Both the position numbers and the translations under genes were made by a program. From Gimesia algae (lineage in GTDB: Bacteria > Planctomycetota > Planctomycetia > Planctomycetales > Planctomycetaceae), in NCBI RefSeq assembly GCF_007746795.1, contig NZ_CP036343.1:2531369-2595368 (forward strand): a DNA stretch of 64,000 bases, written 5' to 3'. Under the pieces are notes generated by a model. That model made no database searches and was not told where the DNA came from. It worked only from the letters and a program-made list of their open reading frames with translations. Positions 1-64,000 of this stretch are shown piece after piece (within the stretch, counting starts at the first letter, position 1; each line of letters starts with the position of its first letter).

Positions 1-128
1 ATTCTGTTCTGTTCTCCATCATGTTATTTGTAAAAGATCACCTGGAAGAAGTGGTGGAATCGCTGTGATTTGTTTCCCCAGATTAGTATAAACCGCGGCT
101 AACACCCTACGGTTAATGTAAAAGAAAA

Positions 129-382
129 GGGTGGCCCCGGATGCAATCCGGGGTTGTCGCAGACAACAGGAAACTGTCAGGGCAATCGCACAATTCAAAA
201 CAACATATCCCACCGGTTCATCATACTGCGTGCCCCATGCGTCCGCCCGCCTGGCAAGTATCGCCCCGGTATCACACACAATGGAAACAGAATGAAACAT
301 CTAAATCAGATTTTTCTACCACGAAAAACACGAAACCGCACAAAACAAACAATGGGTGGTTTCGTGCTTTTCGTGGTAGCAA
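129..382 (+). repeat. Divergent composite intergenic repeat (copy D)
   Basis: The stretch begins with a palindrome CCCCGGATGCAATCCGGGG (about 134-153), followed by a segment similar in order to the better copies at 48.4, 53.4 and 58.2 kb: an AGGAAACTGTCAG block, then CTGGCAAGTATCG and a GGTATCACACACA block. It ends in the inverted CTACCACGAAAA pair at 316-379. The core is clearly more diverged than the other copies. No coding gene is supported in 1-429; the open frames here are short, have no ribosome site and run through the palindromes. Bases 1-128 show nothing recognisable. Confidence 0.55.
316..379. repeat. 64-bp inverted repeat of the CTACCACGAAAA family
   Basis: The left arm (316-337) and right arm (358-379) are 22 bases each. 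They are reverse complements with one mismatch and are separated by 20 bases. The arms read CTACCACGAAAA then CACGAAACC. The same arm sequence bounds the long element at 48371-48657 and occurs alone at 6224-6256, 49841-49872 and 56670-56692. It could fold as a strong hairpin and act as a terminator, but the repeated occurrence suggests a mobile or MITE-like origin. Confidence 0.8.
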
Positions 383-429
383 TTAATTTTCTTGAACCGC
401 GTTAAAAGCCATCCGTGGTCCCTATTCAA

Positions 430-1911
430 TCACTTCAGCACCGCAGCCCAGGCGCGGACCGCTTTTCTGATCGACTTCTCGTCAAAAGCCGCGAAGCCCA
501 GGATCAGCCCGCGGGCCTGTTTCGGTTCCCGGGCATAGATGTGCACCGGATGAAATTCCAAACCGGCCCGCCTCGCAGCGTCCATCAGAGCCCGGTCCTG
601 TTTCGCCGTCTTACCCTGCACCACCAGATGCATGCCCGATTCGGGCGGTTCCAGGTCAAGCTGATCCCCGAACTCGCTCTTTAATGAGTCATACAGGCAC
701 GTCTGACGCGTATGGTATAACGATCGCATCTGTCGAATGTGTTTCAGGAACTGACCTGATTCGATAAATCGATGCAGCACCATCTGCATCAACGGCGGCG
801 AGAACCGATCGTTCAACCAGCGGGCGTACGCAAAAGCACCTGCGAGCTGTTCAGGCACAATCAGGAACCCCAGCCGAATTGCCGGAAAGAGCAGCTTGCT
901 GAAAGAACCCATATAAATCGTTCTGCCGCGCTGATCCAGACTGCAAAGTGCCGGATGCGGACGTCCCGTGTACCGAAACTCGCCATTATAGTCATCCTCG
1001 ATAATCCAGCTCTGCTGCCGTTCTGCTTCCGCCAGTAGTTCCAGCCGCCGATTCAGACTCATCGTCATCGCCAGTGGCCACTGTCCGCCCGGCGTCACAT
1101 ACATCAGCTTCGGAGATTTCTTCCGCGCGGGTACCCGCGTCAGGTCAATCCCTTCCCGATCCACGGGCACGGGGACAATTTTGAATCCCAGCAGTTCCAG
1201 TAACTGGTTGGCAGGTGCGTTGCCCGGCTCTTCTACCCAGATCTCATCACGTGGCTCCAGCAGAACCTGTGTCACCAGGTTCAATCCCTGCTGCGCCCCC
1301 GACGTGATAATCACCTGCTCCTTACTGCAGGAGACACCCCGCGAAACCCCCATGTACTCGGCAATCGCGGCCCGCAACGGTTCATACCCCTGGGCATCAC
1401 ACTGTTCCAGATGCCGCATCGACCAGCGGGCCTGTTCATTCGCCAGACGATTCCACGCCGCCCGCGGGAACTCTTTCACCGCAGGCAGATGCGGACGGAA
1501 CGGTTCCGCCTGCGAAGCAAATTCCGGCATCCAACTTGCATACTCATCAAGCAGTTTCCCCGAAGTCGAGAGCGACGCTTTGAAATCATACTCCTGCGTC
1601 TGCGTCCCACTCACATTACCAAATTCAAACGCTTCAGGAGGAAACAGGGAGACCTGCGTTCCCGAACCGCTTTCCGATTCCAGGTAGCCTTCGGAAATCA
1701 ACTGCTCATACGCGGTCAGCACCGTATTCCGCGACACCCCCAGCATCTGCGAAAGCTTGCGACTGGAAGGCACCCGCGATCCCGGCGTCAGCTTTCCGCT
1801 GGAAATCCCCTCGCGAATCTGATCTTCCAGCTGCTGATACTGGCTTACATCCGCCGATTTCTCGATAAAAATCGCTTCAAATTCGAATCGTTCTTTCGCG
1901 CGTCGGCTCAT
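430..1911 (-). CDS. MocR/PdxR-type GntR regulator with aminotransferase domain
   Basis: 493 residues. An N-terminal winged-helix GntR domain (about 15-90; it includes SRKLSQMLGVSRNTVLTAYE) is joined to a fold-type I aminotransferase-like domain (about 130-490). IIEDDYNGEFRY and GSFSKLLFPAIRLGF are the expected PLP-site neighbourhoods, the K of SFSK being the likely Schiff-base lysine. MocR proteins bind PLP or an amino compound and regulate a neighbouring gene. The ATG at 1911 is chosen over a TTG one codon upstream. It diverges from the carboxymuconolactone decarboxylase-like gene at 2034, which is therefore the likely target. Two direct CAAAGTGG repeats lie in the shared intergenic region. 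The effector is not evident. Confidence 0.9.
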   Translation of the reverse strand: MSRRAKERFEFEAIFIEKSADVSQYQQLEDQIREGISSGKLTPGSRVPSSRKLSQMLGVSRNTVLTAYEQLISEGYLESESGSGTQVSLFPPEAFEFGNVSGTQTQEYDFKASLSTSGKLLDEYASWMPEFASQAEPFRPHLPAVKEFPRAAWNRLANEQARWSMRHLEQCDAQGYEPLRAAIAEYMGVSRGVSCSKEQVIITSGAQQGLNLVTQVLLEPRDEIWVEEPGNAPANQLLELLGFKIVPVPVDREGIDLTRVPARKKSPKLMYVTPGGQWPLAMTMSLNRRLELLAEAERQQSWIIEDDYNGEFRYTGRPHPALCSLDQRGRTIYMGSFSKLLFPAIRLGFLIVPEQLAGAFAYARWLNDRFSPPLMQMVLHRFIESGQFLKHIRQMRSLYHTRQTCLYDSLKSEFGDQLDLEPPESGMHLVVQGKTAKQDRALMDAARRAGLEFHPVHIYAREPKQARGLILGFAAFDEKSIRKAVRAWAAVLK

Positions 1912-1943
1912 CAAAGTGGCCCCATCCGATTAACCCAAAGTGG
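1912..1943. promoter_or_regulatory. Direct repeats CAAAGTGG, probable MocR operator
   Basis: CAAAGTGG occurs at 1912-1919 and again at 1936-1943, 24 bases apart centre to centre, directly upstream of the MocR start codon. AAAGTGG direct repeats are the known type of site for PdxR/MocR regulators. That this MocR binds them is inference from position and motif. Confidence 0.6.
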
Positions 1944-1968
1944 TTCTTTAACGGGTCCATCGTACTGG

Positions 1969-1974
1969 TATAAT
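1969..1974 (+). promoter_or_regulatory. Probable -10 box for the CMD-family gene
   Basis: TATAAT lies 60 bases before the ATG at 2034, just downstream of the proposed MocR sites. No good -35 is visible at 17 bases, which fits an activator-dependent promoter. A strong AGGAG ribosome site follows at about 2021. Confidence 0.4.
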
Positions 1975-2033
1975 CACAGCATCACAAGCAGCTCATTCTG
2001 ACAATTTCACTGATACATTAAGGAGAGGAAATC

Positions 2034-2525
2034 ATGTCCGGAACCCGCGTCAATTATTACAAACATGTCGGCAAAGCCGCCCAGCACCTGATGGCCATCG
2101 AAGAACTGCTCGAGCACACCACGCTCGGCCCGAAACTCCTGGAACTGATCCGCCTGCGCACCTCACAAATCAACGGCTGTTCTTTCTGTGTGAATTACCA
2201 CACCCAGGTTCTCGGCTTACTGGAAGAGACTCCCGAACGCATCAACCAGGCCGCCGTCTGGGAAGAAGCCCCCTGCTTCACCGATCAGGAAAAAGCCGCT
2301 TTTCGCTGGGCAGAAACCCTGACCAAAATCGCCGACACCCGCTTTATCAACGATGACCTGTACCAGGCCACCCTCGACGCCTGGGGCGAAGCCGGCATCA
2401 GCGAACTCACACTCGCCGTCGGCATGATCAACACCTGGAATCGACTGGGCATCGCCTTCCACACCGATCACGGCTTCATCGATCAGCTCCTCCGCGCCAA
2501 ACGCAACGAACTGGCACATGCTTAA
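2034..2525 (+). CDS. Carboxymuconolactone decarboxylase / AhpD-like protein
   Basis: 163 residues, all-helical AhpD-like fold. The segment LLELIRLRTSQINGCSFCVNY (around 35-55) holds the CxxC pair (CSFC) followed by H, as in alkylhydroperoxidase AhpD-core proteins. Members reduce peroxides with a CxxC couple or act in ring-cleavage chemistry; the substrate here is unknown. The start has AGGAG eight bases upstream. It is divergent from the MocR gene. The last two codons and the stop are included in a 1380-bp tandem duplication that carries the IS element, so whatever followed it in an operon (probably the cupin at 5675) is now about 3 kb away. Confidence 0.88.
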   Translation: MSGTRVNYYKHVGKAAQHLMAIEELLEHTTLGPKLLELIRLRTSQINGCSFCVNYHTQVLGLLEETPERINQAAVWEEAPCFTDQEKAAFRWAETLTKIADTRFINDDLYQATLDAWGEAGISELTLAVGMINTWNRLGIAFHTDHGFIDQLLRAKRNELAHA

Positions 2526-3896
2526 AAGGTGTCAGGAACGAATGGCACTGCCTGTTGTTGTGAAAGAGTTTGCGTTCATACGGTTGCTTTTCTTTGTTGA
2601 TGGTAATGGTATCTTGGTTGCTTCAGCAAAGCCAGCACTTTGGTTCGACGTTTATTAGCCCTGGGTTCTGTTCGGCCGATGCGATGCCCTACACGTTCGC
2701 TGCAGGGGACCTGCTGTCCGAGTGTGGCTAATTCCTCAGTCGTTTTTGTAACCGCGCCCAGCAACCAATTCGCAGCCAGCATCTGCTGAGTGGTGGTAAA
2801 CGAGAGCGAGCGTGGATCTCGGCCTGTCGCCAGGCTACTCTGCAGCATCTTCAATCGAATCAGATTGTACGCCAGCAGACATGACCAGAGTTCGGTGAGC
2901 ACCATGGCCGGAGACTTTGCACGCAGAATATCCATGCCCAGAGAACACTTGATACTGCGAATGTCCAGTTCGATCAGCCAGCGGCTCTGATACACGGCGG
3001 CGATCCAGCGCGCCGGGCATGCTTTCCGATCTGTGATCGTGGTGGCAATCGTAAACGTTTTGACGCGATACCCCGGCTGACTGACCTGCACATCGACCAG
3101 GCGCAGAGTGAGTGTCAGCGGCTGTCGCCGGTATTCCTGACGGGCCATCCAGGCAGGACGGACGGGGGGACGTAACCATGTCACCAGGCGCTCTCGCTTG
3201 TTCAGTCGGCGTGCGGTTTGCGGATGATCGTCTCGCAGGTGATGGTTCTTCATCAGGATCTGAACGCCCCGCGCATGGCAAGCACTCACCAGCCAGTACG
3301 TGCAGTAATACGAGTCTGCCACCAGAGTATCTCCCGGCCGGAGTACATCGAGCATTTGCCAAAGCAGGGCTGTTTCTCCACTCCCTTTACCGCTGTAAGG
3401 TCCGCTCACCAGGTCAACCAGCAGTCCGGTAGTCATCGAAATCAGAGAAACGCAGCGGAGAACGGGGAACCCGAGCCCTGGCTTCTGTGCCGGATTCTGC
3501 GGATAGGACCGCTGATTCTCAGGCGTATCGGCGGCCGTGATGGTGAAGCCGTCGACAAGCAGAATGCGACCGCCGGTGCTCCGTGATTTCACATCGGCGA
3601 CGCTGGAAGGACTGAGGCGCGCCGCCGACTGTTCTCGGGACAGGACACTGTTCTGGTCACAGGCCGCTTCGGCATCAGCGGCAAGTTGCCGGACGATCTC
3701 ACGGATGGCGGTAAAGGACAGTTTGAGTCGCGCCCGACAGTAAGCACCGGTATTCGTGCTGCAGACCCGTCGGCCCAGCGCCGCCCATAAGCTGGCAACA
3801 CGGATGACGGCTGCCTTACAGCTGCGTTGCTCGCCGGAAAAGAACACCTGAGAGATTAACGCCCAGAGAGTGATTGCCGGTGTGTAAATGGCATCG
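2517..3896 (-). mobile_element. Truncated IS4-family element, copy 1 of a 1380-bp tandem duplication
   Basis: Bases 2517-3896 align without a gap to 3897-5276 (constant offset 1380). The unit starts with CATGCTTAAAAGG, which includes the end of the upstream gene, so flanking host DNA was duplicated along with the IS. The IS left end is at 2540 (GAATGGCACTGCC). The right end and the transposase 5' end are missing: identity stops at 3896, where copy 2 continues with GGGTCATTGCC. The copies differ at scattered, mostly silent positions, by eye around 5 percent, so the duplication is not fresh or the two copies came from different IS isoforms. Confidence 0.85.
2576..3896 (-). pseudogene. 5'-truncated IS4-family transposase
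   Basis: The frame encodes the C-terminal 440 or so residues of the transposase seen complete at 3956-5434. It keeps the first Asp (LLVDGFTITAADTPENQ), the second Asp (TLVADSYYCTYWLV) and the IS4 Y-R-E-K signature (YQSRWLIELDIRSIK). The first fifty or so residues are lost at the duplication junction at 3896. A GTG at 3847 could start a 423-residue product but has no ribosome site. No frameshift or internal stop has accumulated. It is probably inactive because the N-terminal region and its promoter are gone. Confidence 0.85.
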
Positions 3897-3908
3897 CATG
3901 CTTAAAAG

Positions 3909-5643
3909 GTGTCAGGAACGAATGGCACTGCCTGTTGTTGTGAAAGAGTTTGCGTTCATACAGTTGCTTTTCTTTGTTGATGGTAATGGTATCTTGGTTG
4001 CTTCAGCAAAGCCAGCACTTTGGTTCGGCGTTTATTGGCTCTGGGTTCTGTTCGGCCGATGCGATGCCCTACACGTTCGCTGCAGGGGACCTGCTGTCCG
4101 AGTGTGGCTAATTCCTCAGTCGTTTTTGTAACCGCGCCCAGCAACCAATTCGCAGCCAGCATCTGTTGCGTGGTAGTAAACGAGAGTGAACGGGGATCAC
4201 GGCCTGTCGCCAGGCTACTCTGCAGCATCTTCAATCGAATCAGATTGTACGCCAGCAGACATGACCAGAGTTCGGTGAGCACCATGGCCGGAGACTTCGC
4301 CCGCAGGATATCCATCCCCAGCGAGCACTTGATACTGCGAATGTCCAGTTCGATCAGCCAGCGGCTCTGATACACGGCGGCGATCCAGCGCGCCGGGCAT
4401 GCTTTCCGATCTGTGATGGTGGTGGCAATCGTAAATGTTTTGGCGCGATACCCCGGCTGACTGATCTGCACATCGACCAGCCGCAGAGTGAGTGTCAGCG
4501 GTTGTCGCCAGAATTCCTGACGGGTCATCCAGGCAGGACGGACGGGGGGACGTAACCATGTCACCAGGCGCTCTCGCTTGTTCAGTCGACGTGCGGTTTG
4601 TGGATGATTGTCACGCAGGTGATGGTTCTTCATCAGGATCTGAACGCCCCGCGCATGGCACGCACTCACCAGCCAGTACGTGCAGTAATACGAGTCAGCC
4701 ACCAGAATATCACCCGGCCGGAGTGCATCGAGCATTTGCCAAAGCAGGGCCGTTTCGCCACTCCCTTTACCGCTGTAAGGCCCGCTCACCAGATCGACCA
4801 GCAGTCCGGTGGTCATCGAGATCAGAGAAACGCAGCGGAGAACGGGGAACCCGAGCCCCGGTTTCTGAGCCGGGTTCTGCGGATAGGCCCGCTGATTCTC
4901 AGGGGTATCGGCGGCCGTGATGGTGAAGCCGTCAACGAGCAGAATGCGACCGCCGGTACTCCGTGATTTCACATCGGCGACGCTGGAAGGACTGAGGCGC
5001 GCCGTTGACTGCTCTCGAGACTGGACACAGTTCTGGTCACAGGCCGCTTCGGCATCCGCGGCAAGTTGCTGGACGAGATCGCGGATGACGGTAAAGGATA
5101 GTTTGAGTCGCGCGCGACAGTAAGCACCGGTATTCGTACTGCAGACCCGTCGCCCCAGTGCCGCCCATAAGCTGGCAACACGAATGACGGCTGCCTTACA
5201 GCTGCGTTGCTCGCCGGAAAAGAACACCTGAGAGATTAACGCCCAGAGAGTGATTGCCGGTGTGTAAATGACATCGGGGTCATTGCCAAAGTCGATTTCG
5301 TGTTCGTCAAACACCTGCTGCCAGCGTTGATCGTCAAGGACGTCGGCTAGCGGCAGGCTGCTCTCCTGCATCATCGAACGTTTGAAAAGAGAAAATGATG
5401 CTGCATTCACTCGGGAAGATGATATAAATGGCATAGGACCTTCCTTGGTCAAATGTTTTGCCCACACCAACCCAAGGAAGGCCCTGCCAGAACGCAGCAT
5501 AATGCCAGGAGACGTTTTGCCAAACACAATTTCCAGCGAACTGGCAAAAAAATCAGAAAATCAAGCATGTGACGATGTCACATGGGAACCGTTGCGCATA
5601 CTCAAAGCAAAAAAACACCGGCAGTGCCATTCGTGTCAGGAAC
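3909..5643 (-). mobile_element. Complete IS4-family insertion sequence (1713 bp) with 11-bp target duplication
   Basis: The element proper spans 3920-5632. Its ends are inverted: GAATGGCACTGCC at 3920-3932 and its complement at 5620-5632, 13 bases perfect. Outside lie identical 11-bp direct repeats GTGTCAGGAAC at 3909-3919 and 5633-5643; that length is normal for IS4-family target duplications. Removing the IS restores AAAAGGTGTCAGGAACCATT, which matches the arm of the hairpin repeat at 11654-11695. It encodes one transposase. Confidence 0.88.
3956..5434 (-). CDS. IS4-family transposase
   Basis: 492 residues from the ATG at 5434, which has AAGGAAGG upstream; a longer frame to 5527 has no ribosome site. 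It carries out DDE-type cut-and-paste transposition. Catalytic landmarks are LLVDGFTITAADTPENQ (first Asp), ILVADSYYCTYWLV (second Asp) and YQSRWLIELDIRSIK, which gives the exact Y-x2-R-x3-E-x6-K signature of the IS4 family with the catalytic Glu. A C-terminal basic region (RTEPRANKRRTKVLALLKQ) follows. It looks intact and could be active, and could also act on the related ends of the truncated copy. Confidence 0.93.
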   Translation of the reverse strand: MPFISSSRVNAASFSLFKRSMMQESSLPLADVLDDQRWQQVFDEHEIDFGNDPDVIYTPAITLWALISQVFFSGEQRSCKAAVIRVASLWAALGRRVCSTNTGAYCRARLKLSFTVIRDLVQQLAADAEAACDQNCVQSREQSTARLSPSSVADVKSRSTGGRILLVDGFTITAADTPENQRAYPQNPAQKPGLGFPVLRCVSLISMTTGLLVDLVSGPYSGKGSGETALLWQMLDALRPGDILVADSYYCTYWLVSACHARGVQILMKNHHLRDNHPQTARRLNKRERLVTWLRPPVRPAWMTRQEFWRQPLTLTLRLVDVQISQPGYRAKTFTIATTITDRKACPARWIAAVYQSRWLIELDIRSIKCSLGMDILRAKSPAMVLTELWSCLLAYNLIRLKMLQSSLATGRDPRSLSFTTTQQMLAANWLLGAVTKTTEELATLGQQVPCSERVGHRIGRTEPRANKRRTKVLALLKQPRYHYHQQRKATV

Positions 5644-5674
5644 CATTTACGAATACAGCCAAAGGAATATAACA

Positions 5675-6109
5675 GTGCAACAACAGATTTTATTCAAAGT
5701 AACCTTGTTCTTCAGTGGCTTTTGCTGCCTTGCTGCATTCACGTTTGCAGCAGGTGCAGCAGAACCGAAGGTCCACGTCAAAATCCTGCGCGCGGATGAA
5801 CTCAAACTGCAACAGAACGGCAAAAGCATGACGGCCACCCTGCTGGAAGTCACCCTCGATCCCCTCGCAGGCAGTCCCCCGCATCGGCATCCCGGTTCCG
5901 TCTCCGGTTATATCCTTGAAGGCACCTTCGAATTTCAGGTCGGCGACGGTCCCCTGCAGACCTTCCAAGCCGGCGATACTTTTTTCGAACCTGTGATGGT
6001 CCTGCACCGCATCGGCCGCAACCCCGATCCTCACAAACGAACCCGCTTCATCGTCACCATGGTGCATCCCTCCGACGCCAAACAACTGGTGATCCCCGAA
6101 CCCCAATAA
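5675..6109 (+). CDS. Secreted cupin-domain protein
   Basis: 144 residues from a GTG at 5675 preceded by AAAGGAAT. The frame runs open upstream to 5582, but that part lies inside the IS right end and is not native. A signal peptide (about 1-25, ending FAAGAAEP) precedes a single-domain cupin with SPPHRHPGSVSGYILEG and GDTFFEPVMVLHRIGRN, the two histidine-containing cupin motifs that bind a metal. Small cupins of this kind often accompany carboxymuconolactone decarboxylases; the ligand is unknown. The IS inserted just upstream may have removed its natural promoter. Confidence 0.82.
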   Translation: MQQQILFKVTLFFSGFCCLAAFTFAAGAAEPKVHVKILRADELKLQQNGKSMTATLLEVTLDPLAGSPPHRHPGSVSGYILEGTFEFQVGDGPLQTFQAGDTFFEPVMVLHRIGRNPDPHKRTRFIVTMVHPSDAKQLVIPEPQ

Positions 6110-6223
6110 AAAAGCATCATAAATTTAACCGTCGCACACACATTAGCCGCAGGGCCTTCCCGGTTGTATTACGAAATTGGCATCAACCAAACCTACCTCC
6201 TGATGACTGAAGCCGGGAAATCA

Positions 6224-6256
6224 ACTACCACGAAAACCACGAAACCACACGAAATT
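6224..6256 (+). repeat. Solo CTACCACGAAAA repeat arm
   Basis: ACTACCACGAAAACCACG followed by AAACCACACGAAATTT, a left-type arm of the intergenic repeat family with no partner nearby. It sits between the cupin and DoxX-like genes. Confidence 0.65.
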
Positions 6257-6283
6257 TGTAAATGATCCACAGAAAGCAGCACC

Positions 6284-6733
6284 GTGAACTCCCCTGCTCC
6301 TGGACACAACCGCCTCACTCGACTCGCCCTCTGTTTCGTTCGTCTGGCTCTGGCGGCGTCTTTCCTCTCCGCCGTCGCCGACCGTTTCGGTTTGTGGGGT
6401 ACAACCGGAACCGGTGAAGTTGCCTGGGGCAGCTTTCCCCCGTTCGTCGAATACACGCGACTGCTGCTCTGGTTTTTACCCGAACCGCTGATCCTTCCCT
6501 TCGCCTGGACGGCCACGATCCTGGAGGTCCTGCTGGCGATCGGTCTCATCATCGGCTTTCATCTACGCTATGTCGCATACGCCAGCAGCCTGTTACTCCT
6601 CACCTTCGCCCTGGCCATGACATTTGGCACCGGCCCCGAAGGCCCCCTCTCCTTCTCCGTCTGGACCGCCTCCGCCGCTGCATTTATGCTCGCCACACAC
6701 CCGCAGGTGCAACCGGCGACTGTAATGAAGTAA
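6284..6733 (+). CDS. DoxX-like small membrane protein
   Basis: 149 residues from a GTG with only a weak AGAAAG ribosome site, so the start is uncertain. Four hydrophobic segments (about 12-35, 60-85, 88-108 and 112-135) with the DoxX-like pattern: an early Arg-containing helix ending in a D/R pair (SAVADRFGLWG) and LEVLLAIGLIIGFHLRY. DoxX-type proteins are inner-membrane partners in thiol and oxidative stress responses or quinone-linked steps. Position after the CMD-like and cupin genes suggests one ancestral three-gene unit. Confidence 0.6.
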   Translation: MNSPAPGHNRLTRLALCFVRLALAASFLSAVADRFGLWGTTGTGEVAWGSFPPFVEYTRLLLWFLPEPLILPFAWTATILEVLLAIGLIIGFHLRYVAYASSLLLLTFALAMTFGTGPEGPLSFSVWTASAAAFMLATHPQVQPATVMK

Positions 6734-6831
6734 GATTTTCGACATAGACAGTAAAAATTTCGGCCTTTCGGTTCCCTGACATATTTCCCCTGAAATCGCT
6801 ATTTTGCTTCTCTGATCAATCTGACCGTGAC

Positions 6832-6837
6832 TATAAT
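6832..6837 (+). promoter_or_regulatory. Possible -10 box (TATAAT) before the Gly-rich secreted protein
   Basis: TATAAT lies 57 bases before the chosen ATG at 6894. A convincing -35 is not present at standard spacing. Confidence 0.3.
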
Positions 6838-6893
6838 GGAGGTCGCTGTTCAGGAATGACTGTTTACTCAATCAACCAGAGAGGAGAATGCAA

Positions 6894-7427
6894 ATGAGAG
6901 GCCTTGGAATGAAAGTATTGACTGCCGCAGTGGCACTGGCAATCAGCCCCCTGCTCCTGTCCGCTGCGGAACCGGGTTCCCAAGCCAGTGACGCCATCCA
7001 GTTGGATCCCATCGTCCGTGAAGGGACCGCGCATCTGAATTACGACGACGCGACCCGGGCGCGTTACCACTTCCACAACGGTCACTGGATGTTTGAAGCC
7101 GTAGCGGGACAATGGCTGATCCATCAGAACGGCGTCTGGAAACGCTCCAGGCCAATGAAGGACATTACGCCGACACTGCAGATGAGTTCCTACACTTCAC
7201 AGGTTCCCGCTGAGCCTGGGCTGGAGCCTGTTCCGGAAAATCCGCCTATGATTGAGTCTCTACCTGACGGCGGCGTCATCTTCAGACCACCCCCAGGAGG
7301 CAATCCGCTCGGCCCCTACTTCGATCAGTTCATCCCCAGCTACGCCAGCACAGGGCGCGGCGGTTATGGAGGATATGGTGGCGGCTGTTATGGCGGCAGC
7401 TATTACGGTTCGTACCGCCGCTGGTAA
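6894..7427 (+). CDS. Secreted hypothetical protein with Gly/Tyr-rich tail
   Basis: 177 residues. The ATG at 6894 is preferred because GAGGAG (6881-6886) is seven bases away; the ATG at 6888 is too close. A signal peptide of about 24 residues (MKVLTAAVALAISPLLLSA) precedes a middle part with YHFHNGHWMFEAVAGQWLIH and a C-terminal run of GYGGYGGGCYGGSYYGSYRRW. Short Tyr-Trp-rich planctomycete secreted proteins of this type are common but have no known function. It is followed by a hairpin at 7492-7523. Confidence 0.7.
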   Translation: MRGLGMKVLTAAVALAISPLLLSAAEPGSQASDAIQLDPIVREGTAHLNYDDATRARYHFHNGHWMFEAVAGQWLIHQNGVWKRSRPMKDITPTLQMSSYTSQVPAEPGLEPVPENPPMIESLPDGGVIFRPPPGGNPLGPYFDQFIPSYASTGRGGYGGYGGGCYGGSYYGSYRRW

Positions 7428-7491
7428 AGCCGGAAACAGGTTACCGCAACAGCGAACCTGCTTCAGGATTGATGAGAACAGATAGCAACCG

Positions 7492-7523
7492 GTGTCAGGT
7501 CCAGTATCTTTTGGACCTGACAC
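7492..7523. terminator. Bidirectional hairpin of the GGTGTCAGG family
   Basis: GTGTCAGGTCC (7492-7502) pairs perfectly with GGACCTGACAC (7513-7523) across a 10-base loop. It lies between converging genes and probably terminates both. It is a sequence relative of the 11654-11695 hairpin, with AAC replaced by TCC. Confidence 0.65.
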
Positions 7524-7524
7524 T

Positions 7525-8355
7525 TTAGTTGGTTCCCATATGCTGCTCACAGGGAATGAACCTAACTCCGTTCAATTTGTGATCTCTGATATTCTGACAC
7601 AGCTCACTCGAAACAATGATCGCCTTCCAGGCAGATGCACCACTCCCAAAATACTCTTGTGTTTTCAGAATGGGACCGGCGGGCGGTTCTGTTAAAGCGG
7701 GAAACAGCCCCTTGTTGATCGACAGATATTTTGTGCGACCACAACTGACACAAGTTTCACAGGGCTGATCTTTCGAGAGTCGCAGGCCAGATTTCCCGGA
7801 CGCTTTGAGATCCAGTTGTACTACCGACTGTAAGACTTGACCGGTCTTATACTGGATGACCGGCTGGCAACCAACGCCTGATGTTTGGAATACACTCTCC
7901 CATACATCAGGAATAACAAAAAACTCATCATACAACCAATGCAGTTGCAAAATATTTTTTCTCCCCCATTTGGGTTCATGTTTCATTTGAATGGGAGCGA
8001 CCTGCCGTTTACCAATCCCACATTTCTCACAATATTCAGAGAGATCAAAGCTGGTGGAGAGGTATCCCAAGTCATCATCAGGCTGGGGGTAACCGTGATA
8101 CCAGTCTGATTGCATCCGCAATGAACGGGCTTGATTCAATTCACTTCTGGTAAACTTCATCATAATCACATCGCCCATCTTCCAGTCTTTGATGAGTGAC
8201 GCTACTTCAGGCCAGGCTGGATGTGATTCTTCAATATCAAATGCCACCAGCCGTACAAGAGAACTTTGTGAGCCTTCAACATCAAGACCCAGATCACGAA
8301 GCTGTTCAAGCTGCCAGAGCTCAGGAGTGAATGATACTCGATGAATTGTTTTCAT
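7525..8355 (-). CDS. Double-CXXCG motif protein (SitI6-like)
   Basis: 276 residues from the ATG at 8355 (MKTIHRVSFTPELW); an extension to 8457 would overlap the upstream gene and has no ribosome site. Two cysteine motifs are visible: EYCEKCG (about 108-114) and CETCVSCG (about 205-212). The tail LNGVRFIPCE is also typical. This pattern matches the double-CXXCG family (TIGR02264) known from Myxococcus, where one member, SitI6, is an immunity protein against a swarm-inhibition toxin. No toxin gene is adjacent, so an orphan immunity role is only inference. It is encoded after a small protein (8433-8717) in the same direction. Confidence 0.6.
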   Translation of the reverse strand: MKTIHRVSFTPELWQLEQLRDLGLDVEGSQSSLVRLVAFDIEESHPAWPEVASLIKDWKMGDVIMMKFTRSELNQARSLRMQSDWYHGYPQPDDDLGYLSTSFDLSEYCEKCGIGKRQVAPIQMKHEPKWGRKNILQLHWLYDEFFVIPDVWESVFQTSGVGCQPVIQYKTGQVLQSVVQLDLKASGKSGLRLSKDQPCETCVSCGRTKYLSINKGLFPALTEPPAGPILKTQEYFGSGASAWKAIIVSSELCQNIRDHKLNGVRFIPCEQHMGTN

Positions 8356-8432
8356 TCTCAGGTTAGACTCCCGATCTATCACAATCACCCAGATTAAAGA
8401 ACAGACATGGATTTTTTCGCTCCATAACTGCA

Positions 8433-8717
8433 CTACATTCGCGAAATGACTTCCCATTCGTCTTCACGTACTCGGAACTCCCACTCGGCTTGAGCGACGG
8501 CTTTTTCGATGGCTTCATGGAATGTATCTGTCATCTCAACCCCATACGGGTCACAATACAAGAGGTAGAAACCGGGCGAATGAGGATATTGGACAATTTT
8601 CAGTTCCGCTGGCGGCATCATTTCTTCGGCTGCCGCCCCGAAATAGTGACGGGTCTTTCCGGTTGGCTGATGATGGTCAGCAAGCTTGATGCGCCGCCGC
8701 AATATTTCTTCTGACAT
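8433..8717 (-). CDS. Small hypothetical protein upstream of the CXXCG protein
   Basis: 94 residues from the ATG at 8717 (MSEEILRRRIKLADHH); an upstream extension to 8807 is possible. I do not recognise the family. It contains a compact alpha/beta pattern (ELKIVQYPHSPGFYLLYCD, then DTFHEAIEKAVAQAEWEF) and ends in EWEVI, resembling small immunity-like or unknown cytoplasmic proteins found beside polymorphic-toxin immunity genes. It is followed by the CXXCG protein after a 77-base gap and is likely cotranscribed. Confidence 0.6.
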   Translation of the reverse strand: MSEEILRRRIKLADHHQPTGKTRHYFGAAAEEMMPPAELKIVQYPHSPGFYLLYCDPYGVEMTDTFHEAIEKAVAQAEWEFRVREDEWEVISRM

Positions 8718-8894
8718 CGTTGAGTCCGAGAGTTCTCTCAAATTGAAACAATGAGCTCGATCTATGATATACTTCAAGGACAATTCACTTTGACATTCTA
8801 TTCTCAAATCTGGAAAATATCATAATCCATTTTATGACACACTACATTTAGAAAATGTTCGTTCTTAAATCCACTCTTACGTCTTGTACTTATT

Positions 8895-9605
8895 ATGGCG
8901 TCTCACACCATGCCCGTCTCTACTGAAATACAGGTTCGTGTTGCCCATGCGGATGTGGTCATGAATATGGCGTTCCAGCGCTCGCTGGAATACTGGCAGC
9001 GCGGCGAAAAGGAAAGCGATCCCTGGCTGCAGCGGGCGGGCGACTCGGGTGCCATCTTCCTCGAAGAAAAACAAGCCCTCATCATCGAAGGGGACTGTCT
9101 CCATCAAGTCTCGGCTCCGGAAGGGGGCACGATTATTGTCTGCGGCAATCTGTACTCCACCCTGGATGTCAACGGCTTCTCCGAAATCATCATTACCGGC
9201 GATGTCAGACCAGACGGTTATATCAGAGCAGATAACTTCTGCCATGCATTTATTGGAGGCCGCCTCGAAGGCACGCTGCAGTCAGCCGGTTCGACCAAAG
9301 CCTGGATCGACTCTGATTTTTCAGGAGTGCTGAAAACCGGATCCCCTTCCGCACGCATCCACGTCGGCGGTGATTACACCGGGCGCATCATCCCCCATGA
9401 ACAACCATCCTCACTCTTTCTGAACGTCGCCGGCTTCGCTGCGAATGAATCACTCTATAGAATCATGGAATACTACCCCAACCATGTCAACGCATCTATC
9501 GCCGTCAGCGATGTCCCGCCAGGCCTGTACCCGCTGGAGGAGTCTCATCGAAGAAACGAACGTGGCTATTGTTTTACCCGCTGGTCTGTTCAACAACAGC
9601 GATAA
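8895..9605 (+). CDS. Hypothetical protein with beta-solenoid (bactofilin-like) centre
   Basis: 236 residues; the start is uncertain (ATG at 8895 or 8910, no good ribosome site). The central part (about 65-165) alternates short hydrophobic strands with Gly turns: GTIIVCGNLYSTLDV, EIIITGDVRPDGYIR, HAFIGGRLEGTL, KAWIDSDFSGVLKT and RIHVGGDYTGRI. The roughly 20-residue periodicity is that of a right-handed beta-solenoid as in bactofilins and other polymer-forming proteins. N- and C-terminal extensions are not recognisable. Family assignment is inference; a cytoskeletal function is not shown. Confidence 0.6.
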   Translation: MASHTMPVSTEIQVRVAHADVVMNMAFQRSLEYWQRGEKESDPWLQRAGDSGAIFLEEKQALIIEGDCLHQVSAPEGGTIIVCGNLYSTLDVNGFSEIIITGDVRPDGYIRADNFCHAFIGGRLEGTLQSAGSTKAWIDSDFSGVLKTGSPSARIHVGGDYTGRIIPHEQPSSLFLNVAGFAANESLYRIMEYYPNHVNASIAVSDVPPGLYPLEESHRRNERGYCFTRWSVQQQR

Positions 9606-9788
9606 TCAGCAATCAGTTGGGCATAAAAAAATGCCAGCGAAAAGTCACATTTTTCGGCCCCCACTCTCAGGTAAAACAAGACTCCCCCTGGGACGACTGA
9701 TATACTGACACAGAATAGAACTCCGGTTCGCTGACAGAAATGTCGCGTCCCCCTTAAATCCTGCACTCGATTTCAAGGACCACTGATA

Positions 9789-11207
9789 ATGTACCGCTTG
9801 AGTCTGCTGCTGTTTGCGCTGTTCTGTACCGCTCCGATATTCGCTGCGGAGAGACCCAACGTCCTGTTTATCGCCGTGGATGACTTGCGGCCTGAACTGG
9901 CATGTTATGGTAAGCAGCACATTCATTCGCCAAATATCGACAAGCTGGCGGAGAGCAGTGTACTGTTCGAGCGGGCGTTCTGCATGGTGCCCACCTGTGG
10001 TGCTTCGCGGGCCAGTCTGATGACAGGCATCCGCCCTTCGCGGAATCGCTTTGTCAACTTTCTCGCCTGGGCCGAACGCGATGCGCCCAAAGCGACGACC
10101 ATGAATACGCAGTTCAAACAGAATGGCTACTACACGGCCTCGCTGGGTAAAATCTTCCATCACCCCGCCGACAACAAGCAGGGCTGGTCGGAACCGGCGT
10201 GGCGACCGAAAGGGGTGCAATGGTATCAGCGACCGGAAAATCAGGAAAAGCACGCCGCACGACAGAAACTGGGTAACAAGAAAAAAGGCCCCGCCTGGGA
10301 ATCAGCCGACGTCCCCGATAACGCCTACATGGATGGCGTGCTGGCAGAGAAAGCTGTTGAAGAACTACAACAGCTCAAAAAGCAGGAACAGCCTTTTTTC
10401 CTGGCGGTCGGATTCTTCAAGCCACACCTGCCCTTCATCGCACCACAGAAATACTGGGATCTGTACGACCACGACAAGATCCAGTTGCCCGACAATTACA
10501 AAGTACCGCAGGACGCACCAAAAGAATCAATTCACAAATTCGGCGAACTGCGAGCCTACGCTGACATCCCCGCGAAGGGACCAGTCTCTGAGGAAACCGC
10601 CCGCAATCTGATTCACGGTTACTACGCCTGCGTAAGCTACACCGACGCGCAGATTGGTAAGCTGCTGGCGGAACTCGATCGTTTGAAATTGAGCGACAAT
10701 ACCATCGTCGTTCTCTGGGGTGATCATGGCTGGAACCTGGGAGACCACACGCTCTGGTGCAAACATAGTTGCTATGAAAGTTCGCTGCACATCCCGCTGA
10801 TCGTGCGGGCACCGGGTATTAAAGGAGGGGAGCGTCGCACCCCTCTTATCGAATCAATCGACATTTACCCCACGCTCTGCGATCTGGCCGGCATCCCGCA
10901 GCCGAAACACCTGAAAGGGCAAAGCTTCGTTGCCCTGATGAAAGACTCTAAAGCAGAATGGAAACAGGCCGCTGTCAGCCGTTATAGAAACGGCGACACG
11001 ATTCGCACCGATACGCTCCGTTATTCCGAGTACACGCTTCCCAAAGGCAAGCTGGTCTCACAGATGCTTTACGACTACAGCACCGACCCACTGGAGAACG
11101 TTAACGTTTCCGCACAGCAGGCCGACGCCGTCAAAGAGTTGTCCGCACAGTTAAACCAGCTCAAAGGCCGTAACCGAAAGCCCGGCAAAAGCAAGCAGAA
11201 GCCATAA
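9789..11207 (+). CDS. Exported sulfatase, iduronate-2-sulfatase-like
   Basis: 472 residues with a signal peptide (about 1-19, ending IFAAE). It starts with NVLFIAVDDLRPEL, the metal-binding Asp pair. The formylglycine site reads CGASRASLMTG (Cys about 70), i.e. C-x-A-x-R instead of the usual C-x-P-x-R, a variant frequent in planctomycete IDS-like sulfatases. GDHGWNLGDHTLWCKHSCYE supplies the second metal and substrate region. It probably cleaves sulfate esters from marine polysaccharides in the periplasm or outside the cell. It requires a formylglycine-generating enzyme, not seen in the window. It stands alone; the next gene is on the other strand. Confidence 0.93.
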   Translation: MYRLSLLLFALFCTAPIFAAERPNVLFIAVDDLRPELACYGKQHIHSPNIDKLAESSVLFERAFCMVPTCGASRASLMTGIRPSRNRFVNFLAWAERDAPKATTMNTQFKQNGYYTASLGKIFHHPADNKQGWSEPAWRPKGVQWYQRPENQEKHAARQKLGNKKKGPAWESADVPDNAYMDGVLAEKAVEELQQLKKQEQPFFLAVGFFKPHLPFIAPQKYWDLYDHDKIQLPDNYKVPQDAPKESIHKFGELRAYADIPAKGPVSEETARNLIHGYYACVSYTDAQIGKLLAELDRLKLSDNTIVVLWGDHGWNLGDHTLWCKHSCYESSLHIPLIVRAPGIKGGERRTPLIESIDIYPTLCDLAGIPQPKHLKGQSFVALMKDSKAEWKQAAVSRYRNGDTIRTDTLRYSEYTLPKGKLVSQMLYDYSTDPLENVNVSAQQADAVKELSAQLNQLKGRNRKPGKSKQKP

Positions 11208-11232
11208 CGGCATTTATGGAGGGTAAACTGCT

Positions 11233-11379
11233 TTATATTAAAATCAGAATCAGAACGATAATTAAAATCAATCCGATACCTCCACTGGGCCCGTAACCCC
11301 AGTTACGACTGTAGCCCCACGTAGGTAAGGCTCCGAGCAGAAACAGAATCAGGATGACTAATAAAATTGTCTCTAACAT
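11233..11379 (-). CDS. DUF3309-family mini-protein (48 aa)
   Basis: 48 residues with one hydrophobic helix at each end and a conserved centre: it starts MLETILLVILILFLLGALP, then TWGYSRNWGYGPSGGIG, then a Leu/Ile tail. This matches the DUF3309 family of tiny membrane proteins, widespread in proteobacteria and planctomycetes and of unknown function. The start is firm: AAGGAG lies seven bases upstream of the ATG (11379). The gene stands alone between the sulfatase and the hairpin region. Confidence 0.85.
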   Translation of the reverse strand: MLETILLVILILFLLGALPTWGYSRNWGYGPSGGIGLILIIVLILILI

Positions 11380-11653
11380 GACTTCACTCCTTAGATGTAT
11401 ATCTCATTGAATTGTTTAAAATTTGTCAGACTTGACGATTACTGGTAAATGCAGTTTGTATGCCAGTAAACCTCTTCCGGCATTATTTTTCTCACATTCA
11501 ATGAGAACCCTGTCTTTAAAGGGCTTATTAACACTCCCATCGTCTGTTTTCCTAAATCAGCGGGCTCCGCGATCCTTGAATCCACCGTAAGATGAGCGAT
11601 CACAAACCAGCCTGGCAGACAAACCGACTCAGCCAAAGCAAAAAAAAAGCAAA
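11380..11653. other. Intergenic region without a supported gene
   Basis: It holds the upstream region of the DUF3309 gene and AT-rich DNA. The open frame at 11439-11636 on the minus strand lacks a ribosome site and any family resemblance. A poly-A tract (11641-11656) leads into the hairpin at 11654. Confidence 0.5.
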
Positions 11654-11695
11654 AAAGGTGTCAGGAACCATAAATTTAAGGTTCCTGACACCTTT
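11654..11695. repeat. Perfect 16-bp-stem hairpin, GGTGTCAGGAACC family
   Basis: AAAGGTGTCAGGAACC (11654-11669) and its exact complement (11680-11695) flank a 10-base AT loop. A-rich and T-rich flanks would make it a terminator in either direction. The arm equals the sequence into which the IS4 element at 3920-5632 inserted. Confidence 0.85.
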
Positions 11696-11706
11696 ATTTA
11701 AAAAGA

Positions 11707-11739
11707 ACCCGGGAAACAGATTGTTTCTGTTTCCCGGGT
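11707..11739 (-). terminator. Rho-independent terminator of the di-heme cytochrome gene
   Basis: ACCCGGGAAACAGA (11707-11720) pairs with TCTGTTTCCCGGGT (11726-11739) around a five-base loop. On the minus strand the stem is followed by TTCTTTTT, as expected about 60 bases after the stop at 11800. Confidence 0.85.
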
Positions 11740-11799
11740 CTGAACAGAAGGCCCCAGCCAGTGGAACGAATATGTTCAGATCCGTTCCGGCCAATTCCG

Positions 11800-13224
11800 C
11801 TATAAGCATTTCATAAATGCGACCAGGGCCTGCTTTTCCTGCTCCGTCAGATCGGTTTGCAGTACCAGGTTAAAGAACTCCACCGTATCCGCCAGCGTCA
11901 TCAGACGGCCGTCATGATGATACGGGGGAGAATCTTTAATCCCACGCAGTGTGAAAGTTTTAATCGGACCATCGGGCATATTGTACTGATCACTAATCAT
12001 TTCAGTCTTGTAGAAACGCTCCAGATGCAGATCATGCATTTTATCGTCCAGATAGAACGGCGCCGGATGACATTCGGCACAACGGCCTTTGCCAAAGAAG
12101 ACCTTCTGTCCCTGCAGTTCCAGTTCGGTGGCTTTTTCAGGAACCAGTTTCCCGAAGACATCCAGCTTGGGAGCCGGGGGAAAATCAAGCATATTCTGCA
12201 TCTGTGCCATCATCGCGACGGCGTCGCTGCGATCAGGAAGATGCACGCCTTTCTTGGCGGCAATCACATGGTCGCCATCGAAATAGGCGGTTCGTTGTTC
12301 AAACTCACTGAAATCTTCGACGCTCCGTAACGATCGCTTTGAGCCATGTATCTGTTGATTGAACATGCCTCGCAGACTGACGGTGTCAATCCGAAAACGA
12401 GCGGCTTGAGGTCGGGTATCAGGATTTAAATGAAAGGCCGCATTCGTATGACCGTTCACATGACAGTCCAGGCAGGTCACCCCTAAACTTGCTTCTTTCA
12501 CTTTGCGGTCTTCTGTCTGGTTAAACTGCTGTTGCGGGAACGGCGTCAGCAACAGACGCATGCCTTCCATCTGCACGGGAGTCACTTTCCCTTTCAACAG
12601 TTTGTAATAATTTTTGATCGACAGCACCTGTCCTTGCGAAATATCTCCCAGGTCGGGACGATTGGAAAGAAAGATCGGCGGTGGAAATTCAGGGGTCAAG
12701 TGATCGGGCAGATCGAAATCCACATCAAAACGGGACAGATCGCGGTTTTCCAGCTTCTGGATCGCATCAATCTGATTCTTGGGAAAGACCTGCCCTCCGA
12801 CCGGATGATTGGCGTGCGGCAAAGGACGGAAGCCATACGGAAAGGTATCGGTCTCTTTAATACGTTCGGGGGTCGCCGCCGAGAGTTGTTCCCAGGTTAC
12901 GCCTTCGGGCAATTTCACGCGTACTCCCTCCTGCACCGCTTTACGACCGCCGGACATCATGGTTTCAGAGGGTTGATCGCTCATGTCATAGCGATTTTGA
13001 AACAGATTTTCCTGACGCTGCATCAACTTCGGTTTTTTCTCTACATCCGCCTGCATAACCTCTTCAAGAGGCTTCTCTTTGACTACTGGCATATATGTCT
13101 GATCGGGCAGTTTCGGTTTTGCCTTGTCTGCCTCCTGTGACTTCAAAGCGGGTGCAAAAGAAGTGCAAAGCACCCCGGTCATTAAGCTGAGCATCAATAA
13201 TTTACTCAATCGCTTACGTCGCAT
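11800..13224 (-). CDS. Di-heme cytochrome c peroxidase-like protein
   Basis: 474 residues, ATG with AAGGAA upstream, and a signal peptide ending near residue 29. Two covalent haem sites are visible: CLDCH (about 255) and CAECH (about 385). The C-terminal segment PPYHHDGRLMTLADTVEFFN is typical of MauG/CcpA-type di-heme enzymes. It probably acts in the periplasm as a peroxidase or other di-heme oxidoreductase. The N-terminal 180 residues (Pro-rich, DLPDHLTPEFPPPIFLSN) are an extension not found in classical CcpA. Its own strong terminator and an isolated position make it a single-gene unit. Confidence 0.85.
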   Translation of the reverse strand: MRRKRLSKLLMLSLMTGVLCTSFAPALKSQEADKAKPKLPDQTYMPVVKEKPLEEVMQADVEKKPKLMQRQENLFQNRYDMSDQPSETMMSGGRKAVQEGVRVKLPEGVTWEQLSAATPERIKETDTFPYGFRPLPHANHPVGGQVFPKNQIDAIQKLENRDLSRFDVDFDLPDHLTPEFPPPIFLSNRPDLGDISQGQVLSIKNYYKLLKGKVTPVQMEGMRLLLTPFPQQQFNQTEDRKVKEASLGVTCLDCHVNGHTNAAFHLNPDTRPQAARFRIDTVSLRGMFNQQIHGSKRSLRSVEDFSEFEQRTAYFDGDHVIAAKKGVHLPDRSDAVAMMAQMQNMLDFPPAPKLDVFGKLVPEKATELELQGQKVFFGKGRCAECHPAPFYLDDKMHDLHLERFYKTEMISDQYNMPDGPIKTFTLRGIKDSPPYHHDGRLMTLADTVEFFNLVLQTDLTEQEKQALVAFMKCL

Positions 13225-13282
13225 TGTTTTGTTCCTTTTTCCTGGCGATTTTCTGTTAATGCTGATTCAACAATCACCCCTT

Positions 13283-13309
13283 CCCGTTCGGTATATTGAA
13301 CCAAACGGG
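13283..13309. promoter_or_regulatory. Imperfect inverted repeat upstream of the cytochrome gene
   Basis: CCCGTTCGGT and ACCAAACGGG flank ATATTGA, giving a near-perfect dyad with one mismatch, about 60 bases upstream of the start at 13224. It could be an operator or a leader hairpin. Confidence 0.4.
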
Positions 13310-13633
13310 CGCAGAGCTAACCGACCCGAGAATTCCTCAAGCAGAGACAATCGTTTTCCTGTCGCGGCAGCTTGAAGTAAGAGCAGATGTTATGCCAAAC
13401 CGAGAGAGGGTGAACAAGAAAGCGCAGACACATCCATCCACAACACGCTATTGTACCGAATAATTTCGCAAGCCAGAAAGCAGATTTTACCATAGGAGCG
13501 GTAGGGGAATCCCCGATGCGGAAGATTTCCGATCAGCGTGGTGGTTTTCAAGCCAGGAGAATAGACCTCGCACGGTCCCTGCTGATTCCTCTCTGCGGAA
13601 CGGACGGAAGGTAGGAATTTTAATCGTCTGCGG
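13310..13633. other. Intergenic, nothing recognised
   Basis: About 320 bases between the cytochrome promoter region and the 3' end of the M56 gene. No gene, repeat family member or convincing terminator was seen. Confidence 0.5.
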
Positions 13634-15619
13634 CTATTTCCCTGCCTCAGTCAGCGGTACAATTTGAATCGCATTGAACATCGAATACCCGCTGGGCCCC
13701 CGATGGCTGATGAGCGTCACTTCTTCGCCCGCCCTCTTTTTGAAATTAAAACTCACATACTGCAGGCCTTCGCGGTAAGGCTGTGTGCGATATTCCCACG
13801 TGTCATCATTGGCGGTCGCTTTTTTACCGACCACCCGCTTGCCGACTTTCAGTTCAATCTCCGCATGCTGATCGGGCGCATCGCCATGAGCGAAGACATA
13901 GATTTTGTATTTGCCCGCCGGAAGATCAAGGACTTTAGTTTCCAGATCCACACAGCGACAATTGTGATAAATATAACCATGGAAGATCCCGCTCTGCCCT
14001 TGAATGCCCCACTCCCCATCGTGGCGGGTCACACGCAGTCGGGCTGTGCTGGGAGTCGCATCGCTATAACGCATATAGTCGACGGCGGTCGTCCCGATAT
14101 CCACCGAGTTCCAGACATCACTGGGCCGCCCCACGATGCCATCATAGTTTCCGAGTCCCGGATCGTGGGCAAACACGATGTTCAATGACCGTACCGCCGG
14201 CCGATTTCGGTTCTGACTCAGATCCGGATGTGCTCCATTCTTCAATGTTCCTGGAACAGATGCGTCAGGGAGCGGCTTCAATTCATTTCGCTTCGGCTGT
14301 AAGGGGAGTGACTCCTGTCGGGACACTTGTTTCGGCAGCTGTGAATTTTGCGAATTCAGAAGCGCTGAGGGAACCGGCTTCACGGCAACGGAAGGCGCAT
14401 CTTTCGTCACTGGCGGTTTGGCTTGAGATGTTTGCTTGAGAGACTCTGGATTAGATTGCTGCTCGGCAGCCTGATTTGTACTGCGCTGTTGCGCGTAGGC
14501 GGACCCGTTGAACGCCACCTGAAAGACTCCCAACAGGCCGGTCAAGCCGATAAACGTGATTGCCAGTGTGACCATGGTCCGCAGACGGACCGGGCGTCGA
14601 TCCTGGGTCTCCTGGAGAATCGCCTGCAGCCGCTCTGCAAACCCATTGCGCGACGCCATCGAGACAGCCAGATACTTCAGCCTGCGACTTGCCTGAAATC
14701 GCGAGACTACCTGCAACAGTTGGTCGGCGTAGTCGGAAGCCCGTGTTCCATTTTGTAAGACAATATCATCGCAGGCACGTTCCCGTTCGAAATACACACA
14801 GCGGGCGGCGAACCAGACCAGTGGGTTAAACCAGTAGACTGCACACGTCAGTTGCACAAACAGTTGCAACAGGCAATCACGACGCGAGACATGCGCCAGC
14901 TCATGCAATAGCGCACAACGGACATCCTGCTCTGACCACTGCTCTGCTTCGCGCGGCAGCAGGATCGATGCACGCAGCATGCCCCAGGTCATCGGCATCG
15001 TCCACTCTTCTTTCACCAGCAAGGTAACGGGCTGCGCACAACCCAGCGTTTCGCGACAGGTCTGCAGCAGTTCAAACAACCGTCCCTCCGACACCATTTC
15101 ACACTGCCGACGAACAGACCAAAGACGAACCGGCATCATCGCCAGCCGGAGACACATCAACGCGACTCCTGTTAACCAGCACAGGCTCAACCACTGCATC
15201 GACTGTGAAAGGTTAGAAATTGTCACTACCGAATCACTGCGTTGAACACGGTTCTGAGCTGCGAGTGCGGCCGCAGAGGGAATCTGAGGTAGTCTGGCCG
15301 AAACGCTTGTCAGAGCAGACTGTGCAGGATAATCAACCGGTTCGGTTGCAGGCAATGATGGAATCTGGTTCGCAGCGTTCGCCTGCGGCTGGGAAAACGC
15401 TCCCATCGTCCATTTCGGCAGACACACATTGATTACCGGCAAAGCAAGTACCGCCAGAAGCGCGACGCCCCAGACAGAATGCCGGACGGAGGCGCTCGCC
15501 TGTCGCAGCAGTCGCGTTATCAGGAAGGCGGCAACCAGTATCGCAGTCGACTTGATCATCAGGTCCAGCAGGAAATCGGGCTGCCCAAACAACGTAATGA
15601 GATTCAATTCTGTTGCCAT
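13634..15619 (-). CDS. M56 (BlaR1/MecR1-type) membrane metallopeptidase sensor
   Basis: 661 residues. The N-terminal part has transmembrane helices (about 18-38, 48-66 and 145-165) and the zinc site HELAHVSRRDC (about 239) with ERERACDD further on as the third-ligand region. A helix near 345-365 (TLAITFIGLTGLLGVFQVAF) leads to a Pro/Gln-rich linker and a C-terminal beta-sandwich-like domain (about 475-655) containing AGKYKIYVFAHGD, not a penicillin-binding domain. On signal it should cleave the BlaI-type repressor encoded just upstream (three-base gap). The sensed ligand is unknown; the C-terminal domain resembles carbohydrate-binding folds. Confidence 0.88.
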   Translation of the reverse strand: MATELNLITLFGQPDFLLDLMIKSTAILVAAFLITRLLRQASASVRHSVWGVALLAVLALPVINVCLPKWTMGAFSQPQANAANQIPSLPATEPVDYPAQSALTSVSARLPQIPSAAALAAQNRVQRSDSVVTISNLSQSMQWLSLCWLTGVALMCLRLAMMPVRLWSVRRQCEMVSEGRLFELLQTCRETLGCAQPVTLLVKEEWTMPMTWGMLRASILLPREAEQWSEQDVRCALLHELAHVSRRDCLLQLFVQLTCAVYWFNPLVWFAARCVYFERERACDDIVLQNGTRASDYADQLLQVVSRFQASRRLKYLAVSMASRNGFAERLQAILQETQDRRPVRLRTMVTLAITFIGLTGLLGVFQVAFNGSAYAQQRSTNQAAEQQSNPESLKQTSQAKPPVTKDAPSVAVKPVPSALLNSQNSQLPKQVSRQESLPLQPKRNELKPLPDASVPGTLKNGAHPDLSQNRNRPAVRSLNIVFAHDPGLGNYDGIVGRPSDVWNSVDIGTTAVDYMRYSDATPSTARLRVTRHDGEWGIQGQSGIFHGYIYHNCRCVDLETKVLDLPAGKYKIYVFAHGDAPDQHAEIELKVGKRVVGKKATANDDTWEYRTQPYREGLQYVSFNFKKRAGEEVTLISHRGPSGYSMFNAIQIVPLTEAGK

Positions 15620-15622
15620 CGC

Positions 15623-16006
15623 TTAATTTCCCTTTTCTCGTGCTGCTTTGATTAGTTTGACCATCTCACGCAATTCGTCGTCGGTCAGCGTATCGTCGCC
15701 ACTGGTCAGCTGCGCCGCCAAAGCCTGTTTGAACGAACCATCAAAGAAAGTCTGGATCACATGCTTCAGCGCTTTCGTCCCTTCGGGTCGTCGTGGCGAC
15801 GTGGGTGCGTACACAAACTCGCGTCCCTGCTTGTGCCTGCGCACGATGGTCTTTTCCATCAGGATACGCAGCATGGTCCGAATCGCGGTCGGTGTCGGGG
15901 CGTTCGGCAGATCACTCTGGATCTCCAGCACCGTCGCTTCCCCGCGCGAATAGATCGAATCCATAATCTGGCGTTCCCGCCTGCTGAGTTCGATGTGCTG
16001 TGACAT
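15623..16006 (-). CDS. BlaI/MecI/CopY-family repressor
   Basis: 127 residues, winged helix. LSRRERQIMDSIYSRGEATV and PTPTAIRTMLRILMEKTIV are the recognisable BlaI DNA-binding segments; FDGSFKQALAAQL is the dimerisation part. It is the first gene of a two-gene operon with the M56 peptidase and presumably represses that operon from the two palindromes at 16040-16096. Signal-dependent cleavage by the M56 partner would relieve repression. Confidence 0.93.
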   Translation of the reverse strand: MSQHIELSRRERQIMDSIYSRGEATVLEIQSDLPNAPTPTAIRTMLRILMEKTIVRRHKQGREFVYAPTSPRRPEGTKALKHVIQTFFDGSFKQALAAQLTSGDDTLTDDELREMVKLIKAAREKGN

Positions 16007-16039
16007 TTCCCGTTCCCTGAATGGACTTTAAAACTGATA

Positions 16040-16096
16040 CGCTAAATTATTAGCGTTTCTACGGGACGTGTCAATACGAAAAGCTAATTTATTAGC
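16040..16096. promoter_or_regulatory. Two BlaI operators with GCTAA-N-TTAGC dyads
   Basis: CGCTAAATTATTAGCG (16040-16055) and GCTAATTTATTAGC (16083-16096) are dyads centred 42 bases apart, about four helical turns, starting 34 bases upstream of the BlaI start. That is the expected arrangement for an autoregulated BlaI operon. Confidence 0.8.
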
Positions 16097-16124
16097 GAAT
16101 GATAAAACAGAGAGTCATAAATTA

Positions 16125-16787
16125 TCAGCTCTCAGACTGATCGTCGTTCTGATCCTGGCGATTAAGCAGCAGCGTTTTTTTATCCATGAGCGGCTTAATG
16201 GCGAAGAAATGAAACAACGCCACCCCCAGGACACAGGCTATCATCATCGGAACCTGGACATTTTTTGAACCAGCTAAATAGTAGAACAACAACAGATAAC
16301 TCATCCACGCCAGCACATTCACGCCGATCTTCATTGCTTCCGTTTTCTGATCCATCGTCAGTCCCAGTTGACGTGCAAGCCGTTGGTCCAGGAATCGATT
16401 CGCCAGGAATTCAAAAACAGCGGTTCCGATTCCCCAGGCCACCAGCAGAAAATAATCGGGGGTGGTAGATAAGACAAACATCAGGAGCAGAGTGAAATAA
16501 GCAGCAAACGTCAGCAGTTGCACAATGATGAACGGAACGATCAATTTGCGATTCCAGAACTCCGGAACACTTTCGCCATACTTAACGAGAAATCTGGTAG
16601 CCCGGTGGCTGAACAATGCCGTTCCCCCCACCCCAAGCACTAGCACATGTGTGTTTCCGGCTGGTGTAAAATAATACCAGGCGAAAAAGGCAGCATAAAA
16701 AACAAATGCCAGAACCTTGACACCGATCCATAATTTTGCGACGAGTTTTAATTCCTGAACACACCGGGCAGACTGCGGATTGGTCAT
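16125..16787 (-). CDS. Hypothetical multi-pass membrane protein
   Basis: 220 residues from the ATG at 16787, which has AAGGTGAG eight bases upstream; an in-frame ATG at 16817 lacks this. About six hydrophobic segments occur (for example KVLAFVFYAAFFAWYYF, FIIVQLLTFAAYFTLLLMF, IGVNVLAWMSYLLLFYYLA and IACVLGVALFHFFAI) and the C-terminus is polar (RQDQNDDQSES). No family recognised. It lies divergently from nothing obvious and is followed by the BlaI operon in the same direction after the operator region. Confidence 0.75.
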   Translation of the reverse strand: MTNPQSARCVQELKLVAKLWIGVKVLAFVFYAAFFAWYYFTPAGNTHVLVLGVGGTALFSHRATRFLVKYGESVPEFWNRKLIVPFIIVQLLTFAAYFTLLLMFVLSTTPDYFLLVAWGIGTAVFEFLANRFLDQRLARQLGLTMDQKTEAMKIGVNVLAWMSYLLLFYYLAGSKNVQVPMMIACVLGVALFHFFAIKPLMDKKTLLLNRQDQNDDQSES

Positions 16788-16843
16788 GTTCTCACCTTTT
16801 AAGCAGTAAACAGACAACCGTTGTCATTTCTGCTGCTCACAAA

Positions 16844-17287
16844 TTAAGTCACCTCATCAACATAGTCACAGTAAAAACAGGTCTCTTCCGGATTTGAAAA
16901 CAGGCACTCACAGTCGGGACTCTGACATCCCCAGACTTTGAATGTCGTCTTCGAACCCTCACAAATATTTGCAATGTCAACTGCATCCAGCTCGAGTTCC
17001 CATTTGGGGCGTCTGTTTGACACAGCGTTTGTTTCGGGAAAATAGGTAAATCCATATTCCCGAGAGCCCTCATCCATTAGACCGCCATAAGCCCTTTCAT
17101 ATTGCAACAGATCATCCGATTCCATCAGGGCTGACTCATCTTCGGTTTCAATCAACTCATGCACATGCTGCATGAATTCCCGGAAATCCTCCGGAATCGA
17201 AACCGTCTGCTGTAATTTCGGTTGCTTCTGTTCGCGACGCATCAAGAGATCACTACCTTCTATGAGAATTCGGGAACACCATTTCAT
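16844..17287 (-). CDS. Hypothetical protein with C-terminal Cys cluster
   Basis: 147 residues, or 132 from an ATG at 17242. The C-terminal 40 residues hold six cysteines: CEGSK further upstream, then CQSPDCECLF and CFYCDYVDE, looking like a metal site of the CX4CXC...CXXC type. The N-terminal half is acidic and helical (FMQHVHELIETEDESALME). Not recognised. The 57 bases to the next gene leave room for a separate promoter. Confidence 0.65.
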   Translation of the reverse strand: MKWCSRILIEGSDLLMRREQKQPKLQQTVSIPEDFREFMQHVHELIETEDESALMESDDLLQYERAYGGLMDEGSREYGFTYFPETNAVSNRRPKWELELDAVDIANICEGSKTTFKVWGCQSPDCECLFSNPEETCFYCDYVDEVT

Positions 17288-17328
17288 CTAGTTATCAGAG
17301 AGATTCGAGAAAAAATGAGCCCCCCTTT

Positions 17329-18474
17329 TCAGGGATCTGCTTTTTCTTCTTTGCGTTCCGTGACGGTTCCCTCTTCTTTGATATAAACTCGAGTTCCTGC
17401 TGGGAAATCAAGACTCGAAAAAACAGTATCAGACAGTTGCTGCAGATCAAGCGAGATGCTGGTGACATGGAATTTTTCCCGCCAGGAAAGCTGCTGTTTC
17501 CCTTCCCGTTTGATCACGAACGAATCGTATCGGTCGGTGTGAAACCTGACAGGTATCCAGACGCCGGGTTGGACTTCCCGCCATTCATCGACCGTCGATT
17601 CCGCAACAGGCGACTCTTTTGACCAGCGATACGTATAACTCAAATTCCGCACAGGCAGCAGATTTCTGTCCACAGCCAGCCAGAGTTCCCAACCGTTATG
17701 GCGGGTTCCGTTGGAGAGAATGACATCAATCAGAATTCTCTTGCATTGAAGTCCCTGAAATTCACGATCTTCTAAAATTTGAGTTTCAATTTTCGAACCG
17801 GGAGTCACATACGATGGGTTCGGGTATGCCAATACCGCTGGCATCCCTTTCATATATGTTGAAAGAGGAACCTGGGGGCATCCGCTACCAAGCAGATACA
17901 TATGCGGCCGAACCAGGTTCGTCAGGCTCGGGTACTCATCCGAAATCTGCCCCCTGTTCTGAGCTTGATTTTGTTTCGTCTTCTCTGTTGTCGGCATAAT
18001 TTGCTTTCGCAGACTGCGAAACGTGGTTCCATCATAAACCTGAAGTGATACCGACTCACTATATCTGCTTTGGGGACGATTCCTGGGAATTTTCACTCTC
18101 CCAATATATCCCACCTTTAAACGTCCTTGGGATTTCTTCTCCAGTCGAAATTTCCGCCCCTGCAAAGTGAGTGAATAGTCCCACTGTTTTCGAATCTGCT
18201 GATCCGGGTCGTCCGCCTTGGGATAATCCTCGTAAACGCGTGTCAGCTTGAGCTGCTGGTCTACATAGAACTTCTCATTGCGTTCGATCTGGCGAATCAG
18301 ATCCTGCAATGTTTCGACCTGCTGTCCCCCGGATGCAGGTTCCTTCGACTCAGCCTGCGCCCGGGGTTTATCTGGTTCCGCTCCTGTAGCAGAGACGGAG
18401 AATACATGGACTGGAATCAGTATCAGAAGAGAGAGTGGTAAGGAATTTCTCGTCAGATTCTTCTGTAACAGCAC
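17329..18474 (-). CDS. Exported hypothetical protein, LolA-like pattern
   Basis: 381 residues from a GTG at 18474 with AGGAG seven bases upstream. A signal peptide (about 1-32) and a Pro/Glu-rich segment precede a beta-rich body with alternating strands (LTRVYEDYPK, KFRLEKKSQGRL, VSLQVYDGTTFRSLRK and GWELWLAVDRNLLPVRN). The order of short strands around a DGTTF turn is like the lipoprotein-carrier (LolA/LolB) fold used by many planctomycete secreted proteins. Function unknown. It is the downstream neighbour of the esterase fusion but is 59 bases away. Confidence 0.65.
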   Translation of the reverse strand: MLLQKNLTRNSLPLSLLILIPVHVFSVSATGAEPDKPRAQAESKEPASGGQQVETLQDLIRQIERNEKFYVDQQLKLTRVYEDYPKADDPDQQIRKQWDYSLTLQGRKFRLEKKSQGRLKVGYIGRVKIPRNRPQSRYSESVSLQVYDGTTFRSLRKQIMPTTEKTKQNQAQNRGQISDEYPSLTNLVRPHMYLLGSGCPQVPLSTYMKGMPAVLAYPNPSYVTPGSKIETQILEDREFQGLQCKRILIDVILSNGTRHNGWELWLAVDRNLLPVRNLSYTYRWSKESPVAESTVDEWREVQPGVWIPVRFHTDRYDSFVIKREGKQQLSWREKFHVTSISLDLQQLSDTVFSSLDFPAGTRVYIKEEGTVTERKEEKADP

Positions 18475-18533
18475 GTTGATTCTCCTGGTGACTCAATGAG
18501 AAACGAAGTCCAGCTTCTTCAATTCAGCTTTCT

Positions 18534-20579
18534 TCAATCTTTCGCATCCTGCTTGGGAATGATGTTCAGCTTGGCCAGCCATTCCATTGACTGCTTCTGC
18601 CAGGCGTCCCACATCGGGCCTTTGTATCCATTCAATCCATGTCCGCCGGAAGGAAGTTCCAGCAGTTGGGAAGGAATCTTCTGCGCCTGCAAAGCCGCAT
18701 ACAGATCCTGGCTGTTTTTGATGGGCACCGGTTTGTCGTCGACCGCATGCGCCAGGAAGATGGGCGGCGTCTGTTTGGTCACCTGCTTTTCATTGGAGAA
18801 GAGTTTCACCATTTCCGGCGTCGGATTGTTGCCCAGCAGGTTTTTACGCGAGCCCCCATGTGTGCTTTCTCCCATCGTGACAACAGGGTACACCAAAATC
18901 GCAAAGTCGGGACGACTGCTTTCGCGGTCGATCAGTTCTTTCGCCTGGGGGTTCCCATTATCAAAATGCGTCGCCGCTGTTGAAGCCAGATGGCCGCCGG
19001 CGGAAAAGCCCATGATACCGATCCGATCGGGATCAATGTCCCAGCGTTTGGCGTTCGCTCGTACCACACGAATCGCCCGCTGCGCATCCATCAATGGCAC
19101 ATACGTGCGACCGTGGGGCATCCGGTATTCCAGCACGATGCCGGTAATCCCGTGCTGATTAAGCCACCTGGCAATGCCGTGCCCTTCTCCGGCGGTTACC
19201 AGTCGCTGATAACCGCCGCCCGGACAGATCACAATCGCGGCCCCGTTTCCTTTAGCTGGTCGATGCACGGTGATTTTCGCGTCTTCCTTTTTGAAGTGCT
19301 CCCTGTCAATCGGTGCGTGACCGTTCCATAGCGACAACTCTTCCGGAGCCAGACTGGTGGCTTTGGTCGAGACACTGACCGTCGGCGGAACCAGCAACGC
19401 GGACAAGACCTGCGCGTAAACGCGATGCCCGAAATCATTCGGATGATTGACGCCGTTACCGGTCAGATCCCAGTCCTGTTTCTGCTTGAGAAACTCCGTC
19501 CAGATCGAAGTCATATCTGCCAGCGCGACTCCCGGCTCGCACAGTTCGGCCAATGCATCACGATACTGGGGAAACAGTTCGTGTTTGAGCCGCACCCAGT
19601 CCCGGTTGCCCAGCATGGGAGCAACGAGAATGAATTCGGCTTTCGGCAGTTTTTTTCGGACCGCTTCCATCAGGGCTTTCGTGTTGGCCTGATATTCTTT
19701 GGCAGAGCGACCGGCGGAATCGTTCATGCCAAACGCGATGATCACCAGGTCGGGCTGTGGTGCCACCACCTGATCCACTTCTGTCAAAGCCCAGCGCGTG
19801 TCTTTACCCCCGACTGAAGGATTGGTGACTTTGACCTTCGTCTGATACTGATGTTCCAGATGCTGCTGCAGCAGTTCCAGAAACGCCGGCTGAAACGGCG
19901 CCGCTCCTGCCCAGCCCGACGCATTACAGCCCGTGGAGATACTATCCCCCATTAATACGATGGAAACCGGTTTCTGGTCGCGCAGCTTGTTTATTGTGCG
20001 CGGCAGTGCTTTCTCATCAAAGGTCGCTACGATCGCCTGCCAGTCGACGGGTTCATGAGTGTAGGTAATGCTGGTCTGCATGTTGTGATATTCGAGTTTC
20101 CCTCCAAAGAAGATCTCACCATTCCCGTCGCGGTGCGTCAGTTTATGTCGCTGCGAATCATCGGGCCGCCGCAAGTCAGCCGGCGTCTGCGAATTGATTC
20201 TCGAATTCGCAGGCAGAACAATTTCGTGTGTGCCCGGTTTCCAGCGATAGTCGCGCCCTGCCTCATAGGTAACGGTGCCCGCGGAATTGGTCACCTTCAG
20301 AACTTTATCGACCGGAAACAACACCGATGCGCGTGCTTCCCCGGTTTTCGGATCTTTAATAAACAACACCGATTCCCCCCGCACCGTATCCTCCTGCCAG
20401 AACGGCTGCAGCAATTCCGGTTGATACTTCCACTTTGCGGAAGCGTCAGGATCAGCAGCGAATGTCATTCCTGACAGCAACAGGACTCCCACTGTCAGAA
20501 CAGAGGTCAGTCGCCAGGATCTGTTGACTTTGAATGCAGAAAAGAAAAACCGACCGTTGATTCGATGAGGGCTGTTCAC
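18534..20579 (-). CDS. Exported SGNH-hydrolase / alpha-beta-hydrolase fusion esterase
   Basis: 681 residues from a GTG at 20579, with GGAGG six bases upstream; the open frame reaches 20843 but lacks a start signal. A signal peptide (ending SGMTFAADP) precedes an SGNH/GDSL domain (about 140-385) with IVLMGDSISTGC (Ser nucleophile), GGKDTRW, LVIIAFGMNDSAG and NHPNDFGH (His). An alpha/beta-hydrolase domain (about 400-680) follows, with ICPGGGYQ, IGIMGFSAGGHLAS (nucleophile elbow), and IFLAHAVDDKPVP and GGHGLNG for Asp and His. The combination suggests a two-headed carbohydrate esterase (acetyl-xylan-esterase-like) for deacetylating polysaccharides. An inverted repeat lies upstream. Confidence 0.88.
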   Translation of the reverse strand: MNSPHRINGRFFFSAFKVNRSWRLTSVLTVGVLLLSGMTFAADPDASAKWKYQPELLQPFWQEDTVRGESVLFIKDPKTGEARASVLFPVDKVLKVTNSAGTVTYEAGRDYRWKPGTHEIVLPANSRINSQTPADLRRPDDSQRHKLTHRDGNGEIFFGGKLEYHNMQTSITYTHEPVDWQAIVATFDEKALPRTINKLRDQKPVSIVLMGDSISTGCNASGWAGAAPFQPAFLELLQQHLEHQYQTKVKVTNPSVGGKDTRWALTEVDQVVAPQPDLVIIAFGMNDSAGRSAKEYQANTKALMEAVRKKLPKAEFILVAPMLGNRDWVRLKHELFPQYRDALAELCEPGVALADMTSIWTEFLKQKQDWDLTGNGVNHPNDFGHRVYAQVLSALLVPPTVSVSTKATSLAPEELSLWNGHAPIDREHFKKEDAKITVHRPAKGNGAAIVICPGGGYQRLVTAGEGHGIARWLNQHGITGIVLEYRMPHGRTYVPLMDAQRAIRVVRANAKRWDIDPDRIGIMGFSAGGHLASTAATHFDNGNPQAKELIDRESSRPDFAILVYPVVTMGESTHGGSRKNLLGNNPTPEMVKLFSNEKQVTKQTPPIFLAHAVDDKPVPIKNSQDLYAALQAQKIPSQLLELPSGGHGLNGYKGPMWDAWQKQSMEWLAKLNIIPKQDAKD

Positions 20580-20615
20580 AAAAAACCTCCGATTGAGCTG
20601 CCTGGACGAGGATAT

Positions 20616-20651
20616 CACTGTTACAATAAAATCGACCTGTATTGTACAGTG
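20616..20651. promoter_or_regulatory. Inverted repeat CACTGTTACAATA / TATTGTACAGTG
   Basis: The left arm (20616-20628) and right arm (20640-20651) are complementary apart from one extra T, with an 11-base spacer. The dyad lies in the divergent region between the esterase (start 20579) and the secreted protein (start 20725), well placed to control both. Confidence 0.6.
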
Positions 20652-20724
20652 TTCGATTTCGTTTGTCTGCTGAATTGAAAGAAATGTCGACAAACCGAAA
20701 ATATCAAGCAGATCGGAGACAATC

Positions 20725-21240
20725 ATGCGTAATTCATTTCTTGTTGCCTCTATTTTCCTGATGATTATTCTGATCGGAACTGCAGATACGACCGCCCGGA
20801 TTGGTGACGGAAAAACGCCGGAATTGAAACCGCCCGAGCCCACTCTGGATAATTCTGATGTCAGATTTGAGGGTAACTTTTTCGGTCTGGATCTCAGTAT
20901 CTCCCGCCGCGCCGATCAGTTTGCCAAAAAACTGTCAGCCGACGATGTCAACTGGTTGTTGAAAAATCTGAAGCATAAAGATCGATTCGCGATCTGCCAC
21001 GTCATCCTGTTAATGCACTGGGGACCTCCTGCTTCAGAAGAGAAAGCGGAACGGGATCTGGGAGACTGGTATGGATTGACTGTAGAAATTTCAGACAAAG
21101 TACGGTATCAGCTTTCGGATCGCGACAAATTGCATGCACTCTGGACTAAAGCGCTGTCTGATCCCAAATCGCAATTCAAATACGGCAAAGCGATGCCGAT
21201 CGACCCGCCCTTTAAAAGAAAGCAGAAAAAGAAGCAGTAG
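20725..21240 (+). CDS. Exported hypothetical protein
   Basis: 171 residues with a signal peptide (RNSFLVASIFLMIILIGTA), a helical body (DQFAKKLSADDVNWLLKN, RFAICHVILLMHWGPPASE) and a strongly basic tail ending KRKQKKKQ. The repeated HVILLMHWG/EDLGDW pattern is seen in planctomycete proteins of unknown role. It is divergent from the esterase and shares the inverted-repeat region with it. Confidence 0.75.
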   Translation: MRNSFLVASIFLMIILIGTADTTARIGDGKTPELKPPEPTLDNSDVRFEGNFFGLDLSISRRADQFAKKLSADDVNWLLKNLKHKDRFAICHVILLMHWGPPASEEKAERDLGDWYGLTVEISDKVRYQLSDRDKLHALWTKALSDPKSQFKYGKAMPIDPPFKRKQKKKQ

Positions 21241-21944
21241 GATTAAATGGCACTGTTGGCTGCTTCTCATTCCGAGAGTGAATACAACACATTTTCTTAT
21301 TTATCCCTGATCTATTTATCCCTGATCTAAGTTACTCAACGACAACAGCCCGTTTGAATTTAGGGATGACTGGCGTAAGAACGCTGCTGATTTTTTGCTG
21401 GTCATCTCTGAGACGAACAGATTCAACCTTTCCAAGTGTCTGATCCAGCATTGAGAAAGCAGACGCTACGCTTTTGTGGAGGATTCTGAACTCGCTCTGA
21501 AAGTGATGCCCCGCATGCAGGCAGCGGGTGTGCCTGTGGTCTCAATAGATGAAATCAGGACGTAACGATTTTGCTGAATGGTCCTGCAAAAGAACGTCTT
21601 TTTCAGTGAAGTCATCACCATGCCCTGTCCGTTTGACCTGCAAGCTTTGGCAGCCTGTTTCGCGTTGTGTTTCTCAAGTCGGTCTTCAGCCGATCCCGCT
21701 CCGTTTTCAGATCAGGAATCGGCCAAGCAAATGACTCAAAAAACCGATTGCAGCCAGTAACTTTTTGTACCCTTATGTGAGCGCATATTCCTGCTGACTA
21801 AGACAAAATTAATCCGCTTTGCATTAGTTTTTACTGTTGCGTTGTGTATAGAATATAAGATACAGGTCCAGCCTGTCACTTCACTTGCAGTCTGGTACGC
21901 TGTCATATCTGAACAATTCAAGGAACGACTCTGGGAGTTATTGC
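21241..21944 (+). other. 700-bp gap with decayed coding remnants
   Basis: A 15-base direct repeat TTTATCCCTGATCTA occurs twice near 21300-21330. Bases 21455-21566 read as a 36-codon fragment, EDSELALKVMPRMQAAG then VPVVSIDEIRT, ending in a stop and reminiscent of the aaGvPVVsiD strand of sugar-binding proteins. A 60-codon frame at 21578-21760 contains a hydrophobic stretch but lacks a ribosome site. I see no intact gene. Confidence 0.35.
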
Positions 21945-23924
21945 ATGTCAGGAAACCAAATTGGTCGCCGCGGTCTGATTGCGCGGCACTGGAAGTTAAG
22001 CAGTTGTTGTATTGCCGCCTTTGCATTCATCGTCTTCTCCAGCCTGCCCGACTCCGAGGCAGCACCACGACGAAAACCCGTCGCAAAGAAAGCCGCTCCG
22101 AAAAAAGCAGAACCGCTCCCGCCACGATTCACAGTCAAATCCAGGCCCGTCAGTACGACCAAACTTTCATCAGCCATCAAATCGGCAGAACAGATCGACA
22201 AGCTGGTCGAATCCAACTATCGGAAATACAAAGTCGAACCCAACCCGATGACGACCGACGAGCAGTTTCTGCGTCGCATTTACCTCGACATCACTGGCGC
22301 GATTCCGACTTATCGGGAAACAAAATACTTCCTGGCGTCACGCCACCCCGACAAACGTAAGATGTTGATCGACCGACTGTTGAACAGCGACGGTTACGCC
22401 AGCCACTTCTACAACTACTGGGCCGACGTATTACGTTACACCGACCGTTTGAACAACAACGTCGATGGTTCTCCTTATCGTCAGTGGATCAAACAATGCC
22501 TGGCAGAGAACAAGCCCTGGGACAAAATGGTCAGTGAAATGATCACCGCAGAAGGTCTGATCTGGGAGAATCCTGCGACGGGTTACATGCAGCGTGATTC
22601 CGGCATGCCGCTGGACAACATGAATAATACCGTGCGTATTTTCCTGGGAACCCGCATCGGCTGTGCCCAATGCCACGATCATCCCTTTGATCGCTGGAAG
22701 CAGAAAGAGTTCTACGAAATGGCGGCGTTCACGTTTGGTTCCTCAACCCGCGCCAGTGGCCGCGACAAACGCTTCTATACCGGTCAGGACCCGAACAGCC
22801 GTCTGCGTAAAGAATTTGCGGAACTGGATCAGGAAGAAAAAGACCGACGACGGAAACAAGGCAGATTCAATCGCATGATCCGCGTGAACATGATGGTTGT
22901 GCACGACAATAACCGGAAGATCCAGTTGCCCCACGACTACGCTTATACTGATGCAAAACCGAAATCAGTTGTGCAACCCAAAACCATCTTCGGCAAACCG
23001 GCTGACATTCGCAAAGGTGAAACACCTCGCCAGGCATTCGCCCGCTGGATGGTCGCTGAAGAAAATCCCCGGTTTGCCCTGACCATCGCCAATCGACTCT
23101 GGACACAGGCCTTTGGACGGGGTCAGATCGAACCTGTCGACGACATGATGGACAGCACCGTTGCAGAAAATCCCGAACTGATGAAATTCCTCGAATCTGA
23201 AATGAAACGACTGAATTTCGATATGAAGGAATACCTGCGAATCCTGTTTAACACCAAAACCTACCAGCGACAGGCCTCCACCAAGGATGTCCCGCTGAGT
23301 GAATTCTACCATTTCCAGGGACCGGTTCTGCGTCGCATGACAGCCGAGCAGGCCTGGGATTCCTTCCTGACGATCGCCGTCGTCGATCCCGAAGAATACC
23401 GGGAACTGCCCGCAGAAATGGAAACCGAAATCATCTCGGTCGACCTCAATAAAGCCACCGCCCAGGAGGTCCTGGATGCGGATGAAAAGAAACGGGAAGA
23501 AATTGACCGCACACGATACAAGCGGGAAAAGAAATATCGGTACAAAGGCCAGCTGCTGGCACGTGCTTCCGAACTTCCCTCACCGGTACCGCCCAGTCAC
23601 TTCCTGCGTACGTTCGGCCAGTCTGATCGTGAGCTGATCTCAGGTTCGTCTGACACCGGCTCCGTGCCACAGGTACTGTTCATGTTTAACGGCCCGGTCA
23701 CTCACATGATGCTGGAAAAAGGTTCCACGATCTATAACAACGTGATCGAGCAGAAAACGATCAAAGATGGCGTCGATGTCATTTTCATGACCATCCTCAA
23801 CCGTCGTCCCGACGCTGACGAACAAAAAATTGCCATTAGTGAAATCGAAACGAATGGACCTGCGGGTTACGGAAACGTGATCTGGTCACTCGTGAATACA
23901 CGCGAGTTTCTGTTTATCCAATAA
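21945..23924 (+). CDS. DUF1549/DUF1553 domain protein (short form)
   Basis: 659 residues; the ATG at 21945 has GGGAG seven bases upstream. A signal or anchor segment (about 13-38) and a Lys/Pro-rich linker precede a DUF1549 domain (about 75-330) with the haem-like motif GCAQCHDHPFDRW, and a DUF1553 domain (about 375-655) with NRLWTQAFGRGQIEP and FNTKTYQRQ. The N-terminal PSCyt1 cytochrome domain of the two longer paralogues in this window is missing. These proteins are planctomycete-specific exported proteins, encoded with a DUF1501 partner as here (84 bases downstream). The function is not established; an electron-transfer or polysaccharide-related role is proposed. Confidence 0.9.
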   Translation: MSGNQIGRRGLIARHWKLSSCCIAAFAFIVFSSLPDSEAAPRRKPVAKKAAPKKAEPLPPRFTVKSRPVSTTKLSSAIKSAEQIDKLVESNYRKYKVEPNPMTTDEQFLRRIYLDITGAIPTYRETKYFLASRHPDKRKMLIDRLLNSDGYASHFYNYWADVLRYTDRLNNNVDGSPYRQWIKQCLAENKPWDKMVSEMITAEGLIWENPATGYMQRDSGMPLDNMNNTVRIFLGTRIGCAQCHDHPFDRWKQKEFYEMAAFTFGSSTRASGRDKRFYTGQDPNSRLRKEFAELDQEEKDRRRKQGRFNRMIRVNMMVVHDNNRKIQLPHDYAYTDAKPKSVVQPKTIFGKPADIRKGETPRQAFARWMVAEENPRFALTIANRLWTQAFGRGQIEPVDDMMDSTVAENPELMKFLESEMKRLNFDMKEYLRILFNTKTYQRQASTKDVPLSEFYHFQGPVLRRMTAEQAWDSFLTIAVVDPEEYRELPAEMETEIISVDLNKATAQEVLDADEKKREEIDRTRYKREKKYRYKGQLLARASELPSPVPPSHFLRTFGQSDRELISGSSDTGSVPQVLFMFNGPVTHMMLEKGSTIYNNVIEQKTIKDGVDVIFMTILNRRPDADEQKIAISEIETNGPAGYGNVIWSLVNTREFLFIQ

Positions 23925-23931
23925 CACCACT

Positions 23932-23963
23932 CCGGCTCCCTCCGTTCGAAAGGCGGGAGTCGG
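23932..23963 (+). terminator. Intercistronic hairpin between DUF1549 and DUF1501 genes
   Basis: CCGGCTCCC and GGGAGTCGG (23932-23940 and 23955-23963) pair with one wobble. No T tract follows, so it looks like an mRNA stabiliser or attenuator rather than a full terminator. Confidence 0.4.
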
Positions 23964-24008
23964 TCATTAAATTCACAAATAATCCATATCAACATAAAAG
24001 GCATACAG

Positions 24009-25319
24009 ATGAGAGAAATTTATAAAAAACTCGACGGAGTGGGTCGGCGGCAGTTTCTGGAATATGCTGCCAAATCTGCTTTGGGTGTCAGCGTTCTGCC
24101 CGTCTTTAACAACATGCTGGAAGCGGCTCCCACAAAAAAGAAAGGCCCTAAAGGCGCCCCCGTCACTGGAAAAGCCAAACGCCTGATTTACCTGTATATG
24201 GCTGGCGCCATGACTCACCTCGATACATTCGATCTGAAACCAGGCCATAAGAACCAGGGTGACACCAAAGGCATCAAAACCAGCGTTCCCGGGGCTCAGA
24301 TCAGTGAGTTTCTTCCCACACTGGCAGAAGAATTTGACAAGATGGCCGTCATCAATTCCATGTATACCGAGACCGGCGCGCATGGACCCGGTGAATACAT
24401 GATGCGGACCAGCTACAAAGAAATTGCTTCGACCCGGCACCCCTCCATGGGACCGTGGATCCAGCGCTTCCGCGGACGTCAGAATAAAAATCTGCCCGAC
24501 ACCGTTCTGATCAGTGCGCCCGCCCGACACCCGAGTTCAGGATTTCTGGACCCTTCTTTCAGCCCGCTGCCGATTGGTGACCCTAATCGAGGGCTGGAGA
24601 ACACAGATACTCCTGCTTACCTGTCTGAAAACTCATTTGAAAAACGCATTGATCTGATCAATAAGTTCGACAAAAAGTTTCAGACCAAATTCAAGAATCA
24701 AAACGTCCTGGCTTACACGGACTTTTATTCACAGGCCACCAGCCTGCTCTCCAGCGATGAACTGAAAGCCTTCGACCTGAATGAAGAAAAAGCGGAAGAC
24801 CGTGATAAATACGGCCGCAATTCATTCGGTCAGGGATGTATGCTGGCACGCCGTCTGGTCGAAAACAATGTCCGCTGCGTCGAAGTCAACTTTGGCGGCT
24901 GGGACATGCACCGTGATATTTACGACGACGGAATTCTTCCCACTCGAACCGGCATTCTGGATAAGGCACTCGGCAGCCTGTTGAAAGACCTGTCTGAGCG
25001 CGGGCTGCTGGATGAAACACTGGTGGTACTCACCACCGAATTCGGCCGTACTCCCGTAATCAACCAGAATGGTGGTCGCGACCATCACCCCGGCGTCTTC
25101 TCTGCCGCTTTAATGGGTGGCGGCATCAAGGGTGGTCACTTCTATGGGAAGTCTGATAAAGGGGGACAGAGCGTAGATGCAGACGGCGTACTGCCAGCCG
25201 ACTTCAATGCCACTATCGCATCCGCATTGAACCTGCCGCTGGACAAGGAAATCTTCTCTCCCGATGGTCGACCCTTCAAAGTCGCCCACGATGGGGAAGC
25301 AGTGACGAAACTGCTCTAA
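24009..25319 (+). CDS. DUF1501 domain protein (twin-arginine leader)
   Basis: 436 residues. Near the N-terminus GRRQFLEYAAKSALGVSV resembles a twin-arginine signal. The sulfatase/phosphatase-like DUF1501 fold follows: IYLYMAGAMTHLDTFDLKP, VINSMYTETGAHGPGEYM, VEVNFGGWDMHRD and VLTTEFGRTPVINQNGGRDHHP are the expected metal- or anion-site segments. It forms a pair with the DUF1549 protein before it and ends at a strong terminator (25349). DUF1501 proteins belong to the alkaline-phosphatase superfamily and are presumed hydrolases; the substrate is unknown. Confidence 0.92.
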   Translation: MREIYKKLDGVGRRQFLEYAAKSALGVSVLPVFNNMLEAAPTKKKGPKGAPVTGKAKRLIYLYMAGAMTHLDTFDLKPGHKNQGDTKGIKTSVPGAQISEFLPTLAEEFDKMAVINSMYTETGAHGPGEYMMRTSYKEIASTRHPSMGPWIQRFRGRQNKNLPDTVLISAPARHPSSGFLDPSFSPLPIGDPNRGLENTDTPAYLSENSFEKRIDLINKFDKKFQTKFKNQNVLAYTDFYSQATSLLSSDELKAFDLNEEKAEDRDKYGRNSFGQGCMLARRLVENNVRCVEVNFGGWDMHRDIYDDGILPTRTGILDKALGSLLKDLSERGLLDETLVVLTTEFGRTPVINQNGGRDHHPGVFSAALMGGGIKGGHFYGKSDKGGQSVDADGVLPADFNATIASALNLPLDKEIFSPDGRPFKVAHDGEAVTKLL

Positions 25320-25348
25320 ACCAGGATATTTTTCACTGCAGAATTCAA

Positions 25349-25379
25349 AACGGCTTCCTTCATCGGGAGCCGTTTTTTT
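25349..25379 (+). terminator. Rho-independent terminator after DUF1501
   Basis: AACGGCTTCC and GGGAGCCGTT form the stem around TTCATC, followed directly by a run of Ts. Confidence 0.9.
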
Positions 25380-25594
25380 ATTATTAGCAACCTTAAAAAA
25401 TATTCGTCCTTCTCAGCGAAATATCCGGAAAATAGTAGACTACTAAAATTAAGCCGTTTATGATCAATATGTGCAATCATTGATATGAGCTTTGAATCTC
25501 CTTCCTCCATGCCAGAATGATTCACCAAAACAAAAGAGTATCCGAGCTTGAGTCCCGCCAGTGTTTCCTCAAAAACTGCAGTCTGAGAAAGCCG

Positions 25595-28276
25595 ATGATG
25601 ATACGATCCCGCCGCTTATGTTGGTTTCAGCTTATCCTGTCGCTGTCACTCTGTTGCTCTTTGGCTCACGCCGAAGACAATTGGCTACAGCTGAAAGGAG
25701 ACAGCCAGCGTTCCGGTAACGCGTCTGCAAGTTCAATCCAAACGCCCCTCTCACTGGTTGCAGCTGTCCCCTTAACCGACGGCATCTACACATCGCCTGT
25801 CGTCAGTCAGGGAAACGCTTATGTCATCGATGGCGCAGGCATCGTTTTCGCAATCGAGGGACAGACTGGCAAAGTCCTCTGGAAACACGCTACCAAAGGG
25901 GGGCCGGGTAATTGCAATAACGTCGCGTCTCCCGCCATCATTGAGAACTACCTTCACGTTGGCACTGCCGCTGGCTACTACTACGTGTTCGATCTCAAAA
26001 CCGGCGCTGTCAGCAAGGAACTGGACTGTCGGGAACCCATCTTCTCTGCCCCGCTGGTCAACAAAGGCCGCGTTTATTTCGCCACCCTTGGTGCCCAGGT
26101 TTATGCCGTCGAACCAAATGGTGAAGTCGCCTGGACCTGGGACTTTGTTAAAGAAGTTGTCGACTTTGACGGCAATCGCTGGAGCGGCGCCGACTGGCTG
26201 AAACACCGCAAGGATCGCGTCACCTGGCGGGATCACTTCGTCTGTTCCCGCGATATCTGCCTGGCCGGAGACTCCCTGGTCATCCCGGCGGGCGGGCGTA
26301 CCGTCTTTCTGAAAGACACAGGCACCGCGCCGCAGCTGCAGGTCGTCGGAGAAATCCCCAAGTATGCCGGCGCTGAATTCCCCGCCACCTTCGGGCAAAG
26401 CGCGGATGCTGCCGGCAATGTATTCGTCCAGTGGCATCGTCGTGACAACGCGGGTCGCGTCGAAGTCATGCGACTGGATGGCGATAAAATCCAGGCAGAT
26501 TATATCAAAGGCACGCAAACCTCCATCCGCGATCCCGGCCTGCTCAGCTTTGCCTCGGTCAGCATTCGCGGCAACAATGTCTTTCGCGTTCGTCCCGAAG
26601 CCGGCCTCGGCTTATGCCGTCACACAATCGACTCTGAAACAACCGAGGTGCTCTGTGAAGCCCCTTCCGTCTGCCCCCCTGTGATCACTGAGAACCACAT
26701 CATCTATGGTGGACTGGACGGCGTCCTGTACGTCGTTTCGCTCTCCGATAAGAAAACAACAGAATTCAAGACCGCCTTCAACGCGCCCATTACTGCGCCC
26801 GTCGCCGTTGCCGACCAGAAGATCTATGTCCCCTGTGAAGATGGCTACCTCTACATCCTCAATGCCGACGGCTCACAACCTCAGACGCAGGCCGCGCTGC
26901 CAAAGCAGGATCTGGCGATCTGGAAGATTCGTAACCCCATCACCGGCCCTTTAGCCAAGCCCGAATTCGACTGGTACACCAACTATGGTGATTTTGGTGG
27001 CACGAACGCCAATGCCCAGGGCTTGAAGCCACCACTGCGAATGCGGTGGGCGCGGCGGCTGGAAGGCACGGTCAAACACCTTCCCGTCTGTGGCGGCGGT
27101 CGTCTTTATACGCATACTGCTGAAGGACAGATCATCGCCGTCGAACAGGATACCGGCCGTATGCTCTGGAGACGCTATTGGCCGGACGTTTATCTCTCAT
27201 TTACTTCCCCCCTCTACATCGATGGCAAACTCTTGATTCCCCAGGCGGGCATCAAAAAGTCTGTCATGCGCTGTCTGGATGCTGCTACGGGAGACCTGCT
27301 CTGGGAAGCCCCCTTTACCGGTTCTCCCAGCTGGAGTCGACAGTTTCCCCCTGTCGTCGCAGGCAATATCGCTATCTACGCCTCGGGTTCCGGTGAATAT
27401 GCGGCTCAGGGGACAGAGAAAGCCTTCACCTTCGGCGGTAAGCCAGCCGTCAAAGAAGACGGACGCGAAGTCATGAGCTGGATCTATTCCAATGACAATC
27501 CCTACTACCCCCGGGATCACCGCCCGCGGATCTGGGCCTGGGATCTCGATACAGGCAAAGTTGTCTGGGAAAAAGATTTCTCAGAATATGGTCGCGGCGG
27601 CAACGATTGTGGCATCGCTATTCTGGACGGTAAGCTGTATTACTCCACCTTCTTCGGTTACGCCAGCAGCCAGCGGAAACGACGTGGCTTACCCGTCGAG
27701 AATAACGGGATTACCGCCTGCCTCGATCCAGAGACGGGGGAGGTCATCTGGCTGACCAACAAATATTATGTCACATCCAAATGCACGCTCAGTGCCCGCG
27801 ACGGACGCATTTACATAGGCGGCTACAACCGTGCGAAAGAAGACACGCAGGACCGGTTTGTCTGGTGCCTGGATGCAAAAGATGGTTCCCTGGTCTGGCA
27901 GTCCGATGCGGTCACATCCGCTTTAAATGTCGTTACCGTCGGCAAAGATTATATCTTTTCCAATGCGCTCCGGGGAAAAGGGAACGTCTTCGATCACAAG
28001 ACAGGCAAAGTCCTCAACAGTATCGGACATAACTATGCCTGCTGCCGATTCACACTCTCAGAGCCTTATGTGCTGGGCGCCAATATGGATATGATCGATT
28101 TATCAGACGACGGCAAGCTGGTATCCACCGGTCCTGCGATCGACTCGCGCGAGTGTCTGGGAGCCGTCGTTTCCAACGGGCGGATTTTTTATACATCCCA
28201 GGCCAGCGGCTTTATCGTCTCTCAGACCTATGGGGAAGCTTCGAAAAAACTGCCCGCTGTCTGGGAACGCCCCTGA
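25595..28276 (+). CDS. Exported PQQ-like beta-propeller protein
   Basis: 893 residues from the ATG at 25595 (GAGAAAG upstream); an open frame from 25517 has no ribosome site. A signal peptide ending SLAHAED is followed by two propeller halves with repeated blades that read YVIDGAGIVFAIEGQTGKVLW, YVFDLKTGAV, YILNADGSQ, IIAVEQDTGRMLWRRYW, RCLDAATGDLLWEAPF, WAWDLDTGKVVWEKDF, ACLDPETGEVIWLT and WCLDAKDGSLVWQS. These are PQQ-type blades (A-x-D-x-x-T-G-x-x-W). No dehydrogenase catalytic signature was found, so it is a scaffold or a non-enzymatic propeller. It lies in the exported redox block between the DUF1501 protein and the thioredoxin-like protein. Confidence 0.85.
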   Translation: MMIRSRRLCWFQLILSLSLCCSLAHAEDNWLQLKGDSQRSGNASASSIQTPLSLVAAVPLTDGIYTSPVVSQGNAYVIDGAGIVFAIEGQTGKVLWKHATKGGPGNCNNVASPAIIENYLHVGTAAGYYYVFDLKTGAVSKELDCREPIFSAPLVNKGRVYFATLGAQVYAVEPNGEVAWTWDFVKEVVDFDGNRWSGADWLKHRKDRVTWRDHFVCSRDICLAGDSLVIPAGGRTVFLKDTGTAPQLQVVGEIPKYAGAEFPATFGQSADAAGNVFVQWHRRDNAGRVEVMRLDGDKIQADYIKGTQTSIRDPGLLSFASVSIRGNNVFRVRPEAGLGLCRHTIDSETTEVLCEAPSVCPPVITENHIIYGGLDGVLYVVSLSDKKTTEFKTAFNAPITAPVAVADQKIYVPCEDGYLYILNADGSQPQTQAALPKQDLAIWKIRNPITGPLAKPEFDWYTNYGDFGGTNANAQGLKPPLRMRWARRLEGTVKHLPVCGGGRLYTHTAEGQIIAVEQDTGRMLWRRYWPDVYLSFTSPLYIDGKLLIPQAGIKKSVMRCLDAATGDLLWEAPFTGSPSWSRQFPPVVAGNIAIYASGSGEYAAQGTEKAFTFGGKPAVKEDGREVMSWIYSNDNPYYPRDHRPRIWAWDLDTGKVVWEKDFSEYGRGGNDCGIAILDGKLYYSTFFGYASSQRKRRGLPVENNGITACLDPETGEVIWLTNKYYVTSKCTLSARDGRIYIGGYNRAKEDTQDRFVWCLDAKDGSLVWQSDAVTSALNVVTVGKDYIFSNALRGKGNVFDHKTGKVLNSIGHNYACCRFTLSEPYVLGANMDMIDLSDDGKLVSTGPAIDSRECLGAVVSNGRIFYTSQASGFIVSQTYGEASKKLPAVWERP

Positions 28277-28405
28277 TGAAAAAAGTTCCTAAATCACAAG
28301 TTGACTATTTCAGAGGTTAAGAAACAATGATATGACGTCGCAGTGTATCCCGAATTTTTCAGCCCATGGGTTTGCACTGTTGTTTCACACAAATTAGAAT
28401 TTACC

Positions 28406-28427
28406 GATACGTTAGTATTAACGTATC
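28406..28427. promoter_or_regulatory. Inverted repeat GATACGTTA-GTAT-TAACGTATC
   Basis: Perfect nine-base arms with a four-base spacer, 53 bases upstream of the ATG at 28480. Its length and position are those of an operator for a dimeric regulator. Confidence 0.55.
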
Positions 28428-28479
28428 ATCTGCATCCCGCAGAAATTTTTGTCACGTATAGGAATTTGAGGAGAAATAC

Positions 28480-29034
28480 ATGAAAAGACTGCTTACACTT
28501 TCAGTCGCGTTGATGTTCGTTGCAGCCAGCTCATTCAGCTCAGCAGCCGAATTGAAATCTGGAATTGAAGTCGGTGGAAAACCCGGTGCATACACAGTCA
28601 ATGATTGTACGGGACCCAACGCTGGGAAATCACTCTGCTATCGTTGCAGCTATGGCAAACGACCTGTTGTGAATATTTTCACTCGGGACATGAATGGCAA
28701 CGTTCAGGATCTGATCACTCAAATCGACGCCAAAGTTGGCGAAAACCGGGATCAGAAAATGGCCGCATTCGTCGTGCACCTGACAGACGATGCTGACAAA
28801 TCCAGCACTGAACTGAAAAAAGTTGCTGACAGCAAGAAAATCAAAAACACACCTCTGACCAACTACGAAGGCGAAGCAGGTCCTGCCGCCTACAAAATTT
28901 CCAAAGACGCTGACATCACCGTGCTGATGTGGGTCGATGGACAGGTGAAGGTCAATCACGCTTTCAAGAAGAGTGACCTCTCCAAAGCTAAAATCTCTGA
29001 ACTCGTGAAAGAGACTTCCAAAATCTTGAACTAA
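28480..29034 (+). CDS. Exported thioredoxin-fold-like hypothetical protein
   Basis: 184 residues; GAGGAG lies eight bases upstream. A signal peptide (about 1-23, SSFSSAAELK) precedes an alpha/beta domain with a Cys pair in NAGKSLCYRCSYGKRPVVNIF, where CxxC (CYRC) precedes the strand PVVNIFTR as in thioredoxin-like proteins, although the pair sits earlier than in classical ones. The pattern AAFVVHLTDDAD, then GPAAYKISKDADITVLMW, supports the fold. It is followed by a strong terminator. It could be a thiol-disulphide protein for the cytochromes that follow. Confidence 0.7.
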   Translation: MKRLLTLSVALMFVAASSFSSAAELKSGIEVGGKPGAYTVNDCTGPNAGKSLCYRCSYGKRPVVNIFTRDMNGNVQDLITQIDAKVGENRDQKMAAFVVHLTDDADKSSTELKKVADSKKIKNTPLTNYEGEAGPAAYKISKDADITVLMWVDGQVKVNHAFKKSDLSKAKISELVKETSKILN

Positions 29035-29068
29035 CGATTGATGAGATTGCTTTTTAACCAGGAATCGA

Positions 29069-29096
29069 CCCCGCTTACCCTGACCGGTGAGCGGGG
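29069..29096 (+). terminator. Terminator after the thioredoxin-like gene
   Basis: CCCCGCT and AGCGGGG pair, with an additional ACC/GGT inner stem, followed by TTTC. It separates the gene from the YVTN/cytochrome gene 60 bases on. Confidence 0.75.
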
Positions 29097-29155
29097 TTTC
29101 TACTTCCCGCCCGAAAAGTCTCAGACGAATCTACACAGTAACAAAAGGGGTTTAC

Positions 29156-31021
29156 ATGTTTCTTCGTGTCAGGTCCGTTCACTCTGCTCTACTGCTGACG
29201 CTCGTTTTATGTGCGAGCCTGTTATTCACCACGCGGCATCTTTCCGCCGGCCAGTCAAACAGTCTGCTTGACATTTCCACCGATGGGAAACTGCTGGCCT
29301 GCTCGAACAGAGACAGTGGCTCAGTCACCATCGTCGATTTGAAAACCAATCAGAAGCTTCACGAAATCAACGTCGGCAAACACCCCGAAGGGGTCACCTT
29401 CGTAGGTGACAGCCATCAGGTCGCAACCGCAGTCTACGATGAAGACCGGGTAGTGTTCCTTAATGCCGATTCAGGAAAACAGACCGGACAGACCGAAGTT
29501 TTCGATGAACCGTATGGCGTGGTTTCCACAACGGACGGGAAACGCATTTTTGTCACACTTGACTATCCCGGCCAGATTGTTGAGATCGATCCTGCCACTC
29601 AAAAAGTCGTCCGCGAGTTCTCATCGGGAAAGCATCTGCGAGGCATCGCTGTCTCCAGTGATAACCAGAGCCTGTTTACCACCGAATATTATTCCGCGCT
29701 GGTTCGCCAGGTGGATGTCAAAACAGGAGAAACCGTCGACGAATGGCCGGGTGGCAGTACCGATAACCTCTCGCGACAAATCACGCTGCACCCCCGTCGG
29801 GCCAAAGCCTACCTGCCCCATATTCGCTCACGGATCACCATGGCCCACGGTGCCGGCTCGATCTTCCCCATCGTTTCCATCGTCGATACGAAGCCCGGCG
29901 CAGGAAAACGCCGCCGTAAAATTCCCATGGATTCGTTCCGTGGTGCCCGCGTCACCTGTAACCCGTGGGATACCGCCATCACTCCCGATGGAAAAACATT
30001 TTTTGTCGTCTTCGCCGGCACCGACGATCTGTATGTCAGCAATGTAATTGATGACGACTACCGCGAACTCACCTTCCGCGGTTCACTCAATGTCGGATCA
30101 AATCCCCGCGGAGTGCGCGTCGCTCCGGATGGAAATACATTCTACGTTTACAATGCCCTCGACTTCGAGATCGTCGCTTACGACACACATTCACTCAGTC
30201 GACTGGCCACGATTAAAGTCACGGAGAATCCTTTAAGCGAGGAGGTCCTGCTGGGCAAGCGACTGTTCTATACAGCGCTGCAACCCATGACGAGCCGTCT
30301 GTGGATCTCCTGCTCCAGCTGTCATCCTGATGGGCAATCTGATGGTAAAACCTGGCATAATCCTGAAGGTCTGCGAAACACGCAGTCACTGGCCGGCATG
30401 GCCTGGACACACCCCATTCACTGGTCTGCAGACCGCGATGAAGTTCAGGATTTCGAACATACGATCCGTGGCCCCCTGATGCAGGGCAGAGGCCTCGTAC
30501 GCGGCAAACTGAATGACGCGCTGGATAAACCTAACAAAGGCCTGTCACAGGCTCTCGACGCCATGGCCGCTTATTCCAATACGCACGACTTCACGCTCAG
30601 TCCGTATGCGAAACAAGGCTTATCGCCCGCTGCCCAGCGCGGGCGTAAGCTGTTTTTCTCAAAGCAGACCCAGTGTGCCACCTGCCACTCAGGTCCCTTC
30701 CTGACTGATTCGGTTCCTTCGGAGTCAATCACTCGTCACAACGTCGGCACCGCCGTCGATAACCCGGGTGAAAAAATGGGACCCGAATATGACACCCCCA
30801 CTCTATTAGGCATCTATCGCACTGCTCCCTATCTGTCACATGGAAAAGCACAGACACTGGAAGAAGTCTTAACCACATACAACCATGATGATCAACATGG
30901 AAAAACCAGCCAGCTTTCCAAACAGGAACGCGCCGATCTGGTCGAGTTCCTGAAAGCACTCCCCTACGAAGACCCGGTACCACAGGCCAAAGCCGCCGGG
31001 CTGGTCAAAGTCACGAAATAA
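29156..31021 (+). CDS. YVTN-propeller / di-heme cytochrome fusion
   Basis: 621 residues from the ATG at 29156 (AAAAGGGG upstream). A signal peptide ends near residue 31. Residues about 35-380 form a YVTN-type propeller (SVTIVDLKTNQKLHEINVG, HPEGVTFVGDS, VVFLNADSG and KRIFVTLDYPGQIVEIDP). The C-terminal half holds two haem sites, CSSCHPDGQ (about 405) and CATCHSGPF (about 525), ending in TPTLLGIYRTAPYLSHGKAQ as in MauG-like di-haem enzymes. It probably oxidises a substrate in the periplasm with electrons moving via haem. A terminator precedes it, and the TlpA-like lipoprotein gene follows after 41 bases. Confidence 0.88.
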   Translation: MFLRVRSVHSALLLTLVLCASLLFTTRHLSAGQSNSLLDISTDGKLLACSNRDSGSVTIVDLKTNQKLHEINVGKHPEGVTFVGDSHQVATAVYDEDRVVFLNADSGKQTGQTEVFDEPYGVVSTTDGKRIFVTLDYPGQIVEIDPATQKVVREFSSGKHLRGIAVSSDNQSLFTTEYYSALVRQVDVKTGETVDEWPGGSTDNLSRQITLHPRRAKAYLPHIRSRITMAHGAGSIFPIVSIVDTKPGAGKRRRKIPMDSFRGARVTCNPWDTAITPDGKTFFVVFAGTDDLYVSNVIDDDYRELTFRGSLNVGSNPRGVRVAPDGNTFYVYNALDFEIVAYDTHSLSRLATIKVTENPLSEEVLLGKRLFYTALQPMTSRLWISCSSCHPDGQSDGKTWHNPEGLRNTQSLAGMAWTHPIHWSADRDEVQDFEHTIRGPLMQGRGLVRGKLNDALDKPNKGLSQALDAMAAYSNTHDFTLSPYAKQGLSPAAQRGRKLFFSKQTQCATCHSGPFLTDSVPSESITRHNVGTAVDNPGEKMGPEYDTPTLLGIYRTAPYLSHGKAQTLEEVLTTYNHDDQHGKTSQLSKQERADLVEFLKALPYEDPVPQAKAAGLVKVTK

Positions 31022-31062
31022 TTTACCTCTTCTGAAACTCAATTTCTGGAAATAATAGAAAC

Positions 31063-31737
31063 ATGTCGCCTCAAGTACTCTGTATTCTCGGTTCACTCTT
31101 CCTATTCTTCGGCTGCAGCCAGGAAGGCAGCACAGCTGACACCCCGGTAGAACTGGATCCCCCGCTGCAGGCAGTTGATACTTCAGAAGCAGAGCCAGCA
31201 ACAAAAAAACAGCAGGCCCCCGCCATTCCTGACGCGATAGCCATTGAACAGGATGGAATCATCGCCCAAATTGCCAACTGGGAACAGTTGCAGGAATTCA
31301 TTGGCAGACAAAACGGCAAAATCGTCGTCGTTGATCTCTGGTCTACCTGGTGTGAACCCTGCCTCCGCGAGTTCCCGCACCTGGTCGCGCTACAAAAAAA
31401 GTATCCGGAAAAAGTCGTCTGCGTTTCGTTTAATCTGAACTACGATGGCAGTAAAGATTCTCCACCCGAATCCAGCAGCGATGAACTGATGGAATTCTTC
31501 ACCAAACAGAAAGCAGAAATCGTCAACCTCATTTCCAGCACGCCTGACGAAGATCTTTACAAGAAGCTCAATCTCGCCGCGATTCCCGCAGCCTATGTAT
31601 ATGGCACCGATGGAAAACTGCAGAAACGGTTTGACAATGAAACCCTCGCCTATGGACAGGAAGGTTTCAACTACAAAGAACACATTGTCCCTTTTATCGA
31701 TGATTTGCTCCAACAGCCACAAAAGCAGACAGAATAA
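31063..31737 (+). CDS. TlpA/ResA-like thioredoxin lipoprotein
   Basis: 224 residues. The leader MSPQVLCILGSLFLFFGC ends in a lipobox cysteine, though with an aromatic position -3. A disordered linker (about 20-60) precedes a thioredoxin domain containing VVVDLWSTWCEPCLREFPHL, i.e. an active CEPC. The cis-Pro region AAIPAAYVYGTDGKL and a C-terminal helix complete it. TlpA/ResA proteins reduce apocytochrome cysteines for haem attachment, fitting the two-haem protein just upstream, with which it is probably cotranscribed. It converges with the symporter gene. Confidence 0.9.
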   Translation: MSPQVLCILGSLFLFFGCSQEGSTADTPVELDPPLQAVDTSEAEPATKKQQAPAIPDAIAIEQDGIIAQIANWEQLQEFIGRQNGKIVVVDLWSTWCEPCLREFPHLVALQKKYPEKVVCVSFNLNYDGSKDSPPESSSDELMEFFTKQKAEIVNLISSTPDEDLYKKLNLAAIPAAYVYGTDGKLQKRFDNETLAYGQEGFNYKEHIVPFIDDLLQQPQKQTE

Positions 31738-31762
31738 TCTTGCTCCCCTGTTTGATCGCTGA

Positions 31763-33388
31763 TCAGGCAAACGTCACATAAATCCCCGACATGATTGCAG
31801 CTAATAGAATCGCAATCAGTCGCGGATCGGTCATTCCTGACAGGGGTTTCAGCACGATTTCTCTCAACGGATTTTGCCAGCACATCATTTTAATCTGATC
31901 TTCAGAGGGAGGTGGAGTCAGCAGGCTGACTGCCACAAACACCACCGAACAGATCACGAACAGCCACCACGCCTGCAGCAAAAAGGGAATTCCCAGATCT
32001 TTTGTGATCAATTCAAATCCAAAATCGAGCGCAAAAGTAAGTCCGCCCAGCATCGAACCGATGATTAAAGTTGCCAGTGAAGCTTGCGCGGTCCCGCGTT
32101 TCCAGAGAACGCCCCAGATGAATACGGCAGTGATGGGCGGCGCCAGGCAGGCGATCATGCTGTTCAACCCGGAAAAAATACTCTCAAATTTACTCCCCAT
32201 GGTGGACCAGCCAATCGCCAGGATCATCACCACAACGGCGGTGATTCGCCCGACAACTACCAGTCGAGCATCACTCGTTTCCGGTTTCAGTTTTTTCACG
32301 ACATCAATGCTGATTAAAGTCGCCGTGCTGTTCAAAGCCCCGGCAATCGTACTCATCAATGCAGCCAGCAAACCGGCGGCAATCAGTCCTTTTAATCCTT
32401 CTGGGACCAGTTGTTTAATCAACTCCGGCAATGCTTTGTTGGGATCATCGCCAATCTGATCCTGAAACAACACATAGGCAAGCACACCAGGGAAAACCAT
32501 AATCAGCAACGGCAAGACTTTAATGAAGCCGGCGAATAAAGGCCCGGCCTGTGCATCCTTAACGGTCTCTCCCCCCAGAACGCGCTGCACGATCGTCTGG
32601 TCCGCACACCAGTACCAGATTCCCAGAACCGGGTAGCCCAGAATGAAGGCATACCACGAGTAGCCGCCGCTTTCGTGTAACATGCTCATATGTTTTTCAG
32701 GAAGCGCTGCACGCAGCTTCGTAAACGAATCGATTCCCTGTTCATTCAATGCGCCAGCTGCAAAATATGTCACCGCGATCGAACCAATGATTAACAGTAC
32801 TGTCTGAATCGACTCGGTAATCACCACTGCTTTCAAACCACCTACCACGGTATACAATGTCGTAATCGCTGAAATCACCAGTACCGAAGTAATGACGTCA
32901 ATTCCGAAGAATTCGTGAATCACAGTCGAACCGGCATACAGTGTCATGCCGATGTGAATAAACAGAGCAGCCACCACTCCCATAATCGCCAGCATAATTC
33001 GCGATCCTGCACTGAAACGCTGTTCCAGGTAATCGGGCAACGTGACCAGCCCACTGCGATGATAGATGGGCGCAAAAATCAGGCCCAGTAAAATCAGCGT
33101 AAATGCCGCCAGACATTCAAAATTACCAACGACCAGCCCTACGCGATATCCATCGGCAGCCAAGCCTATCAAATGCACGGTGGAAATATTCGTTGCAAAT
33201 AAAGACAGTCCAATGGTCGGCCACTTCAAAGAGCGTCCCGCCAGGAAATAACTGTCGACAGTCTGTTTCTGTTTCCGACTGACGAACAATCCCATTCCGG
33301 TAATCAAAACCAGGTACGAGACTATGATTATGGAGTCGAGAACAGAAATATCCAGTTGATTAGCTGCCAGCAGGAATGGCGCGTTCAT
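31763..33388 (-). CDS. SGLT-type sodium/solute symporter
   Basis: 541 residues with about 14 transmembrane segments. GMGLFVSRKQKQTVDSYFLA at the start, GIWYWCADQTIVQRVLGG (about 250-270, a hallmark of SGLT-type members) and AALMSTIAGALNSTATLIS (Na+-site Ser-rich helix) are clear. It moves a sugar or carboxylate together with sodium across the inner membrane. It is the second gene of a unit with the Ldh-family dehydrogenase (gap 10 bases), which suggests that its substrate is the oxidised or reduced hydroxy-acid. Confidence 0.9.
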   Translation of the reverse strand: MNAPFLLAANQLDISVLDSIIIVSYLVLITGMGLFVSRKQKQTVDSYFLAGRSLKWPTIGLSLFATNISTVHLIGLAADGYRVGLVVGNFECLAAFTLILLGLIFAPIYHRSGLVTLPDYLEQRFSAGSRIMLAIMGVVAALFIHIGMTLYAGSTVIHEFFGIDVITSVLVISAITTLYTVVGGLKAVVITESIQTVLLIIGSIAVTYFAAGALNEQGIDSFTKLRAALPEKHMSMLHESGGYSWYAFILGYPVLGIWYWCADQTIVQRVLGGETVKDAQAGPLFAGFIKVLPLLIMVFPGVLAYVLFQDQIGDDPNKALPELIKQLVPEGLKGLIAAGLLAALMSTIAGALNSTATLISIDVVKKLKPETSDARLVVVGRITAVVVMILAIGWSTMGSKFESIFSGLNSMIACLAPPITAVFIWGVLWKRGTAQASLATLIIGSMLGGLTFALDFGFELITKDLGIPFLLQAWWLFVICSVVFVAVSLLTPPPSEDQIKMMCWQNPLREIVLKPLSGMTDPRLIAILLAAIMSGIYVTFA

Positions 33389-33398
33389 AGAGAGACAA

Positions 33399-34526
33399 TC
33401 ATGTCAAAGATTCGGTAGGCGAGACTTCTACTTCTGAAGCACTCTCTGTTTCGCAGATTGGTTCAGTTGTTTCCAGCGGTGGCAGACCGCTCGCGGAAGC
33501 CAGCTGGTTAAACTGATTGATCAATCGCAGTCCCACTGGAATCCCCGACCGCAGACGCTCAGCTCGCGTCAATGCCTCAGGTTCCCCCGGATAATAAACC
33601 TGCCCCCCCGCTTCCAGAGGCTGCAATGCCCCCCAGCGTTGAATGATTTCTGCAATGCGATCCTGAAATGTTTCCACAGTCGTAAAGCGGCTGATATCAA
33701 TTGCCCCCACCATTCCCCCCAGCAGTCGTCGCTGTGTCAGATCGCCATACATTTTGGGAATATCGGGGCCGATCGGAGCACCGCCCAATAGCGCACACAA
33801 AACATCAATCATTAATCCCAGACCGGAACCTTTAAAACCACCAAATGGAAATAACGCTACCACCTCATTCGGATCTGTCGTGCCACGACCATTGGCATCC
33901 AGCGCCCAGTCCCCTGGGATCGAAACCCCTTCCGTCGCGGCATTCGCAATCGTATTCCAGGGCGTAATGCTCGTCGCCATATCCAGGCAGAGTGACTTTC
34001 CCTCTTTTCCCGGCGCGGTCATGCAGATTGGATTCGTCCCGCAGAATGGTTCCGCCGCTCCATGAGGAGTCACCATCGGATCAACGTGCGTAAACGCAAA
34101 GCCAATCATTCCCTCAGCTGCAATTCGTAACCCGTAATAAGCCAGAGCACCGCAATGAGAAGAATTACAGATCGACACCCAGCCGGCCCCCGACTCTCGT
34201 GCCAGTTCAACAGCATGATCGGCGGCTTTCACCATCGCCAGCTGCCCCAGCCCATGATCGCCATCCACACGACCTACCGCATCTCCCAGCGGTTCCCATT
34301 TCATTTCCGGTCGGGACTTGATGCTCTGCTGCCGAATGCGTTCCAGGTAATGCGGCAATCGCGCCACGCCATGCGAATCGATTCCACGCAGATTCGACTC
34401 CACCAGCGTATCCACAACCAGCACTGCATCCTCCTCGGTCAAATTTGCCTGCAACAGCAACTGCAGACAGAACTCCTTCAGAGATTCAGACTCAATCAGA
34501 GAACTCTCAACTTCGATCTGTGCCAA
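33399..34526 (-). CDS. Ldh-family (malate/L-lactate-type) NAD(P) dehydrogenase
   Basis: 375 residues of the family of YiaK/Mdh-type dehydrogenases, unrelated to classical Rossmann LDH. DSHGVARLPHYLERI (about 53-67), GHGLGQLAMVKAADHAVE, SSHCGALAYYGLRIAA, THVDPMVTPHGAAEPFCGTNP and the NADH-binding FGGFKGSGLGLMIDV are visible. It reduces or oxidises a 2-oxo or 2-hydroxy acid (malate, lactate, ureidoglycolate or diketogulonate are known for the family; not distinguishable here). It is cotranscribed with the symporter after it, which argues for a carbon-acid uptake and conversion module. Confidence 0.9.
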   Translation of the reverse strand: MAQIEVESSLIESESLKEFCLQLLLQANLTEEDAVLVVDTLVESNLRGIDSHGVARLPHYLERIRQQSIKSRPEMKWEPLGDAVGRVDGDHGLGQLAMVKAADHAVELARESGAGWVSICNSSHCGALAYYGLRIAAEGMIGFAFTHVDPMVTPHGAAEPFCGTNPICMTAPGKEGKSLCLDMATSITPWNTIANAATEGVSIPGDWALDANGRGTTDPNEVVALFPFGGFKGSGLGLMIDVLCALLGGAPIGPDIPKMYGDLTQRRLLGGMVGAIDISRFTTVETFQDRIAEIIQRWGALQPLEAGGQVYYPGEPEALTRAERLRSGIPVGLRLINQFNQLASASGLPPLETTEPICETESASEVEVSPTESLT

Positions 34527-34627
34527 AGGTCACCTCTACTTATCATTCTTGTGACACATTCTTCAATGTGGCACGAAATACATTTCGACTCAATCAGGGT
34601 AGCGAATGAGTATAATCATCTCGTTAT

Positions 34628-36043
34628 TCAAGCAAACAGGTCAGACATCACTTCGCCATGCACATCGGTCAGACGGAAATCGCGACCGGCGAACTGATAG
34701 GTTAATTTCTTGTGATTCAGACCCAATAAATGCAGAATCGTGGCATGCAGATCGTGTACGTGCACTTTATTCTGGACCGCATAATATCCATAATCATCGG
34801 TGGCTCCATACTGCAGCCCCCCTTTGATGCCGCCTCCCGCCATCCACATTGTGTACCCCTGGGGGTTATGATCGCGGCCGTCTGCTCCCTGGCTGACAGG
34901 CGTCCTGCCAAACTCACCGCCCCAGAGTACCAGCGTGTCCTCCAGCAGACCGCGGGCTTTTAAATCTTTCAACAATGCGGCGATCGGTTGATCGACCTCT
35001 TTACAGTTTCGAGGCATTGCCGTTTTCAATCCCGCATGCTGATCCCATTTATAACTGTGGGTAATCTGCACAAAGCGCACGCCCCGCTCCGCAAACCGCC
35101 GCGCCATCAGACACTGCCGACCAAAGTTTTTGGTCACATCCTGATCCAGACCATACCGCTTTTGTGTCGTCTCGGATTCATCGCTGATATCCTGGAGCTC
35201 CGGTGCCGCCGTCTGCATCCGATAGGCAAGTTCAAAAGAATTGATACGTCCCTCCAGTGCCGCATCCGGGCCGGACTCAGCCAGATGTTCGCGATTCATT
35301 TGACGCAGATAATTCAGTTCTTTCCGCTGCACCGACATCGGGATTCCGCTCTCATTTTTGATGAACGGAATCAATGCCCGATCCGCGGGGATACTCGCAT
35401 TGCCGATTGGCGTTCCCTGAAAATCAGCGGGCAGAAACGAAGAGCTGTAAGCGTTCACGCCCCCATGCGTCAATGTGGGACAGACCGTAATGAAACCGGG
35501 CAGATCCCGATTCTCGGAACCCAGCCCATACGTAATCCAGGATCCCATACTGGGCCGGATAAATGTATCACTGCCGGTATGCAGTTCCAGCAGCGCCCCG
35601 CCATGCCGTGAGTTGGAACCATACATCGAATTGACAATACACAGATCATCAACGCAACCCGCCACATGCGGAAACAGTTCACTCACCCAGGCACCGCTCT
35701 CGCCATGCTGCTTGAACTGCCAGGGAGAACCCAGCAGGTTCCCCGTCTGAGCCGAAAATACCTGAGGTTTGTCAAATGGAAGAGGCTTGCCACTGTCTTT
35801 CTGCAGCTGCGGTTTATAGTCGAACGTATCCATATGCGACGGGCCGCCGTGCATGAACAGGAAGATCACGCGTTTCGCTTTCGGCGTGAAATGCGGTACC
35901 TGCTCCGGCTTCTTCCGGGACGCCTGTCCCTCATTCCCCAGCAAAGCCGCCAGCGCCAGACCCCCGAAGCCGGCAGAACTGCGTCGCAGCATTTCCCGGC
36001 GGGAGAGCGGCATTGATTTTCGATTCTGATTCCAATGATTCAT
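34628..36043 (-). CDS. DUF1501 domain protein (pair 2)
   Basis: 471 residues from the ATG at 36043 (AAGAGAA upstream). The alternative TTG at 36094, which overlaps the upstream stop, is rejected. A twin-arginine leader (LSRREMLRRSSAGFGGLA) precedes the DUF1501 fold: [59 protein letters not shown] and [20 protein letters not shown]. It is encoded just after the 1111-residue DUF1549/PSD1 gene, as in the other pairs. Presumed hydrolase of the alkaline-phosphatase superfamily, substrate unknown. Confidence 0.93.
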   Translation of the reverse strand: MNHWNQNRKSMPLSRREMLRRSSAGFGGLALAALLGNEGQASRKKPEQVPHFTPKAKRVIFLFMHGGPSHMDTFDYKPQLQKDSGKPLPFDKPQVFSAQTGNLLGSPWQFKQHGESGAWVSELFPHVAGCVDDLCIVNSMYGSNSRHGGALLELHTGSDTFIRPSMGSWITYGLGSENRDLPGFITVCPTLTHGGVNAYSSSFLPADFQGTPIGNASIPADRALIPFIKNESGIPMSVQRKELNYLRQMNREHLAESGPDAALEGRINSFELAYRMQTAAPELQDISDESETTQKRYGLDQDVTKNFGRQCLMARRFAERGVRFVQITHSYKWDQHAGLKTAMPRNCKEVDQPIAALLKDLKARGLLEDTLVLWGGEFGRTPVSQGADGRDHNPQGYTMWMAGGGIKGGLQYGATDDYGYYAVQNKVHVHDLHATILHLLGLNHKKLTYQFAGRDFRLTDVHGEVMSDLFA

Positions 36044-36090
36044 AACTGTTCTCTTTTCAGTTAGACAATCCCATCTGCATCGTTGTCGCT

Positions 36091-39000
36091 TCAATCCACA
36101 AACAGAAATTCATTCGACGATATCAAGACCCGACACAGACTCTGCCAGGTGCGCAGCTCTTTTTGATCCGCAGGCAATTCCAAAGCAGCCAGCTCCCGCC
36201 GATACAAATTCAGATAAGCCAAAGCCTGTGTGGTTTCCTTTTCAGTCGCCGGTCGACCAAAGACGCGTTCATAAATCCGATTCACTTTCGCCGGCCCCTC
36301 CAGATGCGTCTCATGCAGGATTGACTCGGCAAAGTCCTCGGTATTCTGCATGATGAATTTGCTGTTCATCATGAATAAAGCCTGCGGCGCGACTGTCGTA
36401 TGCACGCGGTTTCCTGACAGCACACTCGGGTCGGCAAAATCAAATGCCTGCAGTACGTCGTACAAAGCGCTGCGAATGATGGGCAAATAAACCGAGCGCC
36501 GATTGGTCTGGTACACCACCGGGTCCACATTTCGCGTGCTCGTCACATATTTGCGGTTTTCCACGTTCAGCAGCGAGCCTCCCATCTCATAATCAAGTTT
36601 GCCGCTGACGGCAAGAATCGAATCGCGAATCGCTTCCGCTTCCAGACGCCGTCGATTCATCCGCCATAACAGGCGGTTCTCAGGATCAATGGCCGCCATC
36701 TCCGGATTAAATTCCGTGCTCATCTGATACGTGGCTGACAGCATGATCAGCCGATGCATGTCTTTGATCGACCAGTCGTGTTCCACAAACTGCACTGCCA
36801 GCCAGTCCAGGAGTTCCGGATGCGAAGGGCGTTCCCCCAGCTTTCCGAAGTTGTCCGTCGTTCGGACAATTCCGGCTCCAAAATGCCAGCGCCAGATCCG
36901 GTTGACCATCACCCGCGCCGTCAAGGGATGCGAGCCACTGGTCAGCCACTCCGCCAGTTGTAGTCGTCCACTTTGCTGATCATCAATAGGCGTCTGCTCT
37001 TCACCTGCAATGATCCTCAGAAACTGGCGGGGCACTTCTTTCCCCAAAGTAAAATGACTGCCCCGCAGATGTACCTTGATATTTTCCGGTTTCTGATCGG
37101 AAACCGACATCGCTGTCGGATACTTGGGAAGTGCTGCTGTTAACTCTTTCTGCTGACTCCGTTTTGTTTTGAGTTGCGTCAGCAACTCCGCTGTATAACT
37201 CTGCTCACGATCTTCGGATAATGTAAAAGGCCCCTTGGGATCGTACAGCACATTGCGGATCGCTTCCCGCTCCGAATCGGGTAAGCCTTTCGCCTTCTGT
37301 CCCGCTTTAGTTTTCTGATAATCGTGCCACTCCTGCTCCACCTCTGCAAACAGAGACTGATACAATGCAGCCGCTTGAACCAGTCTTTGTTCCGGCGGCA
37401 CGCTTTTCAAAACCTTGAAGCGTTGATAAGTCTTACTCAGCTCCTGCGGAACGGTTCCGCTGCGGACCAGTTCATTCCAGATCACAAACGGGGAATCCTT
37501 TTCACCCGCTGATTGTTGCAGGTAATCCGCCCACTGCAACAGGAATCCGCCCACCAGTGTTTCGTCCGGTGCTGTCAGAGCAGCGATCCTGTTTTCTTTT
37601 TGATCAGAAGATACGTTTGGTTTGGCAATCAACAGTTTATCAACATGCGGAAACGCCTGCTTACTTTCCAGGCGAACCCGGTTCTGTCCCGCTTTGAACT
37701 GATAAACCCCCTGCACTTTCCACTGCTGTGATTTGGGATACCAGCTGCCGGTCACTTTACCGGCGGCACTGTCATTGACCAGATCTCCATTGATCAACAG
37801 CTGAACCGGTCGCGCAGCCGCTGCTGCATAGCGAATCTCCAGTTGGTAGCGGCCCGCTTCCGGAATTTCGACTTCATACTCGGCGATATTCGGCAGCATC
37901 CCCGCGTTATAGATCACACCAATCCCCTCGCCATAGCCGGTCGTGGATTTCTTCACATTGCCCGTCTGATACGCTTCCGCCTCCAGCAGAATCGCAGACT
38001 GTGATTCATACTTTCGAGGATCAGCGCCAATCGACCGTGCATCGCTATTCTGCTGATCGTAGTAATTTTTGATCTCTGCCGCCAAAAGATAAGAGGCTGT
38101 CTTCCCCCGTTCCTGTTCCAGCAACCGCTCGTCTGCTTCTTTTATGATTGATTTGATCTCAGCGTCCAGCGCGGCTATCTGCTGTTGTTGCGTTTCCAGC
38201 GTTTCAATCTCAGCCGGACTGGCCAGTAACTGTTCCTGCCAGCGAGCCACCACCTTGAAGTTTTCCATCGTCTTCGTACTTTTGAAGATTCCGGCCAGCG
38301 AGTAATAATCTTCAATCGGAATCGGATCGAATTTGTGAGTATGACAGCGGGCACAGCCCAGCGTCAGCCCCATGAAAGTTCGCCCCACTGTATCCAGCTG
38401 CTCATCAATGATATCCATCTGCATTTTCATCTGGTCATCTTCAGCCAGCATCTTAGCGCCGATGGAGAGAAAACCGGTCGCCGTGATCTTTTCGTTACGA
38501 TGTTCTGCAGCGCCCCGCGCGGCCAGAATGTCACCGGCCAGTTGTTCCTGTAGAAACTGATCGAAGGGTTTATCATTGTTGAAAGCAGCAATCACATAAT
38601 CACGATACCGCCAGGCATTGGCGTACGCCAGATTTTCATCCAGGCCGTTCGAATCGGCATAGCGTGCCACATCCAGCCAGTGACGTCCCCAGCGTTCTCC
38701 ATAGCGAGGCGAAGCCAGCAGCCGATCCACCACCCGGGCAAACGCCTCGGGCGACTCATCTTTGAGAAAAGCTTCGATTTCAGTCCGCGTGGGAGGCAAT
38801 CCCGTTAAATCAAATGTAGCACGGCGGATGAGAGTCTCTCTGTCGGCAGCAGACGCGGGAGTTCCCCCCTGCGCTTCCAGCTTCGTCAGGACAAAGCGAT
38901 CAAGTGGGCCTTTCACCCAATCGTTTTTATTGACTTCAGGTAACATCGGCTTATGAGGCGGCTGAAAGGCCCAGAATTCCTGCTGCGACTTCGTAAACAG

Positions 39001-39426
39001 AGGGCCATCTGACGATTCCTGTTTCAGTTCTGCGACTGGTTTGGCATCAGGCCAGTAGGCACCGCCGCGAACCCACTCTGTCAGATCGCTGATCTCTTTT
39101 TGAGACAGCTTGTCCTTGGGTGGCATATGCAGTTGGCCGCTGTGTTTGACAGCGCTGATCAACAGACTCTCAGCAGGCTTTCCTGCGACAATCGCCGGGC
39201 CACGTTCTCCGCCAATCACCAGGCCCGCGAATGTATCGACCCGCAAGCCGCTCTCGATCGAATCCTCGCTGTGGCAGTCATAACACTGGTTGATCAGCAA
39301 AGGCCGAATCCGCTTTTCGAAGAATTCCGCTTGCTTCAAATCAACTTCTGACGCGAACACCGAACGCAGCGCAGTCAGGCTGACTATTAAACTCAATCCC
39401 CAAAATACCAGGAGTTGTCGTTTCAT
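36091..39426 (-). CDS. PSCyt1-DUF1549-PSD1 protein with internal carbohydrate-binding-like module
   Basis: 1111 residues. A signal peptide (about 1-25), a PSCyt1 cytochrome domain with FFEKRIRPLLINQCYDCHSE (about 35-54), DUF1549 (about 155-380) with MGLTLGCARCHTHKFDPI, and a C-terminal DUF1553/PSD1 domain (about 830-1105) with VMVNRIWRWHFGAGIV. Between DUF1549 and PSD1 is an inserted beta-sandwich-like module (about 480-610; ILLEAEAYQTGNVKKSTTGY, AGRYQLEIRYAAAAARPVQL), as in CBM6/35-type modules. Two CxxCH motifs imply covalent haem. Its DUF1501 partner follows at once. Confidence 0.92.
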   Translation of the reverse strand: MKRQLLVFWGLSLIVSLTALRSVFASEVDLKQAEFFEKRIRPLLINQCYDCHSEDSIESGLRVDTFAGLVIGGERGPAIVAGKPAESLLISAVKHSGQLHMPPKDKLSQKEISDLTEWVRGGAYWPDAKPVAELKQESSDGPLFTKSQQEFWAFQPPHKPMLPEVNKNDWVKGPLDRFVLTKLEAQGGTPASAADRETLIRRATFDLTGLPPTRTEIEAFLKDESPEAFARVVDRLLASPRYGERWGRHWLDVARYADSNGLDENLAYANAWRYRDYVIAAFNNDKPFDQFLQEQLAGDILAARGAAEHRNEKITATGFLSIGAKMLAEDDQMKMQMDIIDEQLDTVGRTFMGLTLGCARCHTHKFDPIPIEDYYSLAGIFKSTKTMENFKVVARWQEQLLASPAEIETLETQQQQIAALDAEIKSIIKEADERLLEQERGKTASYLLAAEIKNYYDQQNSDARSIGADPRKYESQSAILLEAEAYQTGNVKKSTTGYGEGIGVIYNAGMLPNIAEYEVEIPEAGRYQLEIRYAAAAARPVQLLINGDLVNDSAAGKVTGSWYPKSQQWKVQGVYQFKAGQNRVRLESKQAFPHVDKLLIAKPNVSSDQKENRIAALTAPDETLVGGFLLQWADYLQQSAGEKDSPFVIWNELVRSGTVPQELSKTYQRFKVLKSVPPEQRLVQAAALYQSLFAEVEQEWHDYQKTKAGQKAKGLPDSEREAIRNVLYDPKGPFTLSEDREQSYTAELLTQLKTKRSQQKELTAALPKYPTAMSVSDQKPENIKVHLRGSHFTLGKEVPRQFLRIIAGEEQTPIDDQQSGRLQLAEWLTSGSHPLTARVMVNRIWRWHFGAGIVRTTDNFGKLGERPSHPELLDWLAVQFVEHDWSIKDMHRLIMLSATYQMSTEFNPEMAAIDPENRLLWRMNRRRLEAEAIRDSILAVSGKLDYEMGGSLLNVENRKYVTSTRNVDPVVYQTNRRSVYLPIIRSALYDVLQAFDFADPSVLSGNRVHTTVAPQALFMMNSKFIMQNTEDFAESILHETHLEGPAKVNRIYERVFGRPATEKETTQALAYLNLYRRELAALELPADQKELRTWQSLCRVLISSNEFLFVD

Positions 39427-39693
39427 TCATCTGCTTCCGGGAGGGCACGTATTTGTGAAGTAACTCTCTACTTACAACCGTTTTTCTTCAGGCAGGATTC
39501 GTACGAAACGGCACTGGGCAGCCAGTGACGCGAAGGATCATATATTATATATAATCATATCGGGCACACAAAATCAACCGCAGAATGGCACCAGATTCTG
39601 ACTTTTAAGAAATGAACTTATCAGGCGAGTGATCCATCGTACCAGTCGGTGTCATCCTGCACCTGTTGTAAACCAGTTCTTCAGACCAGGCGT
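39427..39693. other. Intergenic region upstream of the DUF1549 gene
   Basis: It holds AT-rich DNA, including a TATATTATATATAATC run (39540-39556) that could carry the promoter of the 1111-residue protein. No further gene is visible. Confidence 0.4.
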
Positions 39694-39722
39694 AAAAAAA
39701 CACGCCCCGGAATCGAGGCGTG
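39694..39722 (-). terminator. Rho-independent terminator of the pheS-pheT unit
   Basis: On the minus strand CACGCCTCGATTCCGGGGCGTG forms an almost perfect stem and is followed by seven Ts, about 36 bases after the pheT stop. Confidence 0.93.
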
Positions 39723-39757
39723 ATCGTTTTATTTTACGACAGGAACTCAGCAGCCGC

Positions 39758-42211
39758 TTATCGCTGCACCACTCCATATTCGGCTTGCAACTGCTTCACC
39801 ACATAATCCATCAACTGCTGGGCTTCCCCGGATGTCAGAGTGTGCAAAGCATCGCGGAACAGCATGCGAATCGTCAGGCTCATCGCTCCTTCACCCACGC
39901 TTTCGCCTGAGAAGGTATCCACGCAGATCACGCTTTCCAGTTCCGGCTGCAACACAAAGTCTGCACCAGCATCTTTCCGCGGTTCCGTTTCCAGATTTTC
40001 CACTGCGGCAGCGAATGCCTTTTCCAGAGAGGCTTCGATCTCGGCATAATGCAGATCACTGGGAACGACGAACGAAATATCGCGGGCAATCACCTGAGTT
40101 CGCGCCAGGCCTTTGAACATGCCCGGGGGTGACTTGACAGTGATCAGTGTCGACAGATCCAGTTCGAATCCATACAGAGGCACACGGGCCCGGTCTTTAA
40201 TTCCCAGGGCATCCAGATCAATACGCCCCAGCGCTCCGATGCGATGTTCTCCCTGACTGATTACGGCGAACTCTTCACCGCGATATCCATGCGCCGGCGT
40301 ATCACTGGCAAACGTGCAACCATCCACGTTCAGATGTGAGAGCAGATTCTCAACCAACCCCTTGGCACGCAGGAAATCAATCTCTTTCTCAGAGGCGATC
40401 CAGGCGGAATCGTTAACAGGTCCCCCCAGCACGCTTCCCAGCATCCAGCGTTCATCAATCTCATTATTCTGGCGGAAGGTACGGTCGACTTCGAAAAACC
40501 GGAAGCTGCTGGCACCACGACGGGCATTGCGTTCAGCCACTTCAATCAGGCTGCCAACCAGACTCTGTCGCAGTGTCGTCATCTCTTTAGAAATCGGATT
40601 CTGTACCTGAATGGCATCCCCGGGCCACTGGCTGAAAGAGAGGGCAATCTGTTCGGTCGTTAAAGGCGGCGTGCGGCATTCCAGAAAGCCGTTACTCGTC
40701 AGGAAACCGGCAACACTGTTTCGCAAACCATCGGTTTCTGAAACGCGCCCCTTGGTCGTGGTCGCCATCATCGGTTTCATATCGATACTGTCATACCGCA
40801 GCAGACGGGCCACATCTTCCGCCAGTACGACTTCATTATTCACATCGACGCGCCAGGTGGGAACAGAAATGGTGAGATCATCATCAGCCGTCATTTCCAG
40901 CTTGGTCAGACAGTCCTTGATCTGTTCGCCACTGATGTCCGTCCCCAGAATCTTGGAAATACGTGCGGCGCTTAATGTGAACTGAGTCGACTGCTTGATA
41001 CTCGGATAACTGTCCGTGACCGCGGAAGCAGGACTGGCGGCTGACAGTTCCGCATCCTGCAGCAATTCTGCAGCGCGGTTAAACGCACCACTCAGCATGC
41101 CGTTCGGATCAGTACCCCGTTCGAAGCGATAGGACGAATCCGTGCCAATCCGCAGTTTGCGGGCAGAGGTCCGTATACAGACCGGGTCAAAGCAGGCCGC
41201 TTCCAGCAGAATCCGTTTGGATTCCGTTGTGGTCTGCGAATTCCAGCCCCCCATAATCCCGGCCAGCGCAATCGGTTTTTCGGCATCGGCAATCACCAAT
41301 GGTTCGTGAGTCGCATCTACTTCTGCTTCATCCAGCAGTTTGAGTTTTTCACCATTCCGAATGCGGCGGACTTCAATCTTGTTTCCTGTGAGGGAATCGA
41401 AATCGAACGCGTGCAGTGGCTGCCCCCATTCGAGCATCACAAAGTTCGTGATGTCCACCACATTGTTAATCGGTCGTAAGCCCGCGGTCTGCAGACGACT
41501 CTGCAGCCAGTGGGGAGACGTGCGTACCTGCACGCCGTCAAACACCTGGCAGGCATACCGCGAACAGAGTGATTCATCCACAATTTCGACGGTGACCGCA
41601 TCTCCCTTGCCTGACTGCGAATTCAACTCACGGGCACTGGGATATTTTAACTGCATATCCAGCACGGCGGCCACTTCACGGGCGACACCAATCATCCCCA
41701 GACAGTCGGGTCGGTTAGGAAGTACCGAGACTTCGACCAGCGATTCCTGAATGGGTGAGACGGAAGGCAGGCTCGCTCCCAGCATGGCTTCGTCTTTGAA
41801 TACCTGCAAACCGGTCGAGCGGGCAATCAGCCCCAGTTCGCCATCCAGGCAGAGCATGCCCTGCGAGGAAACACCTTTGAACTTGCCTTCGCCAATCAAC
41901 GCGCCACTCGGTAGCTTCGTACCGGAAACTGCGACAGGCACACCCCAGCCAGTTTCAACGGGATGCGAAGAGGCACAGACGATGGTAATCAGTTTCCCTT
42001 TTTCGATTTCCACCTGGCATTCATACAACGCACCGGTATCACCCAATGGTTTCTTCTCGCGAATAAATCCAATGCGGATCGGCGCCAGCGATTCTGCAAG
42101 ATGAAATTCTTCTTCGACTTCCAGGCCGACGGTCATGAAGGCGTCGAGCAGTTCCTGTTCTTGACAGTCTGACGCCAGGTAATCGCGCAACCAACCAGTA
42201 TTAATTCGCAT
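39758..42211 (-). CDS. pheT: Phenylalanine-tRNA ligase beta subunit
   Basis: 817 residues, the usual size of bacterial PheT. Domain order fits: N-terminal catalytic-like part, EMAP/tRNA-binding OB fold (about 40-150), B3/B4 editing domain (about 215-375; WGQPLHAFDFDSLTGNKIEV and RIGTDSSYRFERGTDPNG), B5 (about 405-475), core domain (about 480-690) and the C-terminal FDX-ACB anticodon-binding domain (about 720-815; RDISFVVPSDLHYAEIEASL, ESVICVDTFSG, SLTIRMLFRD). It joins PheS to form the heterotetramer that charges tRNA-Phe. It is downstream of pheS with a 56-base gap, and the terminator follows. Confidence 0.97.
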   Translation of the reverse strand: MRINTGWLRDYLASDCQEQELLDAFMTVGLEVEEEFHLAESLAPIRIGFIREKKPLGDTGALYECQVEIEKGKLITIVCASSHPVETGWGVPVAVSGTKLPSGALIGEGKFKGVSSQGMLCLDGELGLIARSTGLQVFKDEAMLGASLPSVSPIQESLVEVSVLPNRPDCLGMIGVAREVAAVLDMQLKYPSARELNSQSGKGDAVTVEIVDESLCSRYACQVFDGVQVRTSPHWLQSRLQTAGLRPINNVVDITNFVMLEWGQPLHAFDFDSLTGNKIEVRRIRNGEKLKLLDEAEVDATHEPLVIADAEKPIALAGIMGGWNSQTTTESKRILLEAACFDPVCIRTSARKLRIGTDSSYRFERGTDPNGMLSGAFNRAAELLQDAELSAASPASAVTDSYPSIKQSTQFTLSAARISKILGTDISGEQIKDCLTKLEMTADDDLTISVPTWRVDVNNEVVLAEDVARLLRYDSIDMKPMMATTTKGRVSETDGLRNSVAGFLTSNGFLECRTPPLTTEQIALSFSQWPGDAIQVQNPISKEMTTLRQSLVGSLIEVAERNARRGASSFRFFEVDRTFRQNNEIDERWMLGSVLGGPVNDSAWIASEKEIDFLRAKGLVENLLSHLNVDGCTFASDTPAHGYRGEEFAVISQGEHRIGALGRIDLDALGIKDRARVPLYGFELDLSTLITVKSPPGMFKGLARTQVIARDISFVVPSDLHYAEIEASLEKAFAAAVENLETEPRKDAGADFVLQPELESVICVDTFSGESVGEGAMSLTIRMLFRDALHTLTSGEAQQLMDYVVKQLQAEYGVVQR

Positions 42212-42267
42212 CGTTCTCTCTTCTTATGCCAGAAAATTCGTGCCAGATTTCACCAGGATCAATGTCT

Positions 42268-43251
42268 TTAAAACTGACGCAAAAACGCTTCTTCATTTTC
42301 GTACATCAGCCGAATATCACTGATCCCGTGGCGGATCATCGCCATGCGGTCCAGTCCCAGCCCAAAGGCAAAGCCCTGCCACTGCTCCGAGTCAACGCCG
42401 CCAGCCTGCAGCACTTCAGGTCGAATCATGCCGGCCCCTAGAATCTCCAGCCACTTGCCGTTAAACATCACATCCACTTCCGCACTCGGCGTGGTGAACG
42501 GGAAGTAACTCGGCCGGAAACGCAGTTGTACGTCTTCGCCAAACAGGGCACTCGCCAACTGATACAAAACCCATTTCAGATCAGCAAAGCTGATATCTCG
42601 ATCGATGGCAATCACGTCCAGCTGATGGAAAATCGGAAAATGCGATGCATCAATTTCATCGCGACGGTAACAGCGTCCCGAAGTCATAGCCCGTAATGGC
42701 GGTGGCCCGAACTCTTTCATTGCCCGGGTCTGAAACGCCGAGGTATGAGTGCGGAGCACATTCCCGACTGTCGTGTAGAATGAATCGTGCATGTCCCGCG
42801 CGGGATGCCAGTCGGGTGTATTCAATGCGTCGAAGTTGAAGAATTCGGTTTCGACTTCCGGGTAATCATCGTAGCGAAAGCCCAGGCCGATCAGAATTGA
42901 TTTCACTTCTTCCATGGTCGCCATCAGGGGGTGACGATGACCAGGCAATGACCGTACCCCGGGCAAAGTCACATCAATGGCATCAATTTGGGGACCCGTT
43001 TTTTCGCTGGCTTCCAGTGCCTCTTTTTTCTCGGTGAGCGCGGTCTGGATACTCTGCTTGACGGCGTTCAGCGTTTTACCAAACTCGCGTTTTTCTTCTG
43101 GCGATAATGACTTCAACTGCTGCTGCAGTGATTTCAGCTTTCCCTTTTTTCCCAGATACTGGACCCGCACTTCGTCCAGCTCCGCAAGAGTTTGTGCTGC
43201 CGCAATGCTCTCCATGGCGGCTTCTACCAGCGCGTCATTATTGTCAGACAT
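42268..43251 (-). CDS. pheS: Phenylalanine-tRNA ligase alpha subunit
   Basis: 327 residues. An N-terminal coiled-coil arm (about 1-90) is followed by the class II catalytic core: GHRHPLMATMEEVKSILIGL, HTSAFQTRAM, the motif 2 region AMTSGRCYRRDEIDASHFPI, FRPSYFPFTTPSAEVDV and the motif 3 region GFAFGLGLDRMAMIRHGI, then DIRLMYENEEAFLRQF. It activates Phe and transfers it to tRNA with PheT, encoded downstream. No attenuator or T-box was seen in the 310 bases upstream. Confidence 0.97.
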   Translation of the reverse strand: MSDNNDALVEAAMESIAAAQTLAELDEVRVQYLGKKGKLKSLQQQLKSLSPEEKREFGKTLNAVKQSIQTALTEKKEALEASEKTGPQIDAIDVTLPGVRSLPGHRHPLMATMEEVKSILIGLGFRYDDYPEVETEFFNFDALNTPDWHPARDMHDSFYTTVGNVLRTHTSAFQTRAMKEFGPPPLRAMTSGRCYRRDEIDASHFPIFHQLDVIAIDRDISFADLKWVLYQLASALFGEDVQLRFRPSYFPFTTPSAEVDVMFNGKWLEILGAGMIRPEVLQAGGVDSEQWQGFAFGLGLDRMAMIRHGISDIRLMYENEEAFLRQF

Positions 43252-43564
43252 TTTGATTCTTCAGATGTTCGAATATTCTGTTTGTGGATTTAGCACCCTG
43301 CACCAGATTGACTCGCTCATATCTCAAGGATAGACAACGAGTTGCGCGCAAAGTCCGCCTGAGGTCGGGATTGTAACTATTCCGGCAGCATTCTGCAACT
43401 ACTGCCATGCCCGGCTGAAGCCCATTCACCAGAAGCCCTGAACAGCTTTAAGTTTAGCGAGATCAGAGGTTTGCAAGGAAAAGCAGAGGCCGGCACAGGA
43501 GCTTAACAACCAGTGTGAGTCAAGGGTTCTCCTCATCCAGCGTACAGCTCAAATCGGTCGCGAA
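43252..43564. other. Region upstream of pheS
   Basis: No gene is supported in these 313 bases; they carry the pheS promoter region and the DUF1501 gene 3' flank. No clear hairpin was identified. Confidence 0.4.
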
Positions 43565-44974
43565 TTATGTATCGAGAATCTCGGTGACGACATCACCGTA
43601 CACGTCGGTCAGGCGGAAATCGCGGCCAGCGTAACGATAAGTCAACCGCTTGTGATCCATGCCCATCAGATGCAGCAGTGTGGCATGCAAATCGTGGATA
43701 TGGACTTTATCGCGGGTCGCGTAGTAACCGTACTCATCGGTTGCTCCATGCACGTGTCCCTGTTTGACTCCCGCTCCGGCCAGCCACATCGAATAGCCTT
43801 GCGGATTATGATCGCGACCATTTTTTCCCTGCGCGATGGGGGTCCGGCCGAATTCGCCGCCCCACACAACCAGGGTATCTTCCAGCAGTCCCCGCTGCTT
43901 CAGATCAGCCAGCAGACCGGCGATCGGCTTATCGACCATTTTTGAATTTCGTTCATGACCATTTTTCAAGCCGCTATGCTGATCCCATTTGTTGTTTCCC
44001 AGCGCGACTTCAATATACCGCACCCCGGCTTCGGCAAAACGACGCGCCATCAGACACTGGCGACCGAAGTTTTCGGTGGTCTTGTCATCGATGCCGTACA
44101 GCGCCTGCGTCTCTTTGGTTTCTGAATTCAGATCCATCAGCGCAGGAACTTCCGACTGCATCCGGAACGCCAGCTCATACGAATTGATCACCCCTTCGAT
44201 TTCATTATCCAGCTTGACCTGCGCCAGATGCCGTTCATTCATCGCCTGCAACAGCCCCAGTTGTTTGCGTTGTTGACTGACCGACGCACCGTTGTTGTCC
44301 AGGAAGCGGATCTGCGCCTCTTTGGCCGCGGTGTCGGCATCACCAATCGCGGTTCCCTGATACGCGGCGGGTAAAAAGGCACTGCCGTAATTTCGCACGC
44401 CCCCATGTCCTCGCGAAGGACAGATCGAAATGAAGCCAGGCAGATTATTGTTCTCGGTTCCCAGTCCATAGACCATCCATGAACCCACCGAAGGCCGTAC
44501 CAGGCTGTCCGAACCAGTATGCAGTTTCATCACCGCCTGACCATGTGATTGCCCGTTGGTGTGCATCGAATTAATCACACACAGATCGTCGGCATGTTCG
44601 GCGACATTGTCAAACAGTTCAGAAATCCACAGACCGCTCTCACCCCGCTGCTTGAATTTCCAGGGAGACTTCATCAGCCGCAGATTTTCCTGCGAAGACT
44701 TTTCAATGTTCTTCGCCGCCTTGAATGGCAGTCGCTGGCCATCTTCTTTATTCAGACGGGGTTTATAATCGAACGTATCCACCTGACTCGGACCGCCGTG
44801 CATAAACAGAAAGATGACCCGTTTGGCGCGTGGCTCAAAGTGGGGTGTCTTTGTCATCAGCGGTGACTGAGACTCTAACGCCGCTTCCGCGCTCAAACCC
44901 GCCAGCGCTGTATAGCCAAAGCCGCAGGCCGAGGATTTTAACATCTGTCGTCGTGATAAATTAAGAGCTTCCAT
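43565..44974 (-). CDS. DUF1501 domain protein (pair 3)
   Basis: 469 residues. The N-terminus [19 protein letters not shown] is a twin-arginine type leader. [57 protein letters not shown] and [20 protein letters not shown] give the DUF1501 core; it is clearly a paralogue of the pair 2 protein at 34628-36043, sharing long stretches. It follows the 1011-residue DUF1549 protein with a 66-base gap. Function as for the other members of the family: presumed hydrolase, substrate unknown. Confidence 0.93.
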
Positions 44975-45040
44975 AACTGTTCATTCTTTATATAAATGCG
45001 GGTGAATCCTGTGATTCCTGCTTCTATTAAAATCAAAAGA

Positions 45041-48000
45041 CTAATTCAAAAAGCGAAATTCAGTCGACGCAAACAGGATCTGACAGTACGAGGCCCATGC
45101 CTTTTGAACCGCCGCTTTGGGGTCGGAGTTCTCTTTCGCAGACTGCTGTTTGAGAGAATCAATATACTGCACGGCTTCGGTCTGTTCGGCTGCTGTCGCT
45201 TCCCGACCCAGGCAGGCCAGATACAACCGGGAAACACGCTGGCCATCACTCTGCTTTGAGTCTGTTAACAGTTTGGACGCGGTCTGCTCCGCCTGAGAAA
45301 CCACAAACGGACTGTTCATCATAAACAGCGCCTGAGCAGGGACGGTCGTCACCGGGCGATTTCCCACCAGCATTTCCGGAGCCGGAAAATCAAACACAGT
45401 CAGCGCCGGGGGGACATTGCCACGCACGATCGGCAGATAAATGCTGCGACGAAATTCGGACGGGTTCTGCTCAACTTTTTTATTCCGATTTGGGCTGATC
45501 GCCTGCTCGGGATAGTGCGCCACCGAAGAGCCCCCCTGCTGCAGATCGAGTTTGCCTGAGATCGACAGGACAGCATCGCGGATTTTTTCCGCTGACAGCC
45601 GCCGGCGATTCATCCGCCACACCAGATGATTGCCCGGATCTTTCTGATATCGCTCTTCGCTGAAGTCGGAACTCATGCGATACGTATTGCTCACCATGAT
45701 CTCACGGATCAAAGTCTTCATCGACCAGCCTTCGGCCACGAACCGTTGTGCCAGGTAATCCAGCAGCTCCGGATGCGTGGGCTGTTCTCCCAGGTGACCG
45801 AAATTATCGACGCTACGAACCAGTCCGTTTCCGAACAGATGTTTCCAGATACGATTCACCATCACACGACTGGTCAGCGGATTCTGTGACTGGCTCAACC
45901 AGTTTGCCAACTCCAGACGACCACTCTGCTGTGGACTCACTTCCGGCTGCTCCTTCAGCGAGGCAATCGTCAGAAACCCGCGATCAACCTTATCACCCAG
46001 TTGGTGAATATTTCCCCGCCGGGCAATCCGGTAGTCCGCCGGATCAGGCTGCTCACCCACGGCTAATGCCATCGGTGCCGGCGGCGGTGCATTCTCTTTT
46101 AATTTGGCCAGCTCTGATTTGAGCGATTTGACACTCGCCTGCAGTTCCTTAATCTGTTTCTGCTTCTCAGCAGCATCGGGTTTTGCTTCTGTTTTTTTTG
46201 CCAGCTTCGCATCCGGTTTCGGCAGGTCAAACTGGGGCAGGAACTGAACCGCATCGACAACCACGTAACCGGAAGCTCCTTTATTCGAGATTTCGACATA
46301 GCCGGCTTGACCAGCCGCGAATTCAAAACTGCCCAGTGAAGTGAAGATACCGTCAATTGGCCCCTGCTTCGTCTGGTCTACGTGGAACGTCTTCAACCCC
46401 TGTTCCGTCTGAATCGTTACAGGCACCTGACTCGAACGGCCGTTGCTACCCGGAAAGGCAAACCGGACTTCATACTTACCAGCGGCCGGCAGATCAGGCG
46501 TAAAGCGAATCGTTTTCTTGCCCTGCTCCTCGTTCATATCATGCACGTAGCCGACACCCAGGTAATTTTTGGAATAAACCGATTCCTGCCAAGCACCCGT
46601 TTTCTTCGCCTCGGCATCGTCCACAACAATTCCCGCCAGTTCTTTCAAACGCTGCTGCTGACTGGTAGCTCCCTGCAGTTTCTTCAACGCATCGGAATCT
46701 GTCTTCAGTTTTTCTTCCAACGTTTTCAGATCGGTTTCATGTTTCTTCAACGCAGACGCATGCTCTGGTTTGATCGGCAGTGGACGCGTCATCCAGCCGG
46801 AAACAAACTGGTTATTTAAGCGGTTCCCGTGCACGGTTTCCGTACTGCGAAAGATCCCGGCGAGTGCGTAATAATCGGTCATCGGAATCGGATCAAATTT
46901 GTGATCGTGACAGCGGGCACAGCCCAGTGTCATTCCCATGAATGCCCGCCCGGTCACATCAATCTGTTCATCGACCACATCCATGCGCAGCTTTTCTTTA
47001 TCCCGCTCACTCAACATCTTGGCTCCCATGACCAGGAAGCCGGTCGCGACGATATTCTGCGTCCGCTCTTCGTCATTCTCAAACGGCAGCAGGTCGCCGG
47101 CAATCTGTTCGCGGATAAATTCAGTATAAGGCTTATCTTGATTGAATGCCTGAATCACATAATCGCGGTACCGCCATGCATTGTAGAACGTCAGGTTGAT
47201 ATCCAGGCCGTTCGAATCCGCATATCGTGCCAGGTCCAGCCAGTGACGTCCCCACGTCTCACCATATTGAGGCGTCTCCAGCAGGCGATCAATCAGATGC
47301 TCGTACGCCTGGGGAGAAGGATCATTCACAAACTGCTCAATCTGTTTCGGCGTAGGAGGCAAACCGGTCAGATCAAAATAAACGCGACGCACCAGCGTCT
47401 GTCGATCCGCGCCTTTAACAGGCGTGATCTGTTTCGCTTCCAGCTTCGACAGAATGAACCGATCAATATCGTTCCGCGGCCAGTCACTTTGTTTCACTTC
47501 CGGAACGTCAGGCTTCGTCAGTGGACGGAACGACCAGAATTCGCGTTCCTTCTCAAAATCAATCGCCAGTTCTGATTTCTTGGCTAGCGGACTGGTCTTC
47601 ACTTGCCCTTCGCGCGGATCGGGTGCGCCCATCTGAATCCACTTGCGAAAGTCAGAGATGACGTTCGCCGATAGTTTCTCATCCGGGGGCATCGCGTAAA
47701 AATCGGGATCATGTTCAATCGCCTGCAGTATCAGGCTCGATTTCAGATTGCCAGGCACAACCGCTTTTCCCGAGTCGCCACCCATGCGAATTCCAGCTCG
47801 CGTATCCAATACAAACGAGGCGTTTTCCGGATCGGGTTCCCCGGCATGGCAGTCGTAACAATATTCTACCAGCACGGGACGGATTTTGTTCTCGAAGAAT
47901 TCAATCCCGGCCTGCTTCTGCTGAATCGCTGTTTGTGGATTTTCTGCGTAGGCCCGCTGATTGATGATACAGACAACGGCAAGACTCAGGCAGGACAGAT

Positions 48001-48076
48001 AAAGGAAAGGTCGCAAAGCAGTTCTCCTTCTCGAAGCTTTCAGATGAACGCACTCAATTTGCTTAGGGAAGCTCAC
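45041..48076 (-). CDS. PSCyt1-DUF1549-PSD1 protein with golvesin-like insert
   Basis: 1011 residues. A signal peptide (about 20-44, AYAEN), PSCyt1 with FFENKIRPVLVEYCYDCHAG (about 60-80), DUF1549 (about 195-410) with MGMTLGCARCHDHKFDPI, and DUF1553 (about 740-1005) with VMVNRIWKHLFGNGLVRSV. An inserted beta module near 500-625 (YLGVGYVHDMNEEQGKKTIR, AGKYEVRFAFPGSNGRSSQ and ASGYVVVDAVQFLPQ) is typical of golvesin/xanthan-lyase-like carbohydrate-binding modules, and a coiled-coil-like segment (about 640-675) follows. The DUF1501 partner is downstream. Confidence 0.92.
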   Translation of the reverse strand: MSFPKQIECVHLKASRRRTALRPFLYLSCLSLAVVCIINQRAYAENPQTAIQQKQAGIEFFENKIRPVLVEYCYDCHAGEPDPENASFVLDTRAGIRMGGDSGKAVVPGNLKSSLILQAIEHDPDFYAMPPDEKLSANVISDFRKWIQMGAPDPREGQVKTSPLAKKSELAIDFEKEREFWSFRPLTKPDVPEVKQSDWPRNDIDRFILSKLEAKQITPVKGADRQTLVRRVYFDLTGLPPTPKQIEQFVNDPSPQAYEHLIDRLLETPQYGETWGRHWLDLARYADSNGLDINLTFYNAWRYRDYVIQAFNQDKPYTEFIREQIAGDLLPFENDEERTQNIVATGFLVMGAKMLSERDKEKLRMDVVDEQIDVTGRAFMGMTLGCARCHDHKFDPIPMTDYYALAGIFRSTETVHGNRLNNQFVSGWMTRPLPIKPEHASALKKHETDLKTLEEKLKTDSDALKKLQGATSQQQRLKELAGIVVDDAEAKKTGAWQESVYSKNYLGVGYVHDMNEEQGKKTIRFTPDLPAAGKYEVRFAFPGSNGRSSQVPVTIQTEQGLKTFHVDQTKQGPIDGIFTSLGSFEFAAGQAGYVEISNKGASGYVVVDAVQFLPQFDLPKPDAKLAKKTEAKPDAAEKQKQIKELQASVKSLKSELAKLKENAPPPAPMALAVGEQPDPADYRIARRGNIHQLGDKVDRGFLTIASLKEQPEVSPQQSGRLELANWLSQSQNPLTSRVMVNRIWKHLFGNGLVRSVDNFGHLGEQPTHPELLDYLAQRFVAEGWSMKTLIREIMVSNTYRMSSDFSEERYQKDPGNHLVWRMNRRRLSAEKIRDAVLSISGKLDLQQGGSSVAHYPEQAISPNRNKKVEQNPSEFRRSIYLPIVRGNVPPALTVFDFPAPEMLVGNRPVTTVPAQALFMMNSPFVVSQAEQTASKLLTDSKQSDGQRVSRLYLACLGREATAAEQTEAVQYIDSLKQQSAKENSDPKAAVQKAWASYCQILFASTEFRFLN

Positions 48077-48370
48077 TCTCTGGGATTGAAAGACAGGCAG
48101 GAGGGAATCAGTAAACTCTGATCAGGCCTGAATTTTAATCATCGTCCAGTATAACGCATCAACGTCGATCCATGAACTAAATAAACGCGATTTCCACTCA
48201 GTTTCAGACAGTTCTCACGCAGAACTTACCAGATCAGCACGAAACGCAGGCAAAGCACTTTTATTAACGAAATAAAGAAATCCCGAACCTGCTGGATCAC
48301 ACAAAATTTCACGGATCAGCGGCTTAAAACAGGTCGTTCTGATGGAGAATGGAGGCCCATTTACGTTCGG

Positions 48371-48657
48371 TTTTGCTACCACGAAAAACACGAAAGAACA
48401 CGAAAAATCTTCGGGTAGGCCCGAATGCAATTCGGGCCGAGCGCAGCGAGCAGGAGGTTTCAGCTCACGAGATCAATTCATAACATAGCCACCAACTGAA
48501 TAATTTATCTTGAGGAACGCATACGATTCACATCGTCTGCCCTGCAACCTCCTGTTGCCTCTGGCAATACCGGATTATATCCGGTACCACTCACAACCGC
48601 TCCTGTAACACAACCAACCTGTGTCAGCATTTTTTCGTGTCTTGCGTGGTAGCAAAA
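48371..48657 (+). repeat. Composite intergenic repeat with inverted ends (copy A, most complete)
   Basis: The left end TTTTGCTACCACGAAAAACA (48371-48390) and right end TGCGTGGTAGCAAAA (to 48657) are inverted repeats. Inside is a core of about 245 bp: palindrome CCCGAATGCAATTCGGG (48420-48436), GCGCAGCGAGCAGGAGG, ATAATTTATCTTGAGGAACG, CTGCAACCTCCTGTTGCC and a second palindrome ACCGGATTATATCCGGT (48569-48585). CAGGAGGTT and AACCTCCTG in the core can pair. No gene is carried. Related copies: 129-382, 53422-53657 and 58152-58408. Confidence 0.85.
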
Positions 48658-48701
48658 AAATCCGTGGTTGAAATATTTCGCGGTCCCACATACGAACAGC
48701 A

Positions 48702-49607
48702 TCATTTCACAGGAAAGGGAACCGCATCCGATACCCCCAGGGACTTGCCACCAAATCCCTGGTTGCCGCTTGACTGATACGTTCCCCAGACACGGTATTC
48801 ATCCCCCGCTGCCGGCAGTTTTACCTTGTCAGCAATGTGCGCAAACATCTCAGCTTCCACGGTAACATCCTGACCCGTTTCAAACAGAATCGTCACGGAG
48901 CCGGAATCGGATTTATTTACTTCCTTGACTTTGCCGGCAATCCCCAGCGACTTGCGTTCGATATCAAAATCGGAATCAGAATTTTCCGGCTTGTGAATAT
49001 ACTTCTTGTCCACAGCCGCTGAATCTTTCGCAAACTCGGCCGCAAGTTCACTGGCCTGAACCGCCGGGAAGGGCTTCCCTTCAACCGACACAATCTTACA
49101 GTCGACCGGCCGTGCTGAAAAATCACCCGAGTATTTAAATTCTACTGTGACCTTCTGGCCAGGCCCCACCGACCGCCAGACAGGCGGGCCGAAAAATTCA
49201 CACGACACATCATTGACTGTATTCTCATCCTTGGGAAGGTACAGATCCAAAGCGGTCGCGGGCTTTTTTTCGTCATAGTAGCCGAAGTTGATTCCCAGAT
49301 CACTCACTTCGCCCGTTATCTGAATCGTGCGTCCCTTCAAATGCTCCGTCTTATAGTCCAGCTCGTTCTTGTGGTCCTTCCACTGCCTGGCAGTCATGAC
49401 AATCGGATTCGCTTCATAATCGACAGGCTTAGGTTCAGTAGCTGCGGAAGGTTTAGCCCCCTGCTCTTTCTTAGCAGCGTCAGGCATGCCTGTCTCAGGT
49501 TCGACAGTCTCAGGTTCCGCACTATCGGGTACCTCCGTCTTCGGCTCACCACTGCAACCCACACACATGAAACACATCAACAACACAACTAACGCTTGCC
49601 GAAACAT
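48702..49607 (-). CDS. Lipoprotein with OB-fold (tRNA_anti-like) repeats
   Basis: 301 residues. The lipobox cysteine lies in LVVLLMCFMCVGCSG (about 18). An acidic Pro/Glu-rich linker is followed by two similar beta-barrel units (about 75-165 and 185-295): ARQWKDHKNELDYKTEHLKG then RTIQITGEVSDLG, and IERKSLGIAGKVKEVNKS then VTILFETGQDVTVEAEM. This is the OB-fold seen in the tRNA_anti-like family of exported proteins. No enzymatic residue stands out. It is monocistronic, between the copy A repeat and a solo repeat arm. Confidence 0.7.
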   Translation of the reverse strand: MFRQALVVLLMCFMCVGCSGEPKTEVPDSAEPETVEPETGMPDAAKKEQGAKPSAATEPKPVDYEANPIVMTARQWKDHKNELDYKTEHLKGRTIQITGEVSDLGINFGYYDEKKPATALDLYLPKDENTVNDVSCEFFGPPVWRSVGPGQKVTVEFKYSGDFSARPVDCKIVSVEGKPFPAVQASELAAEFAKDSAAVDKKYIHKPENSDSDFDIERKSLGIAGKVKEVNKSDSGSVTILFETGQDVTVEAEMFAHIADKVKLPAAGDEYRVWGTYQSSGNQGFGGKSLGVSDAVPFPVK

Positions 49608-49840
49608 AATCAGACTCCAGTGAGACTAAAAAAGAATACCACCTCTTCACAAAGAGACAGCGTCAGTCAAAGTGGAATTCACAGGCATCAATTCAGAGGT
49701 GTACCCGGGTAATCAGTACGAAGAAGCTACCTGAAACATGATAAGCACTGACATCAACTAAATTATTCTACCAGAAGCCTTGGTAATACACAAGCATACA
49801 GTGCTTCTGTAAAGTCATTCCATGAAATCTGAGCAAGTAG
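49608..49840. other. Intergenic, nothing recognised
   Basis: Upstream region of the lipoprotein gene; no gene or repeat core seen before the solo arm at 49841. Confidence 0.4.
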
Positions 49841-49872
49841 GTTTTCGTGTCTTTTCGTGCTTTTCGTGGTAA
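49841..49872 (+). repeat. Solo repeat arm TTTTCGTGTCTTTTCGTGC
   Basis: A right-type arm (complement of CTACCACGAAAA with a tandem CGTG unit) with no partner, between the lipoprotein start region and the M56 gene. Confidence 0.65.
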
Positions 49873-49926
49873 TAAATACAAAAGGGCAACTAAAAGACTG
49901 CAGCCAACTGCTGGAATTTCAGACCC

Positions 49927-52893
49927 TCAATCAGATTTTTTTGGAAGAAACTGTAAACGCACCGATTGAATGCGTTCCAGGGGAACATCTTTCGATGTGG
50001 CGCTCACTTCTCCCCAATTGGATTTGCAGTTAGACGCGCCCTGCCTGCCCTTGATTTTGGAACCGGGAGTCAGGATATATTCCTGCCGATGTTCAAAATC
50101 AATCGCCGCGAAATAATGCCACTCCACCGTCGATTGACTCTCGACGCCCCGCTGTTCCTGTGGACGTTCCATCAATTCATAACCCAGCTGATTGCAGCTA
50201 CAGCCTGAATACACTTTACCAGGCAGACTTTTGAAATGGACACGCAACGGGCTGAATAGTTCAGAGGTAAACTGGCGAGCCTCTCCGTCGACAGCAAAGT
50301 CGATCACAGGCAATGTCTGCCCTAATGTGCTGGTACGAGTTGGCAGTTGCAGCTTCTCAAAATAAATCGTTTCCGTTGTCACGTACGGTCGGATTTCGAA
50401 GTGGTCAATCTCCTCCAGAGGCAGCATAATCCGTATCGGCGCGTTTGCCATTCCGACAGAAAACCAGCCCCCCTCCTTCAGATTCCGTTTGCGGCCCTCT
50501 TTCGTCACAACCCATAGCGAAAACTTCAGCTGACTGTTCCCCGTCATGTCAAACATCACTTCGGAAGTATGCCCCGTACTCTGGGGCTCTCCGTAAAACC
50601 CATCGCGAGAACTCCAGCCAGTATGATTCCCGGCAATCAGATGAGTGATTTTCAGTGTAAGCCCCTGCTCTGAAATCGTAGCACCAGTCTGAGCCGGTAT
50701 TCTGTAACGGAAGGAATCCTTTTGATAATTGTAAACCTTGAGAATCAGATCAACAGTCGCAGGCAGCTTGTCCCAAAGTGAAAACAGATGAATTTTTTTC
50801 TCGTTAGACCAGTCGAATCCTGCACCGTCCTGAAATCTTCGCAGCGGGATTTTCGTCTGTGAATCGAGAACATTGATCTCCTCAATCTCAAACTGTGAGG
50901 TCGCTGGTTCAGACAATTCAATGATCGCATGATCCATGAATGCCGCATTGGAAATCGTGGGCAAATCTGTTGGCAGCTTCGAAATCCGTTTCCCTTTTCC
51001 ATTTTCGATACTGAAGCGACCGTCCGCCTCAGAGCGGGCGACGCCACCAATTTTATATGTATTGTCGTCGGACTTTAGTTGCAGTGTATTGGTTCCGGTT
51101 GCATCACGCAGCCGATACGACTCGGTGGCGGTCCGCGAAAAAACCCGGGGTCGTGACCAGGTCTTCCAGGTCAGAACATCGGGCATAATTCCATTCGCAG
51201 CCTCTGATTCAAACCAGCCCATCTGGTCGTATTCAATCGAATACCCACGTGGATGAGCGATGCCCATCACGCGTAACACTGTATCATAGACGGGCAGTTT
51301 GATATTACCGTCTGTATCGGTCAACAGGTCCACATACTTCAGCTTCAGGCTGGGATCCAATGAGTGATTCTGAACACGATTGCACTCAATTATCATTTCA
51401 GGGATTTTAAGTCCCGGCAGCGGTCGCTGATCCCCAGTATGAAACTTCTGGGTGAGTACCACTGGCGCATTGGCAAGGGCGGCATTCAACAATTGATTGG
51501 CGCGATCCAGATCCCCGCGTCTGCGATACCAGGTCCCCAGCAACTGTTGTGCATAAAAGAAATCTGGACGTTCCTGCAGTACGGCTTCCAGTGCCTGTCT
51601 TGTTTCTGGTTGATCGAACAACTTTTCGTTATTATTTGAACTGAAATAGGTCTGGGCAATTTCGTAGCATTTTTTGACAACTGCAGCTTCTTCAGCATCA
51701 ATCTGAAAATCAAGATTCCTCCAACCACCCGAACCCTCTAAAGACGTCTCGGAGACAGGCAGCCGCTGCGGACGCATTCCAGGCAACATCAGGACTGCCA
51801 CAAGCAAAACCATACACAAAGCGGAAAAACGCAGGCGGTCCACTCTCAATAGAGAACCATCCATCAATCTGCGAATCCGTCTGGCCACGGGATGCTCACG
51901 ATGCACAAAGCCCAGCACAAGCGGTTCCACCAGTCTGACTGACTGGCGAGTTGCGGCATCAATCAGTGTTTCACAATACCGTTCGGGATCTGCCAGCCCA
52001 TGCGTCAGCAGCATGTCATCACAGCAGTCTTCGCGCGTCTGCCGCAGCGATTTTTTCAACCACCACATCCCCGGATGAAACCACCAGACCAGGCTCAACA
52101 CTGTCTCGAACCAGCCCATCAGTAAATCACGTCGGCGGATGTGAGCCAGTTCGTGCGCCAATACAATCGTCCGCTGATCCGGGTGTAAAGACTCTACCAG
52201 AAGTCGGGGAAACAAAATGCTCGGCCGGAAAACACCGATTGCAAATGGCGCATCGGTTTCATCAGAAATACGCAACGCCGGGATTTTTTTCATATTTAAC
52301 TGTGTGGAAAGACGGACCATTTCAGCATGTAGTTCGCCTGCATTCAGGATATCACCTGATCGCACGATTCGTAAAATAGCTCGATAGCGGCGGACTAAGA
52401 AAACCCCGCAGACCAGCATTCCGCAGGCATAAACAGACATCAGCAACAGCGACCAGGGAAACTCGGCAGCGGTTTCCGATGCCTCAACCACCGTGGGAAC
52501 TGTTGCACTGTCACTCCTCGAGACGGGATCAACTGAACTCCCTGCAGTGGGGGAAATTCGATTTGAGGGACCCGCTTCAGAAGCAACGCTGGTGACAGAA
52601 GACGTCTTTTCCGCAACAGAAATCTGCGGCGGATCACTGACAACAGTGTTACGAATTGTCGAGTAATAATTCGCAGATTGAGTAATCAAACCTGTGGACA
52701 GATCCAGAAATGGAGGCACTGCAAATTTCAACAGCACGATCAGCAGCAGCGCATAGCGGAAGGGGGCACTGGTAAAACGCTTCGTCACCTGTAAGAGCAG
52801 GAATACGATCCCGGCTACTACCGCTGCCTGCCAACTGGCATGCAGAAACCAGTTGCTCCAGTCTCCGGCTGCCTGGTTGAGAACTTCTTGCAT
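49927..52893 (-). CDS. Large M56 (BlaR1-type) membrane metallopeptidase sensor
   Basis: 988 residues, nearly twice the usual M56 length. Membrane helices occur near 20-38, 46-65 and 147-167. The zinc site HELAHIRRRD (about 247) is followed by TREDCCDD as the third-ligand part. A fourth helix around 355-372 precedes a tetratricopeptide-like stretch (about 390-470, LDRANQLLNAALANAP) and a long beta-rich periplasmic part (about 480-985) with no recognisable penicillin-binding module. It is cotranscribed with the BlaI-type repressor before it (gap five bases). It is expected to cleave that repressor on signal; the ligand is unknown. Confidence 0.88.
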   Translation of the reverse strand: MQEVLNQAAGDWSNWFLHASWQAAVVAGIVFLLLQVTKRFTSAPFRYALLLIVLLKFAVPPFLDLSTGLITQSANYYSTIRNTVVSDPPQISVAEKTSSVTSVASEAGPSNRISPTAGSSVDPVSRSDSATVPTVVEASETAAEFPWSLLLMSVYACGMLVCGVFLVRRYRAILRIVRSGDILNAGELHAEMVRLSTQLNMKKIPALRISDETDAPFAIGVFRPSILFPRLLVESLHPDQRTIVLAHELAHIRRRDLLMGWFETVLSLVWWFHPGMWWLKKSLRQTREDCCDDMLLTHGLADPERYCETLIDAATRQSVRLVEPLVLGFVHREHPVARRIRRLMDGSLLRVDRLRFSALCMVLLVAVLMLPGMRPQRLPVSETSLEGSGGWRNLDFQIDAEEAAVVKKCYEIAQTYFSSNNNEKLFDQPETRQALEAVLQERPDFFYAQQLLGTWYRRRGDLDRANQLLNAALANAPVVLTQKFHTGDQRPLPGLKIPEMIIECNRVQNHSLDPSLKLKYVDLLTDTDGNIKLPVYDTVLRVMGIAHPRGYSIEYDQMGWFESEAANGIMPDVLTWKTWSRPRVFSRTATESYRLRDATGTNTLQLKSDDNTYKIGGVARSEADGRFSIENGKGKRISKLPTDLPTISNAAFMDHAIIELSEPATSQFEIEEINVLDSQTKIPLRRFQDGAGFDWSNEKKIHLFSLWDKLPATVDLILKVYNYQKDSFRYRIPAQTGATISEQGLTLKITHLIAGNHTGWSSRDGFYGEPQSTGHTSEVMFDMTGNSQLKFSLWVVTKEGRKRNLKEGGWFSVGMANAPIRIMLPLEEIDHFEIRPYVTTETIYFEKLQLPTRTSTLGQTLPVIDFAVDGEARQFTSELFSPLRVHFKSLPGKVYSGCSCNQLGYELMERPQEQRGVESQSTVEWHYFAAIDFEHRQEYILTPGSKIKGRQGASNCKSNWGEVSATSKDVPLERIQSVRLQFLPKKSD

Positions 52894-52898
52894 CGGCT

Positions 52899-53309
52899 CT
52901 ATTCCTTTTTCTTGCGTTTCGTATCGGGAGACCGCATTTCATCCAGCAGTTGCTGCAGTTGCTGAATCTCTTCTTCAGAAGGTTTACGCGTTTCAAAAAA
53001 AGAAGCCATAAAGGAAAGCGTATCGCCACCGAACACGCTCTGAAACAAATCATTCATCAGATGCCGACAGGCCCGAATCGATTCGGGAGTCGTGCGAAAG
53101 ACAAACGCCTTGCCCTTGTCTCCTTTCCGCCGCGTCACCAGCTTGCGGGACTCCAGTCGCTTCAGCAGTGTCATCACCGACGACGGTTCCAGCTTCCGCA
53201 TCGGCGTCAGCTCTTCACTGATCTCTTTAACGGTCGCCTCACCCAGTCGATTCAGACAGGCCAGGACATCACGTTCCGCATCCGGAATTTTAGCTTTGTG
53301 TTGGTTCAT
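52899..53309 (-). CDS. BlaI/MecI-family repressor (second system)
   Basis: 136 residues with the winged helix: IPDAERDVLACLNRLGEATV and LEPSSVMTLLKRLESRKLVT, then a wing region (RRKGDKGKAFVFRTTPE) and the helical dimerisation part (LMNDLFQSVFGGDTLSFMAS). It heads the operon with the 988-residue M56 protein. Two GACATTTGTC operators lie directly upstream, with a sequence unlike the operators of the first system at 16.0 kb. Confidence 0.92.
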   Translation of the reverse strand: MNQHKAKIPDAERDVLACLNRLGEATVKEISEELTPMRKLEPSSVMTLLKRLESRKLVTRRKGDKGKAFVFRTTPESIRACRHLMNDLFQSVFGGDTLSFMASFFETRKPSEEEIQQLQQLLDEMRSPDTKRKKKE

Positions 53310-53321
53310 ACCCCATTAATA

Positions 53322-53368
53322 ACGACATTTGTCTTTTTGTCAATCAGAATATTACGACATTTGTCTTT
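53322..53368. promoter_or_regulatory. Two BlaI operators with ACGACANNTGTC dyads
   Basis: ACGACATTTGTCTTT at 53322-53336 and TACGACATTTGTCTTT at 53353-53368. The dyad centres (53324-53333 and 53356-53365) are 32 bases apart, about three helical turns. The form is close to the known BlaI/MecI box with TACnACAnnTGTnGTA arms. Confidence 0.8.
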
Positions 53369-53421
53369 TTTCTTAAAATGGGGGGAAACTTCGTTTTTAA
53401 AACTGTGTCTGCGCGTCAACC

Positions 53422-53657
53422 GCGGGTGGACTCGAATGCAATTCGGGCCGAGCGCAGCGAGCAGGAGGTTTCAGCTCACGAGATCAATTCATCACAGAGT
53501 GACCAACTGAATAATTTATCTTGAGGAACGCATACGATTCCCATCGTCTGCCCTGCAACCTCCTGTTGCCTCTGGCAATACCGGATTACATCCGGTACCA
53601 CCCACTTCTTCTCCAGGCTTACCAACACAGTAATTTCTTGTCATTTCGTGGTAGCAA
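53422..53657 (+). repeat. Composite intergenic repeat (copy B)
   Basis: Starts at CGGGTGGACTCGAATGCAAT and follows copy A almost base for base through the AACCTCCTG block and ACCGGATTACATCCGGT to a right arm TCATTTCGTGGTAGCAA. The left CTACCACGAAAA arm is missing. It lies between the second BlaI operators and the 98-residue gene. Confidence 0.85.
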
Positions 53658-53739
53658 CTTTTCACCCAAGCAATCAGTCAACTCAGTCAGTTTTTTCACT
53701 TCATCGCCAACTGAACTCCCGAACGTTTACAGCGTTCGC

Positions 53740-54036
53740 TCAGGTAGCATCCGCCCCTCTCTTTTCTTTCACGGATCGATATTCAAGTTCATTCCAGTCA
53801 AAGCGTCCGACCCAGTACTGGTGCTCTTCGTCATAGTCGATCACCGCAGGCGTTTCCAGAAAATCCGGTTGGCCAGCTCCATCGACATCATCCGGCTGAC
53901 TTAAGATAACTTTCATCCCGCGCGAAAACTGCACTCCCTGTTCTTCCAGATCCTTCCATGTCCCAGCACAAAGCAGGATCGCATTACGATCCCGGTCCAG
54001 TTTATTAAAGTCAGCATAGATTCGCGGAATTGTCAT
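53740..54036 (-). CDS. Small hypothetical protein (98 aa)
   Basis: 98 residues, acidic, no membrane segment or signal peptide. Start ATG at 54036. IYADFNKLDRDRNAILLCAG and GMKVILSQPDDVDGAGQPDF are visible, with HQYWVGRFDWNELEYRS near the end. Proteins of this size with an early strand-helix-strand and a GMKV turn occur in planctomycetes without a known function. Gene identity rests on start-to-stop integrity and on codon use like its neighbours. Confidence 0.6.
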   Translation of the reverse strand: MTIPRIYADFNKLDRDRNAILLCAGTWKDLEEQGVQFSRGMKVILSQPDDVDGAGQPDFLETPAVIDYDEEHQYWVGRFDWNELEYRSVKEKRGADAT

Positions 54037-54143
54037 GGGAACTCGTGAGCTTGAATCAAATCAAAAGTATTTCTGGCTTCGATATAATAACAAAATTCAG
54101 TCGTTCATGCCTTTCACAATACACTCTGTTGTTCGGAAGCACA

Positions 54144-55694
54144 TCATCGACCGACCGTCAGCACAACCGTCGCGCCTTTTTGCCGAAACGGTGACTGCAT
54201 GTAGCCGGTCGTAGGCAGATCTACCTGAATATGCAATCGCTGCCGCTGTCCCTCCGTTTCGACAGCATAGCCCAGCAGACGGTTGGAAATGTCCTCCCCG
54301 GCCGCCCGGACCTCGGTGACCTCGACAGAGTTGATAATCTGCCAGTCCTCCGGCAGATCGACGACAATCAGTGCGCGATCGTTAAACAGCTGTTTGTTCG
54401 AGGCCAGATCAGCGTGATACGTATCGGTATATTCGCTCTTTAATTGCAGGTTCGACAATACCGCACTGATCTGTAACTGATCGGGCTCGCTGCGCGTCGT
54501 CGTAATTTCAAAAGGTGGTTTGGTGAACGCCTCTGAAACAATCAGCGCAGGGTCTCCAAACAGGATCCGCGCCGCGGTCCCCTTGAGCATCACATCGCTG
54601 GGAGTCCATTTCGGAGAGGGCATCTGATCCACAAACGGCTTGAGTTCAGGCAGCCTTCCCCCATTCCCCAGGATCACGCCGTTATGCGTGTGCCGCATGA
54701 CATCGCCCAGCGAACTTCCAGTATAGGCCAGGTATTCCATTTCCTGGTAAACCGGAATCCCGTGATCAGGATGCAGGGCGGCCAGGTAGGCGATGATACT
54801 GTTATCGAGCAGGTTCAGGCAAAAGCTTTTTTCTGCAGAGACGGTCTTACTCTCAACCTTCCCCTGCGCCGTCCATTGTTTAAACCAGCGACCGGTGACC
54901 CCCGTATAACAGGCACCGTTAAATATTACACTGGGAGAAAGTTTCAGTTGTTTCGCCTGCTGACCTTGCAGTCCGTCGATCACCCCGTCCGGATCGCCAT
55001 GCCCGCCCAGATGAATCAACCCTGCTCCCTGCAACGCATCCAGTCGGCTGTCGGTAAATCCGTCTGCACCATGCGAAATACTCGCCAGTGCTGTCCGCTC
55101 CTGATAAACGGGAATCATAAAACAACCCGCATGCTGCAGGAACTGGCTCCGGGGAGCCTGGGGATTGGGGCCGAAATTATCAATCAGCTTACCCGGTAAA
55201 GTGGATTCACCATTCACGGCTCTGGCAGTCCGCTCCACGAATGAAGTGACAGCGTCTGGATTCGCACCGGTAATAAATCCACTGCTCACATCAACGAGTG
55301 GGTCATCATCAATCCGGGTGGTCAATGCCAGCCATTTCCAGGCAAAGTTCACATCAAGTTCGTCCGGCTTGATAAAGATGAGCGCATACCGCGGCTGTAT
55401 TGTTTTGAGTTGTTCCAGAACCGATTCAACATTGTCGGTAGAAAACTTCAAATAAGTGGCTTCCGAATGCAGGGCCTGGGCTTTCTGAATTGCCTGATGG
55501 TAATCGCGATCGGCGGCTGCAGTCGCCAGAATCACATAGGGGCCTGAACTGTCCAGTCGCACGGACAAAGGTTGACGCGGCTTTGAGAACGCGAATGGCT
55601 GACAGGCGAAGAGCACTACAAAACTGGAAACAGCAATTCCAGCCAGACTCAGGGTCCAGATCAAAGTCTGACGTTTGTGTGACTGCATCACCAT
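54144..55694 (-). CDS. Caspase/gingipain-like (clan CD, C25-like) exported protein
   Basis: 516 residues; the ATG at 55694 has AGGAAA upstream. The N-terminal hydrophobic segment (about 10-30) looks like a signal or anchor. The catalytic pattern of clan CD is visible: GLIHLGGHGDPDGV (His about 232) and SVIFNGACYTG (Cys about 262). The C-terminal part of the domain has ILFGDPALIV, the feature of the C25 (gingipain) family. A beta-sandwich-like tail (about 400-516) follows. It could be a cysteine protease active in the periplasm or outside; whether it is active is unknown. Its neighbours are a small membrane protein and a DUF2089 regulator. Confidence 0.68.
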   Translation of the reverse strand: MVMQSHKRQTLIWTLSLAGIAVSSFVVLFACQPFAFSKPRQPLSVRLDSSGPYVILATAAADRDYHQAIQKAQALHSEATYLKFSTDNVESVLEQLKTIQPRYALIFIKPDELDVNFAWKWLALTTRIDDDPLVDVSSGFITGANPDAVTSFVERTARAVNGESTLPGKLIDNFGPNPQAPRSQFLQHAGCFMIPVYQERTALASISHGADGFTDSRLDALQGAGLIHLGGHGDPDGVIDGLQGQQAKQLKLSPSVIFNGACYTGVTGRWFKQWTAQGKVESKTVSAEKSFCLNLLDNSIIAYLAALHPDHGIPVYQEMEYLAYTGSSLGDVMRHTHNGVILGNGGRLPELKPFVDQMPSPKWTPSDVMLKGTAARILFGDPALIVSEAFTKPPFEITTTRSEPDQLQISAVLSNLQLKSEYTDTYHADLASNKQLFNDRALIVVDLPEDWQIINSVEVTEVRAAGEDISNRLLGYAVETEGQRQRLHIQVDLPTTGYMQSPFRQKGATVVLTVGR

Positions 55695-55711
55695 AGTTCA
55701 TTTCCTGTCAT

Positions 55712-56071
55712 TCAGCCGACACGAATCGATTCAGCGGCGATGCGTCGGTTTTCTGCCTGTTGATAATTTTTGCGAATCACCGGAATCAGTGCGCCGTTGA
55801 CGATTGCAAAAACGAATCCCGCCATCAGAAACGGATACCAAATCCCATACGGTTGTCCTTTCAACAATGCGAATAGACCAGTCGCTATCAGAAGCAGTCC
55901 GATGATGGCAAACAGGAACATCCCGCCGAGGATGACTTTGCGTCCCTTCCCGCGCGGAGACAGAATTCCGAACAGAGCCCCCCATATGCCGCACAATGCT
56001 CCCCCGCCACCGCCGACAATCGCCCCGAACCAGGCGCCAAATGTAACAGGATCAAACCAGGGTGCATCCAT
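55712..56071 (-). CDS. Small membrane protein with Gly-rich helices
   Basis: 119 residues; AAGAGGAA upstream of the ATG. Three hydrophobic segments: GAIVGGGGGALCGIWGALFG (Gly-zipper type), GGMFLFAIIGLLLIATGLFA and PFLMAGFVFAIVNGALIPV. No family recognised; Gly-zipper segments of this kind help helix packing. It is cotranscribed with the C25-like gene after it (gap 17 bases), so a functional link is likely. Confidence 0.7.
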   Translation of the reverse strand: MDAPWFDPVTFGAWFGAIVGGGGGALCGIWGALFGILSPRGKGRKVILGGMFLFAIIGLLLIATGLFALLKGQPYGIWYPFLMAGFVFAIVNGALIPVIRKNYQQAENRRIAAESIRVG

Positions 56072-56182
56072 AATGCTATTCCTCTTGCCTCCAGACTGTG
56101 TCCAGAATTAGTAAAGCGTCTCCAGGTCTATTGGGACCGAGTCTCTAAGATTGTCAGACGCTATGGTTCAATGTGAATCGCT

Positions 56183-56539
56183 CTAGTGAGTCGATCGATG
56201 TAATTCGAGAATGCTCTGCGCCGCTGCTCCCGTGAGCTGGCCGGTTTCAACAAGATTGGCCAGCAGATTCGCCATTTCATCGCGCTCACGGTTTTCGACC
56301 AGCATCTCCAGCCGCACGATCAGTTTATCCAGCCGTGCTCGCACTGTCGGATAGCTGATACCGTAATAACGGGCCACTTGTTTCAACGAACCCGACGCCA
56401 GCACCAGCTGCAATATGAACTCCAGATTCTCCTGATCCAGAGTCAGCAGGGGATGCTCCGGTCGGTGGGTTTGACCAGAAACCAGCCGCGACGGGACGGA
56501 CATTTCCTTTACAGATTCAGATAGCTTGACATCGTTCAT
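56183..56539 (-). CDS. DUF2089-family helix-turn-helix protein
   Basis: 118 residues. LTLDQENLEFILQLVLASGS then LKQVARYYGISYPTVRARLD is the DUF2089 pattern (a C-terminal-type HTH that includes GISYPTVRARLDKLI). Such proteins are small DNA-binding regulators, often encoded beside membrane proteins of unknown role, as here. The zinc-ribbon found at the N-terminus of longer members is missing. It probably regulates the two genes that follow. Confidence 0.82.
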   Translation of the reverse strand: MNDVKLSESVKEMSVPSRLVSGQTHRPEHPLLTLDQENLEFILQLVLASGSLKQVARYYGISYPTVRARLDKLIVRLEMLVENRERDEMANLLANLVETGQLTGAAAQSILELHRSTH

Positions 56540-56669
56540 GTTTAATATTATTCAACACAACTTTAATATTGTAAATAACAATTTCAAATTATTTGAATAA
56601 TTATTAAAATTAGCTCCAAATCTCAGACAGACAAGACTGTCGATTTCCAACCCCAACGACCAGCAAAGA

Positions 56670-56692
56670 CTTTCGTGTTGTTCGTGGTAGAG
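56670..56692 (+). repeat. Solo repeat arm TTTCGTGTTGTTCGTGGTAG
   Basis: A right-type arm of the intergenic repeat family, with a second weak CGTGGAATTTTTCGTAG string at 56710. It lies upstream of the Gfo/Idh/MocA gene. Confidence 0.6.
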
Positions 56693-56828
56693 AACTCCAT
56701 ATCTTCCGTACGTGGAATTTTTCGTAGTCCCCACAGTTTTCTTTTGCCCCGCGTTCCCTGTCCCCTATAATCAAAGTTCGTCTATCTGTTTCCTCCACCA
56801 TGTCCCACCAGTCAGGAGCACACCTACC

Positions 56829-58139
56829 ATGGATCGCAGGACGTTTCTACAGGGTTCAGCCGCCGGGCTGGCCTCACTCTCTCTGGAACAGGTTGCCAAA
56901 GCCGCTGCCAGCGAACGCATTCGTGTCGGCATGATTGGTGCTGGCGGTCGCGCCTCAGCCCTCAACCGTCACTTCGCGGAAAATCCCCATGCCGAAATCG
57001 TCACGATCGCCGAGATCGATTCCGCCCGGCTCGGCAACACTGTGGACACCGTGACGAAACTGCAGGGTAAACAACCTGCCGTCACGCAGGATTTTCGTCA
57101 CCTGCTCGATGACAACAGTCTCGACGCCATTGTGGTCGGTGCCCCCGATCACTGGCATGCGATCCCCACCATCCTCGCCTGCCAGGCTGGCAAAGATGTC
57201 TATGTCGAAAAACCGGACGGCCACAACATCGTCGAAGGCCAGCGAATGGTCGCCGCAATGAAGAAACACAATCGCGTCGTGCAGATGGGTTCGCAGCACC
57301 GTTCCACCGAACGCCTCAAATCAGCACTTGACTACATTCGCAGCGGTGCCCTGGGTCGCTGCCTGGTCGCGAAAGCCTGGGAAAGTACGAAGCAGGGAAA
57401 TATCGGCAACCCGCCGGATGGCACGCCTCCCGAAACCGTCGATTACGACATGTGGCTCGGCTCGGCGAAAAAACGTCCCTTCAATAAAAACCGCTTCCAC
57501 GGACGCTGGCGCTGGTTCCACGATTATGGCACCGGTGATCTGGGCAATGACGGCGTGCATCGTCTCGACATGGCGTTCGCTGCGCTGAATGCTGCCTGCG
57601 AAGTGCAGGGAGACGCTGCGATTTCACTCCCCTCAAAAATCTCCGCGACCGGCGGCAAATGGTATTTCGACGACATGCAGGAATGGCCCGATACCCTGCA
57701 GGTCACTTACGAATACCAGAGCAAAACACCCAAGATTCTGACCTACGAAATGCGAATCTGGGCTCCCTATCATTATCATGGCGAATCAGAAGGCGCTGTC
57801 ATCTATGGTGACAAAGCTCACATGACCATCGGCAACAGCCGCTGGCGCGTCTACGGAGAACGCGGCAAACTGATCAAGGAAGTCAAAGGGGATAGCGACG
57901 CGACACCGCATGTGGCCAACTTCCTCGACTGCATCAAGACCCGGAGCAAACCAGCCTGCGATCTGGAGACAGTCGGCCACCCGGCTTCGGTGCTCTGTCA
58001 CGCCGGCAACATCGCCGCCCGCGTCGGTCGCACACTGGTTCTCGATCCGAAAACTGAAACCTTCGAAAACGACGACGCTGCCAACCAGCTCCGCGGCCGC
58101 GAAGAATGGCGCAAACCCTGGGTCTTGCCCGAAGTCTGA
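56829..58139 (+). CDS. Exported Gfo/Idh/MocA-family oxidoreductase
   Basis: 436 residues from the ATG at 56829; the frame is open to 56712 but only this ATG has AGGAG (11 bases away). A twin-arginine leader (MDRRTFLQGSAAGLASLSL) is followed by the Rossmann NAD(P) domain (IRVGMIGAGGRASALNRHF), IVVGAPDHWHAIPTILACQA then GKDVYVEKP (the family EKP signature), and the C-terminal substrate domain. These enzymes oxidise or reduce sugars and inositols. The exported form is typical of planctomycetes and is presumed to act on polysaccharide-derived sugars. It is followed by copy C of the repeat. Confidence 0.93.
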   Translation: MDRRTFLQGSAAGLASLSLEQVAKAAASERIRVGMIGAGGRASALNRHFAENPHAEIVTIAEIDSARLGNTVDTVTKLQGKQPAVTQDFRHLLDDNSLDAIVVGAPDHWHAIPTILACQAGKDVYVEKPDGHNIVEGQRMVAAMKKHNRVVQMGSQHRSTERLKSALDYIRSGALGRCLVAKAWESTKQGNIGNPPDGTPPETVDYDMWLGSAKKRPFNKNRFHGRWRWFHDYGTGDLGNDGVHRLDMAFAALNAACEVQGDAAISLPSKISATGGKWYFDDMQEWPDTLQVTYEYQSKTPKILTYEMRIWAPYHYHGESEGAVIYGDKAHMTIGNSRWRVYGERGKLIKEVKGDSDATPHVANFLDCIKTRSKPACDLETVGHPASVLCHAGNIAARVGRTLVLDPKTETFENDDAANQLRGREEWRKPWVLPEV

Positions 58140-58151
58140 TCCTGATCAAAC

Positions 58152-58408
58152 AAAAAAGGGTCGGCCCGAATAAAATTCGGGCCGAGCGTAGCGAGCAGAA
58201 GGTTGCAGCTCACGAGATCAATTTACAACAGAGAAACCCACCTGTTCGATAAAAAGAGCTTGAGGCACACCCACACTCTACAACATCTACCCCACAACCT
58301 CCTGTTGCCTCCAGCAATATCGGATTACATCCGATACCACCCAACTTCTCTACCACACCCCCACCAGCAAATTTTCGTGTCGTTTCGTGTCTTTCGTGGT
58401 AGCAAAAA
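58152..58408 (+). repeat. Composite intergenic repeat (copy C)
   Basis: GGCCCGAATAAAATTCGGGCC starts the core; GAGCGTAGCGAGCAGAAGG, CACAACCTCCTGTTGCCTCC and CGGATTACATCCGATACC follow. The right arm has two units (TTTTCGTGTCGTTTCGTGTC) and GTGGTAGCAAAA. The left arm is absent. It lies between the Gfo/Idh/MocA stop and the membrane-protein gene. Confidence 0.85.
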
Positions 58409-58462
58409 ACAAAGAGTCCGTTTCGTTTTGCAATCATCGCAGCCCGCGTTACACTGGCTGGA

Positions 58463-60304
58463 ATGATTTCACTGATTATCACACTCCTGTTCTACAGCAT
58501 TGCGGGACTGATCGTCTTCCGTCGCGTTCCAGCGACAGCGCGCCTCATCGCCTGGGGCAGTCTACCCATCGTCTGGGTTTCGCTCCTCGGAATCAGTGGT
58601 CTTCTGCAGACACTTCTCAGGCTGCCGTCGCTGATTCCTCTGCTCCTGCTGTTTGCAGGAATGATCTTCTACCTCTTCCGTCTGCAGCCGCTGGCTAAAT
58701 CGTCTGTCTCGCTTCCGTCACCGGTACTCTGGATCCTTCTATTAACAGTACTCACCGAATGCGGCGTTGCCGTGCTGGTTCACACGCGCGTCCCCTGGGG
58801 GAGCTGGGATCCGATGTTTACCTGGATCATGCGGGGCCGCTTTCTTGTCGATGGCGGTGCGATGTGGGTGCAGGGTTTCAGTAATGATCTCGCTCTGCTC
58901 CACCCCGATTATCCGCCCCTGTTTTCCTGGGCTCTGGTTCCTCTCTGGAGTCTGGATGACAGCGGTTCGTCACTGGCGGTCGCTGCGCTCACCCTTCCCT
59001 GCTTCAGCGGGCTCGCATTCATTCTCGCAGGCTGGTGGGATGCGCTCGGAAGAAAATCGTCTCTCTGGGCCGCCTTCACTCTGGCGGTGATTCTGAGTAC
59101 TCCTTTTCTGATCTATCTGCACGCCGTCAAATCTCTCGACTTCATGCTCGCCTATGCGATTCTCACGTCTCTCGCCTGGTATTATTACGCAATGATTTCG
59201 CAGCAGCGACTGGCCTGGTCGATATTCGGTTTCATGGTGGTCTGGTCAGCGCTCGTCAAAAATGAGGGGCAACTCTGGATACTCTCCTGCTTCGGTTCCC
59301 TGATCCTGATCAGACTCAGCCATTCGTTCCTGGAAACACCAGAGCAGCAGACAGCCGAAAAAAGTAAAATTTCCATGCTGCCCGACCTGCTCAAAGGTGC
59401 TGCGATTCCTTTCCTGTTTCTGATCTGGTTCAAAGTCAGCCTGGCCCCCCCTAATGATTTAATCGAACCGCAGCGGGCCTTCGAAATCAGTCAGGTCATC
59501 CAACCTGAAGTCTTTATGAATCCCTATGGGCTTCTGATCCGCCTCGATCAGGTCGAATCCCCCGAATGGCATCAGATTATCTGGAGCCATTTCTGGAACG
59601 TACTGTTTGACTGGAAAACCGAAGCGATCCTGCTCTGGTCCATTGTAGCGTTGTTTCTGATCAATTTTTTCCGGCGCCAGCATCGACTGCCGCGGTTACT
59701 GCTGGCGGTGGGCTTTCAGTTGGGCGGTTATTATGCGGTTTACCTGCTGACTCCTTACAATCCGTACTGGCACGTTTCGACCTCCATGAATCGTCTGCTG
59801 CTGCACATTGCACCCGCGGCACTCTGCCTGCTCGGGTTTGCCCTGTATCGTATTTCGCCAACGGCAGGAGAAACACTCCCACACAAACAATCCCTGCGAC
59901 TGGGATTACTATTAAGCCTGTCTCTGCTCGGGCCGCTGTTCTGCTTTTATCAGATTCAGAGCAACGCCTTTCCCTGGGATTTCCCCAATGAATCACTCAC
60001 GGAAGAAGCCCGGTTGAAGGAACTACAGTTCCCCCGTGTCCCCCAGGCAACATTCATTACCGATCAATTCGAACCGGCGACTCTGTACCGCATGCAGTTC
60101 GCCGCGCTGCCCACCGTACTGCTCGTCGATCGGCGGGCACCCGTTCTGATCGCGCGTTTTCCAACAGAACAGGAGCTCAAAGCTTATTGCACCGCAAACG
60201 GCTGGGATCTCAAACAGCATCAGGGAGGACTGGGCTGGGCCGAGTCCACTAATCCACAAGGCCCCCTGCCACACATGGAACGCATTCTGGAACAGAGCAG
60301 ATAG
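58463..60304 (+). CDS. GT-C-like multi-pass membrane protein
   Basis: 613 residues with about 12 transmembrane helices. Between the second and third helix pairs GSWDPMFTWIMRGRFLVDGG and HPDYPPLFSWALVPLW contain the Asp and YPP pattern found in GT-C glycosyltransferases (PMT/ArnT-like), and WSALVKNEGQLWIL carries the KNEG motif common to the superfamily. The C-terminal soluble part (about 500-613) ends in a small domain. It probably transfers a sugar from a lipid-phosphate donor on the outer side of the membrane. It converges with the DUF1338 gene (20-base gap). Confidence 0.65.
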   Translation: MISLIITLLFYSIAGLIVFRRVPATARLIAWGSLPIVWVSLLGISGLLQTLLRLPSLIPLLLLFAGMIFYLFRLQPLAKSSVSLPSPVLWILLLTVLTECGVAVLVHTRVPWGSWDPMFTWIMRGRFLVDGGAMWVQGFSNDLALLHPDYPPLFSWALVPLWSLDDSGSSLAVAALTLPCFSGLAFILAGWWDALGRKSSLWAAFTLAVILSTPFLIYLHAVKSLDFMLAYAILTSLAWYYYAMISQQRLAWSIFGFMVVWSALVKNEGQLWILSCFGSLILIRLSHSFLETPEQQTAEKSKISMLPDLLKGAAIPFLFLIWFKVSLAPPNDLIEPQRAFEISQVIQPEVFMNPYGLLIRLDQVESPEWHQIIWSHFWNVLFDWKTEAILLWSIVALFLINFFRRQHRLPRLLLAVGFQLGGYYAVYLLTPYNPYWHVSTSMNRLLLHIAPAALCLLGFALYRISPTAGETLPHKQSLRLGLLLSLSLLGPLFCFYQIQSNAFPWDFPNESLTEEARLKELQFPRVPQATFITDQFEPATLYRMQFAALPTVLLVDRRAPVLIARFPTEQELKAYCTANGWDLKQHQGGLGWAESTNPQGPLPHMERILEQSR

Positions 60305-60324
60305 AACCAGAATACGCTATGGGA

Positions 60325-61689
60325 CTATTTTTTCTGCTGTGTCAGCGGATTGGTTTCCAGAATGATCTCATTGATACCAGTCTGATTGAAGCCTTTAAAC
60401 CCTTCTTCGCGCTGCAGAATCTCCAGATGCGAGCCGATGGCTCCCTGCAGCCGAAAGCGGTCTGCCGCCTCTTCGTTGATCATACCTTCATCCAGCAAAG
60501 ACTGAATCCGCGCTTCCTTAACAGGCCAGATTTCTCCTGCCGTAAACGCCTGCTTGAGATGGGGCAGGTCCGTAAAGGGTTTCATCGTTTTGACTGCATT
60601 TTCGTCTGCCAGTTGTTCGCGTGCTGCGTCAAAGTCGAACTGGCATTCCAGGTGATGCATTCCCGCCTGCAGAAACGCTTCTCCATGCAGACGGCACCAG
60701 AGCCCGACAGTTCCCAGTTGCTTCAGTTCGGGCAATCGCTCATGCGCGAAATCCTGTGAAACTTCTTCCGGCGACAGATCCACATCGGCAAAGATCACAA
60801 CTCCTGCTGACGGCTGTTCCAGCACCTGCGCTCCCCAACCTGCTTCTTTCCCTGCATAGAAACGCTCCCGCAACTGGAATCCCAGCAGCTCAAGCACGGA
60901 AATCAGCCGCGAGAAATGTTGGCGACTCGAGCGATACGTATGGTGATCGTGATTCGCCCAGCCCATACCCATGGAATCCTGGCGTGCCTTCTGAATCCTG
61001 GCGACTCCATTGCGCTGCTGCCAGTAAGCCCGCTCCGCAGCAAAAAACAGATCACAGGTCCGATCGACTCCCAGGTCGTCAATCGCCGCTTTAATCAGAG
61101 ATTCCGCTGCGGTAAAACCGGCAACGTCATCGTCAAAATCACGCTTTCGTAATTGAAATGCTTCGGCATGTTTCAGCAGCCGTGACACATCAGCATCGGG
61201 TGCATTTGCTGCAGTAATTGGTGCACCGTGACGCTCAATCACATGCAGTTCGAGACCGTTTTCTGAGATCACAATCCGCTGTCGAACAGCAGATTCAACA
61301 CCACCTATCACAGGCAGTTCCAACTCACATTGATGAATGGTTAAAAAGTCCGCGACTGACTCCACGCGGACAAACAGTCGTTCCGTTTGCGCAGCGCTGG
61401 CCTGAATTGCGGGAAACATCGCCTCAGGATGCTGATATAAATGAGACTTTGAGTTTTCAACGGCGACATATCCGAGTTGAATGAGTTGCTGCTGCAGCGT
61501 TTCAGACCAGTTCAACTCCAGATGATCCACCCAGTCGGTTAATCGGGTTCCCGTTTTAAACTGTAAATGGTCCGCGAAGTCCTGAATCAACGCAGAATGT
61601 TTACAGAAGCCGGATATCCGCTCGTATAGAAACGCTGCCGTTTCCGGATATCGTTTCCAGTCATACGCCGTAAGTAATTCGTTGGACAT
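60325..61689 (-). CDS. DUF1338 2-oxoadipate dioxygenase/decarboxylase (HglS-like)
   Basis: 454 residues. The DUF1338 core has the metal-site region WANHDHHTYRSSRQHFSRL (about 245-263) and VLEQPSAGVVIFADVDLS (about 285-303), and C-terminal QRAAFTA-like helices. The characterised member, HglS of Pseudomonas putida, is an Fe(II) enzyme that turns 2-oxoadipate into D-2-hydroxyglutarate in lysine catabolism. The divergent neighbours (saccharopine dehydrogenase and an ALDH7-type dehydrogenase) provide the preceding steps, which strongly supports this role. ATG at 61689. Confidence 0.83.
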   Translation of the reverse strand: MSNELLTAYDWKRYPETAAFLYERISGFCKHSALIQDFADHLQFKTGTRLTDWVDHLELNWSETLQQQLIQLGYVAVENSKSHLYQHPEAMFPAIQASAAQTERLFVRVESVADFLTIHQCELELPVIGGVESAVRQRIVISENGLELHVIERHGAPITAANAPDADVSRLLKHAEAFQLRKRDFDDDVAGFTAAESLIKAAIDDLGVDRTCDLFFAAERAYWQQRNGVARIQKARQDSMGMGWANHDHHTYRSSRQHFSRLISVLELLGFQLRERFYAGKEAGWGAQVLEQPSAGVVIFADVDLSPEEVSQDFAHERLPELKQLGTVGLWCRLHGEAFLQAGMHHLECQFDFDAAREQLADENAVKTMKPFTDLPHLKQAFTAGEIWPVKEARIQSLLDEGMINEEAADRFRLQGAIGSHLEILQREEGFKGFNQTGINEIILETNPLTQQKK

Positions 61690-61875
61690 AACTTATCCCC
61701 TTTACATTTTCATTCTCTCATGCCAGACTGAAGAGTCAAGTCGCCATTCTCCTCTTAGTACGCAAAATGCAGGTAAAACAGAAAGTCAATCAGAAAAGTT
61801 CTTTTCAACGTATATAATCATAGTGAGCCTTCGACGAATAGACCACAACTTGAATCACTGACAGGAGGACCCGAA
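61690..61875. promoter_or_regulatory. Divergent control region of the lysine cluster
   Basis: TATAAT at 61813-61818 is a candidate -10 for the rightward unit; no clear -35 at standard spacing. AGGAGG at 61863-61868 is a strong ribosome site for the saccharopine dehydrogenase. No inverted repeat of note was seen. Confidence 0.4.
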
Positions 61876-63000
61876 ATGTCGCAGACTATTCTTTTAATCG
61901 GCGCAGGTAAAATCGGCCGCATGATCGCATCACTGCTGCATGCCAGCGGCGATTACCAGTTGCGCATCGCAGACCAGTTTCCCGCAGCATTAGAGCGCAT
62001 CCAGAAACGCCTGCCCGATGTGGAAACGCGGGCGCTCAATGCCGATTCTCATTCAGAGCTCCTGCAGTTGATGCAGGGTTGTACCGCCGTCATTTCCGCG
62101 CTTAGCTTTCGTGAGAACCCCGGAGTCGCCCGCGCCGCACTTGAAGCGGGCATCAACTATTTTGATCTGACTGAAGACCGCCAGACCACCGCCGCCGTCA
62201 AGGAAATTGCCTCAGGTGCTGCCGCCGGTCAGGTCTTCCTGCCACAGTCAGGGCTGGCACCCGGTTTTGTCACCATTGTCACCAAACATGTCATGGAATG
62301 GTTCGAAGAAATCGACACCGTCCGCATGCGCGTGGGTGCCCTGCCCCAGCACCCGACGAACGCGCTGGCCTACAACCTGACCTGGTCGACAGATGGCCTG
62401 ATTAACGAATACTGTAACCCCTGCGAAGTGATCCATTCGCATCACGTCAAAAATCACCTCCCCCTGGAGGGACTCGAACAGTTCACACTCGACGGCAATG
62501 TCTACGAAGCCTTCAATACCTCCGGTGGACTGGGCACGCTTTGTGAAACCATGCACGGCCAGGTGCGCGAGCTCAATTACAAAACGATCCGCTACCCCGG
62601 CCATCACATGCTGATGAAATTTCTACTGCAGGACCTGAGGCTCTCTGAACGGCGGGCCCTGCTCAAAGATGTCATGGAACATGCGATTCCTGTGACCTTC
62701 CAGGATGTGGTGGTCGTCTTCTGCACCGTGCGGGGTACCCGGAATGGTCAGTTCGTCGAAAAAAGCGATTTGCGAAAACTGTACGCCAAGGAAATCAATG
62801 GTGAAATCTGGAGTGCGATTCAGCTCACCACCGGTGCAGGTATCTGCGCCGTCGTCGATCTCGTCCAGCAACATCAACTGAAAGGGACCGGATTGATAAA
62901 ACAGGAAGAAATCCCTTTCGATCAGTTCATCAACAACCGGTTCGGCCAGTTCTACGAATCAGAAACCTTTGGACTCGAAAAATTGAATTCAGACAGGTAA
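61876..63000 (+). CDS. Saccharopine dehydrogenase (lysine catabolism)
   Basis: 374 residues. Rossmann NAD(P) motif MSQTILLIGAGKIGRMIASL, AVISALSFRENPGVARAALE then GINYFDLTEDRQT, GLAPGFVTIVTKHVM (about 130-145) and PGHHMLMKFLLQDL mark the saccharopine dehydrogenase family. In the catabolic direction it splits saccharopine to glutamate and 2-aminoadipate semialdehyde. The next gene (7 bases after) encodes the dehydrogenase that oxidises that semialdehyde, and the DUF1338 enzyme lies divergently. The lysine-ketoglutarate reductase that forms saccharopine is not inside the window. The start has AGGAGG upstream. Confidence 0.88.
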   Translation: MSQTILLIGAGKIGRMIASLLHASGDYQLRIADQFPAALERIQKRLPDVETRALNADSHSELLQLMQGCTAVISALSFRENPGVARAALEAGINYFDLTEDRQTTAAVKEIASGAAAGQVFLPQSGLAPGFVTIVTKHVMEWFEEIDTVRMRVGALPQHPTNALAYNLTWSTDGLINEYCNPCEVIHSHHVKNHLPLEGLEQFTLDGNVYEAFNTSGGLGTLCETMHGQVRELNYKTIRYPGHHMLMKFLLQDLRLSERRALLKDVMEHAIPVTFQDVVVVFCTVRGTRNGQFVEKSDLRKLYAKEINGEIWSAIQLTTGAGICAVVDLVQQHQLKGTGLIKQEEIPFDQFINNRFGQFYESETFGLEKLNSDR

Positions 63001-63007
63001 GGATCTC

Positions 63008-64000
63008 ATGACGCATCCCATCCACGAAGTTCTCCAGCGCATCGACGTAGCTGATCATCCGGCAGCGGTCGCGATTGGCAATACCTGGCAGGTCGGCAGT
63101 GGAGAGACGTTGACAGCGATCTCTCCCATCGATGGTTCAACCCTGGTCAGGCTGCCGCAGGCCACCCATAGCGATGTCCATCTGGCCGTCGAAACCAGCA
63201 AAAATGCCTTTGTTCATTGGCGACAGGTCCCCGCGCCCCGACGCGGTGAATTTGTTCGCCTGTTGGGTGAAGCGCTCCGCAAACACAAAGCCGATCTCGC
63301 TGCCATCGTCAGCTGGGAAGCCGGTAAGATCACCCAGGAAGCGTTAGGCGAAGTGCAGGAGATGATTGACATCTGCGACTTCGCCGTCGGTCTCTCACGT
63401 CAGCTCTACGGTAAAACAATCGCCAGCGAACGACCGGGACATCGCCTGATGGAACAGTGGCAGCCTCTCGGACCCGTGGGCGTGATCAGCGCATTCAATT
63501 TCCCCGTCGCGGTCTGGTCGTGGAATACCATGCTCGCTTTTGTCTGCGGCGATACAATCGTCTGGAAACCATCTGAAAAAACCCCACTCTGCGCGATCGC
63601 CTGTCAGCAGATCGTCAATCAGGTTGCCCATGACTTTCCCGAAACGCCTGATGGCATCTCCAGTCTGCTGATAGGTGGCGCAGAGGTCGGTAAGGCCCTC
63701 GCCGCACATCCTGACCTACCCCTCATTTCTGCGACAGGCTCCGTGCCCATGGGTCGCGCCGTCGCCGAGACGGTCGCCCGTCGCCTGGGTCGCAGCCTGT
63801 TGGAACTGGGCGGCAACAACGCCATGATCGTCACTGAATCCGCAGATCTGGAAATGACAGTCCGCTCTGCCCTGTTCTCCGCCGTCGGTACCTGCGGTCA
63901 ACGCTGTACGAGTCTACGTCGTTTAATCGTCCATGAAAGTATCGCCGAAAAACTCCTCACCGCGCTGAAAAAAGCATACCAGAAATTACCCATTGGCAAT
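63008..64000 (+). CDS. ALDH7-type 2-aminoadipate semialdehyde dehydrogenase (partial)
   Basis: 331 codons to the window edge; the 3' part is outside. ATG at 63008 with TAAGGA over the preceding stop. Features of the ALDH7 (antiquitin) family: LQRIDVADHPAAVAIGN, SWEAGKITQEALGEVQEMID, GPVGVISAFNFPVAVWSWN, VWKPSEKTPLCA, SATGSVPMGRAVAETVARRL, LLELGGNNAMIVTESADLEM and the catalytic Cys region AVGTCGQRCTSLRRLIVHES, in which GQRCTSLRR is diagnostic. It oxidises 2-aminoadipate semialdehyde to 2-aminoadipate. It is cotranscribed with the saccharopine dehydrogenase. Confidence 0.93.
   Translation, partial: MTHPIHEVLQRIDVADHPAAVAIGNTWQVGSGETLTAISPIDGSTLVRLPQATHSDVHLAVETSKNAFVHWRQVPAPRRGEFVRLLGEALRKHKADLAAIVSWEAGKITQEALGEVQEMIDICDFAVGLSRQLYGKTIASERPGHRLMEQWQPLGPVGVISAFNFPVAVWSWNTMLAFVCGDTIVWKPSEKTPLCAIACQQIVNQVAHDFPETPDGISSLLIGGAEVGKALAAHPDLPLISATGSVPMGRAVAETVARRLGRSLLELGGNNAMIVTESADLEMTVRSALFSAVGTCGQRCTSLRRLIVHESIAEKLLTALKKAYQKLPIGN

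Follow-up and report, generated by a model that had tools for sequence, protein, structure and literature searches.

What kind of element is the 287-bp repeat that lies at positions 48371 to 48657 of the window, the 64,000-nt stretch of the Gimesia algae chromosome analysed here, and what moves or maintains it? The original prediction, made from this DNA alone, described a composite intergenic element bounded by CTACCACGAAAA inverted ends, which could be a non-autonomous mobile element, a structured RNA or a processed transcript, and assigned it to no named family. The analysis indicates that these boundaries were drawn too wide, as the repeating unit is the internal stretch 48413-48592 and the outer ends are not constant. 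This core is best read as a REPIN, a non-autonomous single-stranded DNA element that would be mobilised by a cognate REP-associated tyrosine (Y1, HUH) transposase (RAYT, also TnpA-REP) and that is orphaned in its own genome, a reading to which we give a probability of about 0.86.

The features of the window are collected in Table 1. The components first noticed within the element are present in the sequence, including both side palindromes, CCCGAATGCAATTCGGG and ACCGGATTATATCCGGT, and the internal complementary blocks CAGGAGGTT and AACCTCCTG. Three related cores had been proposed elsewhere in the window; two are full cores, one with an outer repeat at its right side only (53643-53654) and one that starts 19 bp beyond an ORF end, and the third, proposed at 129-382, resolves into a solitary B-type REP and a separate pair of CACGAA repeats. 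A further 'B' unit at 55300 is a false positive of a loose unit finder. Inspection of the window and its ORF list places the core copies between long ORFs. Between the first and second cores, at 49927-53309, a Peptidase M56 (BlaR1-like) gene adjoins a Penicillinase_R-type repressor gene.

Table 1. Positions in the window of the REPIN cores, their parts and the CACGAA outer repeats
Feature	Position	Strand	Details
REPIN core: A end, spacer, B end, in inverted orientation	48413..48592	+	180 bp
A-type REP end	48413..48455	+	GGGTAG foot, hairpin 1, hairpin 2, CAGGA (48451-48455)
A-end hairpin 1	48419-48437	+	8-bp stem, GCA loop
A-end hairpin 2	48438-48450	+	tandem G.A/A.G, GCA loop
B-type REP end	48550..48592	-	GAGTGG foot (variant of GGGTGG), hairpin 1, hairpin 2 TTGCC/GGCAA, CAGGA
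Inner arm CAGGAGGTT	48451..48459	+	pairs with 48546-48554
Inner arm AACCTCCTG	48546..48554	+	pairs with 48451-48459
Left outer CACGAA repeat (CTACCACGAAAAACACGAAAGAACACGAAAA)	48371..48406	+	separate repeat family
Right outer CACGAA repeat, inverted	48630..48657	-	separate repeat family
Second REPIN core	53424..53603	+	93% identity to first core over 192 nt
Third REPIN core	58158..58342	+	right outer repeat only, 58372-58407
Solitary B-type REP end, no full core	129..171	+	within the proposed core 129-382
CACGAA outer repeat pair, inverted, no core in between	313..382	.	within the proposed core 129-382
Outer CACGAA repeat, solitary	6225..6236	+	window pattern match
Outer CACGAA repeat, solitary	49861..49872	-	window pattern match
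Outer CACGAA repeat, solitary	56679..56690	-	window pattern match

Each REP unit consists of a foot, an 8-bp hairpin, a small second hairpin and a CAGGA-like tail, and the second hairpin distinguishes A ends, where it carries a tandem G.A mismatch, from B ends, where it is paired. The own genome (G000) yielded 108 units (58 A, 50 B) in 60 stretches chosen around pattern matches, after removal of overlaps and of units without a recognisable tail from 122 raw candidates. Convergent pairs 120-300 bp apart join an A to a B end in 21/21 cases, are 180-202 bp long and enclose a variable spacer of roughly 90 nt, with 42 of the 108 units standing in such pairs and 66 unpaired. When all collected loci are pooled, an A end meets a B end in 79 of 80 unique convergent pairs, and as REP copies are related, neither these pairs nor the units are independent events. 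A GTAG/GTGG-type tetranucleotide at the 5' foot of a palindromic hairpin and inverted doublets able to fold into a hairpin, both hallmarks of REPs and REPINs, are thus found here.

The first unit finder required six of eight hairpin-1 pairs and the hairpin-2 letters, including the G.A positions of A ends, and its 204/204 is therefore no evidence for those letters. A recount over the collected loci, excluding the other-genus RAYT loci L251-L263 and leaving hairpin 2 free, gave 328 unique units, 314 of them with a 13-nt hairpin 2, of which 208 were nearest A and 106 nearest B. The tandem G.A/A.G is kept in 205/208 of the units nearest A, and the outer pair of the A hairpin 2 switches between C-G (186) and T-A (15). 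One pair of the B hairpin 2 likewise switches between T-A (62) and C-G (41) among the 106 units nearest B; with the first unit finder, this position was paired in 97% of cases versus 52% after shuffling. The loops of hairpin 2 are mostly GNA, with GNNA in some. The feet, for which the finder limited the choice of the first four letters and left the last two open, read GGGTGG in 59, GGGTGA in 54, GGGTAA in 51 and GGGTAG in 21 of 205 A ends, and GGGTGG in 68 and GGGTAG in 28 of 138 B ends, so that about half of A ends have a GTRA rather than the canonical GTRG foot. The inner arms match each other better within an element (10.75/14) than when arms are swapped between elements (9.16, with a maximum of 9.88 in 2000 swaps; 77 REPINs).

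The core is both abundant and dispersed, as befits REPs and REPINs. A core pattern allowing up to two mismatches has 88 matches in the own genome, spread from 0.02 to 7.89 Mb, versus 0 for the reversed-pattern control. Among 40 genomes (17 of the genus including the own one and 23 of other genera), the pattern occurs in 17/17 of the genus, with 1-147 matches each, two of the low counts coming from genomes that are 74-76% complete, and in 0/23 of the other genera; it is tuned to the genus's own letters, and other genera have the same REP layout in other sequence. A scan of genome contigs with a stricter core pattern returned 56 stretches, all in planctomycete metagenome assemblies, and those with a genus name are Gimesia. 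The idea of a non-autonomous mobile element thus appears sound for the core only, given its dispersal across the 17 genus genomes searched and its linkage to a RAYT in five congeners. The A end lies on the + strand in 17/21 REPINs across the own genome, and seven REPINs of one orientation lie within 28 kb around the window (G000:C1:2579781-2607448).

Y1 transposase genes are found in 14/17 genus genomes, and one Y1 subgroup sits between REPs of the core family, intact in G001, G005, G008 and G014 and split in G010. Core-family REPs lie on both sides of these cognate RAYT genes in 5/5 cases (four intact, one split), which supplies through the congeners the association with a RAYT that characterises REPs and REPINs. 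One gene of this type is present per genome where it is found. The proteins of G005, G008 and G014 are 71-79% identical to the G001 query, and the RAYTs of the genus form one clade (support 100/100). Three cognate RAYTs scanned score 113-124 bits on the NCBIfam model REP_Tyr_transpos (NF047646; cut-off 80) versus 24-30 bits on the IS200 model (cut-off 55), and the sole match of the G001 RAYT among PDB sequences at E<=0.1 is 4er8, the E. coli TnpA-REP (E 0.0021). The HUH motif DHVH and the motif Y[IM]HMNP are present in four aligned RAYTs, and a WQ motif is likewise reported; a REP_Tyr_transpos match together with HUH and Y--NP motifs is what identifies a RAYT/TnpA-REP. In G001 and G008 a REP covers the end of the RAYT gene, namely its last five codons and stop, and G008 has a REPIN array beside the gene. 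Apart from extragenic location, which inspection of the window suggests for the copies there, the sequence features of REPs, REPINs and RAYTs that were open to testing are accordingly present, and a named family does exist for the element: by these sequence features, it is assigned to a REPIN family with its RAYT.

In the own genome no cognate RAYT turned up: identity of its four Y1 proteins to the cognate RAYT is 23-35%. Its Y1 genes were considered as mobilisers and set aside, since the palindromes beside them are not of the core family but of the GGTGTCAGGAACC kind at three genes and of the TGTTGGCTTGCCAACA type at the fourth. Two near-identical copies of a Y1 gene with its upstream flank are found at 2.10 and 3.35 Mb (L010 and L011), and in the third copy (L009) the gene is similar and the flank differs. 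A second REP-like palindrome family, of the GTGTCAGGAACC type, occurs in the window at 2518-2555, 3898-3935, 5617-5654 and 11651-11698, and the own genome also has palindromes of this type on the flanks of three other genes for Y1 transposases. A direct repeat of at least 300 nt and 97% identity is present at 2517-2816 and 3897-4196 of the window, 1380 bp apart.

A response-regulator gene marks one locus of the cognate RAYT. The RAYT (split in G010) adjoins this gene at 4/15 congener loci fetched by it, in G008 it lies about 2.5 kb away, and the same locus in the own genome and in G013 has a REPIN and no RAYT, a pattern that points to a RAYT probably inherited and then lost. Copy number does not track the enzyme, as genomes without it have 147 (G012), 111 (G009), 92 (G013) and 88 (G000) matches and G014, with it, has 39. 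With no RAYT of the cognate type detected in the own genome, its copies are most likely an orphaned population, and we infer their mobility from the congeners.

In the proposed mechanism, the two inverted REP ends around the variable spacer would move together as single-stranded DNA. The cognate RAYT would recognise the GTRR foot and the hairpins on an exposed single strand, nick nearby and join the element into a new single-stranded site, and because joining would be into a single strand, no target duplication would arise. Target duplications (at least 4 bp, with 2-nt slack) were sought beside the 21 own-genome REPINs and are at chance level, with one found versus 0.88 expected from swapped flanks. 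The own-genome copies would now change by recombination and gene conversion.

Comparison of close relatives offers a partial view of such changes. When 20 kb of syntenic sequence from four close congeners are aligned, 293 bp are missing from G009 and 182 bp from G005, and both indels begin at a GGGT foot (the 293-bp one within 2 nt, with CC shared) and end before the next foot; these could reflect processing at the foot, and also recombination between direct REPs. The alignment holds 20 gap runs of at least 90 columns, several in poorly aligned stretches, and its other indels either lack REP boundaries or cannot be read. The four close congeners showed no orthologous site where a REPIN had inserted cleanly into otherwise REP-free sequence, and at two conserved sites the position of the REPIN is kept and its interior swapped, which amounts to replacement rather than insertion. 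At the window element, the adjoining 301-aa gene has no DNA match in 16 congeners and thus allows no empty-site comparison.

The alternative that survives best is that the RAYT is not the mover, now or recently, and that copies spread through local duplication, recombination and gene conversion. The replaced interiors would fit this, as would the run of REPINs in one orientation around the window, duplicated REP-bearing units such as two that lie 408 bp apart at 3.345 Mb, and an own genome without a detected RAYT. It nonetheless seems improbable, as the copies range over the genome from 0.02 to 7.89 Mb, all five cognate RAYT genes lie between core-family REPs, and the REP layout follows the RAYT across genera.

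A slightly smaller chance falls to a structured RNA, or an mRNA 3'-end or termination element, kept for the host, a role that would be compatible with the REPIN reading. The 180-nt core folds strongly as single-stranded DNA (z -6.2 on the + strand and -7.2 on the - strand, and -10.4 for the whole 287 nt, versus shuffled sequences and with DNA energy parameters only), and the position of the 58158 copy just past an ORF end would suit a 3'-end element. Fold strength is, however, similar on both strands, the 66 own-genome units without a convergent partner do not fit, and no Rfam match at the gathering score was obtained in the window, which offers nothing for a catalogued structured RNA.

The outer repeats are separate from the core. 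The inverted outer arms do exist (48371-48398 and 48630-48657; 28 nt, 89% complementary), and CTACCACGAAAA with at most one mismatch has 8 matches in the window versus 0.22 expected. As true ends of the element they were rejected, since of the 21 own-genome REPINs just 2 have them at both ends, 8 at one end and 11 at none. An inward-pointing outer repeat lies within 120 nt of 23/58 A ends, 17 of these at 36-41 nt, and of 11/50 B ends, versus 2/58 A and 2/42 B ends in a control 500-620 nt upstream. A loose CACGAA pattern has 86 matches in the own genome (control 2) and 91 (control 0) in G017, a genome of another genus in the same family that has 0 cores. As they are not constant at the cores and are abundant in the core-free G017, the outer repeats form a separate family, an independent repeat that accompanies a minority of A and B ends at a favoured distance. 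A MITE of a DDE transposase with the outer CTACCACGAAAA ends as terminal inverted repeats, which could draw on the inverted arms and on the excess of inward repeats over the control, is largely refuted by this inconstancy, by G017, by target duplications at chance level and by the Y1/HUH nature of the transposase beside the core in congeners. Elsewhere, at L012, a CACGAA repeat and adjoining sequence are duplicated about 190 bp apart (2160-2300 and 2350-2490), in the vicinity of a Y1 gene that has TGTTGGCTTGCCAACA-type palindromes on its flanks.

Returning to the REPIN and its RAYT, related enzymes extend beyond the genus. RAYTs 42-56% identical at E<=1e-30 are present in 36/120 family genomes searched, besides G010, and REP layout was read at the 13 best loci (L251-L263). 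At 11 of these, from 8 genera, there are GGGT-foot REPs with a small second hairpin, usually followed by CAAGA, and such two-hairpin REPs lie on both sides of the RAYT at 9 of the 11; no such REPs were found at L253 and L254. The second hairpin is present in 26/30 candidate units versus 2.7% in shuffles, with a GNA or GNNA loop in 20 of the 26; three of the four candidates without it overlap a better-registered unit having one, and one further unit at L256 was excluded by the filter of the counting script. REP sequence differs between genera and the layout is constant. For one other-genus REP pattern, G071 has 3 matches, each of them next to the RAYT there, G143 has 1 and four more genomes have 0, numbers that do not show amplification outside the genus.

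A broader reading, which we hold tentatively and at slightly less than even odds, is that a RAYT subfamily widespread in the planctomycete family uses a bipartite REP made up of the foot, hairpin 1, a separate GNA/GNNA-loop hairpin 2 and then CARGA, that the unlike A and B ends are true left and right ends of what would be a miniature element, and that the enzyme may read hairpin structure in place of sequence. Each lineage would then keep the hairpin layout as the letters change, and the A (tandem G.A) and B (fully paired) ends would not be interchangeable in this genus.

REPINs are usually about 100 bp in size. The REPINs or BIMEs (REP doublets) of Pseudomonas fluorescens and Escherichia coli are the nearest known kind (PMC3116915 and PMC6006769, cited, as are all sources here, for the portions available). 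The Gimesia element differs from them in its length of about 185 bp, in ends that each carry two consecutive hairpins, in convergent pairs that are nearly always A+B, and in a core sequence confined to the genus among the genomes searched. The arrangement in the congeners resembles a REPtron, a tnpA-REP gene flanked by its REPs (PMC6006769, PMC8266576), in the flanking REPs, the REPIN array of G008 and the single gene per genome, and departs from it where the RAYTs of G001 and G008 end within a REP. The combination of DHVH, WQ and Y[IM]HMNP has no exact row in Table 1 of PMC6006769 as far as that table was available.

IS200/IS605 elements likewise have a Y1 HUH transposase and subterminal single-stranded hairpins and produce no target duplication. 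The Gimesia system shares these traits with that family and its non-autonomous derivatives (PMC6006769), but its ends are inverted REPs rather than the same-strand hairpins of LE and RE, and the three RAYTs scanned fall well below the cut-off of the IS200 model.

REPINs are more numerous in E. coli genomes that bear a RAYT and persist, in lower number, in those that lack it, and REPINs are said to be among the few mobile elements that persist for long with a domesticated transposase (PMC8049555). GTAG repeats have been reported in Planctomycetes (PMC3733652), and the tables of that study may hold a prior notice of the Gimesia repeat. Literature searches returned no description of the Gimesia REPIN family, and none appears in the available portions of PMC3116915, PMC6006769, PMC8266576, PMC8049555, PMC3733652 and PMC12306157. 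New in detail are the unlike two-hairpin ends, the layout common to one RAYT group across genera and the orphaned populations in RAYT-less congeners. For the Gimesia-type RAYT group, which does not feature among the groups tested biochemically in the available part of PMC8266576, the two-hairpin layout common to several genera supplies a recognition rule that can be tested. Within one genus, the same REPIN family occurs alongside a RAYT that is intact in some genomes, split in another and apparently absent from others, which offers a natural comparison of the enzyme's contribution.
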